Shown here: piece after piece, positions 1 to 64,000 of the stretch
Layout: the number at the start of each line of letters is the position of its first letter
Numbering within the stretch: position 1 is the stretch's first letter
Assembly: GCA_013298895.1 (NCBI GenBank)
Contig: JAAFJM010000001.1
Span: forward strand, 62,001-126,000
Length of the DNA: 64,000 nucleotides
Direction: 5' to 3'
Origin: Bacteroidota bacterium
GTDB taxonomy: Bacteria; Bacteroidota; Bacteroidia; UKL13-3
The notes under the pieces: model-generated
The model's database searches: none
What the model was told of the DNA's origin: nothing
Seen by the model: the letters and a program-made list of their open reading frames with translations, nothing else
Made by a program: the position numbers and the translations under genes

Positions 1-270
1 AATAGCAAATGGTGCCATGGCCAAAGCAAAAGCCGGACTGTATTTAAATAAGTCATATTGATCGGTTAAATGATGGATGTAAAGGTCTTTGTAATCAATT
101 AAATGGATGAACGAATATTTGAAAATTACATAGTTGTTATAGTGCGTGTAAGTGCCACCAAATGTGTTATTGGGCAATAAATATAAATGCAAACTAGCCA
201 CTATAGTAGCCAATATATAAAGCCCAATAAGGGTTTTATCTTGCATAAAAAATGCTTTAATTTTTTGCAT
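1..270 (-). CDS. Partial GT87/DUF2029-like membrane glycosyltransferase (N-terminus)
   Basis: An ATG at 270 opens a minus-strand frame that runs off the window edge after 90 codons without a stop. The visible part has a short basic start, a first membrane helix (LIGLYILATIVASLHLYLL) and then the stretch DLYIHHLTDQYDLFKYSPAF. A first helix followed by LY-x(n)-Y-x-L-FKYSP-FAL is typical of the DUF2029/GT87 polyprenyl-phosphate-dependent mannosyltransferase-like proteins of Bacteroidota, which act on the outer side of the inner membrane. It starts 14 bp after the RDD gene ends, so the two may be co-transcribed. The catalytic Asp region lies partly outside the window. The family call rests on recognition of this N-terminal pattern only. 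Confidence 0.6.
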   Translation of the reverse strand, partial: MQKIKAFFMQDKTLIGLYILATIVASLHLYLLPNNTFGGTYTHYNNYVIFKYSFIHLIDYKDLYIHHLTDQYDLFKYSPAFALAMAPFAI

Positions 271-283
271 AAAGAATAAAAAC

Positions 284-673
284 TTAAAGTTCAATAACTA
301 CACTTCCTGTAAGCATATCGTGAATGGCTCTTTTTCGAGGATTTACATTTATGGTAAAAAATGAAATAATACCCAAAAGCGCTTTGATTGGATAACGATA
401 TATAGCCTGAAAAAGATTAATTCTTTTAGAAGTATCTTCTGCACTTCTTACCCTAATTTTACTTATATAATTGCCAAGTGTGCAGGCATAAGCTACACAA
501 ATGGGTTCGTACAACACAACAACAATTACAAATAACAACATCCTAGCCGTTTCTGTTGTTTCTGGAAAGTAATCAATAATGTTAGCAGTAATGGCTAGCA
601 TTATTATTATAACTACTGAATCAATTATAGTGGATTGAATGCGTGTTTTTAATAAAGGGTATTTTTCTTCCAT
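284..673 (-). CDS. RDD family small membrane protein
   Basis: This is a 129-residue membrane protein with three predicted helices. The first begins with the R..D signature (KTRIQSTIIDSV), then comes a helix around MLLFVIVVVLYEP, then the typical segment TLGNYISKIRV and a C-terminal NPRKRAIHDMLTGSVVI. RDD proteins are widespread; their role is mostly unknown, and some act in ion transport. I chose the ATG at 673, not the upstream in-frame ATG at 712, because the latter lies inside comM, whose stop is at 681-683. The gene sits 8 bp after comM and just before a GT87-like gene on the same strand, so it is probably read from comM. Confidence 0.8.
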   Translation of the reverse strand: MEEKYPLLKTRIQSTIIDSVVIIIMLAITANIIDYFPETTETARMLLFVIVVVLYEPICVAYACTLGNYISKIRVRSAEDTSKRINLFQAIYRYPIKALLGIISFFTINVNPRKRAIHDMLTGSVVIEL

Positions 674-680
674 AAATATA

Positions 681-2234
681 TTAATTATTTCCTGCCCAAG
701 TTTCTCTATCAAGGCTTCTGTATTGAATGGCTTCGGCTAGGTGTTCTGTTTTTATTTCTTCGCTACCAGCTAAATCGCTAATGGTTCTTGCTACTTTTAA
801 AATTCTATCATAAGCTCTGGCAGAAAGTTGTAATTTGTTCATAGCCGTTTTTAACAATGTTTGGCCAATATTGCTTATTTGGCATAACTCGCGCACTTGT
901 GTGCTGCTCATTTGTGCATTGCAATAAATATTGGGGTTATTGGCAAACCTTGCACTTTGAACCAATCTTGCTTTAATTACTCTTTCTCTAATGCTTTCGC
1001 TTTTTTCTGCCTTGCGTGTATCGGCTAGTTGGTCAAAGTTAACAGGTGTAACTTCAATGTGAATATCTATTCTATCTAATAACGGTCCAGAAACTTTACT
1101 CAAGTATTTTTGAACTACGGTTGTACCACAAACACAATCTTTTTCAGGATGGTTAAAATAACCACATGGGCAAGGATTCATGCTGGCTACCAACATAAAA
1201 CTAGCAGGATATTCAATACTAAATTTAGCCCTTGAAATAGTTACTCGTCTTTCTTCTAATGGCTGACGCATTACTTCTAAAACGGTTCTTTTGAACTCAG
1301 GTAATTCGTCTAAAAACAATACGCCATTATGCGCCAAACTTATTTCACCTGGCTGAGGCACATTGCCACCCCCAACTAAAGCAATATCAGAAATGGTGTG
1401 ATGAGGCGCTCTGAAAGGGCGCATGTATAATAGCGATGAACCGCCTTTTAATCTGCCTGCCACCGAATGTATTTTGGTAGTTTCTAAGGCTTCGTGTAAA
1501 TTTAATGGAGGCAAAATGCTTGGTAAACGCTTGGCCAACATGGTTTTTCCAGCTCCCGGAGGTCCAATCAAAATAACGTTATGACCACCTGCTGCTGCAA
1601 TTTCTAATGCACGTTTTATATTTTCTTGGCCTTTTACATCGGCAAAATCGTCTTCGTTTAAAGCTAAATTTTCTTCAAATTCTTTGCGTGTATCTATTTC
1701 ATATCTTGTTAAATGCGATTCGTCCCCATTAAAAAACTCAATGATTTCGCGGATATGAGTAGCACCATATACTTTTAAGTTATTTACAATGGCAGCTTCT
1801 TTGGCATTTTCTTGTGGTAAAATAAATCCTTCAAAACCCTCTTGGCGTGCTTTTATGGCTATTGGCAATGCACCTTTTATAGGTTTTAAATAACCATCAA
1901 GACTTAACTCACCCATAATGATGTATTTCTCAATATTATCAGCCACCAATTGGTCGGAAGCTGCTAAATAACCAATGGCAATAGTGGCATCGTACGATGA
2001 ACCTTCTTTTCTAATATCAGCTGGAGCCATATTAATAACTACTTTTTGCCTTGGAATTTTATAGTGGTTATTTTTTAAAGCAGTTTCTATTCTATGCTGA
2101 CTTTCTTTTACTGCATTATCGGGTAAGCCCACTAAAAAATAACCTACCCCATTTCCTTCGCTTACATTTACTTCTACTGTAATGGTAACTGCATCTACAC
2201 CATAAACGGCACTTCCAAAAGTTCTAACAAGCAT
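681..2234 (-). CDS. comM: ComM/YifB family Mg-chelatase-like AAA+ ATPase
   Basis: The 517 residues match the usual ComM length. An N-terminal Lon-protease-like domain (about 1-170) is followed by the Mg-chelatase ATPase core. Walker A is GPPGAGKT at 224-231, Walker B is in LFLDELPEF, and the Cys-rich segment [16 protein letters not shown] is present, as is a C-terminal helical domain ([16 protein letters not shown]). The start [15 protein letters not shown] is the usual family start. In Vibrio ComM is a hexameric helicase that aids branch migration when foreign DNA is integrated during natural transformation; many non-competent bacteria also carry it. No other competence gene is nearby. Nothing looks broken. 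Confidence 0.95.
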
Positions 2235-2342
2235 GTTTTATTTATACTATTTATAATAGCAATTATACATTCAATAAGAATTTTAAACAAATACTATAGG
2301 CACTGAATTGACTTTTATTACCTAAAAGTATAAATAAACAAA

Positions 2343-2373
2343 AAACTCGTTTAATTTTTAGTTAAACGAGTTT
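2343..2373 (-). terminator. Intrinsic terminator of ndk
   Basis: A perfect 12-bp inverted repeat (2343-2354 and 2362-2373) with a 7-nt loop lies 20 bp beyond the ndk stop. Read on the minus strand it ends in a T-rich run (GAGTTTTTTG). This fits a rho-independent terminator. Confidence 0.8.
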
Positions 2374-2393
2374 CTTTAATCAAATTTATTAAA

Positions 2394-2810
2394 CTAGAAT
2401 CTTTCTAAGTTTGAAAAAAAGAAGGAAGCTTCAATTGCTGCATTCTCATCACTATCACTACCGTGAACAGCATTTGCATCGATTGATTTAGCATACAAAT
2501 TTCTAATAGTACCCGGTTCAGCTTTACTAGGATCAGTTGCACCTATCAAAGTTCTGAAATCAGCTACGGCATTTTCTTTTTTTAATACTGCTGCTACTAT
2601 TGGTCCACTTACCATAAAGCTTACTAAATCTTTGTAAAAAGGACGCTCACTATGAACTGCATAAAACTCACCAGCTGTTTTTTCTGTTAAGTGAATGTAT
2701 TTCATTGCTTTAATTTGGTAACCAGCTGTTGTAATTTGGTCCAAAATTTTTCCGATATGACCATTAGCTACTGCATCTGGTTTTATCATGGTGAAGGTAA
2801 TATTGCTCAT
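2394..2810 (-). CDS. ndk: Nucleoside diphosphate kinase
   Basis: Ndk moves the gamma phosphate from ATP to other (d)NDPs through a phospho-histidine. The frame holds the conserved core [10 protein letters not shown], the R-P-F region ([10 protein letters not shown]) and the active-site motif NAVHGSDS with His116. The ATG at 2810 gives 138 residues, the normal size; an upstream ATG at 2834 would add eight basic residues (MPSKKKHK) with no family support. A promoter-like element sits just upstream (2832-2863) and a hairpin terminator follows, so the gene looks monocistronic. Confidence 0.96.
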
Positions 2811-2831
2811 TTTATGTTTTTTTTTGCTTGG

Positions 2832-2863
2832 CAAAAGTATTGCTAAAAATAATTCTTAACAAG
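2832..2863 (-). promoter_or_regulatory. Candidate Bacteroidota promoter of ndk
   Basis: Read on the minus strand, CTTG (2863-2860), a 20-nt spacer and TACTTTTG (2839-2832) fit the Bacteroidota consensus TTTG-N19..21-TAnnTTTG with one mismatch in the -33 box. The predicted transcription start is about 15 bp before the chosen ndk start, which favours the ATG at 2810 over the one at 2834. Confidence 0.5.
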
Positions 2864-2901
2864 GTGTTTTTAATTAAAATTTTAGGTACTTATTTTTTTA
2901 A

Positions 2902-4203
2902 TTAGTCTTTTCGTTTTAATCTTTTCTTTTGCTTGGCGGGAAGTTTATTTATACGCTTGTAATAACCTGTTTTGTTTGCTGCTACATATAAAGTCAGTTT
3001 CTTTCCTCTTTGTACATTATTTGACTTAAGTTTATTCCATTTTTTTACATCTTGAGCAGAACAATCAAATAAATCAGCAATGTCATTTAGTATATCTCCC
3101 TTCTTTACCACATAAAAGACCTTAACCAACTTTGGCTTTTCTGGTTGGTCTATTTCTTGTGGTTTTTCTTTACTTGTTTTTCCTTTTTTTATGTTAGTTT
3201 CAGGAGGTGTGTCCGTTTCTACATTGGTATGGTCTTGCACTTCAGCAGGCTCTTCCTTTTGAATAATAATTGGAGCAACATCAGTATTAATAGGCTTATA
3301 AACACTATCACGGAGCAAGTAAAATAATTTTGATTTATTTTTAGGTATTTTTACATAATACCCATCAGTACTCATTGGAATGATATCTTTTTTAAACATT
3401 GGGTTTAACTTCCTTAGTTCATCTATTTCAATTCCCAAGGTGGTTGATACTTGTGTTAATGATAGCCATTTGTTAACCAAAACGCTATCACTATCAAAAT
3501 TTAGTTCAACATTGGATGCTTTGATACCATGTTCTTTATAATAATTTAAAATATAAGTAGCTGCCACATATTGTGGGTATAAATCACGGCAATTAGTAGG
3601 TAAATATTGAAAAATATCCCAATAGTATAAACTGTTTCCAGCCATTCTAATACATTTATTAACTGCTATTGGTGAGCAGCCATAAGCTCCAATAACTAAA
3701 GGCCATTGCTTGTAAATGCTAAATAAATCTTTAAAATGCTGTGCAAATACCATAGATGATTTATTAATATCTTTTCGCTCATCTACATAGGTATTAACTT
3801 TTAGTTTATACATTTTTGAAACGGTATAACTCATGGTCCAAATACCGCTTGCTCCATTTGAATTTGAAAAAGTTGGGTCTAATTCAGAAGAGGAAACAGC
3901 CAAATATTTTAAATCTGTGGGTAATCCCTTAGATTTTAAATGCTTTTCTAAAATAGGAAAATAATATTTGCTTAAACTTATTAAATCACGCGTTTTAGCT
4001 GGATTTTGAATATAATATTCAATATGTTTTTTTACCTCTGGGTTGTAAATTAATTCTGTTTGAGAACGTAAAGCCGCTAAACGTTGAATATACAATTGAT
4101 CTTGAGCAAAACTGAAAATTGGAATAAAAATAGTTAGCAAAAAGGCCCATACCTTAGTCGGTTTGAACAAATTTGTGGTAATATTTTTTGATATTATAGT
4201 CAT
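2902..4203 (-). CDS. MltD-like lytic transglycosylase-fold LysM protein, catalytic Glu apparently lost
   Basis: A 433-residue exported protein. A signal peptide (hydrophobic about 18-33, then AQ) leads to an SLT/MltD-like domain (about 50-230), a weak LysM-like segment (about 248-292), a charged linker (about 310-365) and a clear C-terminal LysM (VFYVVKKGDILNDIADLF...). The SLT core is easily aligned: LPTDLKYLAV then LDP, NGASGIW. Where active family members have V-x-E-S-x-L-x-P, this protein has V103-S-S-S-E-L-D-P, so the catalytic Glu position (105) is Ser, with a Glu two residues later. The usual W-Q-F is also W-T-M. It probably binds peptidoglycan; cleavage is doubtful. It is a separate unit from gatA, whose terminator lies upstream. 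Confidence 0.8.
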   Translation of the reverse strand: MTIISKNITTNLFKPTKVWAFLLTIFIPIFSFAQDQLYIQRLAALRSQTELIYNPEVKKHIEYYIQNPAKTRDLISLSKYYFPILEKHLKSKGLPTDLKYLAVSSSELDPTFSNSNGASGIWTMSYTVSKMYKLKVNTYVDERKDINKSSMVFAQHFKDLFSIYKQWPLVIGAYGCSPIAVNKCIRMAGNSLYYWDIFQYLPTNCRDLYPQYVAATYILNYYKEHGIKASNVELNFDSDSVLVNKWLSLTQVSTTLGIEIDELRKLNPMFKKDIIPMSTDGYYVKIPKNKSKLFYLLRDSVYKPINTDVAPIIIQKEEPAEVQDHTNVETDTPPETNIKKGKTSKEKPQEIDQPEKPKLVKVFYVVKKGDILNDIADLFDCSAQDVKKWNKLKSNNVQRGKKLTLYVAANKTGYYKRINKLPAKQKKRLKRKD

Positions 4204-4223
4204 ACAATAATTAGGTAATAAAA

Positions 4224-4257
4224 TAGGCTACACTTGATTGAATGCAAGTGTAGCCTA
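4224..4257 (-). terminator. Intrinsic terminator of gatA
   Basis: A perfect 13-bp inverted repeat (4224-4236 and 4245-4257) with an 8-nt loop lies about 45 bp past the gatA stop. On the minus strand it is followed by an AT-rich tail (ATTTTATT). Confidence 0.75.
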
Positions 4258-4300
4258 AAATTTAAATGAAATGAGAATAAGTAATTAAGATGTGAACACC

Positions 4301-5725
4301 TTAAAGCATATTTGGTCTTATAAATTCGACCATTGATAAAAGTTTAGCATCCTCATTGTGATTAGCCATCAATTGAAGGCCAATTGGCATATTTTGATTA
4401 TCTTTTCCATAAGGAAATGAAACAGCAGGAATGCCGACAATATTAGCATGAACAGTAAATATGTCTGCTAAATACATTTGAACGGGGTCATTGCTTTTTT
4501 CACCAATTTTGAATGCAGTAGTAGGTGCTGTTGGAGACAGTATAAAGTCAAAATCTTTAAATATTTCTGCTGTCCTATTTGCAATTATTCTTCTAACTTT
4601 TTGTGCTTTCGTGTAATATGCATCATAATAGCCTGAACTTAATACAAATGTGCCCAACATAATTCTGCGTTTTACCTCTGCTCCAAAACCTTCAGTTCTT
4701 GATTTGCGAATAGTAGTTTCTAAATCAACAGCATTTTTGCTTCGTAAGCCATAATGCATGCCCGCATAACGAGATAAATTACTACTAGCTTCAGCTGTGG
4801 TTAAAGTATAATAAACTGGAATTACATAACTTAGTTCAGGTAAACTTATACCTTCAACTGTATGTCCTTCGGCTCTTAATTTTTCAATTAAGTCTAATGT
4901 TGCTTGTTTTACCTCTGGTTGAATTCCAGCTAAATCTAAAGCATCTTGGATATATGCAATTTTGTATTTTTTATTGCCTAAATCAAAGTTAAAATCTTTT
5001 TTAGATTCTTGAAGTGCTGTAGCATCATACTCATCAGCTCCAGCCATTATTGAAACCAAAAGTTGTGCATCTTCAACTGATTTCGTTACTGGACCAATGA
5101 TATCAAAACTGCTAGCATAAGCAATGAGACCCCACCTTGAAATAGTTCCGTAGGTTGGTTTGTAGCCAAATGTTCCTGTAAAAGAAGCTGGTTGACGAAC
5201 AGAACCACCTGTATCACTTCCAAGTGAGGCATGACAAAGGTGAGCCTGCACTGCTACTGCAGATCCTCCTGAACTTCCCCCTGAAACTTTGGTATTGTCA
5301 GAATCATTTAAAACGGCTCCATAAGCTGAATTTTCGTTTGATGCACCCATTGCAAACTCATCGCAGTTTAATCTGCCAATTATTATGACATCTTCTGCCA
5401 ATAAACGTTCTACAGCAGTAGCTGAATAAAGCGAAGTAAAGTTTTCAATGATTTTTGAGGAAGCAGAAACTTTATGGTTTTTATAACAAATATTATCTTT
5501 AATACCAATTACCATTCCAGCTAATTTTCCTGCAGTACCGTCTGCTATTTTTTTATCAATTTGTTGGGCAGCTGCTTTGGCCTCCTCGGCCCAAACTTCT
5601 ATAAAAGCATTCAAATGTTTTTTATGGTCAATATTTTTTAAATATTGGTCAACTAAAGCAGTAACGGTAGTTTTTTTACTATTTAAAGCCTCGATAATTT
5701 GTGAGTAAGAAATATAATTTTCCAA
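4301..5725 (-). CDS. gatA: Asp-tRNA(Asn)/Glu-tRNA(Gln) amidotransferase subunit A
   Basis: GatA is the glutaminase subunit of GatCAB, which turns Glu-tRNA(Gln) or Asp-tRNA(Asn) into the amidated form. The amidase-signature catalytic residues are all visible: Lys76 (GIKDN), cis-Ser151 (SGGSSGGSA) and Ser175 (DTGGSVRQPA). The 474 residues match the family. The reading frame has no usable ATG near its start: TTG at 5725 gives the expected N-terminus MENYISYSQI, and an in-frame stop lies a few codons upstream. gatB and gatC are not in the window. A hairpin terminator ends the gene at 4224-4257. Its upstream neighbour tatA has its own terminator, so gatA has its own promoter. Confidence 0.95.
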   Translation of the reverse strand: MENYISYSQIIEALNSKKTTVTALVDQYLKNIDHKKHLNAFIEVWAEEAKAAAQQIDKKIADGTAGKLAGMVIGIKDNICYKNHKVSASSKIIENFTSLYSATAVERLLAEDVIIIGRLNCDEFAMGASNENSAYGAVLNDSDNTKVSGGSSGGSAVAVQAHLCHASLGSDTGGSVRQPASFTGTFGYKPTYGTISRWGLIAYASSFDIIGPVTKSVEDAQLLVSIMAGADEYDATALQESKKDFNFDLGNKKYKIAYIQDALDLAGIQPEVKQATLDLIEKLRAEGHTVEGISLPELSYVIPVYYTLTTAEASSNLSRYAGMHYGLRSKNAVDLETTIRKSRTEGFGAEVKRRIMLGTFVLSSGYYDAYYTKAQKVRRIIANRTAEIFKDFDFILSPTAPTTAFKIGEKSNDPVQMYLADIFTVHANIVGIPAVSFPYGKDNQNMPIGLQLMANHNEDAKLLSMVEFIRPNML

Positions 5726-5775
5726 CAGATTTAATTGGTTTTAGGTGCTATAATTAGCAGTTATTATTAAACAAA

Positions 5776-5803
5776 AAAATTCCTCTAATTCAAGAGGAAT
5801 TTT
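5776..5803 (-). terminator. Intrinsic terminator of tatA
   Basis: A perfect 11-bp inverted repeat (5776-5786 and 5793-5803), 6-nt loop, lies 25 bp after the tatA stop and ends in a T run when read on the minus strand (GAATTTTTTTG). Confidence 0.8.
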
Positions 5804-5828
5804 ATATTGAAATATTTTAAAAAAGGAA

Positions 5829-6020
5829 TTATTCTGCTTCTTTTTGGTCTTTGCCTTTCATGCCTTCTTCAATGTGTTCTTTCACATTTTTTTTAGCATC
5901 GTTAAACTCACGAATTCCATTACCTAAACCACGCATTAATTCAGGAATTTTTTTACCTCCAAAAAGCAATAATACAACCACTAAAATAACAATCATTTCT
6001 GATCCACCTAGTCCGAACAT
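5829..6020 (-). CDS. tatA: Sec-independent translocase subunit TatA/E
   Basis: A 63-residue protein with the full TatA plan. A short N-terminus (MFGLGGSE) leads to one membrane helix ([13 protein letters not shown]), the hinge GGKKIPEL, an amphipathic helix ([18 protein letters not shown]) and a charged tail. TatA multimers form the pore that exports folded twin-arginine proteins. The length is at the short end of the family but normal for Bacteroidota. No tatC is in the window. A -7-like box (TACATTTG, minus strand, 6051-6044) lies 24 bp upstream and a terminator follows, so it looks monocistronic. Confidence 0.93.
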
Positions 6021-6043
6021 AATTTTTTAAATTTATTAGGTCA

Positions 6044-6051
6044 CAAATGTA
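6044..6051 (-). promoter_or_regulatory. -7 box candidate of tatA
   Basis: TACATTTG on the minus strand is an exact match to TAnnTTTG, 24 bp before the tatA start. The -33 position holds only TTTC with an 18-nt spacer, so the match is partial. Confidence 0.4.
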
Positions 6052-6164
6052 AGGTTTATTTTTTGTTTAGAAATTATTTTTTTGTGTTAGTTGCTTGATT
6101 TTTATTTGATTTTATTTTATCAGAACACAATTGGCTTATTTCAAAAATCTGTATTTTCTGGCAT

Positions 6165-6197
6165 TTTGAGTTTACTTTTTTAAAATACATAAATTTG
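6165..6197 (+). promoter_or_regulatory. Candidate promoter of the symporter-kinase operon
   Basis: TTTG (6165-6168), a 21-nt spacer and TAAATTTG (6190-6197) match the Bacteroidota promoter consensus. It would give a leader of about 110 nt before the ATG at 6315. The rest of the 6021-6314 gap is AT-rich and shows no other gene or hairpin that I can support. Confidence 0.45.
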
Positions 6198-6314
6198 ATT
6201 TTGTCCGGAATTGAACTAAAGATTAATAATATACTTTTATTTATTATTTCTTTTTTTATAACAGTATAATTCGTTGTAATATTGTTTTTTTTAAAAAATA
6301 TTTATTTTTATAAG

Positions 6315-6536
6315 ATGGTAAATAATAGAAAACAAAAGAATATTATATTAAGCATTATAATGTTGTTGGCATTTTGTTATCCAATATTTACCATTTTTAA
6401 TAAGCCTAAGTTTGTTGGTAATATTCCATTGTTGTATTTATATGTTGTTATTTCTTGGCTATTAGCTATCATACTTTTATTGGTATCAAGTGAAATAAAA
6501 CCTTCTAAAAAACTTCAAAAAGGCAAGGATGAGTAA
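6315..6536 (+). CDS. Small two-helix membrane protein preceding the symporter-kinase
   Basis: A 73-residue protein with two predicted helices: about 10-24 (IILSIIMLLAFCYPIF) and about 37-56 (IPLLYLYVVISWLLAIILLL), with a basic tail. The pattern and its place directly ahead of a sodium/solute symporter-type protein resemble DUF3311-like small partners of SSS transporters. The ATG at 6315 (MVNNRKQ) is preferred to 6282, which would add an unlikely aromatic leader. The stop overlaps the next start by 8 bp (6529-6536), so translation is probably coupled. It may be an accessory subunit of the symporter domain; that is inference. Confidence 0.65.
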   Translation: MVNNRKQKNIILSIIMLLAFCYPIFTIFNKPKFVGNIPLLYLYVVISWLLAIILLLVSSEIKPSKKLQKGKDE

Positions 6537-9267
6537 CAGCATTATTATTATTTGTTCACTACTTTATTTAATGCTTTTATTTGGTGTAGCATATTATGCA
6601 GAACATCAGTTAAAAAAAGGAAAAAGTATAATAAATAATGCATATGTGTATGCACTTTCACTTTGCGTGTATTGTACAGCCTGGACCTATTATGGAAGTG
6701 TGGGCAGGGCCACTACTAATGGAATAAGTTTTTTAACTATATATATTGGTCCTACAATAATGGCAGCATTGTTTTTTCCAGTTCTGCGTAAAATTATTAG
6801 AATTACCAAAGCACAACGCATCAATAGCATTGCCGATTTTATTTCAACCAGGTATGGAAAAAATGCATCTTTAGCTGCTGTGGTTAGTGTTTTCTGTATT
6901 ATTGGCGTTTTGCCGTATATTGCTTTGCAATTAAAAGCCATAGCCATTAGCTTTGATATTTTAACTAAAAATGCTATTTCTGGGAATAACTTTTTTTCAG
7001 ATAATACCTTGTATTTTACGGTATTCTTGGCGGTTTTTATAATTATTTTTGGGACGCGCTCAGTTGATGCAACTGAAAAACATGAAGGCTTGGTAGCTGC
7101 AGTAGCTTTTGAATCGGTAATAAAATTGGTGGCATTTTTAGTTGCTGGTGTATTTGTTACCTATGGCATTTTTAATGGTTTTAACGATATTTTTTTAAAA
7201 GCAAATCAAATAGATGAGTTAAAAAAATTATTTACTTTAAATGGGGATAATGTCAATGCTGGTTGGTTCTCGGGTATTTTGCTTTCCATGATGGCAGTGC
7301 TGTTTTTACCACGTCAATTCCAAGTTGGCGTAATTGAAAATGTAAACGAGAAGCATTTAAAAAAGGCAGTATGGCTATTTCCAATTTACCTATTTGTAAT
7401 TAATATTTTTGTTATTCCAATTGCTTTTGGTGGCAAGTTAGTTTTTCAAAACATGCCAATAGACGCAGATACTTTTGTATTAGCATTACCTTTACATTTT
7501 AATAAACCATTATTAAGTATGTTAGTGTTTTTGGGAGGTTTTTCGGCCGCTACTAGTATGATTATAGTAGAAACAATAGCACTGAGTACAATGGTAAGTA
7601 ATAATTTAGTAATGCCATTTTTATTTAGGCAACAAAATTTTAAGACCTCAATTGATAAATCCATTCGAAGAACCATTTTATATATTCGGAGATTTAGTAT
7701 CATTCTTATTTTATTATTTGCCTATTTATATGATCAATATGTAGCGCAATATTTTTCATTGGTATCAATAGGGTTGATTTCTTTTGCAGGTGTTGCCCAA
7801 TTTGCTCCCGCTATAATTGGAGGTATTTATTGGAAAACAGCAAGTAAAAATGGTGCACTAGTAGGTATTATTGTTGGTTTTTTTATTTGGTTTTATACAT
7901 TAATTCTTCCTTCTATAGCCCAAGCACATTTAATAAATGAAAGCATAATAAGTAATGGACCATTCAATATATGGTGGTTAAAGCCTCAATCTTTATTTGG
8001 TTTAGAAGGGTTTGATTCCATTACACATGCTTTGTTTTGGAGTATGTTTTTTAACTGCACTGCTTATTTTGTTTTTTCGGTTTACAGTAAGCTTATTCCA
8101 CAGGAGGTTTACCAGGCTGAAATATTTGTAGATATTGATAAGTATAATTCACCAGGAAGCGATAGTATTTGGCGAGGTACAGCTTATATGCCTGATTTGT
8201 TTTCATTATTAGAAAATTTTTTAGGGAAAGAACGTGCCAATAATTTAATACAAAATTATGCGCACAGACACAAAATAGCTATAGATTTTGGTTCTAAGGC
8301 TGATCCAAGAATAGTTAGTTTTTCTGAGAAAATTTTAGCGGGTGTTATTGGTTCTGCATCAGCACGTATTATGGTTAGTTCTGTTACAAAAGAAGAGGAA
8401 CTAAGCCTCAATGAAGTATTTAAAATTTTGCACGAATCACAGCAAATGATAGAGCTTAATAAAGAACTTCGTAAAAAATCGATTGAATTGACAAAGGCCA
8501 CGGAACAGTTACGTGAGGCAAATTTGCAATTAAAAACAATGGACGAATTGAAAGATGAATTTTTATACACCGTAACACATGAGTTAAGAACACCATTAAC
8601 CTCCATTCGTTCTTTAACAGAGATAGTACATGATAATCCTGATTTAGTGGACGAAGAGCGTGAGAAATTTTTAGGGGCTGTAGTTAAAGAAACGGAACGA
8701 TTAAGTCATTTAATAACCAAAGTATTAAATTTAGAGAAGTATGAAAGTGGTAAGCAAAAACTTAATTTAACTTCGTTTGATATGAATTTATTGGTCAAAG
8801 ATTTATATACCTCCTATAAATTAGTAGCCAATGAAAAGGCAATAAATTTAACCATCACGCAGCCTAACAGTATGCTTTTGCTTCATGCCGATAAGGATTT
8901 AGTGCAACAAGTTCTGGTAAATTTAATAAGTAATGCCATGAAATTTACACCTGAGCAAGGTAAAATACACATAGTAATATCCGACCTGCAAAACGAAATT
9001 CAGGTTAGTATTATGGATACTGGTAAGGGAATTGCTAAAGAACTGCATGAATTAATTTTCGATAAATTTTTTCAAGCAAAAAATCAAACAATAAAAAAAC
9101 CGGTGGGAACTGGTTTGGGATTAGCTATTTGTAAAAAAATCATTGAAATGCATGGAGGCAAAATTTGGGTAGAAAGTGAAATAGAAAAAGGTGCATGCTT
9201 TACGTTTACAATTCCTAACTTTGAACCCGGAAATACTTTAATTGAACATAATGAGTCAAGCATATAA
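6529..9267 (+). CDS. Sodium/solute symporter-type sensor histidine kinase (CbrA-like)
   Basis: A 912-residue fusion. Residues about 1-520 form a sodium/solute symporter (SSS) domain with about 13 helices (start SIIIICSLLYLMLLFGVAYY; conserved-looking WTYYGSVG and GFSAATSMIIVE). A soluble stretch and a coiled coil (about 645-675) follow, then the kinase. The H box is THELRTPLTS with His684, the N box NLISNAMKF, G1 MDTGKGI, F box FDKFFQA and G2 GTGLGLAI. In CbrA and similar proteins the transporter module feeds or tunes the kinase. It overlaps a small membrane protein upstream and a single-domain response regulator downstream, forming a complete sensor unit. The substrate cannot be read from the sequence. 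Confidence 0.92.
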   Translation: MSNSIIIICSLLYLMLLFGVAYYAEHQLKKGKSIINNAYVYALSLCVYCTAWTYYGSVGRATTNGISFLTIYIGPTIMAALFFPVLRKIIRITKAQRINSIADFISTRYGKNASLAAVVSVFCIIGVLPYIALQLKAIAISFDILTKNAISGNNFFSDNTLYFTVFLAVFIIIFGTRSVDATEKHEGLVAAVAFESVIKLVAFLVAGVFVTYGIFNGFNDIFLKANQIDELKKLFTLNGDNVNAGWFSGILLSMMAVLFLPRQFQVGVIENVNEKHLKKAVWLFPIYLFVINIFVIPIAFGGKLVFQNMPIDADTFVLALPLHFNKPLLSMLVFLGGFSAATSMIIVETIALSTMVSNNLVMPFLFRQQNFKTSIDKSIRRTILYIRRFSIILILLFAYLYDQYVAQYFSLVSIGLISFAGVAQFAPAIIGGIYWKTASKNGALVGIIVGFFIWFYTLILPSIAQAHLINESIISNGPFNIWWLKPQSLFGLEGFDSITHALFWSMFFNCTAYFVFSVYSKLIPQEVYQAEIFVDIDKYNSPGSDSIWRGTAYMPDLFSLLENFLGKERANNLIQNYAHRHKIAIDFGSKADPRIVSFSEKILAGVIGSASARIMVSSVTKEEELSLNEVFKILHESQQMIELNKELRKKSIELTKATEQLREANLQLKTMDELKDEFLYTVTHELRTPLTSIRSLTEIVHDNPDLVDEEREKFLGAVVKETERLSHLITKVLNLEKYESGKQKLNLTSFDMNLLVKDLYTSYKLVANEKAINLTITQPNSMLLLHADKDLVQQVLVNLISNAMKFTPEQGKIHIVISDLQNEIQVSIMDTGKGIAKELHELIFDKFFQAKNQTIKKPVGTGLGLAICKKIIEMHGGKIWVESEIEKGACFTFTIPNFEPGNTLIEHNESSI

Positions 9268-9622
9268 AATATTAGTAGTAGATGACGATCCTTATATATT
9301 AATGTCGTTAGAATTTTTAATGCGTAAAAATGGGTTTGATGTTATAATAGCTCGCAACGGAACAGAAACACTAGAATTACTAGAGGAAAATGTACCTGAT
9401 GTGGTTTTGTTGGATATTATGATGCCCGATGTAGATGGTTATGCTATTTGTAAGCATATAAAAAGCAGCATTAAACATAAAGAATGTAAAGTGGTATTTA
9501 TAAGTGCAAAGTCAAAGGAAGCCGATATTCAAAAAGGGTATGACTTAGGTGCAGAATTATATATTACAAAACCTTTCTCTAATAAGGATATTGTAAATAA
9601 AATAACAGCTTTATTGGATTAA
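9251..9622 (+). CDS. Single-domain response regulator (CheY-like)
   Basis: A 123-residue receiver domain with no output domain. The acidic pocket is DDD at 11-13, the phospho-acceptor is Asp55 (VVLLDIMMPD), the Thr/Ser position is in FISAKS and the conserved Lys in ITKPFS. The ATG at 9251 is preferred to an in-frame TTG at 9242. It overlaps the kinase 3' end by 17 bp and is almost surely its cognate partner. With no DNA-binding part it must act by protein contact or relay to another protein. Its stop TAA shares the bases TTAA (9619-9622) with the stop of the convergent symporter gene. Confidence 0.93.
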   Translation: MSQAYKILVVDDDPYILMSLEFLMRKNGFDVIIARNGTETLELLEENVPDVVLLDIMMPDVDGYAICKHIKSSIKHKECKVVFISAKSKEADIQKGYDLGAELYITKPFSNKDIVNKITALLD

Positions 9623-10974
9623 ATTTCTTTTTCCCATTTAGCTACCACGTATGTTGCTAAACAGTTTCCAACAACATTAACAGATGTTCTGGCCATATCC
9701 ATTAATGCGTCTATTGCCAAAATAGCAAATGCTTTTTGAGGATCTAATCCCATGGAGGCGACAGTAGTAACTAGTATTAAAAAACTAGCACCACGCACAC
9801 CAGCTACTCCTTTGCTTGTTAGCATTAAAGTTAAACACATGGTAATTTGTTGAATTAAGGTTAGTTCTACTCCGCAAGCTTGTGCCACAAATACTGAAGC
9901 TAAACTCAAATACAAAGTAGTTCCATCTAAATTAAAACTATAGCCAGTAGGCAATACAAAAGCAACTACCTTACGTGGAATGCCCATATTTTCCATATTT
10001 TCTAAAGCCTTTGGTAGTGCTGCTTCCGAGCTTGCAGTAGCAAAAGCCAATGAAACAGGTTCGCTAATTGCTTGTATAAATTTTTTGAAAGGTAGTTTTA
10101 CTATTAAGCCAATTGGCACTAATACCAATAGCACAAAACCAATTAAAGCAATGTATAAAGTAGCTACTAATTTAAAAAGTGCTTGTAGTGATTCAATTCC
10201 CATGGTGGCTACAGCATATGCTATAGCTCCACCTCCAGCTAATGGAGCTAAGTACATTACTAAATCAGTAAATTTAAACATTACTTCGCTTAAACCTTCA
10301 GCAAATTTTAAAATTGGGCGTTTCTTATCTTCATCCTTAATTAATGCTAAAGCAATACCAAATAAAATACTAAAAACAACTACTTGTAAAACTTGATTTT
10401 CAACAATTGACTTAGCAAAGTTTTCAGGAAAAATATCCAGTATTACGTCATGCGATTGTTTTTGCTCAATAATTTTATTTGCCTTAGCTGTTACTTCGGT
10501 AGCTACTTCTATTGTTTTTAATCCATAGCCTGCACCAGAAATATTGATAGCAAATAATCCAATTACCAATGCCAAAGTAGTTACTATTTCAAAATAAAGA
10601 ATAGCTTTTAATCCCATTCTACCTACTTGTTTAATATTTGAATGGCCAGCAATTCCTACCACTAACGTAGAAAATAAAAGCGGAGCAATAATGGTTTTTA
10701 TTAAACGTAAAAAAATATCACTGAATACTTTCAGAGGTTTGGCTACTTGAGGAAAATCGTAACCAATCTCAATGCCTAATACCATACAAAATAAAATAGC
10801 AGCTGTGAGTGATGGTTTTTTTATTACATAAAATAAAGCAGCACCAATAAATAAATACCTACTTGCAGCTAAAAGTGCAGGGTTTTGATTTGGTAAAATA
10901 TGCAACAAACAAGATAGTGCTAAAATTATTGCTAATGTAAATAGTATATATTTGGCTTTCATTAGGGCGAACAT
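9619..10974 (-). CDS. Dicarboxylate/amino acid:cation symporter (DAACS family)
   Basis: A 451-residue membrane protein of the GltP/DctA family, which imports glutamate, aspartate or C4-dicarboxylates with Na+ or H+. Signs are about eight helices plus re-entrant loops and the family signature ASSEAALPKALENM, the segment LPTGYSFNLDGTTLYLSLA and the C-terminal helix with DALMDMARTSVNVVGNCLA. The N-terminus could be ATG at 10974 or 10962 (MKAKYILF). The gene lies tail to tail with the response regulator, stops overlapping. A gap terminator separates it from gap. The substrate is not decidable; a link to the adjacent sensor is possible but only suggested by position. Confidence 0.93.
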   Translation of the reverse strand: MFALMKAKYILFTLAIILALSCLLHILPNQNPALLAASRYLFIGAALFYVIKKPSLTAAILFCMVLGIEIGYDFPQVAKPLKVFSDIFLRLIKTIIAPLLFSTLVVGIAGHSNIKQVGRMGLKAILYFEIVTTLALVIGLFAINISGAGYGLKTIEVATEVTAKANKIIEQKQSHDVILDIFPENFAKSIVENQVLQVVVFSILFGIALALIKDEDKKRPILKFAEGLSEVMFKFTDLVMYLAPLAGGGAIAYAVATMGIESLQALFKLVATLYIALIGFVLLVLVPIGLIVKLPFKKFIQAISEPVSLAFATASSEAALPKALENMENMGIPRKVVAFVLPTGYSFNLDGTTLYLSLASVFVAQACGVELTLIQQITMCLTLMLTSKGVAGVRGASFLILVTTVASMGLDPQKAFAILAIDALMDMARTSVNVVGNCLATYVVAKWEKEI

Positions 10975-11020
10975 ACTAAAATTTTAACTATAGAGCGAAA
11001 TGAAAAAATTATAACATAAA

Positions 11021-11050
11021 AAAAGCGCTCCAAATAAATGAAGCGCTTTT
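11021..11050 (-). terminator. Intrinsic terminator of gap
   Basis: A perfect 9-bp inverted repeat (11021-11029 and 11042-11050) with a 12-nt loop. On the minus strand it ends GCGCTTTTTTTATG, a good U tract, 20 bp past the gap stop. Confidence 0.85.
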
Positions 11051-11069
11051 AAATTATTTATTGAATGAA

Positions 11070-12071
<1,002 letters not shown>

Positions 12072-12111
12072 TTATTTTTTTATTTAAGTGAAAAATCAAA
12101 ATTAATGTTTG

Positions 12112-12143
12112 CGAAAATAAACTTGATTTTTACCAATACCAAA
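12112..12143 (-). promoter_or_regulatory. Candidate promoter of gap
   Basis: On the minus strand, TTTG (12143-12140), a 20-nt spacer and TATTTTCG (12119-12112) fit TTTG-N19..21-TAnnTTTG with one mismatch. It lies about 45 bp before the gap start. In the rest of 12069-12323 I see no gene. Confidence 0.55.
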
Positions 12144-12323
12144 CTAAAGCCCAAATAATTAACCCAAATAAATATTAGTTTTTATATTGTTGAAATGGAT
12201 TCGACATAAAATTAATCAGAAATAACAAAAAAACGCAAGCACTTTTGTTACCTTGGTTTTTTTGTTAATAAAGTTAATTGTTAGTTAGTTCGAACCTTCT
12301 GATAAATAAAATTTAAGCCAAAA

Positions 12324-13631
12324 CTAATAAACCATTTGTAAAAGCTTACATTTAGCTACCATGTCTTCATTATCAATAGCCGTAATTTCTACTGCTACTA
12401 TTTCGTTAACCAACATAGGGTCGTAATTGGTTTTTACTTTTATGTAATTACTGGTAAATCCATACATTACATTATTGTCGTTTTCGGCTTCCCAAAGCAC
12501 AGGATAAGTTTTACCAATATGTTCGTTATAAAATGCCAAACGTTTTTTATCGCTTAAAATATGTAGCATTTTGCTTCTATCAGCACGTTCACTTAAATTT
12601 ACTTTGCCGGGTAATTTGTAGGCTGTGGTGTTCACTCTTTCGCTGTAAGTAAATACATGCAAATACGAAATGTTAAGTTCGTTTAAATAATTATAAGTAT
12701 CAATAAAATCTTCGTGCTCTTCGCCCGGATAACCCACAATTACATCTACTCCAATGCAGCAATGAGGCATTAAAGCCTTAATTTTATTAACGCGCGAGGT
12801 ATATAATTCGGTTAAATACCTTCTGCGCATGGATTGTAGAATTTTATCGCTACCACTTTGTAACGGAATATGAAAATGTGGCACAATTACGTTTGATTTA
12901 GCCACTAATTCTATAATTTCATCGGTAAGTAAATTGGGTTCAATGCTCGAAATTCTGATACGTTCTAAACCATTTACTTGCTCTAAAGCTTGCAGCAATT
13001 GATAAAAATTTTCGTCAGTTCCTTGTCCAAAATCACCAGTATTTACTCCTGTTAGCACAATTTCTTTAATTCCTTGACTTACTATTTCTTCTGCTTGTTT
13101 TACAATATTAGCTATGGTATCGCTGCGGCTTTTACCACGAGCTAGCGGAATGGTGCAAAACGAACAAAAATAATCGCAACCATCTTGTACTTTTAAAAAC
13201 GAACGTGTTCTATCGCCAATAGAATAACTGGCATGGTAATCTAAAACTTCTTTAATTTTTCCTTCTTTAACTATGGCTACCTCGCGTTTGCTAATATCGT
13301 TCAGGTAGTTTTCAATATTAAATTTTTCGGCAGCACCAAGCACCACATCTACACCTGGAATTTTAGCAATTTCGTTTGGTTTCAATTGCGCATAGCAGCC
13401 AACTATGGCCACAAAAGCATTTGGGTTATGGCGTAAAGCTTCTTTTACAATTTTCTTGCATTTTTTATCAGCATTATCGGTTACCGAGCAAGTGTTAACC
13501 ACATACACATCGGCACCAGCCTCAAAAGCAACCTTTTGCATTCCAGCCTCAGTTAATTGGCGACCAATTGAACTGGTTTCAGAAAAATTTAATTTACAAC
13601 CTAACGTATAAAACGCAACTGTTTTTTGCAT
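12324..13631 (-). CDS. mtaB: tRNA t6A37 methylthiotransferase MtaB
   Basis: A 435-residue radical-SAM methylthiotransferase. MtaB adds a methylthio group to t6A37 of ANN-reading tRNAs. The N-terminal cluster-binding Cys are 12, 48 and 79 (TLGCKLNFSE, NTCSVT, VGCYAQ). The radical-SAM cluster motif CxxxCxxC is Cys152/156/159 (GCDYFCSFC), and a C-terminal TRAM-like stretch follows. The TLGCKLN start separates MtaB from MiaB and RimO. A -7-like box TATTTTTG (minus strand, 13645-13638) lies only 7 bp before the ATG, so the transcript could be nearly leaderless. The family is certain, the subtype likely. Confidence 0.92.
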   Translation of the reverse strand: MQKTVAFYTLGCKLNFSETSSIGRQLTEAGMQKVAFEAGADVYVVNTCSVTDNADKKCKKIVKEALRHNPNAFVAIVGCYAQLKPNEIAKIPGVDVVLGAAEKFNIENYLNDISKREVAIVKEGKIKEVLDYHASYSIGDRTRSFLKVQDGCDYFCSFCTIPLARGKSRSDTIANIVKQAEEIVSQGIKEIVLTGVNTGDFGQGTDENFYQLLQALEQVNGLERIRISSIEPNLLTDEIIELVAKSNVIVPHFHIPLQSGSDKILQSMRRRYLTELYTSRVNKIKALMPHCCIGVDVIVGYPGEEHEDFIDTYNYLNELNISYLHVFTYSERVNTTAYKLPGKVNLSERADRSKMLHILSDKKRLAFYNEHIGKTYPVLWEAENDNNVMYGFTSNYIKVKTNYDPMLVNEIVAVEITAIDNEDMVAKCKLLQMVY

Positions 13632-13690
13632 AGCTTACAAAAATATAAAAGAATATTGGTTTTGAAGAAAAAAAGCCATTGAAAATAAAA

Positions 13691-13718
13691 TAGCCACAGA
13701 TTTGACTGATGACGCAGA
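13691..13718 (+). repeat. Dispersed intergenic repeat, GCCACAGATT family (copy 1)
   Basis: The stretch beginning GCCACAGATTTGACTGATG and ending GACGCAGA is matched in inverted orientation at 15011-15045 on the other side of the OmpA-like gene. It is built from a loose period of about 9-10 bases (CAGATT, GCAGA). It looks like a short dispersed repeat with no coding role. Confidence 0.5.
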
Positions 13719-13775
13719 AAGGTGGTGGAAATTATTTATTGCTTGAAAAGGAATTATCATTTAAGAGTAAAAACT

Positions 13776-14816
13776 TTATTTATTATCTATGGTGCATTCT
13801 ACGCGTCTGTTTATTTTTCTGCCATCTTCTTTGTCGTTACTTGCTATTGGCTTTGAACTACCTAAACCATTATATTTAATAAAAACCTTGTTTATACCTT
13901 GTTCAATTAAATAGTCTGCAACAGCCTTTGCTCTGGCTTTTGAAAGGCTCATATTATCAACCTCATTACCAATATTATCCGTATGGCCTATGAGATTAAT
14001 TTTATGAGTGGGATTACGTTTTAAATAGGCTACCAATTTATTTAATTCCGTATAAGATTCTTTCAATAAAATACTTTTGTTAGTTTCAAATACAATATTT
14101 TTAAGGATTAAAGGTGCTCCTAATTTGGGAGCAAAGCTATCAGTGTCAATATCCATTTGCAGGTTTCTTGTACCTCCTCTTATATCGTCTAAATACAAAG
14201 AGTACCCTCTAAAAGCAATTCCACCTGGCACTAAATCAGGAATTTCAGCAGTTATAGAATTAAGTAAAGTTTTACCATCTGCTGAATAGAGTTTTCCTGT
14301 AACATTGGTGGAGGTATTAAATAAAACTTCAACTCTATACCATGTATATAATTTATAGGTTTGGTTTACTGTTTTTAAAGGTGGATATGTGTAATTTGGA
14401 GTCTTCGAAAAGTTTAATGTATTAGTGCTTGGGTCAACACATAAGAAATACCCGCTTTCTGTGTTGTTCATACCAATTCCAAAATAAAGTCTAGTATTTT
14501 GATTGAAACGTGTCCACCAACTTATAGCTTCATCAGGAAGTCCAATAGTTTTATCAATTCTTTTATAAAATCCTCCACCACTTTGGCAGTATAATCCAAA
14601 ATTACTGGAATGGGCAGCACCTTTAGTTTTTAAAGAAAATCCTTCTCCTACTTTAAACCAAGGATTCCAATGCCAAACAGTATCTTTCTCAAAATCTTCA
14701 ATTATTGGTAAATCATTTCTAGTTTGACTGAAAGCGGTAGAGCAGAAGATCAAAATAAAGCAAATAAATATAATGCGTTTACTTATGTTATTTATATTTT
14801 GTTTCAATGACGTCAT
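13776..14816 (-). CDS. Secreted OmpA-like protein with N-terminal lectin-like beta domain
   Basis: A 346-residue exported protein. A signal peptide (IIFICFILIFCSTAFSQ) leads to a beta-rich domain (about 35-220) with many aromatic residues and the spaced phrases FEKDTVWHWNPWF, YTWYRVEV and YSLYLDDI, which looks like a concanavalin-like jelly roll. The C-terminal OmpA peptidoglycan-binding domain (about 238-346) has KINLIGHTDNIG, SLSKARAKAVADYL and DGRKINRRVE. It likely tethers to peptidoglycan and displays a sugar- or ligand-binding domain in the periplasm or outer membrane. The OmpA part is clear; the lectin-like label is from the look of the sequence only. It is flanked by inverted dispersed repeats. 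Confidence 0.8.
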   Translation of the reverse strand: MTSLKQNINNISKRIIFICFILIFCSTAFSQTRNDLPIIEDFEKDTVWHWNPWFKVGEGFSLKTKGAAHSSNFGLYCQSGGGFYKRIDKTIGLPDEAISWWTRFNQNTRLYFGIGMNNTESGYFLCVDPSTNTLNFSKTPNYTYPPLKTVNQTYKLYTWYRVEVLFNTSTNVTGKLYSADGKTLLNSITAEIPDLVPGGIAFRGYSLYLDDIRGGTRNLQMDIDTDSFAPKLGAPLILKNIVFETNKSILLKESYTELNKLVAYLKRNPTHKINLIGHTDNIGNEVDNMSLSKARAKAVADYLIEQGINKVFIKYNGLGSSKPIASNDKEDGRKINRRVECTIDNK

Positions 14817-14950
14817 TTTGTTTTACTGAATAAATATTCTGAAAATTTTATCTTAAACGTAAAAGTAAAAAAGATTATTGAATTTGAATAATAATTTTAT
14901 CGCAGGCAAAATTATCCAATTGATAAAAAACCAGTACTACCCAAAAAATC

Positions 14951-15045
14951 TGTTGCCAAAAACCTTAGCGAGCTTTGCGAAAAACTTTGAGCCCTTTGCG
15001 GTTACTTTTACTGCGTAATCTGTTTAATCTGCGAATCTGTGGCTA
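14951..15045 (-). repeat. Two dispersed intergenic repeats (CTTTGCG family and GCCACAGATT copy 2)
   Basis: Two repeat types lie side by side in the gap between the OmpA-like gene and the beta-barrel gene. At about 14951-15005 there is a run of CTTAGCGAG/CTTTGCG units with a period near 11-13. At 15011-15045 there is CTGCGTAATCTGTTTAATC... ending in AATCTGTGGC, the inverted match of 13691-13718. Neither has a start codon or open frame of note. Confidence 0.5.
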
Positions 15046-15049
15046 AAAA

Positions 15050-16687
15050 CTAAAATCTTTTTCTTAAAAATAAGTTGAAGCTCATGTTATAAGGATATTG
15101 TTTCAACCATTTTTCGTCAGATACAATATTGGTTAAACTGGTTTTTATGACTGGCATAAAGCCAATGGAAACTCCAGGTGCACTTAAATTATAAGTAAAC
15201 TGAGGTTGGAAGGTAAAAAACAAAGTGTTTTTAAAAGCAGGATAATCGTTTTTATTGCTTATTTCATAAACGCCCACATTGTTTTGCGCAATAACGTAAG
15301 TGTTTATTCCTGTTAAAAAGCCAATTCCCAAACCAGTTTGCGCAGCTAACTCAAATTTAGGAGTTTCTAGAATTTTATAAGTAACATAAATAGGAATTTC
15401 GGTGTACGAGTATTTTAATGATTTAACAAAGTTGTTTCCTGCAGTTATGCTGTCGTTTCTGTAAATCAAATTTTCTTCGTAATTGCCCATTATATTTTTG
15501 GCAGTATCAATATTAAAACTCATGGTTTGCTTAAAGTTAGCCATAATAATACCAGAACTTAAAGTAATACGTTTGGTAATATCGTAACCCACTAAAAATC
15601 CTCCTGAAATTTCAGATTCGGTGCTTTCGGTTTTTTCGCGCAAATTAATATTGGCAGCACTGTTAGTTTTATCAGTTCCTTCGGCATAACGCATAAAACT
15701 ATAGCCCATTCCGGCATAGGCTATTATGGTTAATTTTTCGCGTTTTAACGATGGTCCCATGTAATCGTTTTCCGATGCTTGTTGCGCATTGGTAGTTTTT
15801 ACATTGGGTGTATTGGTGCTGCTATCTACCTTGGCAGGAGTTTCTATTTTGGTTTCAGGTTCTGTAATTTCTATTGCTTTTACTGGTTTTGGTTTATTTT
15901 GTTCACCAACAAAAGTGTTTAAAGGTTCATCATTTTTAGCAATGGCAGTATTGTTGTTATTATTACTTCCACCATTATTTGAGTTGATAGCATTGTCATT
16001 CATACCATCATTCTTAGCAATTGGGTTATTAACTGTATTGTTTGTCGCTGAACCATTAATTACAGAAGCAGTAACAATAGCACTAGCGATAATTGGTTTT
16101 GTGCTGCTATTATTTTTTGTTTTATTATTAATACTTTGAATATTAGGTTCGCTAGAAATTGAATTCTTGTTATTATTTTTTTGAATTTTATGAGATTGTA
16201 GAGTAGGGGGAACCGCGTTATTTTCAGCTTTTTTAGTATTTAAAGCTAACTGCTGTTTGCTATTATAGGTACTAGCTGATAAACCAACAGAGCTATTTAA
16301 GTTTTCATTGCCAATGGCAGCAGAATCTAACCAAACAAAAGCTTTTGGATGAGTTAAAGTATTGTTCTGGCTAATTTCAACTGAAAATTTATTGATAAAA
16401 ATACCTGCAATAACACCCACAGTAAGCACTGCAAAAGTCCAGATATAAACCAGTTTTTTGCTATATTTCGATATTTGAGGTAAATGTTTTTCAATAGCTA
16501 ACCAAATGCCTTCGCTAGGTTCTACCTGCAAGGTGTTTAATTTGGCAGCAATCGATTTTTCAAAATTATCGGCCGGTAAATTTTGGGCAATATTGTCCCA
16601 TAAGGCCTCATTTGGCTTGGCCTCAAAACTGTCGAACTGCTCTTTTAGCTGTTTTTCAAATTTATCTTGGTTGTTCAAATGGTTCAT
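15050..16687 (-). CDS. Sigma-linked TM protein with Asn-rich linker and C-terminal beta-barrel-like domain
   Basis: A 545-residue protein overlapping the ECF sigma gene by 26 bp. The N-terminus holds two copies of a short motif (FEKQLKEQFDSFEAKPNEALWDNI and FEKSIAAKLNTLQVEPSEGIWLAI; about 9-32 and 42-65). It has one membrane helix (about 83-101), a long Asn/Ser/Thr-rich linker (about 130-300) and a C-terminal domain of alternating strands (about 315-545) ending NLFLRKRF, like outer-membrane barrels of the porin-family/PorT-like type. The order cytoplasmic repeat, TM, linker, barrel is typical of Bacteroidota proteins coded next to ECF sigma factors. An anti-sigma role is plausible. I recognise no zinc-finger anti-sigma motif. 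Confidence 0.65.
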   Translation of the reverse strand: MNHLNNQDKFEKQLKEQFDSFEAKPNEALWDNIAQNLPADNFEKSIAAKLNTLQVEPSEGIWLAIEKHLPQISKYSKKLVYIWTFAVLTVGVIAGIFINKFSVEISQNNTLTHPKAFVWLDSAAIGNENLNSSVGLSASTYNSKQQLALNTKKAENNAVPPTLQSHKIQKNNNKNSISSEPNIQSINNKTKNNSSTKPIIASAIVTASVINGSATNNTVNNPIAKNDGMNDNAINSNNGGSNNNNNTAIAKNDEPLNTFVGEQNKPKPVKAIEITEPETKIETPAKVDSSTNTPNVKTTNAQQASENDYMGPSLKREKLTIIAYAGMGYSFMRYAEGTDKTNSAANINLREKTESTESEISGGFLVGYDITKRITLSSGIIMANFKQTMSFNIDTAKNIMGNYEENLIYRNDSITAGNNFVKSLKYSYTEIPIYVTYKILETPKFELAAQTGLGIGFLTGINTYVIAQNNVGVYEISNKNDYPAFKNTLFFTFQPQFTYNLSAPGVSIGFMPVIKTSLTNIVSDEKWLKQYPYNMSFNLFLRKRF

Positions 16688-17225
16688 TTAAAATGTTGTA
16701 ATGTTTGGTAAGTGCTTTTTTCATCCAATCGCGGGCACGAGCGTATTGCGATTTACTGGTTCCAATTGCAATTCCAAGCTGTTCGCCTATTTCTTTATGT
16801 GTAAATCCTTCAATGGCGTATAAGTTAAAAATTAACCTATAGCCATCGGGCATTTGCTGCACAAAAGCTAAAATTTCCTTAACCGAAATTTTTGAAACTA
16901 CATCGTCATCGTATTTTGCGTCATAATCTTGCACGTCCAAATCTTCTTTAAAATGACGAAGCCTGTGTTTGTATAAATTAATAGCATTAAATACTACCAC
17001 ACGCCTCACCCAACCTTCAAAGTTGCCTTCACCTCGGTAAGTATGCATGCTTTGAAATAATTTAATAAAACTTTCTTGCAACATATCTTCGGCTTCGGCC
17101 CTGTCTTTGGCATAGCGCATGCAAACTCCTAGCATTTTTGATGCAAAGTGATCATAAAAAGCCTTTTGAGCTTTTCTGTCGCCTTCTTTGCAACCTGTAA
17201 TCATATCTTCAATAGAAAGATTCAT
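16662..17225 (-). CDS. ECF RNA polymerase sigma factor
   Basis: A 187-residue sigma-70 family protein of ECF size. Region 2 is visible in MLGVCMRYAKDRAEAEDMLQ with ESFIKLFQ and GNFEGWVRRVV. Region 4 follows with MPDGYRLIFNLYAIEGFTHK and EIGEQLGIAIGTSKSQYARA. No extra C-terminal domain is present. It overlaps the TM/beta-barrel gene downstream, whose product is the likely regulator. The neighbourhood suggests an envelope-stress or surface-state response. The promoter it reads is unknown. Confidence 0.92.
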   Translation of the reverse strand: MNLSIEDMITGCKEGDRKAQKAFYDHFASKMLGVCMRYAKDRAEAEDMLQESFIKLFQSMHTYRGEGNFEGWVRRVVVFNAINLYKHRLRHFKEDLDVQDYDAKYDDDVVSKISVKEILAFVQQMPDGYRLIFNLYAIEGFTHKEIGEQLGIAIGTSKSQYARARDWMKKALTKHYNILNEPFEQPR

Positions 17226-17315
17226 GCCTTAGTTTGGTAATTTTTAAAAATAACTTTGGTTAAGTTACACATTAGTCAAATAAACCAATGGTAGCGGTTG
17301 CACAATACTATTAAA

Positions 17316-18023
17316 TTATTTAATATTTTTTGCTAAAAGGTGTTTTATTACATGCAATAAAGTTTCTTTTACGGGATAAGTATGCTTGGTTTCGGCCGCA
17401 AATGTGGAGGGATTTGGCAGTTTGGTTCGGTGTTTTATCAAATTGATTTTTATGTTTTCCAATGTGTTTGAAATTCCGTATTGAAAAGTTTCTACAAAAG
17501 AGGTATTAACGGCTTTGTAAGTATCAAACTTGTTTTCGAATAATTTAACCGAATATTCGTAAACATCAATTTGAGGTTTCATGCCATCTTTTAAAAGTAA
17601 ATAACCTTCCTGCTGATACAATGGTAAAATTCCAATTGGGTAAAATTCAATTTCGCTTTCTATAAACTCATAAATTTCTTTTCCTACATCCAATTGTTGT
17701 TTAATTTTTGGTAAGGCAAACCCAATAATTTCAGAAATAACTTCCATTACTTCATCATCGGTTACCACTTTTTTGTATAATATTTTAAAATTGGCTAAGT
17801 CTAGTGCATCTATGCGTTCTGGAAAATCGAGATACAAGTTGTTTTTTTGATCCATAAAACGTTTCAATAGCCTGTAATGATTGACCAATTCATTTAATTG
17901 CGGATATAGTTTAATTTGGGTAAAATGCTTATCTACATCTTGCAAATAGGCTAACAAGACATACTTTTTGTACTCTAGGTCAAGTAAATCTTCAAAAAAC
18001 CAGTTTGATGATAAAGTTTTCAT
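17316..18023 (-). CDS. Conserved hypothetical protein, mostly helical
   Basis: A 235-residue soluble protein with no signal peptide and no motif that I recognise. It starts MKTLSSNWFFEDLLDLEYKK, is rich in Leu, Lys and Tyr, and appears almost entirely helical. The phrases EIEFYPIGILPLYQQEGYLL and ENIKINLIKHR stand out. Good codon use and a length of 235 without stops argue for a real gene. It stands alone between the sigma factor (91 bp away) and the divergent groES. No function can be assigned. Confidence 0.7.
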   Translation of the reverse strand: MKTLSSNWFFEDLLDLEYKKYVLLAYLQDVDKHFTQIKLYPQLNELVNHYRLLKRFMDQKNNLYLDFPERIDALDLANFKILYKKVVTDDEVMEVISEIIGFALPKIKQQLDVGKEIYEFIESEIEFYPIGILPLYQQEGYLLLKDGMKPQIDVYEYSVKLFENKFDTYKAVNTSFVETFQYGISNTLENIKINLIKHRTKLPNPSTFAAETKHTYPVKETLLHVIKHLLAKNIK

Positions 18024-18098
18024 AATAGTAATTGATTATATTTTACAATCGTAAAAATAAAAAAAATAGTTTTAAAAAAATAAATCATGGTGTAAGCA

Positions 18099-18154
18099 AT
18101 TACGCTCTTTTGACAATTTTTCAGCCTTTTAACAAAAATTTTGTCAAACGTAAT
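18099..18154. promoter_or_regulatory. Imperfect inverted repeat between the hypothetical gene and groES
   Basis: Left arm 18099-18121 and right arm 18134-18154 pair through ATTACG/CGTAAT and TTTGACAA..TTTTT/AAAAATTTTGTCAAA, with a small bulge in each arm. It lies about 160 bp before groES and 75 bp before the divergent gene. It could be a regulator site or a hairpin. The remainder of 18024-18310 shows no gene I support. Confidence 0.4.
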
Positions 18155-18310
18155 CTGCCAAAAATCAAGGGTATTGAAAATTAGGACTGTGCAAGGTTGA
18201 AAATTTGTCATACAAAACCTCAATGGCACAATAAGTGCTAAACACCAATTGTAAACTTAATTATTTAGGTTTATGCATAAACAATCAAAAATTTAAAAAA
18301 AATAAATAAT

Positions 18311-18586
18311 ATGTCAGTATCATTAAAACCATTAGCCGACAGAGTGTTGGTGGAGCCAGCACCGGCAGAAGAAAAAACAATTGGTGGAATTATTATTCCA
18401 GACACCGCTAAAGAAAAACCGCAAAGAGGTATTGTTGTGGCAGCAGGAGCAGGAAAAAAAGATGAGCCTATGACTGTTAAGCCTGGCGATAGCGTATTGT
18501 ACGGTAAATATGCTGGAACTGAAGTTACCGTTGATGGTAAAGAGTATTTAATTATGCGCGAAAGCGATATTTTTGCTATTGTATAG
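18311..18586 (+). CDS. groES: Co-chaperonin GroES
   Basis: A 91-residue GroES, the 10-kDa lid of the GroEL folding chamber. It has the family N-terminus ([19 protein letters not shown]), the mobile loop with [13 protein letters not shown], the central [16 protein letters not shown] and the C-terminal [13 protein letters not shown]. It is followed 93 bp later by groEL on the same strand. I found no complete CIRCE (HrcA) operator upstream; only one half-like AAGTGCTAA occurs at 18233-18241. Confidence 0.97.
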
Positions 18587-18599
18587 CAATTAGTTGGTA

Positions 18600-18614
18600 G
18601 TTGTCAGTTGATAG
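18600..18614 (-). repeat. Dispersed 15-mer repeat (copy in groES-groEL gap)
   Basis: GTTGTCAGTTGATAG here is the exact reverse complement of CTATCAACTGACAAC at 27476-27490, before paaA. Both are in short intergenic gaps. After it (about 18634-18677) comes an AT-rich run of period-7/8 units (ATCAAAAA, ATCTTAA, ATCAAAA, ATTAAAAA). Confidence 0.5.
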
Positions 18615-18664
18615 AGTAATTCTTACTAACACAATCAATCAAAAAATCTTAAATCAAAAATTAA

Positions 18665-20317
<1,653 letters not shown>

Positions 20318-20319
20318 TT

Positions 20320-20369
20320 GTAGAGACGTTGCATGCAACGTCTTTACTTAATAATGTTGTACGCAACAT
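20320..20369. repeat. Two palindromic repeats after groEL
   Basis: A 28-bp near-perfect palindrome (20320-20347, centre GCATGC, one mismatch between arms) is followed by a second shorter inverted repeat (ATGTTG-TACG-CAACAT, 20354-20369). Both share the core pattern (A)CGTTG-N4-CAACG(T), so they look like two diverged copies of one REP-like element placed between the groEL stop and its terminator. Confidence 0.6.
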
Positions 20370-20380
20370 CCTTAATAACA

Positions 20381-20415
20381 AAACCCGAATCATCATTTTG
20401 ATGGTTCGGGTTTTT
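20381..20415 (+). terminator. Intrinsic terminator of groESL
   Basis: Arms 20381-20395 and 20399-20413 pair with one mismatch (AAACCCGAA...TTCGGGTTT) and are followed by TTTTTA on the plus strand. Confidence 0.85.
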
Positions 20416-20439
20416 ATTGGAAATTGGTAATATTGTTTT

Positions 20440-20865
20440 ATGAAAAAAAACATTTTGGGTATAGTCAAACATCTTTTGTACGGGACATTAATCGTTTTAT
20501 TATATACAGGAGCAAAGCCACAAAAAATTGATTCAAGTATATTACAAGTATTGCATTTTAAATATAAATCTAATTTTTTGGATTCAAGTAGGTTAAATGA
20601 ATACTATACTCTAATAAAATATTTGAATAAACCCGATTTTGCAGCCGAGTATAAAATAACATTTAGTCCATATATTTCAAAACCTGAGTTTTTGTTTGAT
20701 AATAAATTAGGCCTTAAAAGATATAATTACTTAAAAACACTTTTTAAAAGAGATGTGAATACCAGCTATCGAGTTAAATATGAAAACACGATTGAATATG
20801 TAAGTGAAAATGACAGTGCATTTGGCTTAACTGGTTTATTTTATTCGTTAGAAAGTAGAAAATAA
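20440..20865 (+). CDS. Small secreted hypothetical protein, possibly degenerate OmpA-like
   Basis: A 141-residue protein with a likely signal peptide or N-terminal anchor (HLLYGTLIVLLYTGAKPQ). The rest carries the order VLHFKYKSNFLDSSRLNEY, YLNKPDFAAEYKITFSPYI and NKLGLKRYNYLKTLF, which resembles the strand-helix-strand-helix order of OmpA-like domains (including the L-G-x-x-R helix). The diagnostic G-H-T-D and the final N-R-R-V are missing. It could be a worn or divergent relative; this is inference. It is monocistronic after the groEL terminator, with no partner gene. Confidence 0.55.
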   Translation: MKKNILGIVKHLLYGTLIVLLYTGAKPQKIDSSILQVLHFKYKSNFLDSSRLNEYYTLIKYLNKPDFAAEYKITFSPYISKPEFLFDNKLGLKRYNYLKTLFKRDVNTSYRVKYENTIEYVSENDSAFGLTGLFYSLESRK

Positions 20866-20915
20866 CAAATAATCCTTAATTACATTTTAAATAATTTTTA
20901 AATCAAAGTGTAAAA

Positions 20916-21764
20916 TTAGTATTCGTAAAATCCTTTGCCCGTTTTGCGGCCGTGTAAGCCTGCATCTACTTTTTGTTGTTGAATTCGGTTTGGTCTAAAC
21001 TTACTATCTTGGTTAAATAAATTATACATAGAAGTAGTAACCGATAAATTGGTATCAACTCCAATTAAATCCATTAATTTAAACGGACCCATTTTAAAAC
21101 CAGAACTTTCCAATAGAGAGTCAATATCTTCCAATGGAGCTACTTGTTCTTCTAAAATTTTCAAACCTTCTACATAATAATGCCTAGCTACTCTGTTTAC
21201 TATAAAGCCTGGAGCATCTGCTGCTATTACGCAAGTTTTGCACATGCTTTCAATTAATGCTTTGCAATGCAATGCTACTTGTTTATTGCTTTGCGCACCA
21301 ATAATTATTTCAACCAATTTCATAATTGGAGCAGGGTTGAAAAAATGAATTCCAATTACCCTTTCTGGGTTTGGAATTTTAGCAGCTATTTGAGTAATAG
21401 GAATAGAAGATGTATTACTTGCCAAAACACAATCAGGAGCGTTAATGGCTGCTACTTTATTAAAGAAATCGTGTTTAATATCAAGGCGTTCAATAACGGC
21501 TTCAATAATTAAATCGGCAATAACTTGGTTAATATCGTTGGTAAAAGTTAACAATGCCAATGTAGCTTCTTTCTTTTCAGCAGTAAGTTTATTTTTGTCA
21601 ACCAAAAACTGTAAACCTTTATCAATGCTTTGTTTAGCCTTGTCTAAAACGGTTTGGTTTATATCAAACAAAATAGTTTTAAAACCAGCATTGGCAGTAA
21701 CTTGCGCTATACCTGCGCCCATGGTTCCAGCACCAGCTATGGCAATTGTTTTTATTTCTTTCAT
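20916..21764 (-). CDS. 3-hydroxyacyl-CoA (3-hydroxybutyryl-CoA) dehydrogenase
   Basis: A 282-residue single-domain-pair enzyme that oxidises L-3-hydroxyacyl-CoA to 3-oxoacyl-CoA with NAD+. The Rossmann motif AGAGTMGAGIAQ starts at 10, the catalytic region is GIHFFNPAPIMKLVEII (His in HFFNP), and the C-terminal domain has GFIVNRVARHYYVEG and the end GLHGRKTGKGFYEY. Hbd and PaaH are the same family; the phenylacetate epoxidase genes lie about 6.6 kb away, so a PaaH role in that pathway is possible but not shown. It lies 15 bp after the E1 fusion gene and is probably co-transcribed with it. Confidence 0.92.
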   Translation of the reverse strand: MKEIKTIAIAGAGTMGAGIAQVTANAGFKTILFDINQTVLDKAKQSIDKGLQFLVDKNKLTAEKKEATLALLTFTNDINQVIADLIIEAVIERLDIKHDFFNKVAAINAPDCVLASNTSSIPITQIAAKIPNPERVIGIHFFNPAPIMKLVEIIIGAQSNKQVALHCKALIESMCKTCVIAADAPGFIVNRVARHYYVEGLKILEEQVAPLEDIDSLLESSGFKMGPFKLMDLIGVDTNLSVTTSMYNLFNQDSKFRPNRIQQQKVDAGLHGRKTGKGFYEY

Positions 21765-21779
21765 TAAAATAGGTTTTTG

Positions 21780-23798
21780 TTAAAAGTTCAACAAGTTGTC
21801 TAAATCGGTTTTAAAGCGCTCTTTAGGTAAAAAGTTTTGCTCTAATTCTACATTGAAAGGAACGGGAGTATCTAAACTGCCTGTTCTTACTACTGGTGCA
21901 TCTAAATATTGGAAACAATATTGCGCTATATGCGCAGCTATTTCAGCACCAATTCCACCTGTTAAAGTATCTTCGTGTAGTACAATTGCTTTTCCTGTTT
22001 TCTTCACACTTTTTTCTACCGCAGCTTTATCCCATGGCAATAGCGTTCTTAAGTCAATGATATCGGCATCAATATTGTTTTCAGTGCAATGTTTTAATGC
22101 CCAATGAACGCCAGCACCATAAGTTATAATTGAAACTTCTTCACCTTCGCGAGCTATTCTGGCTGGGCCAATTTCCATCATGTAGTAATCATCAAAAACT
22201 TCTTCTTCTAATTCTACATTTCGGTATAAATTTTTGTGCTCAAAAAACAGCACTGGATTTGGGTCGTTAATGGCAGCGGTTAATAAACCTTTGGCATCGC
22301 TTGGAGTAGAAGGATAAACAATTTTTAAACCTGGAACATGGAAAAACCAAGCTTCGTTGCTTTGCGAGTGAAAAGGTCCTGCGCCCATTCCAGCACCCGT
22401 TGGCATTCTTACTACCACATCGGCTTGTTGTCCCCAACGGTAGTAACTTTTAGCTAAATTATTTACAATTTGATTAAATCCTACACTCACAAAATCGGCA
22501 AATTGCATTTCTACCATTGCCTTCATTTTTTTAATGGCTAAGCCATATCCAGCACCTAAAATAGCACTTTCGCATAGTGGCGTATTTCTTACACGGTCTT
22601 TACCAAATTGCTCTACAAAACCTTGTGTAATTTTAAATACACCACCATAATCGGCTATGTCTTGACCCATTAACACCAAGTTATCGTGCTTTTCCATGCT
22701 TTGGCGTAAACCATCGCTAATGGCATCTACCAAACGTTTTTTGGTTTTATTTTGGCTTGCAGGTGGCGTAACTACATTTTGTAAATTTTCAAAATTACTG
22801 CTAGCAGGCAATTCAATTGGTTTATAAACATCGGCTAGTTCAGTAGCTGTGTTTACGGCAACTTCTGGCTCATTTAGCACTTCTTCTACGCCTAAATCTA
22901 TTTCCGATTTTATTTCTGCTCGTATCTCGTTAATTAAATCGTAAGTTAAAACTTGTTGTTCTAATAAATAACGCTCGTAATTAACTACAGGATCTTTTTT
23001 ACCCCATATTTCGAATAATTCTTGTGGAACATATTTTACTCCCGAAGCTTCTTCGTGTCCGCGCATTCTAAAAGTAATACATTCTAACAATATTGGACGA
23101 GGATTTTTTCTGATAGATTCAGCCAAACCGCTAATGGTATCGTACACTTCTAAAATGTTGTTACCATCTATTCGATAGGCTTCCATTCCGTAACCAATAC
23201 CTTTATCAACAAAACTTTTAAATTTAAATTGTTCATTGCTTGGTGTAGAAAGTCCGTAACCATTGTTTTCAATTAAAAATATTACAGGCAAACTCCAAAC
23301 CGCAGCAGTATTTAAAGCTTCGTGAAAATCGCCTTCACTCGCGCCACCATCGCCACTAAAAACTACCGTTACTTTTTTTTCTTTTTGTAATTTATTTGCT
23401 AGCGCAATACCATCGGCCACACCAAGCATGGCACCAAGGTGCGAAATCATTCCAACAATATGGTATTCATTGGTTCCAAAATGAAAAGAACGCTCGCGGC
23501 CTTTACTAAAACCGTTTGCTTTTCCTTGCCATTGGCTAAATAATTTATTAAAAGGCATGTTACGACCAGTAAATACTCCTAAATTGCGATGCAAAGGTAA
23601 AATATACTCATCGTTATGAAGTGCTTTAACGCAGCCCACACTTATAGCTTCTTGGCCAATTCCACTAAACCATTTGCTCACTTTTCCCTGACGAAGTAAA
23701 ATCAACATTTTTTCTTCTATCATTCTGGGTTTTAAAATGGTTTTGTATAAATCAATTAAAACTTCGTTGCTATAATTTTTACGGTTATATTGTAACAT
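21780..23798 (-). CDS. 2-oxoacid dehydrogenase E1, alpha-beta fusion
   Basis: A 672-residue fusion of the two E1 subunits that are usually separate. The alpha part (1 to about 330) holds the TPP motif, from GDG at 149-151 to ENNGYG. A linker (about 330-352) is followed by the beta part (TKKRLVDAISDGLRQSMEKH to the end) with GVFKITQGFVEQFG, CESAILGAGYG and the C-terminal transketolase domain (LHEDTLTGGIGAEIAA). The layout is the branched-chain 2-oxoisovalerate-type E1 of Bacteroidota; pyruvate-like specificity cannot be excluded. No E2 or E3 gene is adjacent. The gene is followed by a 3-hydroxyacyl-CoA dehydrogenase, which suits acyl-CoA breakdown. Confidence 0.92.
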   Translation of the reverse strand: MLQYNRKNYSNEVLIDLYKTILKPRMIEEKMLILLRQGKVSKWFSGIGQEAISVGCVKALHNDEYILPLHRNLGVFTGRNMPFNKLFSQWQGKANGFSKGRERSFHFGTNEYHIVGMISHLGAMLGVADGIALANKLQKEKKVTVVFSGDGGASEGDFHEALNTAAVWSLPVIFLIENNGYGLSTPSNEQFKFKSFVDKGIGYGMEAYRIDGNNILEVYDTISGLAESIRKNPRPILLECITFRMRGHEEASGVKYVPQELFEIWGKKDPVVNYERYLLEQQVLTYDLINEIRAEIKSEIDLGVEEVLNEPEVAVNTATELADVYKPIELPASSNFENLQNVVTPPASQNKTKKRLVDAISDGLRQSMEKHDNLVLMGQDIADYGGVFKITQGFVEQFGKDRVRNTPLCESAILGAGYGLAIKKMKAMVEMQFADFVSVGFNQIVNNLAKSYYRWGQQADVVVRMPTGAGMGAGPFHSQSNEAWFFHVPGLKIVYPSTPSDAKGLLTAAINDPNPVLFFEHKNLYRNVELEEEVFDDYYMMEIGPARIAREGEEVSIITYGAGVHWALKHCTENNIDADIIDLRTLLPWDKAAVEKSVKKTGKAIVLHEDTLTGGIGAEIAAHIAQYCFQYLDAPVVRTGSLDTPVPFNVELEQNFLPKERFKTDLDNLLNF

Positions 23799-23923
23799 AC
23801 TTTTATGGTTTACTAAAGTGCGGGCGAAAATAGTAATAATGTTTTATTTGAAGGTATAAACTTTAGCAGGTTTTAAAGTATTTTTAAAGTTTGTAACTTT
23901 TTTGTTACTATTTTGCTATAAAA

Positions 23924-24844
23924 TTGAATCAATCTTACAACTCCATTATTATAACTGGCCCAACTGCTAGTGGCAAAACAGCTTTGGCTGTTAGGTTAGC
24001 TGCAGCATTAAATGGAGCCATAATCAGTGCCGATTCCAGACAAGTTTATAAAAATTTAAATATTGGAACAGGAAAGGATTTGTTTGAATATGAGGTAAAT
24101 GGTAAAAAAATCCCTTATTATTTAATTGATGTGGCTGAGGTTGATACGCATTTTCATTTATATAATTTTATAACCCATTTTTTTGATGCATTTAAAACCA
24201 TTGAAAGCCAAAAGCAACTACCTATTATTTGTGGTGGAACAGGTTTGTATTTAGATGCTGTTTTAAAAAAATTAGAGTTAGCTGCCATTCCTAATAATGT
24301 TGACTTAAGGAGCAAAATTGAAAACTGGAGTAGGGAAGAACTGAGTGAAAAATTAAATAGTTATACAACTAAACCTGAAAAAGCCGATTTAAGCAGTCAT
24401 AAACGTTTGGTTAGGGCAATAGAAATAGCTGAATATTTGAACAACACCAATATTCCTAAAGTGCCATTTGTTGATTTGAACCCAATTATTTTTGCATTAG
24501 ATTTACCAACAGAACTTCGTAGAAACAAAATTACAGCAAGGCTAAAACACCGACTTGAAAATGGCATGATTGAAGAAGTGCAACAATTATTGCAAAGCGG
24601 AATTAGCCATGAACGACTGCAATTTTTAGGACTTGAATACCAATATATTTCAAAGTATTTGTTGAACGAAAATTCCTATAATGAAATGTTTTTTAAATTA
24701 GAAACAGCTATACACCAATATGCTAAACGCCAAATGACTTGGTTTAGAAAAATGGAACGCGAACAAAAAAAAATCCATTGGCTTGATGGTACAAAGGATC
24801 TAGAAGAAAATTTACAAGAAATGTTGGACAACTTCAACCTCTGA
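23924..24844 (+). CDS. miaA: tRNA dimethylallyltransferase MiaA
   Basis: A 306-residue enzyme that transfers a dimethylallyl group to A37 of tRNAs reading UNN codons. The P-loop GPTASGKTALAVRLA is near the start, then the family block ISADSRQVYKNLNIGTGK, GGTGLYLDAVL and, towards the C-terminus, YAKRQMTWFRKME. The frame starts with TTG at 23924; there is no ATG between it and the upstream stop at 23894. It is divergent from the E1 fusion gene. The 23799-23923 gap holds a short GTAAC/GTTAC inverted repeat (23893-23908). Confidence 0.95.
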   Translation: MNQSYNSIIITGPTASGKTALAVRLAAALNGAIISADSRQVYKNLNIGTGKDLFEYEVNGKKIPYYLIDVAEVDTHFHLYNFITHFFDAFKTIESQKQLPIICGGTGLYLDAVLKKLELAAIPNNVDLRSKIENWSREELSEKLNSYTTKPEKADLSSHKRLVRAIEIAEYLNNTNIPKVPFVDLNPIIFALDLPTELRRNKITARLKHRLENGMIEEVQQLLQSGISHERLQFLGLEYQYISKYLLNENSYNEMFFKLETAIHQYAKRQMTWFRKMEREQKKIHWLDGTKDLEENLQEMLDNFNL

Positions 24845-24930
24845 TATTTCTCCAAACATTTATCAGCTATTTATTTTTAGTACATATAGCTTACATTTGC
24901 CTGTAAATAATTATTACAAAATTTAATAAC

Positions 24931-26190
24931 ATGGATTTATTTGAAAAGCTAAAAAGCAAACCAGGTCCTCTAGGAATGCACGGAGACGACAGTTATGGTT
25001 ACTATATGTTCCCTAAATTAGAAGGCGAAATTGGCCCACGAATGATGTTTAGAGGAAAAGAAAAGTTAAACTGGAGTTTAAATAATTATTTAGGTTTAGC
25101 TAATCATCCAGAAGTTAGAAAAACAGATGCCGAAGCTACTGCGCAATACGGCTTAGCCTATCCAATGGGTGCGCGCATGATGAGTGGAAACAGTACTTAC
25201 CACGAACAATTAGAGCAAGAATTAGCTGCATTTGTAAGCAAACCAGATGCTATTTTATTAAATTTTGGATACCAAGGAATGGTTTCGGCTATTGATTGCT
25301 TGGTTGATAGACACGATGTGATTGTATATGATGCCGAAAGTCATGCATGTATTATTGATGGTGTTCGTTTGCACATGGGTAAACGTTTTGTATTTACACA
25401 TAATAACATGGAAAGCCTAGAAACGCAATTAAAACGTGCAGAACGTTTGGTAGCCGAAACAGGTGGATCCATTTTAGTAATTACCGAGGGTGTATTTGGA
25501 ATGACAGGTGCGCAAGGAAATATTAAAGCCATAGCCGAGTTAAAGAAAAAATACAGCTTCCGTTTATTTGTAGACGATGCACATGGTTTTGGCACCATGG
25601 GTAAAACAGGCGCAGGTGTTGGCGAAGAGCAAGATGTAATGGATGCCATAGACGTTTATTTCGGTACCTTTGCTAAAAGTATGGCAGGTATTGGTGGTTT
25701 TATAGCTGGTGAAAAATTAGTTATTAAACATTTACGTTACAATATCCGCTCACAAATATTTGCAAAAAGTTTACCAATGCCAATGGTTATAGGTGCTTTA
25801 AAACGCCTTTCGTTATTACGCGATTTTCCTGAAAACAAAGCAAAACTTTGGAATATTGTACATGCTTTACAAGGTGCCTTAAAAGCCAAAGGATTTAATA
25901 TTGGTGTAACTACTACACCTGTTACACCAGTAATTTTAAACGGAACTATTCCTGAAGCTACAGCCATTACGCATGAGTTAAGAGAAGTTTATAATATATT
26001 CTGCTCAATAGTAGTTTACCCAGTTATTCCTAAAGGAATGATTATTTTACGTTTGATTCCAACAGCTGCGCATACCTTGGCCGATGTTGAAGAAACCATC
26101 GCAGCATTTTCGGTAATCAAAGAAAAATTGGATGCTGGTGTTTACAAGGAATCAGCGTTTGTTTCAATGGGCGATTTAGCCAAATCGTAA
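24931..26190 (+). CDS. Alpha-oxoamine synthase (serine palmitoyltransferase / cysteate acyltransferase-like)
   Basis: A 419-residue PLP enzyme of fold type I. It has NNYLGLANHPEV, the substrate block GARMMSGNSTYHEQLE, the PLP-aspartate region FVDDAHGFGTMG and the Schiff-base lysine Lys249 in FGTFAKSMAGIGG. Family members condense an amino acid with an acyl-CoA. The Bacteroidota members with this start (FEKLKSKPGPLG) are usually annotated as serine palmitoyltransferase-like and include enzymes for sphingolipids (serine) and sulfonolipids (cysteate). It is not bioF or kbl by context: no biotin or threonine genes are near. The gene is monocistronic, with a terminator at 26201-26227. Confidence 0.88.
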   Translation: MDLFEKLKSKPGPLGMHGDDSYGYYMFPKLEGEIGPRMMFRGKEKLNWSLNNYLGLANHPEVRKTDAEATAQYGLAYPMGARMMSGNSTYHEQLEQELAAFVSKPDAILLNFGYQGMVSAIDCLVDRHDVIVYDAESHACIIDGVRLHMGKRFVFTHNNMESLETQLKRAERLVAETGGSILVITEGVFGMTGAQGNIKAIAELKKKYSFRLFVDDAHGFGTMGKTGAGVGEEQDVMDAIDVYFGTFAKSMAGIGGFIAGEKLVIKHLRYNIRSQIFAKSLPMPMVIGALKRLSLLRDFPENKAKLWNIVHALQGALKAKGFNIGVTTTPVTPVILNGTIPEATAITHELREVYNIFCSIVVYPVIPKGMIILRLIPTAAHTLADVEETIAAFSVIKEKLDAGVYKESAFVSMGDLAKS

Positions 26191-26200
26191 GCCAGCTTAC

Positions 26201-26227
26201 TTTTCTAAATAAATTTAGAAAATTTTT
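26201..26227 (+). terminator. Intrinsic terminator of the alpha-oxoamine synthase gene
   Basis: Arms TTTTCTAAAT (26201-26210) and ATTTAGAAAA (26213-26222) are perfectly complementary and are followed by TTTTT. The stem is AT-rich and the loop very short, so it is a moderate candidate. Confidence 0.55.
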
Positions 26228-26241
26228 AGGTATGGTTTTTG

Positions 26242-26249
26242 TATTTTTG
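26242..26249 (+). promoter_or_regulatory. -7 box candidate of the thioredoxin-like gene
   Basis: TATTTTTG is an exact TAnnTTTG match 19 bp before the chosen ATG at 26268. No good TTTG stands at the -33 position. Confidence 0.4.
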
Positions 26250-26267
26250 AGTTTTAAAAAAATAAAA

Positions 26268-26738
26268 ATGAAAAAAATTGCAGTTATATTAAGTGTGTTT
26301 ATCACTATTTTAGGCTTATATGCTTTTAAACCTAAAAACGAAGAAGTAAAATGGATGGGCTTTAATGAAGGTTATGCCCTAGCCAAAAAGAAAAACAAAA
26401 TTATGCTAGTTGATGTATATACCGAATGGTGTGGCTGGTGTAAACGCATGGACAAAGATACTTATGCTAAAAGCAGTATTTCAAGTGTCTTGAATGACAA
26501 ATATGTATCGGTTAAGTTTAACCCCGAAGTAGAAGGTGTAAAATATACATACAACGGAAAAACTTATGATGGACCAGGACTTGCTGCTGCTATTAGCAAT
26601 AACAGCATTAGCGGTTACCCTACTACGGTTTTTATCAATCCAAAATCGCATAAAACCAAACTAGAAGTGGGTTATAAAAACGAATCGGATATGTCGGTAA
26701 TTTTAGTTGATATTCAAAAAAGTTTAAAAGCTAAATAG
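26268..26738 (+). CDS. Secreted thioredoxin-like protein (CxxC)
   Basis: A 156-residue thioredoxin-fold protein with an N-terminal signal or anchor (KKIAVILSVFITILGLYAF). The redox motif is WCGWCKRM with Cys55 and Cys58, preceded by IMLVDVYTE. The cis-proline region is in SISGYPTTVFINPK. The motif CGWC and the extracytoplasmic location fit the DsbD-gamma/thioredoxin_7-like group, acting in periplasmic disulfide reduction. The ATG at 26268 (MKKIAVILSV) gives a normal signal peptide; an upstream in-frame ATG at 26232 overlaps the promoter-like box. A strong terminator follows. Confidence 0.88.
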   Translation: MKKIAVILSVFITILGLYAFKPKNEEVKWMGFNEGYALAKKKNKIMLVDVYTEWCGWCKRMDKDTYAKSSISSVLNDKYVSVKFNPEVEGVKYTYNGKTYDGPGLAAAISNNSISGYPTTVFINPKSHKTKLEVGYKNESDMSVILVDIQKSLKAK

Positions 26739-26760
26739 TACCAAAAACCTCATTTTATTA

Positions 26761-26794
26761 AAAGCTGATTCCTAATTTTATTGGAATCAGCTTT
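26761..26794 (+). terminator. Intrinsic terminator of the thioredoxin-like gene
   Basis: A perfect 12-bp inverted repeat (26761-26772 and 26783-26794) with a 10-nt loop, followed by a T run (CTTTTTTTATT). It insulates the paa operon promoter just downstream. Confidence 0.85.
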
Positions 26795-26809
26795 TTTTAT
26801 TTATAAAAA

Positions 26810-26840
26810 TTTGGAATTTTAGTTTCAATTAATATCTTCG
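26810..26840 (+). promoter_or_regulatory. Candidate promoter of the tetR-paa operon
   Basis: TTTG (26810-26813), a 19-nt spacer and TATCTTCG (26833-26840) match the Bacteroidota consensus with one mismatch. The operator palindrome 26841-26856 starts at the next base, so bound repressor would cover the transcription start. Confidence 0.55.
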
Positions 26841-26856
26841 CCTAACAATTGTTAGG
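26841..26856. promoter_or_regulatory. Perfect 16-bp palindromic operator for the TetR regulator
   Basis: CCTAACAATTGTTAGG is its own reverse complement, lies directly after the -7 box and ends 2 bp before the tetR ATG. Its size, symmetry and place are those of a TetR-family autoregulatory operator. A partial half site (CTAACAATT, 27497-27505) stands 5 bp before paaA. Confidence 0.7.
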
Positions 26857-26858
26857 TT

Positions 26859-27461
26859 ATGGCTGATTCATTGAACATCAATAGAAAAGAACAAATAATA
26901 GATGCAGCTGCATTATTATTTAAACAAAAAGGTTATGCAAGCACTACCATGCGCGACTTGGCAACAGAGCTAGGTATAGAGGCAGCTAGTATTTATCACC
27001 ACATCAAATCAAAAGAAGAACTTTTAGAAGGTATTTGCTTTGATATGGCTAACAAATTTATTTCTAATGCAAAAGAGGTGAACGATATTTACTTTAATGC
27101 TGAAGAAAAACTCCGTTTGGCCATTAAATTACACGTAGAAACTATTACCGAAAACCAAAATCAATCAGCAGTATTTTTAAGTGAGTGGCGTAATTTAAGC
27201 GAACCTAAACTTACCTTATTTAAACAATTGCGCCAGCAATACGAAAACCAATTTACCATTATATTAATGGATGGCGAAAACGAAGATATTTTTGACCAAG
27301 TAGATAAAAAATTTGCGGTATTGAGCATTTTATCAACCATTAATTTTGTAAACGAATGGTATAAACCCGATGGCAAAATGAATGCAGCTGAAATAGCCGA
27401 AAAACTAAGTAATTTTATAATGGGCGGCTTAAGAAAACGTTTGGTAACGGATGTTTTATAG
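26859..27461 (+). CDS. TetR/AcrR family regulator of the phenylacetate operon
   Basis: A 200-residue repressor. The N-terminal helix-turn-helix domain (about 9-55) reads REQIIDAAALLFKQKGYAST, TMRDLATELGIEAASIYHHI and KSKEELLEGI, a classic TetR_N. The rest is a helical ligand domain (about 75-195). It is the first gene before paaA on the same strand (49-bp gap). A perfect palindrome precedes its start, so it very likely controls itself and the paa genes. By analogy with PaaR-type regulators the inducer may be phenylacetyl-CoA or a later CoA intermediate; this is inference. Confidence 0.88.
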   Translation: MADSLNINRKEQIIDAAALLFKQKGYASTTMRDLATELGIEAASIYHHIKSKEELLEGICFDMANKFISNAKEVNDIYFNAEEKLRLAIKLHVETITENQNQSAVFLSEWRNLSEPKLTLFKQLRQQYENQFTIILMDGENEDIFDQVDKKFAVLSILSTINFVNEWYKPDGKMNAAEIAEKLSNFIMGGLRKRLVTDVL

Positions 27462-27475
27462 GCTTTTGGCAAAAA

Positions 27476-27490
27476 CTATCAACTGACAAC
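27476..27490 (+). repeat. Dispersed 15-mer repeat (copy before paaA)
   Basis: CTATCAACTGACAAC, the exact inverted match of 18600-18614. It fills part of the 49-bp tetR-paaA gap. Confidence 0.5.
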
Positions 27491-27510
27491 AATTAACTAA
27501 CAATTAAAAT

Positions 27511-28500
27511 ATGTACGGAAATGCTTACATCGATCCTAATGAAAAAGCCAACGCAATGATTGCTGGCGAGGATCCAATTAAATTAGCTGAATTTGAAGCA
27601 CGCATAGCACGTGGCGAAAAAATTGAACCAAAAGACTGGATGCCTAAAGAGTACAGGAAACAGTTAATCAGGATGATTGAACAACATGGTCATTCAGAAA
27701 TTATTGGTGCTTTGCCTGAAGGTACTTGGATTACTCGAGCACCTGGTTTTAAACGTAAATTGGCATTAATGGCCAAAGTGCAAGATGAAGTTGGACACGC
27801 ACAATTATTATACAGTGCTGCTGAAACTTTAGGTAAAAGCCGCGAAGACATGATAAATGATTTGATTACTGGCAAATCAAAATATTCAAATGTATTTAAC
27901 TACCCTGCATACACTTGGGCCGATGCTTGTATTATAGCTTGGTTAATTGATGCAGGTGCAATTATTAACCAAGTAGCAAATGCTAAAGGCAGTTATGGCC
28001 CTTATTGCAGAGCATTAGATAGAATTTGTACTGAAGAAAGTTTCCATTTAAAATATGGTCATGATAACGTAGTTACATTAGCTACAGGAACTCCAACTCA
28101 GCGTAAAATGGTTCAAGAAGCATTAACCCGTTGGTGGCCACCAATTATGCATTTTTTTGGTCCAAGCGATAAAATATCGAGCCATACTGAAATATTAATG
28201 CGTTGGAAAGTAAAAATGGCAAGTAATGATGATATGCGCCAACAATTCTTAAACATGTATGTTCCAAAAATTTGGGATTTAGGTTTAGTAATTCCAGATG
28301 CTAACTTGAAGAAAAACGAAGAGACAGGCAAATGGGATTATACCGAACCAGATTGGGATGAATTTAAACGTGTAATTAACGGTGGCGGACCTTGCAATGC
28401 AGAGCGTTTAGCAGTGCGCAGAATGGCTGAAGAAAAAGGCCGTTGGGTACGTGCAGCCTTGTTAAGAAAAGACGAAAAATACGTTACACCGCTAGCATAG
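27511..28500 (+). CDS. paaA: 1,2-phenylacetyl-CoA epoxidase, catalytic subunit A
   Basis: A 329-residue di-iron oxygenase subunit that, with PaaC, PaaB and a reductase, turns phenylacetyl-CoA into the 1,2-epoxide using O2. The two ExxH iron motifs are present (DEVGHAQLL and [10 protein letters not shown]), with the family block [20 protein letters not shown]. It is the first structural gene of tetR-paaA-(S23)-paaB-paaC-paaD. paaE, which codes for the reductase, and paaG/Z/J/K are not in the window. Length and ends are normal. Confidence 0.96.
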
Positions 28501-28503
28501 GTA

Positions 28504-28550
28504 ATTATAAGATTGCAAAATTAAAAAAATTAAAAGATTAGAAATTGATT
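28504..28550 (+). repeat. Period-7/8 AT repeat, left flank of the S23 gene
   Basis: Units ATTATAAG, ATTGCAAA, ATTAAAAA, AATTAAAAG, ATTAGAA, ATTGATTC run head to tail between paaA and the S23-type gene. The array on the other side of that gene (28922-28955) is the same kind in opposite orientation. Confidence 0.6.
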
Positions 28551-28551
28551 C

Positions 28552-28923
28552 ATGAAAATTGAACGGTTTGAGGATTTGGATATTTGGAAAAAGTCAGTTG
28601 AACTTTATGTTGATATTTTTGCAGTAATCGAAAACAGTGGTTTAAAAAACGACTTTTCTGCAAAAGATCAATTGAAAAGGGCAACATTATCAATATCTAA
28701 TAACATTGCCGAAGGATTTGAATACGAAAATAATCTTCAATTTGTTAGGTTTCTTAGGTATTCAAAAGGTTCGGCTGGAGAAATCAGAAACATGGTTACA
28801 GTTTTTTTAATGACTGGGCAAATTAGTAAAGAACAACATGATAAATTAATTGAAAAAATTGTTGAAATATCTAAGAGCATAAAAGGTTTTATGAAATACT
28901 TAAGTAACACGAAAAAACAATAA
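28552..28923 (+). CDS. Four-helix bundle protein of the S23 intervening-sequence family
   Basis: A 123-residue protein with the family phrases FEDLDIWKKSVELYVDIF near the start, ISNNIAEGFEYEN and FLRYSKGSAGEIRNMVTVF. It should form a four-helix bundle. The family was first seen inside 23S rRNA intervening sequences and is common as scattered single genes in Bacteroidota; its role is not established. Here it splits the paa operon between paaA and paaB, where no such gene belongs, and is bounded by period-7/8 repeat arrays in opposite orientation. The frame is intact. It probably came in as a small mobile cassette. Confidence 0.88.
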   Translation: MKIERFEDLDIWKKSVELYVDIFAVIENSGLKNDFSAKDQLKRATLSISNNIAEGFEYENNLQFVRFLRYSKGSAGEIRNMVTVFLMTGQISKEQHDKLIEKIVEISKSIKGFMKYLSNTKKQ

Positions 28924-28955
28924 TCTTCAAATTTTGTAATCTTTCAAATTTTAAA
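28922..28955 (-). repeat. Period-7/8 AT repeat, right flank of the S23 gene
   Basis: Read on the minus strand it contains ATTTGAAAG, ATTACAAA, ATTTGAAG, ATTA, the same unit type as the left flank (28504-28550) but inverted. Together they form an inverted pair around the S23 gene. Confidence 0.6.
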
Positions 28956-28964
28956 AATAAAAAA

Positions 28965-29336
28965 ATGATAAACTCACTCGATCCTCGCATAAAGCGCGAG
29001 CAAATAAATGAAGATAATACCATTGCTCCATTAACCGAAATGGATCAATTTGAAACATACGAAGTGTTTCATCAAAAAAAACGTGGTGACCAACATGTAC
29101 ACGTTGGTATAGTGCATGCACCAAATGCTGAAATGGCATTACTTTTTGGAAAAGAACAGTTTGGCCGCAGAGGCTTAAGTGTAAATATTTGGGTAGTTAA
29201 AACCAGCAATGTTTTTGCTTCGGATTATGATGATGCTGACATTTTTGAAACAGTACCTGAAAAACAATATCGTGAAGCAGGTGGCTATAAAGTAATGGAC
29301 AAAATTAACAAGTACAAAAAGGAAAATAAAGCTTAA
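28965..29336 (+). CDS. paaB: 1,2-phenylacetyl-CoA epoxidase subunit B
   Basis: A 123-residue structural subunit that bridges PaaA-PaaC dimers. The family block FETYEVFHQKKRGDQHVHVG is followed by HAPNAEMALLFGKEQFGRRG and NIWVVKTSNV. The N-terminal extension (about 25 residues) and the short C-terminal extension make it slightly longer than the proteobacterial PaaB of about 95. It would normally follow paaA directly; here the S23-type gene stands between. Confidence 0.94.
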   Translation: MINSLDPRIKREQINEDNTIAPLTEMDQFETYEVFHQKKRGDQHVHVGIVHAPNAEMALLFGKEQFGRRGLSVNIWVVKTSNVFASDYDDADIFETVPEKQYREAGGYKVMDKINKYKKENKA

Positions 29337-29345
29337 TAATTGAAA

Positions 29346-29449
29346 ATTACAAGATTATAAGATTACAAAATTACAAAATTGAATATGTTATTGATAACAA
29401 CTAAACAAATTAACTTTTAATTTTTCAATCTTTTTAACCTTGTAATAAA
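29346..29449. repeat. Inverted pair of period-8 AT arrays between paaB and paaC
   Basis: A forward array of four 8-mers (ATTACAAG, ATTATAAG, ATTACAAA, ATTACAAA; 29346-29377) is followed after about 40 bp by an inverted array (29414-29449; minus strand ATTACAAG, GTTAAAAAG, ATTGAAAA). The form equals the two flanks of the S23 gene without a gene between them. Confidence 0.6.
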
Positions 29450-29457
29450 AAAAGTAT

Positions 29458-30207
29458 ATGGAACACATCAAAGAATTATTATATAAAATGGCCGATGACT
29501 TGTTAGTTATTGGACATAGAAACAGCGAGTGGACGGGCTTAGGACCAATATTAGAAGAAGATATTGCATTTTCATCAATGGCCCAAGACAAAATTGGTCA
29601 TTCGCAAGCTTTGTTTCAAATATTACACCAACTTGGCGAACCTGAACCTGATACGAACGCATTTATGCGCGAAGCAAAACAGTTTCACAACGCACAGTTT
29701 TTAGAGTTACAAAACGATGATTACGATTTTTCAACTATCCGTCACTTTTTGTTTGACCACGCTGACCAATTGCGTTTTGACAACTTAGCAAACAGTAGTT
29801 ACGAACCTTTGGCAAAGGTAGCTCGCAAAATAAAAGGTGAGTTAAAGTACCATGTCTTTCATGCTGATATTTGGTTAAACAAATTGGGAAATGGAAATGA
29901 GGAAAGCCACGCACGTATGCAAACTGCATTAAACAATGCTTGGAACTACGCTTTAGGCATGTTCGAAAAAGGCGATTACGAAGAACAATTAATTGCTGAT
30001 ACAATATTTGAAGGTGAACAATCGTTACAAAACAGATGGTTAGCGGTAATTACTCCTATCATTGAAAAAGCCAATTTAAAAATTCCTGCGGAAAAAGATT
30101 GGGAACCAGTTTTAGGTGGACGAAAAGGTTATCATACCGAAAACTTAGATCAATTGGTAAATGAAATGAGCGAGGTTTTTAGAATAGAACCCGGAGTTGA
30201 ATGGTAA
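29458..30207 (+). CDS. paaC: 1,2-phenylacetyl-CoA epoxidase, structural subunit C
   Basis: A 249-residue helical partner of PaaA. It has the family start (LYKMADDLLVIGHRNSEWTG), the degenerate di-iron region (AQDKIGHSQALF, where PaaA has E-x-x-H) and GELKYHVFHADIWLNKLG. PaaC keeps the ferritin-like fold but not the metal site and helps bind the CoA substrate. Normal length. It is separated from paaB by an inverted repeat pair and from paaD by a perfect hairpin (30220-30268). Confidence 0.94.
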   Translation: MEHIKELLYKMADDLLVIGHRNSEWTGLGPILEEDIAFSSMAQDKIGHSQALFQILHQLGEPEPDTNAFMREAKQFHNAQFLELQNDDYDFSTIRHFLFDHADQLRFDNLANSSYEPLAKVARKIKGELKYHVFHADIWLNKLGNGNEESHARMQTALNNAWNYALGMFEKGDYEEQLIADTIFEGEQSLQNRWLAVITPIIEKANLKIPAEKDWEPVLGGRKGYHTENLDQLVNEMSEVFRIEPGVEW

Positions 30208-30219
30208 TATTTAGCGTTG

Positions 30220-30268
30220 TTAATAAGACTATCTTAAATAGCTACTCTCTTTAAGATAGTCTTATTAA
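30220..30268 (+). terminator. Perfect 19-bp hairpin between paaC and paaD
   Basis: Arms 30220-30238 and 30250-30268 are exactly complementary with an 11-nt loop. The tail (CATTAACCCC) has no T run, so it is not a textbook terminator. It may cut down read-through to paaD, protect the upstream mRNA, or bind a protein. Confidence 0.5.
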
Positions 30269-30299
30269 TCATTAACCCCTATAAATCAATATTTAAATT

Positions 30300-30785
30300 A
30301 TGATTACCGAAAAAGAAATTTGGTCAGCACTTGAAATAGTAAAAGACCCAGAAATTCCAACATTAAGTATGGTAGATATGGGAATAATTACCAAAGTAGA
30401 AGTAAGAGGCGAAAGCAATGTTTATGTTGAAATGACTCCAACTTTTACTGGTTGCCCAGCTATAAAAATGATGGAAAATATGGTGGCAGATAGGCTTAAA
30501 GAAATTGGCATTGAAACCATACAAGTTACCACCACTTTTGATAAACCTTGGAATAGCAATAAATTGACTGAACGCGGTTTGATGTGTTTAAAAAAACATG
30601 GCCTTGCTCCTCCTCCAAAACACGAAGGCGAAATAACCATGGAACTATTGGAACATAGTATTTGCCCTCATTGCGGCAGCAAAAATACAGATATGAAAAC
30701 TCCTTTCGGGCCAACGCTTTGTCGCAGTATGCATTACTGCAATGATTGCTTGCAAGCATTCGAACAATTTAAGCCAGTGGTTTAA
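30300..30785 (+). CDS. paaD: Phenylacetate degradation protein PaaD (DUF59 / zinc ribbon)
   Basis: A 161-residue protein with an N-terminal MIP18/DUF59 domain (DPEIPTLSMVDMGII; TPTFTGCPAIKMMEN) and a C-terminal zinc-ribbon-like cluster of Cys (CPHCGSKN, TLCRSMHYCNDC). PaaD helps mature the Fe-S or di-iron part of the epoxidase complex. It closes the operon in this window. Its stop shares TTAA (30782-30785) with the stop of the convergent outer-membrane gene. paaE does not follow. Confidence 0.94.
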   Translation: MITEKEIWSALEIVKDPEIPTLSMVDMGIITKVEVRGESNVYVEMTPTFTGCPAIKMMENMVADRLKEIGIETIQVTTTFDKPWNSNKLTERGLMCLKKHGLAPPPKHEGEITMELLEHSICPHCGSKNTDMKTPFGPTLCRSMHYCNDCLQAFEQFKPVV

Positions 30786-31858
30786 GGACTTACTAAGTGG
30801 ATTCCTACATTAAAATACAAAGGATTGGTTAAGTGGTTTTCTATATAATAAGCATCTTTATTACCAAGTAATCTTAAATTATCTCCCTTATCAATATTGA
30901 AATTGTAGTTAATTCTATAACCAGCTTGAACAGTTAACCAAATAAAACCGGTCAATAATTTTTCGTAAGTTACCCTAGCACGTATTTCGCTTCGTCTTAA
31001 TTCCAAATCATTGTAAGGCGAAGCAGTTGAGCCATTGGTATTTAATATGGAATAACTATTACCTTCTAATTCATATCCAACTAACAATAAGTTTCTTGCA
31101 TTAAATGAGCGCCTAACTGCTAACCTAGCAGGAAATAAGGCTTCAATACCCCATTTTCTATTTAAAAAAGTATGATTGAATAAAATTAAAGGAATATAAC
31201 CTAATGCACCCGGTCTGTATGTTCTGCTTGCTCCAAAAGCAATCATTGACCTATCATTACGTTTTATTCCATATAATGCAGCAATTGTAATTTTGGGTTT
31301 TACCAATTGATCTATTAAATTACTACTACCAAAATTATAATTTCCATTGGCATCGGCCGAACCAAAAGCTAAAATAAAGTGCTTGTCGTTTAATGGTTTA
31401 AAAACAGTAGTATTGAATCCAGTAGAACTTAAACCTTCGTTAGTTAAATTCCTTATCACATAATTATTTGAAGTGAAACTATTTGTAAAATATTGATTTT
31501 GTAAATAACTAACACCCAAGTTTACCAATAATTTGGTATTTGAAATAACTGGAAAATTAGCTGCTAAACGTAAACCAGCTGAACCACTTAAATCAGCTGT
31601 ACCATGTTTTATATCGCCAACAGTAGCATAGTCATCATGACTTTCCATTTGATGTGCGGTTTGGTAATCATAACCAATACTAATTAGTTTATTGGGACTT
31701 AAACCTAAAACTTTGGAAGTACAATACGTTTTTATATTGGTAGCAGGGGTCGCATTTTCATATAAACTGAAATCTATTTCCTCCTCAACTACACTGTCTT
31801 TTTGAGCATTAGCAAATGAAAATGAAAATACTAAGGCAATAAGTAAAATGTGTTTCAT
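30782..31858 (-). CDS. Putative outer-membrane beta-barrel protein (DUF6268-like)
   Basis: A 358-residue exported protein. The chosen ATG at 31858 gives a clean signal peptide (KHILLIALVFSFSFANAQK); the frame is open 141 bp further upstream, but that stretch is AT-rich, overlaps the divergent gene's start and has no signal-like start. The mature part is beta-rich with many alternating strands (KLLVNLGVSYLQNQYF; FIWLTVQAGYRINYNFN) and ends NVGIHLVSP. The family call is tentative. A second protein of similar make-up is coded at 52392-53477. Confidence 0.65.
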   Translation of the reverse strand: MKHILLIALVFSFSFANAQKDSVVEEEIDFSLYENATPATNIKTYCTSKVLGLSPNKLISIGYDYQTAHQMESHDDYATVGDIKHGTADLSGSAGLRLAANFPVISNTKLLVNLGVSYLQNQYFTNSFTSNNYVIRNLTNEGLSSTGFNTTVFKPLNDKHFILAFGSADANGNYNFGSSNLIDQLVKPKITIAALYGIKRNDRSMIAFGASRTYRPGALGYIPLILFNHTFLNRKWGIEALFPARLAVRRSFNARNLLLVGYELEGNSYSILNTNGSTASPYNDLELRRSEIRARVTYEKLLTGFIWLTVQAGYRINYNFNIDKGDNLRLLGNKDAYYIENHLTNPLYFNVGIHLVSP

Positions 31859-31943
31859 ATAAATATTTTCAATGTATAACAACAAAAATATGTAATTGTT
31901 TAATGATTTAAAAAATTTAAACTTGCATTGTTTAATAATAATT

Positions 31944-32360
31944 ATGGAAACCGAAAACTTTGCACAAAAAGCCAAAAGAGTAGCAGTAAACACTACCAAA
32001 AAGGTACTTTTAATTTTAACAATTTTACTAATTGGAATATTTGCTTTTTTTTATTGGGGTAAATACGAAAGCGGAATTATGGCAGGTAAAGTTTTACGCA
32101 TAAGCCAAAAAGGATTTATTTTTAAAACCTATGAAGGCAAATTAAATTTAGAAACTTTTGGAGCTTTAAAAGGCACCAGCCCTATTGCCGAATCATTCGA
32201 TTTTTCTGTAGAAAGTGGCGACACAACAGTTATAAATCAATTAGAACAAGTTTCGTTATCGGGCGAAAGAGTGAATTTGTATTTTATAAAACGTTATATG
32301 ACTTTTCCATGGCGTGGCGAATCAAAATACTTTGTTACCCAAGTAGAAAGATCGAAATAA
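31944..32360 (+). CDS. Conserved single-pass membrane protein (often mislabelled 6-phosphogluconate dehydrogenase)
   Basis: A 138-residue protein with one helix (about 20-36, VLLILTILLIGIFAFFY) and a conserved extracytoplasmic part: GIMAGKVLRISQKGFIFKTY, EGKLNLETFGALKG, SGERVNLYFIKRYM and PWRGESKYFVTQVE. Close relatives in Bacteroidota carry the name 6-phosphogluconate dehydrogenase in databases; nothing here (no Rossmann motif, wrong size) supports that. It starts at ATG 31944, divergent from the DUF6268-like gene, and ends at a very strong hairpin terminator. Function unknown. Confidence 0.75.
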   Translation: METENFAQKAKRVAVNTTKKVLLILTILLIGIFAFFYWGKYESGIMAGKVLRISQKGFIFKTYEGKLNLETFGALKGTSPIAESFDFSVESGDTTVINQLEQVSLSGERVNLYFIKRYMTFPWRGESKYFVTQVERSK

Positions 32361-32368
32361 CTTATATA

Positions 32369-32415
32369 AAAATCCCCGAAATTTGTCAGTTCAACTGACA
32401 AATTTCGGGGATTTT
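32369..32415 (+). terminator. Strong intrinsic terminator after the conserved membrane gene
   Basis: Perfect 23-bp arms (32369-32391 and 32393-32415) around a single central base, followed by TTTTATTTT. The stem includes CCCCG/CGGGG. The remaining gap to polA (32416-32652) holds a period-7 repeat at 32598-32632 and no gene I can see. Confidence 0.85.
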
Positions 32416-32597
32416 ATTTTAGATTTCTATTAATATTAACACACTTTTCTTTCAATTCTAGCAAATTATCTTTTATATAAACAATCATTTATTGAATTTT
32501 AAGTAAACTTACTAGTTTAAAATATTGAAGTTTTTCTGTTAAACTTATAAAACTATTCCATACTTCATCATTCATAGTTTCTTATTACTACATTTTC

Positions 32598-32632
32598 ATT
32601 CAAAATCCAACATCCATAATCCAAAATTTAAG
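32598..32632 (+). repeat. Period-7 repeat upstream of polA
   Basis: Five head-to-tail 7-mers: ATTCAAA, ATCCAAC, ATCCATA, ATCCAAA, ATTTAAG. The same unit type occurs inside the GT2 glycosyltransferase reading frame at 62007-62041. Confidence 0.65.
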
Positions 32633-32652
32633 TATTTTCTTATCTTGCAACC

Positions 32653-35523
32653 ATGTCAGAAAAAAAACTCTTTTTGCTTGATGGAATGGCTTTGGTGTAC
32701 CGTGCTTATTTTGCTTTTAGCAATAACCCACGTATCACCAGTTATGGCTTTAATACTTCCGCAATTTTTGGATATGCCAATACCGTTTTAGATATTTTAA
32801 AAAAAGAAAAACCAACTCATATTGGCGTTTCGTTTGATACTTCAGAACCAACTGCTAGACATATAGAATTTGAAGCTTATAAAGCCCATCGCGAAGAAAT
32901 GCCTGAAGGTATTTCTACTGCATTGCCATACATACGCCAACTTACCGAAGCGTTAAATATTCCATTATTAATTATGCCTGGTTACGAAGCCGATGATATA
33001 ATTGGAACTTTAGCCAAAAAAGCCGAAAAAGATGGTTTTAAAGTATTTATGATGACGCCTGACAAAGATTTTGGTCAGTTAGTAAGCGAAAATATTTTTA
33101 TTTATAAACCTGCCCGTATGGGCAATGATTACGAAATACTTGGAGTGCCCGAGGTATTAAAACGTTGGGAAATAACCGATGTAAAACAAGTAATTGATAT
33201 TTTAGGAATGTGGGGCGATTCGGTAGATAATATTCCGGGAATTCCAGGAATTGGTGAAAAAACTGCTAAACTTTTGGTTCAAAAATATGGCAGCATGGAG
33301 GGTTTATACGAACATACCGATGAGCTAAAAGGCAAGCAAAAAGAGAATGTAATCAATAACAAAGAACAAGCTTTTTTATCGAAACGATTAGCAACTATCG
33401 ATTTAAATGTGCCTATTGAATTCGATGAAAACGCCTTGGTATTAGACCCACCAAACAAAGAAGCTTGCGAAGAATTATTTGCCAAATTAGAGTTTAAAAC
33501 TATGGCTGCCCGTGTATTTGGAACTCAAATTACAGTTGGAGGAACTACCTTTAGCTCCAACCAAAAAGCTGACGACAGTAAGCAAGGGCCCGCAAATGGT
33601 GGATTTGATTTATTTAACCCTGCTCCAGTTACAACTGCACCAACAAACAATAACGAAAGCGAATTACAGCTTGATTTTACAGCCGAAGAAAGCAGTACAC
33701 CTAAAAATAATATTGACAACACTACTCATAATTACGAGTTAATAGATACAGCCGAAAAACAAGCAGCTTTATTGCAAACACTTTTGCAACAAAAAGAAAT
33801 TTGTTTTGATACCGAAACTACTTCGCTTGAAACATTGGATGCTGATATTGTGGGATTATCGTTTTCGTTTGAGGCACACAAGGCTTATTATATTCCTTTT
33901 ACCACCAATTTTGATGAGGCCAAAGCATTGTTAAATACATTTAAACCAGTATTTGAAAGTGAAACTATTTGTAAAATTGGTCAAAATATAAAATACGATT
34001 TAGGTATTTTAAAGCAATACGACATTACTTTAAAAGGACCATTATTTGATACCATGTTGGCTCATTATTTAATAGAGCCCGATATGCGCCACGGCATGGA
34101 TTATCTAAGTGGGATTTATTTAAACTATGAACCTGTTTCTATTACTACCTTAATTGGTAAAAAAGGAAAAGGGCAATTAAATATGCGCGATGTAGCTATT
34201 GAAAAAATTAAGGAATACGCTGCCGAAGATGCTGATATTACTTACCAATTGGCACAGAAGCTAATGCCCGAAGTTGTAGAAAAAGAAGCCAAACAATTAC
34301 TAGATGAAATAGAAATTCCTTTAATTGATGTATTGAGCGACATGGAGCGCGAAGGAGTAAAAATTAATAAAGATTTTTTACTTCAATACAGCAAAGAGCT
34401 AGAAACTGATATTGCTGCGCTAGAAAAACGCATTATTGAATTGGCAGGAAAACCATTTAACATAGCCTCACCGAAACAGTTGGGCGAAATTTTATTTGAT
34501 CATTTACTATTAGACCCGAAAGCTAAAAAAACCAAAACTGGACAATATCAAACAGGCGAAGATGTTTTACAAAAATTAAGCGAACACGAAATTGTGCAAT
34601 GTATTTTAGATGTGCGTCAATTAAGTAAGCTAAAATCAACTTATGTTGATTCATTGCCTGAGTTAATTAATCCAAAAACTGGCCGAGTTCACACTTCGTT
34701 TAACCAAGCAGTGGCGGCTACTGGAAGGCTTTCAAGCACCAATCCTAACGTTCAAAATATTCCTATTAGAACCGATAAAGGAAAAGAAATTCGCAAAGCA
34801 TTTATTGCACGTAATGAAGATTATGTGTTACTAAGTGCCGATTATTCGCAAATTGAATTACGTATTATAGCTGCTATGGCGCATGAAGAAGCCATGATAG
34901 AAGCGTTTAAAAACAATTTAGATATTCACGCAGCTACTGCTGCAAAGGTTTATGGAATTCCGTTAGAAGAAGTTACTAGCACCCAACGTAGAAATGCTAA
35001 AGCTGTGAACTTTGGAATTATTTACGGACAATCTGCCTTTGGTTTGGCTGAAAGTTTAGGCATTCCACGTAAAGAAGCTGCTCAAATTATTGATGAATAT
35101 TGGAAACAATATCCGCGTATAAAAGCATACATGAGCGAAACCATAAACACTGCCAAAGAATATGGTTATGTAGAAACTTTGAAAGGACGCAGAAGGTATT
35201 TACGCGATATCAATTCGGCAAATTTTACTGTAAGAGGTTTTGCTGAACGAAACGCCATTAACGCCCCAATTCAAGGCAGCGCAGCCGATATGATTAAGAT
35301 TGCTATGATTAATATTCATAAAAGAATGCAACAACCAAATAGTGAAGTAAGCAATTCAAAAATGATTTTGCAAGTGCATGATGAGCTTTTGTTTGATGTG
35401 CATAAAGATGAAGTGGAAGCAATGAAAAAATTAGTGGTTGAAGAAATGGAAAACGCCATGCAAATAGCTGTTCCAATTAAAGCCGAAGTAGGTGTTGGTG
35501 AAAATTGGTTAGAAGCGCATTAG
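32653..35523 (+). CDS. polA: DNA polymerase I
   Basis: A 956-residue three-domain polymerase for Okazaki fragment maturation and repair. The 5'-3' nuclease domain (about 1-290) starts LFLLDGMALVYRAYFAF and has GYEADDIIGTLA and WGDSVDNIPGIPGIGEKTA. A low-complexity linker (about 295-355) leads to a 3'-5' exonuclease that keeps its first acidic pair (CFDTETTSLETL), so proofreading is likely active. The polymerase domain holds motif A (SADYSQIELRIIA), motif B (RRNAKAVNFGIIYGQ) and motif C (LQVHDELLFDV). Nothing is missing. Confidence 0.97.
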   Translation: MSEKKLFLLDGMALVYRAYFAFSNNPRITSYGFNTSAIFGYANTVLDILKKEKPTHIGVSFDTSEPTARHIEFEAYKAHREEMPEGISTALPYIRQLTEALNIPLLIMPGYEADDIIGTLAKKAEKDGFKVFMMTPDKDFGQLVSENIFIYKPARMGNDYEILGVPEVLKRWEITDVKQVIDILGMWGDSVDNIPGIPGIGEKTAKLLVQKYGSMEGLYEHTDELKGKQKENVINNKEQAFLSKRLATIDLNVPIEFDENALVLDPPNKEACEELFAKLEFKTMAARVFGTQITVGGTTFSSNQKADDSKQGPANGGFDLFNPAPVTTAPTNNNESELQLDFTAEESSTPKNNIDNTTHNYELIDTAEKQAALLQTLLQQKEICFDTETTSLETLDADIVGLSFSFEAHKAYYIPFTTNFDEAKALLNTFKPVFESETICKIGQNIKYDLGILKQYDITLKGPLFDTMLAHYLIEPDMRHGMDYLSGIYLNYEPVSITTLIGKKGKGQLNMRDVAIEKIKEYAAEDADITYQLAQKLMPEVVEKEAKQLLDEIEIPLIDVLSDMEREGVKINKDFLLQYSKELETDIAALEKRIIELAGKPFNIASPKQLGEILFDHLLLDPKAKKTKTGQYQTGEDVLQKLSEHEIVQCILDVRQLSKLKSTYVDSLPELINPKTGRVHTSFNQAVAATGRLSSTNPNVQNIPIRTDKGKEIRKAFIARNEDYVLLSADYSQIELRIIAAMAHEEAMIEAFKNNLDIHAATAAKVYGIPLEEVTSTQRRNAKAVNFGIIYGQSAFGLAESLGIPRKEAAQIIDEYWKQYPRIKAYMSETINTAKEYGYVETLKGRRRYLRDINSANFTVRGFAERNAINAPIQGSAADMIKIAMINIHKRMQQPNSEVSNSKMILQVHDELLFDVHKDEVEAMKKLVVEEMENAMQIAVPIKAEVGVGENWLEAH

Positions 35524-35594
35524 GGGTTATTAGGTTGATAAAGTGATTAGTTGAAAGGTTGTTGGTATGTAAAAAGTGATGTTAGGAAATTTAA

Positions 35595-35726
35595 AAAATA
35601 TTTGGGTTGCAGGTGTCATTTAATGTTGACTATGCAACCGGTAATAAAGCAAGTTTACATAAAGCTAAACCAAATGTAGTTTATAAAAACGAAGTGCAAA
35701 TGGCAGCAGTTTTAGTTCATATTTGA
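35595..35726 (+). pseudogene. Remnant of a beta-barrel protein C-terminus
   Basis: After polA a frame without a start codon runs 43 codons to a TGA. It reads KIFGLQVSFNVDYATGNKAS and then LHKAKPNVVYKNEVQMAAVL to the last residues VHI. The alternating polar/apolar strands and hydrophobic end are those of the last strands of an outer-membrane barrel. An in-frame stop stands just before (TAA at 35592). It lies in a 270-bp gap with a terminator after it. I infer a decayed gene end; the parent family is not identified. Confidence 0.5.
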
Positions 35727-35757
35727 AAAATAAAAATCTCAATAATTCTAATCATTA

Positions 35758-35792
35758 AAAAAGCCAGTTTCAAATATTGAAACTGGCTTTTT
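35758..35792. terminator. Bidirectional terminator between polA region and the following minus-strand gene
   Basis: Perfect arms 35758-35773 and 35777-35792 with a 3-nt centre. The plus strand ends in TTTTT and the minus strand in TTTTTT, so it can serve both the polA side and the secreted-protein gene, whose stop is 2 bp away. Confidence 0.8.
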
Positions 35793-35793
35793 A

Positions 35794-36318
35794 CTAATCC
35801 CTTAAACTATAAGTTATTTTTTCAAAATCATTTTTGAATTTATCTTTATTATCTATTGATGACCAACAAAGCACTTTATAAAATGCATCTTTAGTTTCTA
35901 CCAAACCTATTGCATAATAAATTTCTCCTTTGATATCTTTATCATAATATGTCAAATCAGCAGTGACAAAATTTATTCCATTTACTGTTTTATATATTGG
36001 CTGAGAAACAGTTCTTTTCTTTTCACCTTTTGCAAAATCTTTAATGAAATCTTCGTAATAGTCATTTAATGTAGCATAAGTTAATTCAGAGAGGAGCATT
36101 TCTTCCTTATTGTCTTCAATAACAAATCCGTAAACATCTTTAACTGAACTTTTAAATTGAATAGTGGCAACATCATTAAGATTTGTTGTTTTATTCATGT
36201 AAGTTGGAATACTAATGTAAAATACATGCCCCGCTTTAAATTCTTTTGTTGTTTGGGTATTGCCTATTGCAGAAAAAAACAAGAATACAAAACTAATTAG
36301 TAGATTTTTTTTATTCAT
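35794..36318 (-). CDS. Secreted hypothetical protein
   Basis: A 174-residue exported protein with a signal peptide (NLLISFVFLFFSAIGNTQ). The mature part begins FKAGHVFYISIPTYMNKTT and ends IDNKDKFKNDFEKITYSLRD. The mix of strands and a final helix with D-F-x-x-I resembles PsbP/DUF1795-type small domains, but I do not recognise the family with confidence. It is a single gene with a good terminator. Function unknown. Confidence 0.65.
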   Translation of the reverse strand: MNKKNLLISFVFLFFSAIGNTQTTKEFKAGHVFYISIPTYMNKTTNLNDVATIQFKSSVKDVYGFVIEDNKEEMLLSELTYATLNDYYEDFIKDFAKGEKKRTVSQPIYKTVNGINFVTADLTYYDKDIKGEIYYAIGLVETKDAFYKVLCWSSIDNKDKFKNDFEKITYSLRD

Positions 36319-36378
36319 TTATTTATGTTTGATATGGTTTAAAAATAATAATTTTATATTAATAGTAATATGACTTAC

Positions 36379-39300
36379 TTAATCTTCGCAGTGATAGTTT
36401 TCGTCAATAAAACTTACTTTATGTTCTGTTTTTTCACCAGCTTGTTTGGCTGCTATCATTTTATTGATTAAACGTTGGCGTTCAGCTTGAATATTGGCAC
36501 GTAACACTTCATCTTGAGTAATGCTAAAATAACAAATTCCATCTACAAAAGTCATTTCGGGTTTGGCATAAATACTTAATGGATTATTGCTCCAAAGTAC
36601 TAAATCTGCATCTTTTCCAACTTTAATACTTCCTAGTTTATTATCTAAATGAAGCATTTTGGCTGGATTTAAAGTCAACATTTTCCAAGCGTTTTCTTCA
36701 CTAATATTTCCGTATTTAATAATTTTTGCTGCTTCTTGGTTTAGTCTACGTCCCATTTCGGCATCATCGCTATTAATGGCTACATTCAAACCCATTTTTT
36801 GCATAATGGCTGCATTATGCGGAATGGCATCAATAACTTCGTATTTATAAGCCCACCAGTCGGCAAAAGTACTAGCGCTTACGCCATGTAATTTCATTTT
36901 ATCGGCTACTTTATAACCTTCTAAAATATGAGTAAATGTATTTACTTTAAAACCCATGCTATCTGCTACATGCATTAACATATTTATTTCGCTTTGCACA
37001 TAACTATGGCAACTAATGAATCGTTTTTTATTCAATATTTCAATAATGGCATCTAGCTCTAAATCTTTGCGGGTAATATTTGGATTTTCTTTTAACTTTT
37101 TCTCGTAAGCCCTGGCTCTTATAAATTCATCGTACAACACTTGTTCAACGCCCATGCGGGTTTGCGGATAACGATTGGTTTCAATTCCCCAATTACTTTG
37201 TTTTACATTTTCGCCTAAAGCAAATTTTATAAAACCATCAGCACCTTCAATTTTCATGCTTTCAGGAGCAGCACCCCAACGTAATTTAATCAAGGCACTT
37301 TGTCCTCCAATTGGGTTACACGAACCATGTAATAACTGAGCAGAAGTAACTCCACCTGCTAACTGGCGGTAAATATTAATGTCTTCGCTATAAACCACAT
37401 CTCCAATTCGTACCTCGGCAGTTACTGCTTGAGAGCATTCGTTAACGCCTCTTGTAATTGCAATATGCGAATGTTCATCTATAATTCCATTGGTTAAGTG
37501 TTTACCTGTGGCATCAACTACTTTTGCATTGGCAATGCTTAAGTTTTTGCCAACGGCTATAATTTTACCGTTGCTTATGGCCACATCGGTTTCAGTTAAA
37601 ATACCTTCTTTTTCATTGCTCCAAACAGTAGCATTTTTAAAGATAACGGTCTCTGCTAATGGTTTTACTGTCCAACCATAATCGGTAAATGGATAAGTAA
37701 TATTGCCCAAACTCAAAGCTGGAATGGAGTCAGTTTTTTTACTTTCAGTTTTTATGTTTTCAAAAAAACTAGCACTGAAATTGGTATAACTTCCATCGGC
37801 TAATTGCGCTTGTCCGTTCAGTACTTTTACTTTATTGGTGTCATTGATATTTTCGGTTTTGTCCACCCAAATATTGATACGGATATTTTCGTTCGATTTT
37901 TTACTAGCTTTAAAAACCATATTTATCATATTGCTTTGCAATGAAATATTGGCTTTTAAAGTATCGGTACCTAAAAGTGTAAAGTTGGGTTTGTGTGCAT
38001 CGCCATCTACTTTTAAAATATAATTGTTAAATCCTTTTAAACTTACTTGGTATTTACCTCTTAAATCGTTTTCAGGCAGAGTATTTATTTCTGTTTTTTT
38101 ACCTTTTACCCAATGTTCAGTAATAATTGCATCTTTTTCAAAAATGGATTTGTTACTGATAAAAAAGTTAGCCAATTTATTTTTTTCAAGGCTTCCAGCC
38201 AATGTGGTTGCATTGATTAATTGCGCGGGAATTTTAGTTAAAGCATTTAAAGCGGCTGTTTCGCTTAAGCCATATTGCACTGCTTTACGTAGGTTTTTTA
38301 AAAATTCGTTTGCATCGGCACAGCCATAGCTGGTAATGGCAAAGTTAATATTAGCTTCGGCTAAAAACTTAGCATTGGCAGGCGCTAACTCCCAATGTTT
38401 CAAATCGGCAGTGCTTACATAATTGGCATCAAATACATCTTCTACTTCGTAAGGTTTTGGAAAATTTATTGGAACAATCAAACTGCTATTGGTAGCTTTT
38501 ATTTCAGCTAAGCGTTGGTATTCATCGCCCGCACCTTTCATAATATAACTAGTGTTAAACTCCTTGGCAATTTTATTTGCTCGCATAATGGAAAGTTTAT
38601 CGTGCACCTCAAAAATAGTTGGTAAAGCCAAGGCATTGTTAAAAGCTTCAAGGGTTAAATTTTTTTCTGTATTTTGTATTTTGTACCATTTTGCATCGAA
38701 ATAGGTTTGGCGCAATAAAGCTATACTTCCCATTAACGAGTTTGGATAATCTTGCACCGAATTGCCTTTGTTTAAACTTAATCCTGCTGCGGCTTTTGGC
38801 ATAATTACCAATTCGTTTTCGTTATTATTTCCCGTTAAAACCAAAGTTGCTGTTCCACGACTGATGCCATCGTTTACACCCGAAAGTGCCATGCCAAAGC
38901 CGCTTTCCATTAATTGGCTCGATTTTTTTTCATCGTAGCTAAAATAATCTACCGAGTTTAACTCGGCTTTTATGGCATCGTTCCAAGCATAAGCACCTTT
39001 TCTGTTGGTTTTGTATTGTTCGTTTCCTTTGGCTGTATTGGTATAATTTATACCATAATTATTATACAAATCAATAAACGAAGGGTAAACATATTTGCCT
39101 TTTAAATCAATTACTTTAGCCTCGGCAGGAATGGTAATTCCGTTACCTACATTTTCAATTATTCCATCCTTTACTATTAAAGTGGCGTTGGTTAATTTTT
39201 TACTTCCATCTACAAAAATAGTGGCATTGGTAAATGCAAAGTAATTGGGTTTAATATTGCGTGGTCCATTAACCGGATTTGCTTCTTGAGCCCATGAATT

Positions 39301-39381
39301 TGTTGCTAATAAGCAATAGGAAATAGGCAAAATGCAATAGGCAAGTAAAGAAAAAATAAGCGTTTTATAAGTATTTTTCAT
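36379..39381 (-). CDS. Large secreted amidohydrolase-family protein (two amidohydrolase-like halves)
   Basis: A 1000-residue exported protein. The ATG at 39381 gives the signal peptide (KTLIFSLLAYCILPISYCLL); an earlier frame start at 39549 would cover intergenic-type repeat DNA. The N-terminal half (about 45-440) starts like a metal-dependent amidohydrolase (NATLIVKDGIIENVGNGI) but has VYPSFIDLYNNYG where active members have H-x-H. A beta-rich middle part follows (about 445-610). The C-terminal half carries the metal signature NGIIDEHSHIAITRG, with SCHSYVQSEI, FTHILEG and NSDDAEMGRRL, so it is likely the active, imidazolonepropionase-like domain. The substrate is unknown. Confidence 0.85.
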   Translation of the reverse strand: MKNTYKTLIFSLLAYCILPISYCLLATNSWAQEANPVNGPRNIKPNYFAFTNATIFVDGSKKLTNATLIVKDGIIENVGNGITIPAEAKVIDLKGKYVYPSFIDLYNNYGINYTNTAKGNEQYKTNRKGAYAWNDAIKAELNSVDYFSYDEKKSSQLMESGFGMALSGVNDGISRGTATLVLTGNNNENELVIMPKAAAGLSLNKGNSVQDYPNSLMGSIALLRQTYFDAKWYKIQNTEKNLTLEAFNNALALPTIFEVHDKLSIMRANKIAKEFNTSYIMKGAGDEYQRLAEIKATNSSLIVPINFPKPYEVEDVFDANYVSTADLKHWELAPANAKFLAEANINFAITSYGCADANEFLKNLRKAVQYGLSETAALNALTKIPAQLINATTLAGSLEKNKLANFFISNKSIFEKDAIITEHWVKGKKTEINTLPENDLRGKYQVSLKGFNNYILKVDGDAHKPNFTLLGTDTLKANISLQSNMINMVFKASKKSNENIRINIWVDKTENINDTNKVKVLNGQAQLADGSYTNFSASFFENIKTESKKTDSIPALSLGNITYPFTDYGWTVKPLAETVIFKNATVWSNEKEGILTETDVAISNGKIIAVGKNLSIANAKVVDATGKHLTNGIIDEHSHIAITRGVNECSQAVTAEVRIGDVVYSEDINIYRQLAGGVTSAQLLHGSCNPIGGQSALIKLRWGAAPESMKIEGADGFIKFALGENVKQSNWGIETNRYPQTRMGVEQVLYDEFIRARAYEKKLKENPNITRKDLELDAIIEILNKKRFISCHSYVQSEINMLMHVADSMGFKVNTFTHILEGYKVADKMKLHGVSASTFADWWAYKYEVIDAIPHNAAIMQKMGLNVAINSDDAEMGRRLNQEAAKIIKYGNISEENAWKMLTLNPAKMLHLDNKLGSIKVGKDADLVLWSNNPLSIYAKPEMTFVDGICYFSITQDEVLRANIQAERQRLINKMIAAKQAGEKTEHKVSFIDENYHCED
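39305..39345 (-). repeat. Short-repeat tract forming the signal-peptide core
   Basis: On the plus strand the units GCAATAGG, AAATAGGC and GCAATAGGC recur within 41 bp. The tract codes, on the minus strand, for LAYCILPISYCLLA, the hydrophobic core of the amidohydrolase signal peptide. Confidence 0.5.
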
Positions 39382-39628
39382 GTAATAATAGTTAGCTGAA
39401 ACGAATAGCAATATATAAAAATTTTGCAACTGACAAGGATAGGTATTCGAATTGGAAAAATTGAGTTCAGAAATGAGAGTTCGGAATGCGAAGTGACAAA
39501 AATGCGGAGTAAAAAGAGATAGCAAAGAGAGTAATGGAGATTTGTTCACTATTAATACAAAACTGATTTTTTAGGTTATCAACAGGTAAAATTTTATCTT
39601 TTAACAACTATGGGTTTTATTTGACACT

Positions 39629-40678
39629 ATGAACAAAATGAAAGTGCTTACCATTGGATTGTTATGGATATTTAGTCAAAAGTTAACTGCTCAATATTCA
39701 GTACAATTGCTTGATAGCAATACCTTTAAGTTAGGAAATGGGGTTGAATTAAGTAAAACATCGTTTAGGGGTTTGAGTGTGGTAAACGATTCAATAATTT
39801 GGTTAAGTGGCAGCAAAGGTACTTTTGCTAAAAGTGTGGATGGCGGTAAAACTTTTGTTTTTACGCAATTGCCTGATTATACAAAAAGCGATTTTAGAGA
39901 TATAGAAGCCTTTGATGAAAAGGAAGCTATTATGATTAGCAGCGGCACGCCTGCTTATATTTTAAAAACCGAAGATGGAGGAAATACATGGGAAGAAGTT
40001 TATAAAAACATGGATTCTGCTGTGTTCTTAGATGGAATGGATTTTTGGAATAAAACCCGTGGTATAATAGTAGGTGACCCAATTAAGAATCATTTTTTAT
40101 TGTTACATACCATTGATGGTGGTGCTAATTGGAAACAAATGGACAGAAATATTACTCCTAAAGCCATGAGTGGCGAGGCTGTATTTGCAGCAAGTGGTAC
40201 GTCTATTAGGTGTTGGGGAAAAAGTTCCTTTGGTTTTGTGAGTGGCGGCAGTGTAGCTAGTTATTACTATTTTTCTTCCCCTTACACCAAATCGGTTCGT
40301 TCTGGTTTAAATATTCAACAAGGGGCTTCCTCAAAAGGGGCTTTTTCGCTCGTGAGATATAACAAATCGTTTTTTGCCGTAGGTGGCGATTTTTTGAAAG
40401 ACAGTGTCTGTTACAAAAACTTTGATGAAATTGGCGTTAATGCTATTTACGAAGAACTAGGCACTAAACCTTCAGGTTATAGGTCGTGTATTGAAAAGGT
40501 AGCTCCAAATATTTTTATTGCCTGTGGCACCAATGGAGTTGATGTATTTAATTACAAAAACAAACTGTGGGAACAATTAAGCAAACAAAGCTTTAATGTG
40601 GTTAAAAAAGCCAAACAAGGAAAAGTAATTTTTTTAGCAGGAAGTAAAGGTAAAATTGCTAGAGTAGTGTTTGATTAA
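39629..40678 (+). CDS. Secreted YCF48/BNR-repeat beta-propeller protein
   Basis: A 349-residue exported protein with a signal peptide (MKVLTIGLLWIFSQKLTAQ) and repeated Asp-box-like turns: KSVDGGKTFVFTQLP, KTEDGGNTWEEVY and HTIDGGANWKQMD. Between them are blade-like strands. This is the WD40/sialidase-type repeat family related to photosystem II assembly factor YCF48; many Bacteroidota secrete such proteins without known role. No catalytic sialidase residues are evident. It ends tail to tail with the barrel gene, one base between the stops. Region 39382-39628 upstream holds repeat-like DNA (about 39466-39510) but no gene I support. Confidence 0.8.
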   Translation: MNKMKVLTIGLLWIFSQKLTAQYSVQLLDSNTFKLGNGVELSKTSFRGLSVVNDSIIWLSGSKGTFAKSVDGGKTFVFTQLPDYTKSDFRDIEAFDEKEAIMISSGTPAYILKTEDGGNTWEEVYKNMDSAVFLDGMDFWNKTRGIIVGDPIKNHFLLLHTIDGGANWKQMDRNITPKAMSGEAVFAASGTSIRCWGKSSFGFVSGGSVASYYYFSSPYTKSVRSGLNIQQGASSKGAFSLVRYNKSFFAVGGDFLKDSVCYKNFDEIGVNAIYEELGTKPSGYRSCIEKVAPNIFIACGTNGVDVFNYKNKLWEQLSKQSFNVVKKAKQGKVIFLAGSKGKIARVVFD

Positions 40679-40679
40679 A

Positions 40680-41798
40680 TTAAAAGGCTTCGTTCATGGT
40701 AAAATACATTCCTTGAATTCCATTTTCACCTCGGCCATAATCAATTCTAATATTTACCCTATCTCTGCGAATGGCCATTACCCTTAAGCCAGCTCCATAG
40801 TTTGGTTTAACATTTTCAAACAACAACGAACTTTGGTTGGCTACGTTTCCAAATCCTCCAAAAACAGTAATAGAAACTGGTCCCCAAATTTGTTTCCTTA
40901 ACTCAGCCTGAAAAGCCATGGCATGATTATCTCTAAAGCGCCCATTGTAATAACCACGCATAAAGGCATCGCTACCTATGGTGGCTAGTTGTTTAAATGG
41001 AATATTTCCTTCATTAAAATTGCCAAATGCTTGTAGGGCTAAAATATTGTATTTCCAAAGTTTAATATATTGGCGAGCATCTATGGTAAGGTTATTAAAT
41101 TGAAATTGGCTGCCCAGAAATGGTTGGTTAAATAAAGTGGTAATATCAATAAAATGGCCTTTGGTTGGAAAATAAATTTTATCTCTATTATCAAAACTAA
41201 CCACTGCTCCAACGCCCGATGTAAAACTATTATTGACTCCATTTAGGTTATCGTTGGTAAAAACCGAGTCGCCTTTAAAATTACTCAAGTAGTTAAAATC
41301 GGTTTGTAAACCTAAATAAATGCCTTTAAATACTTGTTTGGTAGCACGTAATTGAAGCCTATTTTGCGAAAAATCGTATAACGATTTTGGGTTATTGCTT
41401 TCATTACCAAGTCCCCAATAATACTCGTTAAAGTATTTGTATAAGTAAATTACCTTAAAATTATAGTGATTGTTTTTGGTGAAAATATCAATATAGGGTC
41501 TAACGCTATATTGATTAAGTTGAGTGTATTGTGTGTTAAAGCGGATAAGCGAAGGACGTGTAATGGTGTCATTGGCTTGCCTATACAAGTAAACCAAACT
41601 AAGTCCAATTTGCCATCCAGTTTCAGGATAAACACCCCAAATTGGCACAGCAAAAAAGGAATTCTTTTTAGGTTTGGCCGAGTCGCCTTCTATTTTATCA
41701 TAAATTTTATTGATAAACTTTTCGAGCCTTTGTTGGCAGAAAGCTAATGATGAAAAGTTTAATGATAACAGTAGGAATAAAAAAGTTCTTAATTGCAT
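40680..41798 (-). CDS. BamA/TamA-type outer-membrane beta-barrel without POTRA domains
   Basis: A 372-residue exported protein. The signal peptide is QLRTFLFLLLSLNFSSLAFC. The rest is a 16-strand-like Omp85 C-terminal domain: AVPIWGVYPETGWQIGLSLV at the start, FDNRDKIYFPTKGHFIDITT, the conserved-looking DAFMRGYYNGRFRDN and an end in aromatic Phe (GMYFTMNEAF), as outer-membrane assembly signals require. There is no POTRA domain, so it belongs to the short surface-antigen D15-like group. ATG 41798 is chosen over 41810 (MHFS). Its role is unknown; possibly transport or assembly. Confidence 0.85.
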   Translation of the reverse strand: MQLRTFLFLLLSLNFSSLAFCQQRLEKFINKIYDKIEGDSAKPKKNSFFAVPIWGVYPETGWQIGLSLVYLYRQANDTITRPSLIRFNTQYTQLNQYSVRPYIDIFTKNNHYNFKVIYLYKYFNEYYWGLGNESNNPKSLYDFSQNRLQLRATKQVFKGIYLGLQTDFNYLSNFKGDSVFTNDNLNGVNNSFTSGVGAVVSFDNRDKIYFPTKGHFIDITTLFNQPFLGSQFQFNNLTIDARQYIKLWKYNILALQAFGNFNEGNIPFKQLATIGSDAFMRGYYNGRFRDNHAMAFQAELRKQIWGPVSITVFGGFGNVANQSSLLFENVKPNYGAGLRVMAIRRDRVNIRIDYGRGENGIQGMYFTMNEAF

Positions 41799-41847
41799 AG
41801 AAAAGTGCAAGTTTATACAATTTAATGCAATAACATATTTTTAGTTT

Positions 41848-41884
41848 TAAATAAGGCTTTCACAAAATGTGAAAGCCTTATTTA
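41848..41884 (-). terminator. Terminator of the tandem PKD genes
   Basis: Perfect 17-bp arms (41848-41864 and 41868-41884) with a 3-nt centre lie 2 bp past the stop of the PKD gene 41887-45576. The tail on the minus strand is AAACTAAAAATATG, so the T run is within the stem. It is also in position to block read-through from the other side. Confidence 0.7.
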
Positions 41885-41886
41885 GT

Positions 41887-44800
41887 TTAATTTTTTATCA
41901 CTTTGAAAGCCTTACTTTGACCATTAATGTTTGCTAAAGTAGCCATATAAAATCCAGGTTTTAAAGTTGATAAATCTTCAGTTATTATATTGTTATCGCC
42001 AATATTAGTTTGAAAATTTTGTAAATAAACCTCTTTGCCTATTGCATCAGTAATGATTAATTTAGTGCTTTCTTTGGTGGGACTTGTAAAATTTATTTCT
42101 AAATTAGTACTAAATGGATTTGGTTTAAAATGGATTTGTGAAAAGTTATAAATCGCAAAATCGTTAATACCAACAGTGGTAATATTTACTGCTAAATTAG
42201 TAGAGTCAATGCAATTATTAGAATTGGTTATTTTGGCATTAATACTTCCTGCTCCTTTACTTGCCCAAACTACATTTATCGTGTTGGTTCCTTGTCCGCT
42301 TTGAATGGTTCCGTTGGTTGCAGTCCAATTATAGGTTACGTTGGCTTGGTTTAAAACCGAATAAGAATATGGGTTAATGGTAGAAGTTGGATTCATATTT
42401 CCAAGTATATTTCCAATGGTGATTTTGGGTAAAACGGTAATTGTTTTGCTGATAGTATCTAAGCAGTTTTTATCAGACTTTACAGTTAACTTCATACCAA
42501 ATGTTCCAGCTGCAAAATAAGATTTATTAACACTAGCATTGGTTGCAGTGTCTCCATTACTAAATAACCATAATCTGCTTATGGTACCTGATGCAACACT
42601 TGAATTATCGGTAAACAAAAAGTTGTTTCCATTAAGGCATTGCGAAGGATTATTAATGCTAAATGCAGCAATAGGTTCTGGATTTACAACAACTGTTTTA
42701 GTTACAGAATCGTTGCAATTGTCAGCGTTTTTGGAAAGTAATTTTACATTATAACTGCCAGCATTTGCGAATATTTTTGTTGGACTTAAAACCGGTGAGT
42801 TAGTTGCATCACCAAAGCTCCAAGTTTGTGTATTTGAATTGGTTGATGTATTAGTAAAAACAAAGTTGTGTTTTGTTTTACATTGAGAGGCATTATTAAT
42901 TGTAAAATTTGCAGAGGCACTAGGACTAACTATAACATTTTTAATCAAAGAATCCTTGCAACCATTATTGCTAGTTACAACTAATTTAATAGTATAAGTA
43001 TTAGCTGTTGGATAAACTTTAACAATATTTGCCAATAAAGAAGTATCATTTATACCCATACCTAAATTCCATTTTCTATTGATTGTTCCTGTTGCAATAT
43101 TAGAAGAATCTGTGAATGTGAAACTGTTTCCATTTAAACATTGGGTAGCTTTATTTATTGTGAAGTTTATTACAGGAATTGGATAAGTATTGGTAACAAT
43201 TCCTGCTGATGTATCAATACAATTAAAAGCATTTTTGGTAACTAATTTATAAGTTCCATTTGAATTAACTATTAAATTACTGTCTTGAATATTTGGAATT
43301 TGGATGTCATTTTTAAGCCATGAAAAGGTTTGATTAGCCGTATTTCCTGCCTTTAAGGTTATGTTACTATTGGCGCAAAAAGTAGTATTTCCTATTGCAG
43401 TTAATGAGGAACCTGGGTTAGGATAAACATTAAGTGTTTTAGTAATTGAATCTTTACAACCAAGTACGCTAGTTACAACTAATTTTACATTGTATGATCC
43501 TGTATTATTAAACGATTTGGTGGTTGTAATACTGGTTGAGGTATCAATATTGTTTATTGACCATAATCTTTTTGTAATTCCTGTTGTTTTATTAGAAGTA
43601 TCGGTCAGAATAAAATTATTACCTTTTAGGCATTGGCTAACCTTGTTTATGTTGAACCCCGCTGAAAAAACCGTTAAATACTTAGCAGAAGAAGTATCTG
43701 AACAGACTGCATTGCTTACGATTACACGGTAATTATAGGCTGAGTCTACCTGCAAACTATCTTTGGTTTGATTGGCAATAAGAACATTGTTTTTTAACCA
43801 TTTAAAAGTTAAATCAGGTGTGTTTGGTGTTACTTTAAAAGTAGCAACCATACCTTTACACAATGTATCTTTATTGGTGGAAATAACAGGTGTGTTAAAA
43901 CCTGCCAAAAAATTAATGGCATAAGGAGTTCCTAAATTGTTGGTGTCTGAACTTGCATTGATTCTTATTTTATAATTTTTACTTATAAACAAACCCACAG
44001 GAAAGCTAATAGGAATAAAACCAACCATGTCAATTGTGGTTTTTGTACCAATGGTGGTGGCATTAATAAATGAACCAGAAGAATCGGAAAGCTGTGCGGT
44101 AAATACATTATTTGGAAGTAAATTTAGTCCTACGGCTTGGTAATTTAAATTGCTAGAAGTAATTTTGTTAATACAATAATTACTTTTGGTAGTACTATCA
44201 ACGAAAATTGTTTTGGGTGCTTCTACTTTTATGGCAATGCCTCGATATACTGTACCATTAAACGTACAAAAACGGTCGGAACCAATAGTAATGAACAAAT
44301 AAGGTTCTTGGCGAATGGCACTCATAGGTGGTGTCCAACATAATTTAAAACTATCCGCTTTTGGTCCATTTATGCGTCTTTGGCTTAAAATATAATTTCT
44401 GGTAAATGTAGCATTGTTCATAACGGGAATCCATAAGCCTGGTCTATTCCATTTAAGGTCAGTTGTATCTGAAATAATTAGTGGTGAGGATTGTCCTTGG
44501 TCTTCTGTTACAATGTCTAAACAAAATTGTACACCTGCAAAGGCAGTAAAACTATTTGTTCCTGATTGAAGTAAATTATTTTTATAAATTTTTATTATCG
44601 GTGCTTTGTTGGCTGCACAAGTGATGGATTGAAATTGAATGTCTCGCCTAGTTATTCCTACATTTACCCTTACTCCACTTACTAATTTCCATTGTGTAAC
44701 TTCTAATACTATATTTGAAACAAAAGTGCCTACAGGTCTAAACATAATATCTCCAGTTATTGGGTCTATTCTTAACCCTCCTGGATAAGGTGCTACAGAA

Positions 44801-45576
44801 TCTGGTGCGTTCAAATATGGAAATGGATTTGTTCTACCATAAGGTGAAATGTAATTAACTGGTGTATTTAAACTTTGTAATGAATTGCCAAAAGCATAAC
44901 TCAATGAGTCGCCATCGGGGTCGTTTGCCCCTAAGTTATAAACAAAATCAACTCCTGCACAAACTGCTGGTGATAAGTCATTGGTAAATATGGGTGCAGA
45001 ATTACAAGAAGATTGGCACCTATTGATTTCGCAGTATGTATAATAATTGGTACTTGATAATGTAGATGAACTTTTTCTGTTAGTGGCAGTGGCTCCTAAA
45101 ATTATTTTACAGCAAGTGGCATTAATACCACTTAAGTTCACATTTCCTTCATAAGTATATACTTCTATTCCTGGGCTAAATGTTCCACTCGTTCTGGTAT
45201 TACAATTTGTACAAATAGAGTTAACAGAAGTACAAGTTTGAATAATATCGTATCCACTTATAGCTGAAACTACATTTAATGTAAAACTTCCCCAATTTAC
45301 ACCTGTACAAGGTGAATTACCTCCAGTAATATTCATGGTCCAGCCAGAAGTAGCCGTTGTACATCCATTTGTGTTTCCATTAGGCATAGAATTATTACAT
45401 CCGGAGCATAAGGCAAGACCTGAACAATCTCTATATATTTTCATAGTTACTGTGTAAACATTTGGGGTGCTGGTACATTTGTAACTAATTTCACTTCCCA
45501 TTGTATAATAAGCTTTGCTTTGGAAAGCAATTAGAGCAAATAAAATAAGGGTTAGTGCATGTAAAAGTTTTTTCAT
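41887..45576 (-). CDS. PKD-repeat surface protein with type IX sorting tail (paralogue 1)
   Basis: A 1229-residue secreted protein. The signal peptide (LLHALTLILFALIAFQSKA) leads to a Cys-rich N-terminal region (about 25-330) with YKCTSTPNVYTVTMKIYRDC and the phrase DPDGDSLSYAFG. An Ig-like region (about 330-600) follows, then PKD units of about 85 residues (about 625-1090) with QCL-GN-F at the start and CKDS near the end. The C-terminus (about 1150-1229: NPFSTNLEINF ... GFYMATLANINGQ ... FKVIKN) is a T9SS type A sorting domain. It is likely displayed on the cell surface and may act in adhesion. It is 36 bp downstream of a close paralogue and probably co-transcribed with it. Confidence 0.85.
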   Translation of the reverse strand: MKKLLHALTLILFALIAFQSKAYYTMGSEISYKCTSTPNVYTVTMKIYRDCSGLALCSGCNNSMPNGNTNGCTTATSGWTMNITGGNSPCTGVNWGSFTLNVVSAISGYDIIQTCTSVNSICTNCNTRTSGTFSPGIEVYTYEGNVNLSGINATCCKIILGATATNRKSSSTLSSTNYYTYCEINRCQSSCNSAPIFTNDLSPAVCAGVDFVYNLGANDPDGDSLSYAFGNSLQSLNTPVNYISPYGRTNPFPYLNAPDSVAPYPGGLRIDPITGDIMFRPVGTFVSNIVLEVTQWKLVSGVRVNVGITRRDIQFQSITCAANKAPIIKIYKNNLLQSGTNSFTAFAGVQFCLDIVTEDQGQSSPLIISDTTDLKWNRPGLWIPVMNNATFTRNYILSQRRINGPKADSFKLCWTPPMSAIRQEPYLFITIGSDRFCTFNGTVYRGIAIKVEAPKTIFVDSTTKSNYCINKITSSNLNYQAVGLNLLPNNVFTAQLSDSSGSFINATTIGTKTTIDMVGFIPISFPVGLFISKNYKIRINASSDTNNLGTPYAINFLAGFNTPVISTNKDTLCKGMVATFKVTPNTPDLTFKWLKNNVLIANQTKDSLQVDSAYNYRVIVSNAVCSDTSSAKYLTVFSAGFNINKVSQCLKGNNFILTDTSNKTTGITKRLWSINNIDTSTSITTTKSFNNTGSYNVKLVVTSVLGCKDSITKTLNVYPNPGSSLTAIGNTTFCANSNITLKAGNTANQTFSWLKNDIQIPNIQDSNLIVNSNGTYKLVTKNAFNCIDTSAGIVTNTYPIPVINFTINKATQCLNGNSFTFTDSSNIATGTINRKWNLGMGINDTSLLANIVKVYPTANTYTIKLVVTSNNGCKDSLIKNVIVSPSASANFTINNASQCKTKHNFVFTNTSTNSNTQTWSFGDATNSPVLSPTKIFANAGSYNVKLLSKNADNCNDSVTKTVVVNPEPIAAFSINNPSQCLNGNNFLFTDNSSVASGTISRLWLFSNGDTATNASVNKSYFAAGTFGMKLTVKSDKNCLDTISKTITVLPKITIGNILGNMNPTSTINPYSYSVLNQANVTYNWTATNGTIQSGQGTNTINVVWASKGAGSINAKITNSNNCIDSTNLAVNITTVGINDFAIYNFSQIHFKPNPFSTNLEINFTSPTKESTKLIITDAIGKEVYLQNFQTNIGDNNIITEDLSTLKPGFYMATLANINGQSKAFKVIKN

Positions 45577-45612
45577 GTTTTAATTTATTATGGAATAGTC
45601 AATTGGAAATCT

Positions 45613-48600
45613 TTACTCTTTTATCACCTTTATGCTTTGTTTATTCAAGCCATCAATGCTTAATAAATACATGCCACTTTGAAGGGATTCGAGGTTTACT
45701 ATGGTTTCGTCTAAGTTCAGTTTTCCGCTTAAAACTGTTTGCCCAACCAAGTTGGTGATGAGGTATTTTTTACCAGTTAAATTGGTTTTGTTGGTAATGG
45801 TAATAATGGTTTTGGTAGGATTTGGATATACTTTTATATCGTTATTTAAACTTAAATTATTAATACCAACCTTGGTTAAATTTACTGCTAAATTTGTTGA
45901 GTCAGTACAATTGTTTGCATTGGTTATTTTAGCATTTATACTTCCTGCTCCTGCATTTGTCCATACTACACTTATGGCATTGGTGCCTTGTCCGCTTTGA
46001 ATGGTTCCGTTGGTGGCAGTCCAATTATAGGTTACGTTGGCTTGATTTGAAACCGAATAAGAATATGGATTAATGGTAGAAGTTGGATTCGTATTTCCAA
46101 GTATATTTCCAATAATTAGATTAGGTGTAACGGTAACTGTTTTGCTTAAAGTATCTATGCAGTTTTTATCTGATTTTACTGTTAACTTCACCCCAAATGT
46201 TTCTATTGTAAAATAGGATTTATTAGCATTTGCATTTGTAGAAGTATCTCCATTACTAAATAACCATAATCTGTTTAAGGTACCCGAAGTAATGTTTGAG
46301 TTATCGGTAAACAAAAAGTTATTTCCATTAAGACATTGAGATGGATTATTGATACTAAATGCAGCAATAGGTTGTGGATATATGGTAACTGTTTTGGTTA
46401 TAGAATCAGGGCAATTAGCATTGTTTTTAGCAACTAGTTTTACATTATAACTTCCGGCATTTATATAAGTTTTGGTAGGGCTTAAAATATTAGAGTTACT
46501 TGCATCTCCAAAGCTCCAAGTTTGTGCATTTGAATTGACTGATGTATTAGTAAAAATAAAGTTATTTCCCATTAAGCATTGCTGTATAGTATTGGTATTA
46601 AAATTAGCAGTTGAATTATTGTTAACTGTAATATTTTTAACCATAGAATCTTTACAATTATTGTTACCAGTAACTATTAATTTTACTAAATAAGTATTAG
46701 GAGTACTGTATGTTTTGGTAGGATTTGCGATATTAGAAGTGTCTGAAACATTGGTGCCGAAATTCCATTTACGCGTAAAGTTTCCTGATGTAAAATTGAT
46801 AGAATCTGCAAAAATAAAATTGTTTCCGTTTAAACATTGTGTAGGGTTATTAACTACAAAATTTACTGATGGTTTGGGGTTTACTGTTATGGTTTTTGTA
46901 ATTGAATCTTTACAACCATTGTAATTTACTGCAATTAATTTAACTGAATAAGTGTTAGGCGTGTCATAAATTTTTGAAGTGTTATAACTGCCCGATAATT
47001 CTGTTTTTCCATCACCAAAATACCAATTATTCGAGAACATACCAGGTAAATCCAAAGTATAGGTCGTATTAGTAAAAACAAAATTGTTTCCATTTATACA
47101 TTGCGTGGCATTATTAATGTTAAAACCTACTTTAGGTACTTCAATTACCATAGCAGTTTTGGTTATAGAATCTTTGCAACCGAAATCGCTAATAGCAACT
47201 AATTTTACTTTATATGAAAGCTCTGTAAGGTAAGTTTTAGTTGGTGCTATATTGGATGAAGTATCTGAAACCCCATTACCAAAATTCCATTTCCTTGATA
47301 AGTTGCCTGCAGCTATTTTAGAAGTATCTGAAAAAATAAAATTATTACCATTTAAACATTGCGTAGCATTATTTATGGTAAATCCAGCTTTTGGTAAAGG
47401 ATGTACTGTTAAGTATTTCATGTTTGAGGTATCAGAACAACCTGAATTACTCACAATGGCACGGTAATTATAGGCAGAATCAACCAACAAACTATCTTTG
47501 GTTTGATTGGCAATGATTACATTGTTTTTTAACCATTTAAAAGTTAAACCTGTTGTATTGGGTGTTACTTTTAAGGTGGACACCAATCCTTTGCATAATG
47601 AATCTTTATTGGCAGTAATAGTTGGCGTGTTAAAACCTGCCACAAAATTAATGGCATAAGGTGTTCCTAAATTGATGGTGTCTGAACTTGCATTTATTCT
47701 TATTTTATATTGGCTATTGATAAATAAACCTGCAGGGAAAGTAACAGAAATAAATCCAATGGTATCTGTTGTGGTTTTAGTTCCTATAACAGTTGCATTG
47801 GTAAAGGAACCTGATGAATCCGACAATTGAACAGTAAGTACATTTCCTGAAACCAAGTTAATACTACTTGTTTTATAATTAATGTTGGTTGTGGTTATTC
47901 TATTATTACAAAATGTTTTTAGGGTTGTACTATCTATATTTACTGTTTTTGGTTTAACAACAGTAATTGCGATTCCTTTTGTTGTTACGGAACGCAATGG
48001 ACATACTCTATCTGCACCGGAAACAGTAAAAAAATAAGGAGTAGTCCTGATAGCATTTATTGGAGGAGTCCAACAAAACTTAAAGCTATCGGCTTTTGGT
48101 CCATTGATGATTCTTTGGTCTAAAATATAGTTTCGCGTAAAGGTAGCATTATTCATAACAGGTGTGAATAAGCTTGGGTTATTCCAAGTTAAGTCGGTGG
48201 TATCGGCTAATATTACTGGTGAAACGGTTAAATCTTGTTGGTCTTGTGCTACAATGTCCAAACAAATTTGTTGACCTGCAAATACTACATTTGATATTCC
48301 AGTTTGTAAAACATTGTTTTTATACATTTTTATAATAGGTGCTCTATTGTCACTGCAAAGTTTTGTTTGAATTTGAACATCGCGCCTTGATATTCCAACA
48401 TTTTCCCATACTCCTCCAACGTATTTCCATTGCTTAACTTCTATTACTAATTGTCCTACAAAAATACCCAAAGGTCTAAACTGAACATCACCTGTTTTTG
48501 CGTCAATACGCAAACCTGCTGGGTATGTTGCATTGGCATTAGGAAATCCAAAATACGGGAAAGGTAAATTGGCAGAATATGGAGCTACGTATTGAACAGC

Positions 48601-49311
48601 ACTATTTGCGCCTTGAAATGATTCGCCAAAGGCATAACTCAATGAATCTCCATCTGGATCTATTGCTCCTAAATTATATACAAAATCTACTCCTGCACAA
48701 ATCAAGACAACAGCATCATTGGTAAATTTTGGAGCTGAATTGCATGGAGTTTGACAACGATTAATGGTTGTTTGTGAATAAAACTGACCGGGTACAATGG
48801 TGGTTAATGCACCATTTCTGCAGCAATCACTGTAACTTAAAGTTACATTACAACAATTAGTAGGGATTCCATTTAAATTAACATTTCCTTCATAAACATA
48901 AACCTCCATTCCTGGTGTATAGGTACCTGCTGTACGTGTATTACAGTTGGTACAAATGGTTTTTAAAGATGAACAAGTTTGTATGATATCATAACCACTA
49001 TTACCAACCACTGCATTTAAAGTAAAAGTGCCAAAATTAGCTCCTAAACACGCTGTGCTAGCACCTAATATTTGTGTTCCTGTAGTCCCAACAGAGCAAC
49101 CTACTGTAGTTCCAGAAGGTATGCTGTTACTGCAACCCATACAAATTTGAATACCAGCACAGTCTCTATATAATTTTAAACTTACCTTATAAACTCCGGG
49201 TGTAGAAGTGCATTGGTAACTGATATCGCATCCTGTGAAGTGAGAAGCTTTAGTTTGGAACGAGATTAGAGAAAATAAAATAATGATAAGGTTGTAAAAA
49301 AATTTATTCAT
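45613..49311 (-). CDS. PKD-repeat surface protein with type IX sorting tail (paralogue 2)
   Basis: A 1232-residue secreted protein, the tandem sister of 41887-45576. The signal peptide is NLIIILFSLISFQTKAS. The same Cys-rich N-terminus follows (YQCTSTPGVYKVSLKLYRDC), then DPDGDSLSYAFG, an Ig-like part and five PKD-type units (about 645-1085) with the motif F-x-INN-x-x-QCLNGNNF and a later CKDS. Each unit has two Cys, fit for a disulfide. The tail (about 1155-1232: VYPNPTKTIITITN ... SGMYLLSIDGLN ... IKVIKE) is a T9SS type A sorting domain, but differs from that of paralogue 1. No terminator separates the two genes. Confidence 0.85.
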   Translation of the reverse strand: MNKFFYNLIIILFSLISFQTKASHFTGCDISYQCTSTPGVYKVSLKLYRDCAGIQICMGCSNSIPSGTTVGCSVGTTGTQILGASTACLGANFGTFTLNAVVGNSGYDIIQTCSSLKTICTNCNTRTAGTYTPGMEVYVYEGNVNLNGIPTNCCNVTLSYSDCCRNGALTTIVPGQFYSQTTINRCQTPCNSAPKFTNDAVVLICAGVDFVYNLGAIDPDGDSLSYAFGESFQGANSAVQYVAPYSANLPFPYFGFPNANATYPAGLRIDAKTGDVQFRPLGIFVGQLVIEVKQWKYVGGVWENVGISRRDVQIQTKLCSDNRAPIIKMYKNNVLQTGISNVVFAGQQICLDIVAQDQQDLTVSPVILADTTDLTWNNPSLFTPVMNNATFTRNYILDQRIINGPKADSFKFCWTPPINAIRTTPYFFTVSGADRVCPLRSVTTKGIAITVVKPKTVNIDSTTLKTFCNNRITTTNINYKTSSINLVSGNVLTVQLSDSSGSFTNATVIGTKTTTDTIGFISVTFPAGLFINSQYKIRINASSDTINLGTPYAINFVAGFNTPTITANKDSLCKGLVSTLKVTPNTTGLTFKWLKNNVIIANQTKDSLLVDSAYNYRAIVSNSGCSDTSNMKYLTVHPLPKAGFTINNATQCLNGNNFIFSDTSKIAAGNLSRKWNFGNGVSDTSSNIAPTKTYLTELSYKVKLVAISDFGCKDSITKTAMVIEVPKVGFNINNATQCINGNNFVFTNTTYTLDLPGMFSNNWYFGDGKTELSGSYNTSKIYDTPNTYSVKLIAVNYNGCKDSITKTITVNPKPSVNFVVNNPTQCLNGNNFIFADSINFTSGNFTRKWNFGTNVSDTSNIANPTKTYSTPNTYLVKLIVTGNNNCKDSMVKNITVNNNSTANFNTNTIQQCLMGNNFIFTNTSVNSNAQTWSFGDASNSNILSPTKTYINAGSYNVKLVAKNNANCPDSITKTVTIYPQPIAAFSINNPSQCLNGNNFLFTDNSNITSGTLNRLWLFSNGDTSTNANANKSYFTIETFGVKLTVKSDKNCIDTLSKTVTVTPNLIIGNILGNTNPTSTINPYSYSVSNQANVTYNWTATNGTIQSGQGTNAISVVWTNAGAGSINAKITNANNCTDSTNLAVNLTKVGINNLSLNNDIKVYPNPTKTIITITNKTNLTGKKYLITNLVGQTVLSGKLNLDETIVNLESLQSGMYLLSIDGLNKQSIKVIKE

Positions 49312-49440
49312 GAAAGGGAATTTATATATGCAATATAAGTTTAAATTAAATTAAAATAAAAGTTGTTGGCGGGCCAATAGGATAAAAAGTCAGAGGGGTA
49401 ATGTTAAATTAACCTTATAGTAATTAAGGTAATCGCAGCT

Positions 49441-49588
49441 AGTGCGGTTTTGCAAACCGCACTTTAATAATATAATCATTTGTAATGCGAAAATATTTGT
49501 TCCTGTTAAAATATTTGTTCAATGTTTAGTTTGGTAAAATCGGATTACAAATCCTCACAGTAAATGATTCGGATTGCAAATCCGAATC
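49441..49588. repeat. REP-like palindromes in a 300-bp gap
   Basis: The 49312-49612 gap carries three short palindromes of one design. AGTGCGGTTT/AAACCGCACT (49441-49463) has loop TGC, GGATT/AATCC is at 49542-49554, and GATTCGGATT/AATCCGAATC (49566-49588) has loop GCA. All have a core of T-T-(G/A)-C-A-A-A flanked by variable arms, the pattern of REP elements. I see no gene in this gap. Confidence 0.6.
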
Positions 49589-49612
49589 AGCGGAGCGAAT
49601 CTTTGCTCTTAA

Positions 49613-50653
49613 TTAAAGCCACTTAATTTTTGGAATTAAATTGTAAAATCTATATCCAAAATTAAAACCCAAACTAGTTGATTGATTGGCTACAAAATTG
49701 GGGTAACCAAAGCTATTAAGGGAACCATCGTATATTACAAAAACATTCCAAAAATATTTGTTCCCATTTCTTCCTATAGAAAGTTTAGCATGGGTATCAA
49801 ATTCGTAACTTAAACCGGTTTGTTCTTTACTCAAGCTATTAATTTTATATGTTGCCACGCCTAAGCCTAAAAACGCTGATGGTGAAATAAACCAAGTACC
49901 ACCTTTGAAGCAAAAATTGTAAGCATAACCTGGTCTAAAATTTAAATGCCAAAGCCTTAAAAAATTCATGCCTGTCAATTCACCATAATTTTTTGAATTG
50001 TCAATATTGGTAGGAATAACTGATGAGTCAGCTTTCATAGACCTATAGCCTAAACCACACATAACTAAAATAGAACCCGATGATTTTCGTTGAAATTCGG
50101 CCATGGAAAGAGCACTGCGGTAAGAGAATTTTTTATAATTTATATTGTAAAATAAATTTAAACCGTGTGCTTGAATATTGGCATCGGGCCTTATTGATAA
50201 ATTGGTGTCTGCACCTAACGTGCGATAGGCGCCAACAAATGAGCGAGAGTAAACTTCTCCTCCGCCCCACGATTGGTAATAACTAAATGAAAAATCATAA
50301 TAATTGGTTCTTCCAAATTTTCTTTCGTTACCATTGGTACGTGGAACCTGCACTCCAAAAGCTACCGTTACATATTTTAAACCTAGGCTCAGGCCAGTTT
50401 GTAAACTTATATTCGGTGATAACTTTATCAGTTCTGTGGAGTTCGAAAATCGAGGCGGATTGATAAAAAAATCGAATTTATTAAGCCAAGTATTAAATTG
50501 AATATTGTAAGGGCGTTCAAACTGAACTATGTAGTTGGTGTCTTTTTGTGAAAAGGCTTGATGAAAGTTTAAAACAAAAAATACTATTAAATAATAAACC
50601 AATTTATTGGGTCTACTATCAAATATAAATTTAGTTTTTAAATGCAATTTCAT
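49613..50653 (-). CDS. Outer-membrane protein of DUF4421 type
   Basis: A 346-residue exported protein with a signal peptide (LVYYLIVFFVLNFHQAFSQ). The mature part is a series of amphipathic strands (LSPNISLQTGLSLGLKYVTV; TNYYDFSFSYYQSWGGG; AYNFCFKGGTWFISPSAFLG) ending in FGYRFYNLIPKIKWL. The block of LSPN-x(n)-LGLKYVTVAFG and the size match DUF4421. A porin-like or surface role is likely. It lies 23 bp after lptB on the same strand and may be co-transcribed with it, which would fit an outer-membrane theme. Confidence 0.75.
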   Translation of the reverse strand: MKLHLKTKFIFDSRPNKLVYYLIVFFVLNFHQAFSQKDTNYIVQFERPYNIQFNTWLNKFDFFINPPRFSNSTELIKLSPNISLQTGLSLGLKYVTVAFGVQVPRTNGNERKFGRTNYYDFSFSYYQSWGGGEVYSRSFVGAYRTLGADTNLSIRPDANIQAHGLNLFYNINYKKFSYRSALSMAEFQRKSSGSILVMCGLGYRSMKADSSVIPTNIDNSKNYGELTGMNFLRLWHLNFRPGYAYNFCFKGGTWFISPSAFLGLGVATYKINSLSKEQTGLSYEFDTHAKLSIGRNGNKYFWNVFVIYDGSLNSFGYPNFVANQSTSLGFNFGYRFYNLIPKIKWL

Positions 50654-50676
50654 TAGGTATGAATTTTGTTTTAGGA

Positions 50677-51399
50677 TTATCTTAACACAAAGTTTTGTCC
50701 TAAATAAACGCGTCTTACCATTTCATCATCAGCTAACTCTTGACCTGTTCCGGCTTTTAATATTTTACCTTCAAAAAGTAAATATGCTCTATCAACTATT
50801 GAAAGTGTTTCATGCACATTATGGTCAGTTACTAAAATGCCAATGTTTTTATGTTTGAGTTTAGCCACAATTACTTGAATATCCTCTACAGCAATTGGGT
50901 CAATTCCAGCAAAAGGTTCATCTAAAAGAATGAATTTTGGATTTACGGCAAGAGCACGCGCTATTTCAGTTCTTCTTCTTTCGCCACCACTTAATACGTT
51001 ACCCATGCTTTTGCGCACCTTATGTAAAGTAAACTCATCAATAAGTGATTCTAGTTTATCGCGTTGTTCTTCCTTACTCATGTCAGTAAGTTCCATTACT
51101 GCTTTGATATTGTCTTCTACACTTAAGGTTCTAAATATGCTAGCCTCTTGAGGTAAATAACCAAGACCTTTTTGCGCTCTTTTATACATTGGCATGGCTG
51201 TTAAATCCTCGTTGTCAAGTGTAACAGTTCCCGAATCAGGTTTGATTAAACCAACAGTCATATAAAAAGTAGTTGTTTTTCCAGCACCATTTGGTCCAAG
51301 TAAACCAACACATTCGCCTTGTTCTACTTCTATTGAAACATGATCAACTACTGTTCTTTTTTTATATCTTTTTACTAAATTATGGCTTTCTAATTTCAT
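50677..51399 (-). CDS. lptB: LPS export ABC transporter ATP-binding protein LptB
   Basis: A 240-residue ABC ATPase that powers LPS extraction from the inner membrane with LptF/LptG. Walker A is [16 protein letters not shown], the signature is [16 protein letters not shown], Walker B is [12 protein letters not shown] and the switch His is in TDHNVHETL. The residues after Walker A (TTTFYM.VGL) and the phrase [14 protein letters not shown] are those of LptB. lptC/F/G are not adjacent. An outer-membrane gene follows on the same strand. Confidence 0.95.
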
Positions 51400-51555
51400 G
51401 GTATTTAAACGAATCGGGAAACAACTAAGTTTGCAATAATAATGCCATTAATATATATTTTCTCAATATTTTTATTAGCAAAACTTGTAATTTGACAAAA
51501 GGTGTTTTGTATACTAACTTATTATTTTAAACTCAATAAATAGGTAAGTTCTATA

Positions 51556-51882
51556 TTATTCAATTTCTTTTTTAGCAACAAAACTTTGCTTTCCCCCTAA
51601 AATATCAAAATATAACCAAAAATCAGAGGCTAAGCTGTATAATGGATATTGGAAAGTTGCAGGTTTATTTTTTTCAAAAAAGAAATGACCTATCCATGCA
51701 AATCCATATCCCACTATGGGGCATAAAATCATAAATGAAATTTTGTGAAATAAAAATGCGCCAAAAAACACAAAGAAAAACAAGCTAGTGCCTATAAAAT
51801 GCAGTATTCTGCTAGTCGTGTTTTGATGTTGACTAAGGTAAAAAGGATAAAATTCTTTTAAGGATGTATATTTCTTTTCCAT
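51556..51882 (-). CDS. Mpo1-like (DUF962) membrane protein
   Basis: A 108-residue membrane protein with the family pattern FYLSQHQNTTSRILHFIGTS, then two or three helices and GYGFAWIGHFFFEKNKPATF, followed by YPLYSLASDFWLYFDILGGK. The conserved His residues (QHQN, LHFIG, WIGHFFFEKNKP) are all there. In yeast Mpo1 is an iron-dependent dioxygenase in 2-hydroxy fatty acid alpha-oxidation, part of sphingoid base breakdown. Bacterial members are untested here. It is a single gene between lptB and gcvH. A link with the sphingolipid-type enzyme at 24931 is possible. Confidence 0.85.
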   Translation of the reverse strand: MEKKYTSLKEFYPFYLSQHQNTTSRILHFIGTSLFFFVFFGAFLFHKISFMILCPIVGYGFAWIGHFFFEKNKPATFQYPLYSLASDFWLYFDILGGKQSFVAKKEIE

Positions 51883-52018
51883 GTTATAAATGCTTGTGCA
51901 ACAATAAAACTAAAAATGAATAATATTAGTTGGCTAATTTATTAATTGAAATTTGATTTTGATTTTGAATAAAAAACTTAAATTGCTGCCATAAAATTAA
52001 CAAAAATATTTTTAAAAA

Positions 52019-52399
52019 ATGAACTTTCCAGAAAATTTAAAATACACCAAAGACCACGAGTGGGTAAGCGTAGAAGGTAATGTAGCAACAATTGGAATTA
52101 CCGATTTTGCTCAAAAAGAGTTAGGCGATATAGTTTATGTAGACATACCAAGTAAAGGAAAAACTGTAGCTAAAGACGAAGTTTTTGGAACGGTAGAAGC
52201 TGTTAAAACTGTTTCTGACTTATTTATGCCACTTTCTGGTGAAGTAATGGAGTTAAACGCTGATTTAGATGCTGCTCCTGAAAATGTAAATAACGATGCA
52301 TATGGAAGCGGTTGGATGATTAAAGTTAATATTTCAAATGCTGCCGAAATAGATGAATTATTAGATGCAACTGCTTACAAGCAATTAATTAATGCATAA
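52019..52399 (+). CDS. gcvH: Glycine cleavage system H protein
   Basis: A 126-residue lipoyl carrier that shuttles the aminomethyl group between the P, T and L proteins. The lipoylated Lys is Lys63 in [16 protein letters not shown], and the start [18 protein letters not shown] and end [11 protein letters not shown] are typical. gcvP and gcvT are elsewhere. Its stop overlaps the next frame by 8 bp, and an intrinsic terminator for this gene lies within that frame (52419-52453). Confidence 0.97.
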
Positions 52400-53477
52400 T
52401 AAATTAAATGAAACTACTAATGCCTTATTTAACCATTTGTTAAATAAGGCATTTTTATTTGGTGCCAAGCAATATATAGTTCTAATAGTATTGTTATTTG
52501 CTTTTCAATTTATTGCAGCACAAAACAGAAACTACTTAGGTAATAATATGAGTGTTTCTCTCAATACACAATCATTGTCACGTTTAAAGAACAACGATTC
52601 ATTAATTAATGATAAATATAATTTTAGGTTCAGCCAATTTTCTATTGGTTATAAACACGAGTTATACTCAAAAATAAATACCAAAAACAATACATTAGCA
52701 TTTAGCCAAGTAAGTGTATTACCAGCCTTAAAAATAGGCAATGCATCGTTTGGCTCAAATAATTTAGATAGAACTTTAATTAACTTAAAGCTCTCGCTTT
52801 TAGGGATTTTTCATACATCAGCTAAAAATACCTTTTTGGTAACGGCTACTACTTTTGCCAACGAAGATGAATACACCTTAGCCGATGCTACCTTGCGCTA
52901 TGCTGGTATATTTTTATATAATCGCAAGGTAAATAACAAATTTTCGTATCGAGTTGGCACCACTTTTACCTATTTATTTGGTGAGCCTTTACTTTTACCT
53001 GTATTAGGATTGAGGTATCAAACTAGCAAAAAATCAATACTCAACGTAAATTTGCCTTATAGCCTAAACTGGAAAAAACAAACCAAAATACCTCAATTGT
53101 TTTACGGGTTTTCTTTGAAACCAAATGGGGGAATAAACCAATATCAAAACAAATTAAGCGTTGATACAACTAATCAAACCTTGATGCTAAGGCGAATAAC
53201 TGCGATACTTACAGCTGATTTAAGATGGATAAATAAGAGAGGTTCATTGTTATTTCAAATAGGTGCTAATCTTAACCCAAAGGTGCAATTTACACAGCAA
53301 AACGATAATGAGGTAGTAAATAATTTTAAGTTTAGTGGCAGTAATAGTTTATTTGTAAATATATCTTATATATGGTTTTTAAGTAATGATAAAAGAAAAT
53401 CAACTAAGACTAAAAGTACTGATCTACAAAATATTACAGAAGACGAAGTAATTGATAATTCTTGGTTAGATTTTTAA
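52392..53477 (+). CDS. Exported beta-barrel-like hypothetical protein
   Basis: A frame of 361 codons. Residues about 27-45 form a signal peptide ([20 protein letters not shown]); after it come alternating strands ([52 protein letters not shown]) and an acidic tail ending NSWLDF. The make-up is like DUF6268-type proteins such as 30782-31858. The start is doubtful: ATG 52392 overlaps gcvH by 8 bp, but the first 20 codons run through a strong terminator. The next in-frame ATG is past the signal peptide. Either coupled translation from 52392 or a non-ATG start near 52460 must be used. Confidence 0.6.
52419..52453 (+). terminator. Terminator of gcvH, lying within the next reading frame
   Basis: Perfect 15-bp arms (52419-52433 and 52439-52453) with a 5-nt loop, followed by TTTATTT. 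By sequence it is a good intrinsic terminator 20 bp after gcvH, yet it is inside the first codons of the frame 52392-53477. Confidence 0.8.
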
Positions 53478-53540
53478 AAAAATAATAACATCTATTTTAG
53501 TAAAAACAATGCTATTATTGATGCTAACTAAAACAACAGC

Positions 53541-54002
53541 ATGAACGATTGGTGGCAAATAATCAGTGTGACATTAGTATGCACTATTAAATTTATTATT
53601 GGTTTAGGCATGGCATTGGCTTATAATTTTAAGCCAATAACATTTTACTTCACCACTGTTTTTGGTGGAATGCTAGGCGTATTTATTTACCTTTATTTAT
53701 GGGATTTTATTCTAATTATAAAAAACAAAATAAGCCAACCTAAACCTACAATTATCCATATTAAAATTAATAAAAATATTCGTAGAATGGTTCATTTTTC
53801 AAGAACTTGGGGTATATATGGAATAGCATTGGTTACACCTACTATAATTTCCATGCCAGTTGGTACATTAATTTGTAGGGCATTAGAAAAAAATAAATGG
53901 CATATAAAATTAGTTATGTTTATATCACTTAGTTTTTGGTCATTATTAATTATTGCTTTACAAAATTTTTTTAACATTGATGTTCAGTCTTGGTTTAAAT
54001 AA
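53541..54002 (+). CDS. Small polytopic membrane protein
   Basis: A 153-residue protein with four likely helices: about 8-28 (SVTLVCTIKFIIGLGMALA), 33-55 (FYFTTVFGGMLGVFIYLYLW), 95-112 (GIALVTPTIISMPVGTLICR) and 124-144. The phrase YGIALVTPTIISMPVGTLIC with two Pro in the third helix resembles small-molecule export or DedA-like membrane proteins, but I do not assign a family. It is 7 bp before the glycosyltransferase gene and surely co-transcribed. It may act in moving a lipid or glycan intermediate; this is speculation. Confidence 0.6.
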   Translation: MNDWWQIISVTLVCTIKFIIGLGMALAYNFKPITFYFTTVFGGMLGVFIYLYLWDFILIIKNKISQPKPTIIHIKINKNIRRMVHFSRTWGIYGIALVTPTIISMPVGTLICRALEKNKWHIKLVMFISLSFWSLLIIALQNFFNIDVQSWFK

Positions 54003-54009
54003 ATATTAA

Positions 54010-54999
54010 ATGAAAATACTATATGCAATTCAAGGTACAGGAAACGGCCATATAAGCAGAGCTAGAGAAATAATTCCATATTTAAAGCAATATGGTGAAT
54101 TGGATTTACTAATTAGTGGTACACAAGCCGATGTTCAATTACCTTACCCTGTAAAATATAAATTAAAGGGAGTGGGATTTGTTTTTGGAATAGATGGCGG
54201 AATTGATATGAAAAGCAGTTTTAAAGAATTGCATCCACTAACATTTATTAAAGATATTTATGACATACCTGTTAAGGAATATGATCTTGTAATTAATGAT
54301 TATGAGCCTGTAACTGCTTGGGCGTGTAAAATTCATCAAATAAATTGCATAGCAATTAGCCATCAAGCTGCATTTTTAAGTAAGCATACACCACGTATAA
54401 AAAAGAAAGATAAATTTGCCGAAAATGTACTCAAAAATTATGCGCCTTGTACTGATAAAATAGCTTTTCATTTTGATAGCTATGATAGTTTTATTCATAC
54501 TCCAGTTATTAGAAGCGAAGTGAGGCAAATGGAAGTTACCAATAAAGAACATATATCAGTGTATCTGCCAGCCTATGCCGATGAGCTTTTGTTGAAACAT
54601 TTTAATAAAATTAATGACGTCCAATTTGAAGTATTTAGCAAACATTCAAAAAAGCCTTATAAGCAAAAAAATTGTATAGTTAAGCCTGTTTTAAATGTAG
54701 ATTTTATCAATAGTCTTGCTAGTAGCAACGGTTTAATTACCAATGGCGGTTTCGAAAGTCCAGCAGAGGCAAGTTTTTTAGGAAAAAAAGTAATGTGTAT
54801 TCCTATGTCAAATCAATATGAGCAAAAATGTAATGCAAAAGCATTTAAATTGTTGGGAGGTACTAGGGTAAAAAAGGTAGAAAGCGATTTCTATTTAAAA
54901 ATAAACGAGTGGTTAGAATTTGGCAAGCCAATTAAAGTAAATTACAAGGATGAAACCGCTGAAATTATTGCTAAAATGATGAATAAATACAGTAAATAA
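54010..54999 (+). CDS. GT28-like glycosyltransferase (MJ1255/VC2487 type)
   Basis: A 329-residue soluble glycosyltransferase of the GT-B fold. The N-terminus MKILYAIQGTGNGHISRARE has the Gly-rich donor loop of MurG-like enzymes; the middle has INDYEPVTAWACK and ISHQAAFLSKHTPR; the C-terminal domain has NGLITNGGFESPAEASFLGK, the nucleotide-sugar site. Family members are often labelled teichoic acid biosynthesis-related or MJ1255/VC2487. Sugar and acceptor are unknown. It stands in a small envelope-glycan region with a flippase and a nucleotidyltransferase on the opposite strand. Confidence 0.85.
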   Translation: MKILYAIQGTGNGHISRAREIIPYLKQYGELDLLISGTQADVQLPYPVKYKLKGVGFVFGIDGGIDMKSSFKELHPLTFIKDIYDIPVKEYDLVINDYEPVTAWACKIHQINCIAISHQAAFLSKHTPRIKKKDKFAENVLKNYAPCTDKIAFHFDSYDSFIHTPVIRSEVRQMEVTNKEHISVYLPAYADELLLKHFNKINDVQFEVFSKHSKKPYKQKNCIVKPVLNVDFINSLASSNGLITNGGFESPAEASFLGKKVMCIPMSNQYEQKCNAKAFKLLGGTRVKKVESDFYLKINEWLEFGKPIKVNYKDETAEIIAKMMNKYSK

Positions 55000-55014
55000 A
55001 TAGCCTATTTATTT
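54994..55014. terminator. AT-rich palindrome over two convergent stop codons
   Basis: A 21-bp palindrome (AAATAAATAG, C, CTATTTATTT) spans the stop of the glycosyltransferase (54997-54999) and the stop of the flippase (55009-55011). It could act as a weak bidirectional terminator; the AT-only arms make this uncertain. Confidence 0.35.
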
Positions 55015-56319
55015 GCTTGCTTTCATTTCTTTCCAATATTTTACTATATCTAACAAGTGTTTTGGATTTAAGGAAGAGAAGAACAAAGTAGCTGACTCTT
55101 TTGGTTTGTAAACAAACATGATAGCAAAAATGCTGCACAAATAAGCTAACACCACACTATATGCTGCACCTTTAATGCCATATTTTGGAATCATATACAT
55201 TTCTAAAGCTAAAATAATTACTAAAACAAAAACTTGATAAACAGTAATTAACCTTTGTTTATTTAGTGCTAAAAGCCACGAGCCCCAAGCTGTTCCAAAA
55301 AATACAGGAATTGTTATCCATATATGTATTTTAAAAATTTCGGGCGCAAGCGGAAAGCCATCTTTGTATAAAAACCCAATTACAATATCGCCAAGTAAAT
55401 AACCACCAATTGAAATAAAAATAGCGCTCCAAATCATTAATGAATAAATTTGGGTCAAGCGTTTTAACTGTAAAGGTTTATTGTGTCTATTATTTATAAT
55501 TCCAGGAAAAAGTGCGGTAGAAAGTGCAACAGGAATAAAAAACGATGCTTCACTTATGCGGGTAGCTGCCGAATATTGCCCAACCATTCCCATGTCGTGT
55601 AAATAACGTGCAATTAATATTTTGTCTGCTTGCTGGTAAATCATTTGCATGAAGGCCGAAATAATAATTGGCCATGAATGCGATAGTAAACGCTTGGCTT
55701 CTGTAAAAGTAAAGTTCCATTTACTTATTTCTTGTTGGTTTATTTTATAAAAATAAATTTGGTTAATGGCTGTTATTAAAGCTTCAAACATGACCATACT
55801 AGCAAACCATGTTAGAGGTGCCTCCAAATAAATCAATACCAGTTTTACAATGGCTGAAAGTACCAAAGTTATAATTTGAATAATTGCGGTAAACTTTCCT
55901 TTTACCTCCGACTGAAAGTAAAAATCAATAACACTGAATGACTGAAAAACAACTGCTATAGAAACTAAAAAAACAATCCAAGTTCTATCGCTTGGATCTC
56001 GCATAGATGAGTAGTAAGTGGCTGCTAAAACTACGAATAGTGAACCTATAAAACGCATCCAAAAGGTGGTTCCTAGTATTTCGTATTTTTTATCTTTTTC
56101 AGTAATGAGTTCTCTAACCACAATGCCATCTAACCCCAAAGTAGAAAATACTGTGAAAATACTCAACACACTTAAAGCATAGCTTATGATACCAAATTGT
56201 TCTTTACCTAAAAAACGGGCTACTAGTACGCCAACCAAAATTCCTGAAATAATGCGTGAGGCTTTTTCAGCAAGCATCCAAATGCTATTGTTAATGTAAT
56301 TGTTATTTTTCTTTGTCAA
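55009..56319 (-). CDS. Polysaccharide flippase (Wzx/MATE-like, MOP superfamily)
   Basis: A 436-residue protein with 12-14 helices. The N-terminus (NSIWMLAEKASRIISGILVG then VLVARFLGKEQFGIISYA) is the standard MOP-flippase start, followed by YQQADKILIARYLHD. Such proteins flip lipid-linked oligosaccharide units across the inner membrane. The frame begins with TTG at 56319; the next ATG would cut into the first helix. It is followed upstream by the nucleotidyltransferase gene on the same strand (52-bp gap). Confidence 0.88.
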   Translation of the reverse strand: MTKKNNNYINNSIWMLAEKASRIISGILVGVLVARFLGKEQFGIISYALSVLSIFTVFSTLGLDGIVVRELITEKDKKYEILGTTFWMRFIGSLFVVLAATYYSSMRDPSDRTWIVFLVSIAVVFQSFSVIDFYFQSEVKGKFTAIIQIITLVLSAIVKLVLIYLEAPLTWFASMVMFEALITAINQIYFYKINQQEISKWNFTFTEAKRLLSHSWPIIISAFMQMIYQQADKILIARYLHDMGMVGQYSAATRISEASFFIPVALSTALFPGIINNRHNKPLQLKRLTQIYSLMIWSAIFISIGGYLLGDIVIGFLYKDGFPLAPEIFKIHIWITIPVFFGTAWGSWLLALNKQRLITVYQVFVLVIILALEMYMIPKYGIKGAAYSVVLAYLCSIFAIMFVYKPKESATLFFSSLNPKHLLDIVKYWKEMKASK

Positions 56320-56371
56320 TTTTTTTGAGTGTTTTTACTCCTTTTGCAATTATTAAGCCATAAATTTATAA

Positions 56372-57367
56372 TTATCCAAAATTTATTTCAGTGCTATCTC
56401 CAATATTCAAACTTTGCTTATTTCCGCAAAGTGTGGCATCATTTCCAATCAACGATTTTTCTAAAATGGCATATTCAATTTGGGCGTAAGGCCCAATAAT
56501 ACTATCCTTAATGATACCGTAATTTAATATTGCATTTTCTCCAACAGATACATTTGGACCAATTATGCAATTCGAAATTTTACAATCATCTCCAATAAAA
56601 ACTGGTGGAATAATAATGGTGTTTTCAAATTTATATTTACTAGTATCGTAATTTAAACGCTTCAAAAGGGTAGAGTTGGTTTCTAATAAAATATCTTTTT
56701 TACCACAATCAAACCAATTGGCTACATCAAAACTTTTAAACTTCATGCCGTTATTAATCATGTTCATCATGGCATCGGTTAAAGTATATTCGTTATGTGT
56801 GGTTTTCTTTTGACTGATATTAGTATCTAACGCCTCCAATAGTGCGTGGCTATCTTTAATTTTATAAATACCAACCAAAGCTAAATTCGATTTTGGAATT
56901 GCTGGCTTCTCCACCATTTTGGTTATGTAGTCGTCATTATTAACCTCAGCTACTCCAAATTGGCGAGGGTCTTCCACTTTCTTAATGCCTAACATGTTAT
57001 GAGGCTCTGCAATTACTTGTTTCAAGTCAACATCAGCTATGGTATCTCCAAATACAATCAATATTTCACTGTTATCTTTTAAAATATTTTCTTTGGCTAA
57101 CCATATAGCATGTCCAACTCCTTTGCCTGTAGTTTGAATAATAAAATTGGTTGTTATTGTTGGGTAATTTTTTTGAATATACTCCTCAATTTTATCGCCT
57201 AAATAACCAATAATAAAAACAAAGTCGGTTATGCCAGCATCAATTAAATTATCTACGATATGTGCCAAAATTGGTTTACCAGCAATAGGAATTAATGCTT
57301 TTGGTTGTGTATGTGTATGTGGCCTCAAACGAGTGCCAATTCCTGCAACAGGAATAATTGCTTTCAT
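56372..57367 (-). CDS. Sugar-1-phosphate nucleotidyltransferase with beta-helix tail
   Basis: A 331-residue protein. The N-terminal domain starts AIIPVAGIGTRLRPHTHTQP and KALIPIAGKPILAHIVD, the donor-NTP signature of glucose- or mannose-1-phosphate nucleotidyltransferases. The C-terminal part (about 245-331) has hexapeptide repeats (VFIGDDCKISNCIIGPNVSV), a left-handed beta helix. It makes an activated sugar, probably for the envelope glycan of the neighbouring flippase and glycosyltransferase. The sugar (Glc, Man, GlcNAc) is not decidable. Confidence 0.88.
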   Translation of the reverse strand: MKAIIPVAGIGTRLRPHTHTQPKALIPIAGKPILAHIVDNLIDAGITDFVFIIGYLGDKIEEYIQKNYPTITTNFIIQTTGKGVGHAIWLAKENILKDNSEILIVFGDTIADVDLKQVIAEPHNMLGIKKVEDPRQFGVAEVNNDDYITKMVEKPAIPKSNLALVGIYKIKDSHALLEALDTNISQKKTTHNEYTLTDAMMNMINNGMKFKSFDVANWFDCGKKDILLETNSTLLKRLNYDTSKYKFENTIIIPPVFIGDDCKISNCIIGPNVSVGENAILNYGIIKDSIIGPYAQIEYAILEKSLIGNDATLCGNKQSLNIGDSTEINFG

Positions 57368-57390
57368 AAATTAGTGTTGTTTGAATTTAA

Positions 57391-57696
57391 TTATACTTCT
57401 TGAAGTAATGTTCTAAATGCATGGAATTTTTCACCAAATAAATCGCGACCATCTTTTTGTAATTTTGGTGCAAATTCAGCTTGATAACGCTCGTAATGTT
57501 CCATACTTGGCGCAAAGTATTGAATGGCGTATGTCTCGCCCAATTCATCTTCTTGTTTGCTAAGTAATTTTAAAAATTTATAACTGGTAAACATGCCTGT
57601 GGCCATTACATCGTGTAAATGTTTTTCTTTCATCCATTTTACCCATTCATCGTGAATGTCGTGGTCTAAATTAATGGTAACATTATATACTATCAT
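57391..57696 (-). CDS. DUF4286 family protein
   Basis: A 101-residue protein with MIVYNVTINLDHDIHDEWVK, GMFTSYKFLKLL and EHYERYQAEFAPKLQKDG. The sequence fits the ferredoxin-like DUF4286 family, almost limited to Bacteroidota; function unknown. It lies 11 bp after the TPR gene on the same strand and 23 bp before the nucleotidyltransferase, so the three are likely one unit. Confidence 0.85.
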   Translation of the reverse strand: MIVYNVTINLDHDIHDEWVKWMKEKHLHDVMATGMFTSYKFLKLLSKQEDELGETYAIQYFAPSMEHYERYQAEFAPKLQKDGRDLFGEKFHAFRTLLQEV

Positions 57697-57707
57697 TTTT
57701 TGTTCTT

Positions 57708-59525
57708 TTAGTTTAATATATCACCTCTTAATTGGCGATAGCGTTTGCGTACTTCGTTTATAAATATGCTGCTGCCATAAGTTTCAATAAATTTTTCGTA
57801 TTGTTTTTTAGCTTCAGCGGGGTTGTTTAAATTTTTATCGTAAATAAGTGCAAGGTTAAGCAAAGCATTATCACCTAAAATATCAGTACCATATTCATTG
57901 ATAACAATATTGTATTGCTTTATAGCTTCCTCATATTTTTTTTGCTTGGCATAAATCTGTCCTTTTTTAAATGCTATATCATCAGTTAAGGCATGTTTTG
58001 GAAACAATAAAATAATCGAATCTAAAGTTTGAAAAGCTTCAGTAAATTTATTTTGCTGGTAACTTAAATCCGCTCTAGCAAATAGTTTTAAGGCATCTTC
58101 GTTTGAGTCGACAGTATTATCTTGAATCAATAATGAAAGCTCCAATGCATTGTTTGCAATCAATTGGGTAGTGGCTGTTTTTAAAATATCTAACTGTGCT
58201 TTGGCCCATTCAAATTCGCCCAAATAAAAACTCAATCTAGCATTTCTCAGCTTTGCTTCTTGCCCAAGCGGATGCTCTAAAAAGTCTTTATCTACTTGCC
58301 CATATAACAACATGGCATCCCACTGTTGGCCTTTTATTACATATAAATCGCCAAGTTCAAGTTTGCATTCTGCGGTAAAATAAGTTTCTAATCCGGGTAA
58401 GATTAATATTTCGTTGAGGCAGTTGATGGCTTTGTCTATATCATTTAAATAAAATGCATAAAGCTTTGCTAAATCGCGCATACTAGGCGCTGTGTAATAA
58501 GTTTTTCCATTTTCGGCTAAAAAAGCCAAATAGGTTTTCTCTAAGTTTTGTAAATCCAATAAACTTAAATTGGCATTGCTTAAGAGTTTTTTATTACTTG
58601 CTTCTAAAACGCCCAATTTTGCGGCTAAATAGTAGGCTTTATTATTACCTAAAAGTACTACTTCGTTAAATAGTTTAATGGCTGCATCGTATTTTTCATT
58701 GCTTATGGCTAAATAGCCTAAATCCATCATTTTTCGGCCTTCTTCCTTTAGCCTTTTGTCCATTGCTTTGGCTTGTATCAGCGCATTGTCAAAATCTTTG
58801 CGTTGCACATAAAACCAAATTAACATTTCATAAAATGCATCAGTTTGGGTATTGGCTTTAATCTTTTTGATGAGTGCATTTTTAAGTAATTCAAAGTCGG
58901 TTGGTAGTTGAATATTGTTTTGCAATAAACCTTGAATTTCCTCACTGTTTACGGGGTTTTGCTCTACACTGCTTAAATACTCATCTATCATTAACTGCAT
59001 TTGTTTTGTTTTAGCATAAAGTGCAGCTAGTTCATTATTAAATACAGCATTGTAACCAAGTAATTTGCGGCCATTGGTGTATGTTTTTATGGCATAATCT
59101 ATTTCATTGCGTTTTTCAAAAGCATTTGCTGTTTCTTGAATTTTATCTTGATTAGGAATAAGTTTTTTTACAACCTCATCAAATTGTTTGGTGGCTTTAT
59201 CGGGCTTATTATTGAGTGTGTGAATAAATCCAATATCTACCGAAAAGTAAGGAGAATTGGTTTTGCGAAACATTTTTTTGCAAAGCGATTCAGCGTCATC
59301 CAAACGTTTTAGTTTGATGAGCGATTGCAATAAATTATCGTAAAAATAAAATGAGTTAATGTTTTTATTCAGCAGTTTTTCGTATAAATCAGCAGCTTTA
59401 TCGTATTCAGCATTGGAAAAAAATTGCGCAGCCAATTGCTCATCTTTATTTTGTGCATTGGCAATATTGCCAATGCACAACAATAATACCAAAAGTATGG
59501 CTGAATAACGTATTTTCATTTTCAT
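57708..59525 (-). CDS. Exported TPR-repeat protein
   Basis: A 605-residue exported protein. The signal peptide is KIRYSAILLVLLLCIGNIANA. The rest is a chain of TPR-type helix pairs from about 28 to 600, for example EQLAAQFFSNAEYDKAADLY, FNEVVLLGNNKAYYLAA and KKYEEAIKQYNIVINEYG. It should form a superhelical scaffold in the periplasm. The C-terminal half, with FPKHALTDDIAFKKGQIY, looks like outer-membrane lipoprotein/YbgF-type TPRs, but no lipobox Cys is visible (the Cys is at 20, before the cleavage site). Partner unknown; it is followed by DUF4286. Confidence 0.8.
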   Translation of the reverse strand: MKMKIRYSAILLVLLLCIGNIANAQNKDEQLAAQFFSNAEYDKAADLYEKLLNKNINSFYFYDNLLQSLIKLKRLDDAESLCKKMFRKTNSPYFSVDIGFIHTLNNKPDKATKQFDEVVKKLIPNQDKIQETANAFEKRNEIDYAIKTYTNGRKLLGYNAVFNNELAALYAKTKQMQLMIDEYLSSVEQNPVNSEEIQGLLQNNIQLPTDFELLKNALIKKIKANTQTDAFYEMLIWFYVQRKDFDNALIQAKAMDKRLKEEGRKMMDLGYLAISNEKYDAAIKLFNEVVLLGNNKAYYLAAKLGVLEASNKKLLSNANLSLLDLQNLEKTYLAFLAENGKTYYTAPSMRDLAKLYAFYLNDIDKAINCLNEILILPGLETYFTAECKLELGDLYVIKGQQWDAMLLYGQVDKDFLEHPLGQEAKLRNARLSFYLGEFEWAKAQLDILKTATTQLIANNALELSLLIQDNTVDSNEDALKLFARADLSYQQNKFTEAFQTLDSIILLFPKHALTDDIAFKKGQIYAKQKKYEEAIKQYNIVINEYGTDILGDNALLNLALIYDKNLNNPAEAKKQYEKFIETYGSSIFINEVRKRYRQLRGDILN

Positions 59526-59639
59526 AGCAAATATATCAAACTAACAATGGTTTTCAATATTTATTATAACTGGTTTTTTAAGTTTAGGTTATGTTTTGTT
59601 TAAAAATTTTATTAAGCAACAAATAGTTTTATAAACGGT

Positions 59640-60242
59640 TTATTTCTTAATTTTATTAGGATTATTTGTTACAAATGCATCCCAACTGGTAGCCTTTTTT
59701 TTAGCTGGAATTTTTGCTTTGGTTTTAGCTGTTTCAATACCTAAGTTTTTTTGCATAAAATGGCAATAGGCAGCTGCCAATCCATCGGTTGCATCTAAAA
59801 ACTTGGAGTCGTATTTAAATTTTAAAATATGTTCCAACATGCCTGCTACTTGTTCTTTGGTAGCGTTTCCATTTCCAGTAATTGATTGTTTAATTTTTTT
59901 GGGAGAATACTCATTTACAGCTAATTCGCGGCTCATAGCGCCTGCAATAGCCACTCCTTGCGCTCTTCCTAGTTTCAACATGGATTGTACATTTTTACCA
60001 AAAAAGGGAGCTTCAATAGCCATTTCATCGGGTTTAAATTCATCAATTAAACCAACTGTTCGTTCAAAAATTTTCTTCAATTTCATGGCATAATCATTAT
60101 ATTTTTCTAAATGAAGTACGCCAAGTGTAATTAAACTAACTTGTTTTTTATTAATACCAATAATGCCATAACCCATTACAATGGTTCCAGGGTCAATGCC
60201 AAGAATTATTCTATCAAATTCTTTTATGTTTTTGTTTTCCAT
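59640..60242 (-). CDS. ruvC: Holliday junction resolvase RuvC
   Basis: A 200-residue nuclease that resolves Holliday junctions after RuvAB branch migration. The first catalytic Asp is in IILGIDPGTIVMGYG, the second acidic residue in MAIEAPFFGKNVQS, and the last acidic pair in FLDATDGLAAAYCH. The C-terminal 28 residues (basic, KAKIPAKKKATSWDAF) extend past the usual 160-175. It overlaps the upstream membrane gene by one base (TAATG), so the two are co-translated. ruvA/B are not in the window. Confidence 0.95.
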   Translation of the reverse strand: MENKNIKEFDRIILGIDPGTIVMGYGIIGINKKQVSLITLGVLHLEKYNDYAMKLKKIFERTVGLIDEFKPDEMAIEAPFFGKNVQSMLKLGRAQGVAIAGAMSRELAVNEYSPKKIKQSITGNGNATKEQVAGMLEHILKFKYDSKFLDATDGLAAAYCHFMQKNLGIETAKTKAKIPAKKKATSWDAFVTNNPNKIKK

Positions 60243-60643
60243 TAAAAATTTTGATTCTCAAACAATACATAAGAGAAAATTACAATAGTTCCTAATACGC
60301 GCAGTATTGATACAAAAATATAATTATTGGTAAAGCTAATAGGTAAGTTGTTCTTTACCATTTTATTATAATTTATATTCATTGGAATAACAGTTGCTAG
60401 TACATTTATTAAAACTAGCGTTAAAATAGCAAGTCTAAAATTCAATAAATCGAAAAATGTAATGATTAAAAACAAAATTATTGCAGCAATTCCTACATAT
60501 AAATTGATGTTACTTCGCTTATTGAACAATTGAGCCAATATTGCTTTATGCTCATCAGTTAATTGTGCAATGTACTTTTGTTGCCAAATTCGGCTTCCAA
60601 ACATAATGGCAACACCTAGTAGTAAATAAAATATAAAACCCAT
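60242..60643 (-). CDS. Small four-helix membrane protein
   Basis: A 133-residue protein with four predicted helices: about 2-16 (FIFYLLLGVAIMFG), 53-72 (YVGIAAIILFLIITFFDLL), 76-96 (AILTLVLINVLATVIPM) and 111-127 (NYIFVSILRVLGTIVIFSY). No family recognised. It is directly before ruvC with a one-base overlap, which says only that they share a transcript. Confidence 0.65.
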   Translation of the reverse strand: MGFIFYLLLGVAIMFGSRIWQQKYIAQLTDEHKAILAQLFNKRSNINLYVGIAAIILFLIITFFDLLNFRLAILTLVLINVLATVIPMNINYNKMVKNNLPISFTNNYIFVSILRVLGTIVIFSYVLFENQNF

Positions 60644-60736
60644 TTCTTGTTTTAAAATCTCAAATATATTTTAAAAACAAATGCAATCAAATAAAATTAT
60701 ATAAATTGCCTGCCTTAAAGGCAAATAAATATTGGC

Positions 60737-61720
60737 TTGAAACAGTTTTGGCTCACACATAAAAAATGGATTACTTACTTGAAAATTGCGTTAGCATTTT
60801 TTACAGTTGCTTTTATTTTATATAAACTATTGGTTGCCTATAAAATAGATGAAAAAGTTGCTGTTTTTCAATTTGATTTTTCATTTCAAAATACTGTTTT
60901 TTTAGTTTTTGCTGTATTGTTGTTATTTCTAAATTGGGGTTTAGAAACTTTAAAATGGCAATTATTAATCAATCAATTTGAAGAAATAAAATTTTTGGAT
61001 GCTTTAAAGGCGGTATTTTCAGGCGTTACTTTAAGTATTATTACGCCAAATCAAATTGGAGATTTTGCAGGAAGGGTTATTCATTTAAAAACACTCAATA
61101 AAATCAAAGGTTCATTAGTTACCGTTATTGGTCATACTGCCCAATCTTTGGTTACTGCTATTTTTGGTATGTATGCATTACTTGCTTTTTTATCAAAGGC
61201 CGATTTTTATGTTTACATTTATTGGAAATATATTGCCATTGCATTTTTCATTATGCACGCAGTGGTAATATTTGGATTTATTCGAATTGATTTGGTTTAC
61301 AATACACTATCAAGGTTTCGTTTTTTCTCTAAAATTGAGCAATATTTAATTGTTTTTAAATCTTATACTAAAACTCAACTAACCAAAGTTTTTTTAATTT
61401 CTGCTTTGCGTTATGCTGTTTTTTTATTCCAATATGTTTTTTTGCTTCAGTTTTTTGGTGTGCATGTTGGTTTGGCAAATTGTTTTATTGGTGTTATTGC
61501 AGTTTTCTGTATTCAATCGGTGGTGCCAAGTTTTTTCTTGCTCGATATTGGCTTACGTGGCGCAAGTGCCCTTTTTGTTTTCAGTGAATTGAGTAATGGC
61601 AATCATGCTTTTGATTTAGGTGTATTGCTTTCGGCTTACTCGCTTTGGGTAATTAATATGATGGTGCCAGCACTTTTGGGTTTGGTGTTTATTTTAAAAC
61701 ATAAATTTAGTTTTAAATGA
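60737..61720 (+). CDS. Flippase-like / lysylphosphatidylglycerol synthase TM-domain protein
   Basis: A 327-residue membrane protein with about eight helices. The pattern is that of the UPF0104/AglD family: LNWGLETLKWQLLIN, FSGVTLSIITPNQIGDFAGR and VVPSFFLLDIGLRGASA. Such proteins act with glycosyltransferases in lipid or glycan translocation. The frame starts with TTG (60737). It overlaps the GT2 gene by 4 bp (ATGA, 61717-61720). The two together form a likely glycolipid-making pair. Confidence 0.85.
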   Translation: MKQFWLTHKKWITYLKIALAFFTVAFILYKLLVAYKIDEKVAVFQFDFSFQNTVFLVFAVLLLFLNWGLETLKWQLLINQFEEIKFLDALKAVFSGVTLSIITPNQIGDFAGRVIHLKTLNKIKGSLVTVIGHTAQSLVTAIFGMYALLAFLSKADFYVYIYWKYIAIAFFIMHAVVIFGFIRIDLVYNTLSRFRFFSKIEQYLIVFKSYTKTQLTKVFLISALRYAVFLFQYVFLLQFFGVHVGLANCFIGVIAVFCIQSVVPSFFLLDIGLRGASALFVFSELSNGNHAFDLGVLLSAYSLWVINMMVPALLGLVFILKHKFSFK

Positions 61721-62847
61721 TTTCTTGGACCATAACAACTTATTTTTTAACTGCTTTTTATTGCTGTTTGATAGCATTTTTCTATGTAGGATTATTAGCA
61801 ATTATTTTACGAACAAAAAGGCAAAATAAATTGCCTATTTCATCAGTTCAAAATAGTTTTTCCATTGTTATATCTGCTAGGAACGAAGCTGGATTTATAA
61901 GTCAATGTTTGCAGTCAATAACTAATCAAAATTATAATTCAGAAAACTTTGAAATCATTATAATTAATGACCATTCAACGGATGATACATTAACCATAAT
62001 TAATCAATTCAAAATTCAAAATCAAACATTCAAAATTTCAATAATAAACTTAGCTGATTTTGAAAAAATAAAGAATAAAAAACAAGCCATAACTAAAGGA
62101 ATTGAACAAGCAAAATTCGACTATATTATTTTAACCGATGCTGATTGTACACGAGGTAATAATTGGTTGAAAACCATCAATCAATTCATTAATATTTCTT
62201 CGGCAAAAATGGTATATGCTCCTGTTGAGTTTGCTGCAAAAAATATATTTGAAAAACTGCAAGCATTAGAGTTTGCAGGTTTGGTAGGAGTGGGGGCTGC
62301 CGCTATGGAATTGAAATATCCAAACATGTGTAGCGCAGCCAATTTAATATTTGAAAAAAAGGTATTTTTTGAAGTAAATGGTTATGCAGATAATATGCAT
62401 GTTATAAGTGGTGATGATGAATTTTTAATGCACAAAATATTTAAAATATATCCTAATCAAGTTCAATTTTTACACCAAAAAGAAGCCATTGTTTTAACGG
62501 GAGCAAATGGTACTTTAAGTCAGCTTACAGAGCAGCGTAAACGCTGGGTAAGTAAAAGCACTAAGTACGAAAATAGGTATATTACTTTTATTCTTATCAT
62601 GGCTTACTTTTACAATATGAGCATGGTTGTAAATCTTTTTATTGATTGGCATTTGGCTTTGAATCAAATATTATTTAAAACGCTAATAGAAGGCGTTTTT
62701 TTAGTAACTATTTTAAAACTTTTTGGTAAAACTAAACTTATTTTATTATTACCACTTGCCGAAATATTTCATGTGTTATATGTAATAATTATTGGCATTT
62801 GGGCTAATTTTGGAACTTATAATTGGAAGGGTAGAACCCATAAATAA
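61717..62847 (+). CDS. GT2 family membrane glycosyltransferase
   Basis: A 376-residue GT-A glycosyltransferase. One helix at about 8-29 anchors it; the catalytic domain starts SIVISARNEAGFISQCLQSI, has the donor Asp in IINDHSTDDTL, the D-x-D-type ILTDADCTRG, VISGDDEFLMHKIF and the acceptor motif QRKRWVSKS, and two or three helices near the C-terminus. The family makes beta-linked glycans or glycolipids. A tract of 7-bp repeats (62007-62041) codes for NQFKIQNQTFKISI in a variable loop between two catalytic motifs. It overlaps the flippase-like gene. Confidence 0.9.
   Translation: MISWTITTYFLTAFYCCLIAFFYVGLLAIILRTKRQNKLPISSVQNSFSIVISARNEAGFISQCLQSITNQNYNSENFEIIIINDHSTDDTLTIINQFKIQNQTFKISIINLADFEKIKNKKQAITKGIEQAKFDYIILTDADCTRGNNWLKTINQFINISSAKMVYAPVEFAAKNIFEKLQALEFAGLVGVGAAAMELKYPNMCSAANLIFEKKVFFEVNGYADNMHVISGDDEFLMHKIFKIYPNQVQFLHQKEAIVLTGANGTLSQLTEQRKRWVSKSTKYENRYITFILIMAYFYNMSMVVNLFIDWHLALNQILFKTLIEGVFLVTILKLFGKTKLILLLPLAEIFHVLYVIIIGIWANFGTYNWKGRTHK
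62007..62041 (+). repeat. Period-7 repeat inside the GT2 reading frame
   Basis: Five 7-mers in a row: ATTCAAA, ATTCAAA, ATCAAAC, ATTCAAA, ATTTCAA. The same unit stands in non-coding DNA at 32598-32632. Here it is in frame and encodes a short polar-aromatic loop. Confidence 0.6.
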
Positions 62848-62853
62848 TTTTTT

Positions 62854-63129
62854 ATGCAATACGAATTGAGCGAAATAGATTTTGATATTTTAAACGTTTT
62901 ATATTTTGTAGAACCATTTAGCAAAATACTTGAAGAAGTAGATGCACCACCTAAAATAGTAGCCGATTGTTTAAAGCATTTAATTGCCAAAAAAATGGTA
63001 GTAGCCATGCGTTTTGATGAACAAAAACAAGACTATGTAAAAAGCTTTATTTTTGATAGTGACGATATGCACGCTTACAGTTATTTAGCTACCAAAGATG
63101 GTCTTTTGGCGCATAATGGAAGGTTGTAG
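62854..63129 (+). CDS. Small conserved hypothetical protein, possibly winged-helix
   Basis: A 91-residue soluble protein. The order IDFDILNVLYFVEPFSKILE, then PPKIVADCLKHLIAKKMV and VAMRFDEQKQDYVKSFIF looks like a winged helix (helix-helix-recognition-wing), with an acidic tail. It follows the GT2 gene by 6 bp and ends 3 bp before the convergent tilS stop. I do not recognise a named family. A regulatory or adaptor role is only a guess. Confidence 0.6.
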   Translation: MQYELSEIDFDILNVLYFVEPFSKILEEVDAPPKIVADCLKHLIAKKMVVAMRFDEQKQDYVKSFIFDSDDMHAYSYLATKDGLLAHNGRL

Positions 63130-63132
63130 AAT

Positions 63133-64000
63133 TTAACTTAAACATATTTTTAAAATACTTTTTGTATCCTCATTTATTCTAAAATCGTTGCTAATTTGGT
63201 AAGGAATTACTGCTGCAATTTGATTGATAGTTTTGCTTGTTAAAACCAAACATTTTTCTTTTTCAAATTGGTTAATTTTTTTATCAATTAAATAATCGCT
63301 TACCAGTTTAGTGCCTTGCATACCAAGTGGCTTAAATCGGTCGCCTTGCTGCCACGTGTGTAATATAAACTCGTTTCCAGTTTTATCTTTATCTAAATAC
63401 AAACAATTTTTTGCAAATACTTTGGGGTATTCGCTCAAAGTTTCAAAATGAATAGTGCCTAAATTGGTTTGAACCTCAACAGTCGTCTTACCAATTTCAA
63501 TGGTTTGATTGATAATTTCAACTTCTCTTTCTTTAATTACAAGGTGTTTTCTATCCACCAATAATTGGTGTGTTTTTGAATCGAAAATGGCACCAGTTGA
63601 AATATTGGGGTTTTCACATAATTGAATCACATCATTTTCTGTAAAACCCAATTCATTTAACACATAAAATAAAAAGGTTTTTGAAGCATAGTGTTGTTTA
63701 ATTTTTAGGTCAATATAAAGCAGGCCTTTTTGGTTTTTTATATAAATTTTTTTTAGGTCGTTCAGTTTTTCTTGCAGCAATTGCTCATCAATTTTAATTC
63801 TATTGCTTAACTCATAAAAGTTACCAATTACTTTTTCATTTAAAGATGCCAGTTTAGGCATAACCTCGAGCCTAATTTTATTACGCCAATAGTCCGTTTT
63901 TTTATTACTGCTATCTTCCCTGAATGGAATTTTTTGTGCATTTGCATAATTTTCAATTTGGTTTCTATTGGCAAAAAGTAAGGGCCTGATTATATTATTT
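63133..64000 (-). CDS. tilS: tRNA(Ile)-lysidine synthase TilS, 3' part (5' end outside window)
   Basis: At least 288 codons of a frame open to the window edge. The visible N-terminal side reads IIRPLLFANRNQIENYANAQ and has the typical TilS block REDSSN, then YWRNKIRLEVMPKL, all continuous in frame past the ATG at 63861, so that ATG is internal. The C-terminal domain has FKPLGMQGTKLVSDYLID and the end SILKICLS. TilS changes the wobble C34 of tRNA(Ile)-CAU to lysidine so that AUA is read as Ile. The PP-loop with the SGG motif lies beyond the window. Confidence 0.9.
   Translation of the reverse strand, partial: NNIIRPLLFANRNQIENYANAQKIPFREDSSNKKTDYWRNKIRLEVMPKLASLNEKVIGNFYELSNRIKIDEQLLQEKLNDLKKIYIKNQKGLLYIDLKIKQHYASKTFLFYVLNELGFTENDVIQLCENPNISTGAIFDSKTHQLLVDRKHLVIKEREVEIINQTIEIGKTTVEVQTNLGTIHFETLSEYPKVFAKNCLYLDKDKTGNEFILHTWQQGDRFKPLGMQGTKLVSDYLIDKKINQFEKEKCLVLTSKTINQIAAVIPYQISNDFRINEDTKSILKICLS

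Follow-up and report, generated by a model that had tools for sequence, protein, structure and literature searches.

In the window, by which we mean the whole 64,000-nucleotide stretch of DNA analysed here, a gene of the S23 or 23S rRNA intervening-sequence (IVS) protein family lies within the paa operon. The features of the locus are as follows:

27511-28500, forward strand: paaA, the host gene 5' of S23 (PF05138, 277 bits)
28502-28550, forward strand: left arm, a degenerate AT-rich period-7/8 array from the paaA stop to the S23 start, pairing with 28921-28959
28552-28923, forward strand: S23 / 23S rRNA intervening-sequence protein gene, intact, 123 aa (PF05635, TIGR02436)
28921-28959, forward strand: right arm, the repeat words of the left arm as reverse complement (read from the sequence)
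28965-29336, forward strand: paaB, the host gene 3' of S23 (PF06243, 87.9 bits)
29337-29457, forward strand: paaB-paaC gap with an ORF-less inverted array at about 29343-29383 and about 29402-29446 (inverted pairs)
29458-30207, forward strand: paaC, context (PF05138, 233 bits)

An earlier, sequence-only reading of this DNA had placed an S23-type gene between paaA and paaB, and profile searches bore this out. The product of 28552-28923 matched PF05635 with 97.3 bits (cut-off 33.8, E 7e-28) and TIGR02436, 'four helix bundle protein', with 89.7 bits (cut-off 24), and a sequence search retrieved the PDB relatives 2gsc (E 6e-9) and 2rld. The protein would be expected to form a four-helix bundle and, like XCC0516, a pentamer. 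An Rfam search of 27400-30300 gave no rRNA match, the S23 unit being flanked by paaA and paaB, and yielded one sub-threshold match to a known RNA family (mir-787, E 0.24), located outside the arms.

The same reading had reported AT-rich arrays of period 7/8 in opposite orientation on the two sides of the gene. Over the 39 nt of these arms (28502-28540 and 28921-28959) the complementarity is 72%, and it rises to 93% in the best core (28509-28522 and 28930-28943). The start of the right arm overlaps the S23 stop codon, and its end lies just 5' of the paaB start. The RNA fold of 28490-28975 gave a z of -3.0, and none of 100 shuffles equalled the native sequence. Taken singly, the arm match at the window locus is modest to weak, with a score of 15 and a p of 0.036 when the 51- and 41-nt gaps were shuffled 20,000 times by mononucleotides; we regard it as beyond chance because other S23 genes are bordered in the same manner. 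The left arm is kept in two genus relatives, G006 and G009.

The array in the paaB-paaC gap, which that reading had passed over, uses the same repeat words as the S23 arms, and this gap (z 5.3) shows the strongest period 8 among the 28 intergenic regions of the window. By eye, ORF-less arrays were also found in the paaB-paaC gap of G001, G002, G004, G006, G008 and G009; in G002 the array is present though the paaA-paaB junction is empty. Other short palindromes occur in the window and in its relatives. The paaC-paaD gap (30208-30299) contains a near-perfect short hairpin (z 6.1) that is not of the heptad type, and 20318-20439 contains two hairpins, one of which is made of GTAGAGACGT-type palindromes; a palindrome resembling this type was also seen in the paaA-paaB gap of locus L027. 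A small CCCGATNNATCGGG-type palindrome is nested in several genus arrays, namely at paaB-paaC (L016, L017, L019), serA (L195) and nrd (L111).

The occurrence and surroundings of S23 genes were determined in several genome sets. PF05635 had 11 matches in the window's own genome (G000), at least 4 in each of ten genus genomes (76 rows altogether) and at least one in 90 of the 118 genomes of a phylum sample. The 76 genus rows were reduced to 71 loci by merging two rows of one broken gene and leaving out G000:C84, which runs into a contig end, and three places in G007; 70 of these loci had full flanks for arm scoring. From other named genomes the best 80 of 138 loci were kept, a set that is biased to relatives of the query and includes records of Patescibacteria, Chloroflexi, Desulfobacterota-type bacteria, Verrucomicrobia and Planctomycetes. 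The arm test used 75 of the 80, five same-site genus loci being omitted, and 72 after removal of three without flanks. The phylum sets of S23, GxxExxY and PIN genes comprise the 30 best matches each, with 29 for PIN, where one locus had no flanks. Gene neighbours were taken from a crude longest-ORF caller.

Arms were scored by local matching of the 150 nt on the upstream side of a gene to the reverse complement of the 150 nt on its downstream side. The median own-arm score of the 70 genus loci was 22, compared with 12 when arms of different loci were paired and 13 in 248 control ORFs, and the 95th percentile of cross pairs was exceeded by 44 of the 70 loci versus 11 of the 248 controls. With one representative per lineage, 21 of 26 genus loci lay above this percentile (p 4e-15); in the phylum sample, 16 of the 30 best matches lay above the cross-pair 95th percentile. 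The arms of a locus therefore match their own partner better than the arms of other loci, i.e., they are complementary in a locus-specific manner. In addition, arms are often direct copies of each other (21 of 70 genus loci above the direct-repeat 95th percentile). A z above 3 was reached by 52 of 70 genus loci, by 14 of 30 phylum loci and, in the set built from the best 80 of 138, by 52 of the 72 loci from other named genomes; among 114 control ORFs compared with this last set, 4 reached it. None of the 29 PIN-domain (toxin) genes, which served as a control for small sporadic genes, reached this value. A lack of such borders around S23 genes elsewhere had been named as refuting the cassette interpretation. 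Most loci do carry them; those that did not exceed a z of 3 numbered 18 of 70 in the genus, 16 of 30 in the phylum sample and 20 of 72 among the other genomes.

Besides their complementarity, the arms share a period. In each of the three S23 sets, the autocorrelation of the 80 nt next to the gene has maxima at lags of 7, 14 and 21. The mean lag-7 excess was 0.092, 0.075 and 0.105 in these sets, versus 0.000 in the 248 controls. The words themselves vary by locus, and the constant features are the period-7 layout and mutual complementarity. Examples of array words are ATTACAAG at the paa locus of the window, ACTCGTAATAACC at paa in G003 and, at metH, CTAGAAGCCAG in G000 and ATAGACCATGG in G006. 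Across junctions, arm words followed S23 identity with a Spearman coefficient of only 0.12 (calculated on non-independent pairs).

The view that paaA and paaB normally adjoin was upheld. An S23 gene is not fixed between them; its fixation there in distant relatives had been named as refuting the cassette interpretation. Both genes could be placed at 28 loci, of which 20 have no S23 gene in between and 8, the window's own included, have one. Within the genus, S23 is found at this junction in 7 of 9 genomes with paaB; G005 has an ORF-less array and G002 a gap of 3 nt. In the family relative G018 the two genes are 1 nt apart, so that the empty sites called for by the sequence-only reading do exist among relatives. 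Its description of a small cassette with inverted ends is likewise supported, the S23 gene and its arms being a bounded unit that is missing from the paaA-paaB junction of most relatives. Moreover, S23 of G003 is 47% identical to that of the window and has other arms, whereas PaaA and PaaB of the two genomes are 99.7 and 100% identical, respectively.

Similar gains, losses and swaps were observed in other housekeeping operons, S23 units recurring in pnt, suf, nrd, metH and paa. Four genomes have S23 at sufB-sufC (G003, G007, G008 and, in broken form, G006), and six have ORF-less arrays there with two different word sets; at the serA junction ORF-less arrays are found in five genomes. The metH junction is occupied by two S23 lineages that are about 30-41% identical (G000, G001 and G005 versus G002, G006 and G009) and, in G003, G004 and G007, by a different ORF, which matches GxxExxY in G003 and is assigned by sequence in G004 and G007. 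The por junction shows a 3-nt gap in G001, G004 and G008. At two loci of this junction, L160 (G009) and L172 (G003), two small ORFs that by eye resemble a VapBC pair stand where others have S23. Altogether, S23 lineages less than 62% identical to each other occur at 6 of the 15 junctions with several members, and the upstream proteins there are about 79-100% identical. The median arm similarity was 14 between different lineages at the same junction (48 pairs, three of which involve a broken copy, S70, of the same lineage), 13 between different junctions and 37 within the same lineage. As the arms of swapped lineages are as unlike as those of unrelated junctions, the gene is exchanged together with its arms.

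At genus S23 loci the stop codon of the upstream gene is often furnished by the array, and at metH the array furnishes its last codons and stop. TAG stops were found in 28 of 61 upstream neighbours of genus S23 loci versus 43 of 222 background ORFs, and by majority at 7 of 17 junctions. This is suggestive of insertion of the units at or within stop codons.

The median dN/dS of S23 was 0.11 (60 pairs), compared with 0.035 for the upstream genes. S23 is thus under purifying selection and its protein does something, although 10 of the 71 genus copies have no clean frame or start. The downstream neighbour lies on the S23 strand at 67 of 70 genus loci, and both neighbours do so at 60 of these loci, compared with 204 of 330 control ORFs; when each lineage was counted once, co-orientation was seen in 21 of 26 (p 0.059). 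Some of the exceptions, S00, S21 and S51, resemble spurious antisense ORFs over arrays.

Selection on a sense RNA stem predicts that mismatches of the G-U type outnumber those of the A-C type in the arms. No such excess was found in the genus (113:154), phylum (20:24) or other-genome set (112:112), nor were the sense arm duplexes stronger than the antisense duplexes. The complementarity may therefore arise and persist at the DNA level, and the absent strand signature counts against the idea that selection sees an RNA stem.

Synonymous divergence was compared between S23 and the upstream gene. The dS of S23 was the lower of the two in 31 of 48 comparable pairs (hand count), with striking differences for S29/S33 (0.00 versus 0.50) and S44/S45 (0.37 versus 1.18). 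Recent lateral spread of S23 is suggested for some pairs and is not proven in general. Since identity shows no sharp drop at the arms, the dS contrast is no proof that the unit alone is transferred.

Our best reading is that the unit is the counterpart, in a protein-coding operon, of the IVSs of 23S rRNA, a stem-bounded selfish unit that is exchanged between genomes. In this model, to which we give roughly even credence, an IVS-type element made up of an S23 gene within mirrored, degenerate 7-nt arrays sits in the operon. Gene and arms act as a single unit at permissive junctions of co-transcribed genes, where the unit is gained, disappears with or without leaving an ORF-less array behind, or gives way to an unrelated unit of the same layout. 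For the most part it would pass to the corresponding junction of another genome and only rarely to a new junction, and the probable means would be homologous recombination between the flanking genes or else an undiscovered homing step. We infer that the unit is transcribed with the operon and that its arms may pair, enclosing the S23 message in a long stem. This stem could be cut by host RNase III (PF14622), as happens in the IVSs of 23S rRNA; the enzyme was found in 9 of the 10 genus genomes, the tenth being 65% complete. The S23 protein might recognise the heptad-paired stem through its geometry and not its sequence.

A minority possibility that we take seriously is that the arms form a palindrome at the DNA level, a hairpin or cruciform kept complementary by template switching during replication, with S23 as a passenger or a binder of replication hairpins and with no role for RNA. 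The equal energies of sense and antisense stems and the missing G-U excess fit such a palindrome, as do the ORF-less arrays that persist at sufB-sufC (six genomes) and serA (five) and the words common to both arms, often as direct copies. However, neither the tie to one protein family, with no PIN locus above threshold, nor the co-orientation of the downstream gene is expected of a passenger, and the purifying selection on S23 likewise speaks against it. We consider it distinctly unlikely that the unit serves its host, with the arms as elements of mRNA stability or attenuation and S23 as a local stem-binding regulator of operon stoichiometry. While selection on S23 and the recurrence of the units in housekeeping operons would suit a regulator, the same junction is without a unit in many relatives (20 of 28 for paa), unrelated S23 lineages or a different ORF freely substitute, and no clean frame or start is seen in 10 of 71 copies.

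A cassette whose inverted ends are acted on by a transposase would account for inverted ends together with empty sites, and is improbable in view of how S23 lineages are distributed. Ordinary transposition was not seen, because in the ten genus genomes 18 of 19 multi-member lineages are confined to one junction (three lineages whose neighbours showed the same junction were merged in this count); this rules out the transposase model as the main reading. Apart from misses of the gene caller and one real exception, S23 pairs at different junctions are at most 55% identical. The exception, which favours a transposon, is a lineage at two neighbouring ABC-transporter junctions: S51 (G009) lies 3' of the first ABC permease gene, and its 80-81% identical relatives S52 (G002) and S53 (G008) lie 5' of that gene. 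Otherwise no near-identical copies at unrelated sites were found in the genus, and relatives of the window's S23 at 60% identity or more were located at paaA-paaB only (5 of the best 80 of 138 loci). The end sequences vary between loci, the S23 copies have no common terminal repeats as the arms of different junctions do not match, and by eye no constant target-site duplication was found between filled and empty junctions, where fast-changing arms obscure the exact ends. Genes for Y1 (REP-associated) transposases are present in all ten genus genomes (L349-L368), which would suit a transposase model, but they have their own REP-like palindromes alongside (9 of 20 genus loci with z above 3) without period 7 (lag-7 value -0.026), and a link of Y1/REP to S23 was rejected. 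Carriage on plasmids or phages was also rejected, as S23 relatives were found in only 15 of 72,556 plasmid and none of 50,697 phage records. Retrohoming by a reverse transcriptase supplied in trans, as with Avd in diversity-generating retroelements (DGRs), was considered in light of the homology of S23/IVP and Avd (PMC10053308, in the part available) and is highly improbable. No PF00078 reverse transcriptase was matched in 8 of the 10 genus genomes, among them that of the window with its 11 S23 matches, and on this PF00078 search such a mechanism was rejected for this genus. Taken together, the observation of the sequence-only reading is confirmed and its interpretation partly supported, in that mobility holds as gain, loss and swap at junctions and not as transposition.

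The IVS-like reading can be compared with several known systems, for which we refer to the accessible portions of the papers cited. In Coxiella, the 23S rRNA IVS has tandem heptamers (GACAGAT) just 5' of the S23 ORF and is excised by RNase III, and 23S rRNA IVSs are sporadic and thought to be laterally acquired (PMC4990558). As in the 23S rRNA IVSs of Coxiella and Leptospira, an S23-family ORF lies on the sense strand inside inverted ends, and complementary ends surround the insert, a likeness that is weak at the window locus alone. In contrast to these IVSs, the window unit sits at an mRNA operon junction and not in rRNA, there are many copies per genome (11 matches here), the arms change by lineage, and cleavage would be expected only by analogy. 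In CPR bacteria, ORFs for 23S_rRNA_IVP have likewise been reported within inserts of 16S and 23S rRNA (PMC11270868), 18 IVP genes have been noted in cas loci (PMC3936711), and PF05635 resembles the DGR accessory protein Avd (PMC10053308).

Stems and arrays of 7-nt words have been described in other settings. The P6b stem of the Nostoc tRNA-Leu intron is likewise built of 7-nt repeats of one of two sequence classes, which have switched repeatedly against phylogeny with the structure kept; unlike our units, it belongs to a group I intron and has two classes only, and the portion of the paper at hand mentions no S23 gene (PMC4476775). Intergenic 7-nt arrays comparable to ours are the TAACTGA repeats of Beggiatoaceae, cyanobacteria and some Bacteroidetes (PMC4679880) and the heptanucleotide elements of Geobacter metallireducens (PMC2700814), which differ in being mostly direct repeats of one motif. 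The accessible text of PMC4679880 contains none of the words S23, four helix and intervening, and that of PMC2700814 has neither S23 nor intervening sequence. Within the accessible open-access literature, heptamers beside an S23 ORF are mentioned only for the Coxiella IVS (subscription papers such as the original Leptospira IVS paper being outside this scope), and there is no mention of S23 genes outside rRNA in connection with heptad arrays, including in PMC5524665, PMC8700078, PMC3534657, PMC2672173 and PMC3936711. Orphan S23 genes and intergenic heptamer arrays, treated apart in these sources, are here tied together. As S23 occurs in many copies per genome in ordinary operons, with a common 7-nt layout and with naturally empty sites for comparison, what S23p does and how IVSs spread (PMC4990558, as far as accessible) become testable by transcripts and binding assays in harmless bacteria. 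We further propose, as somewhat less than evenly probable, that S23 genes with heptad arms are bacteria-wide selfish units in which S23 would read the spacing in any RNA or DNA stem of 7-nt words. The rRNA IVSs would then be a small visible part of these units, and the intergenic heptamer arrays of Bacteroidota, cyanobacteria and Deltaproteobacteria would be their ORF-less remains. The units would home repeatedly into the same junctions, with both arms changing words together.

Two further gene families share the layout without the heptads. GxxExxY (PDDEXK_3) genes, present in 60 of 118 phylum genomes, are also small ORFs within inverted arrays (z above 3 in 20 of 30 phylum loci, the best 30 matches) and take the metH junction in place of S23 (L193 in G003, L192 in G004, L178 in G007); unlike S23 units, they have CACAGAG-type words in most loci inspected, no period 7 and an unrelated protein family. 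In REP/RAYT systems, a protein gene for a Y1 transposase similarly lies between inverted repeats, and gene-less copies of REP palindromes also exist, but the palindromes are short, sequence-specific and without heptads. Since GxxExxY and Y1 genes are bounded by arrays or palindromes as well, a small gene within its own inverted repeats is a recurrent layout, and it is the period of 7 that marks S23.
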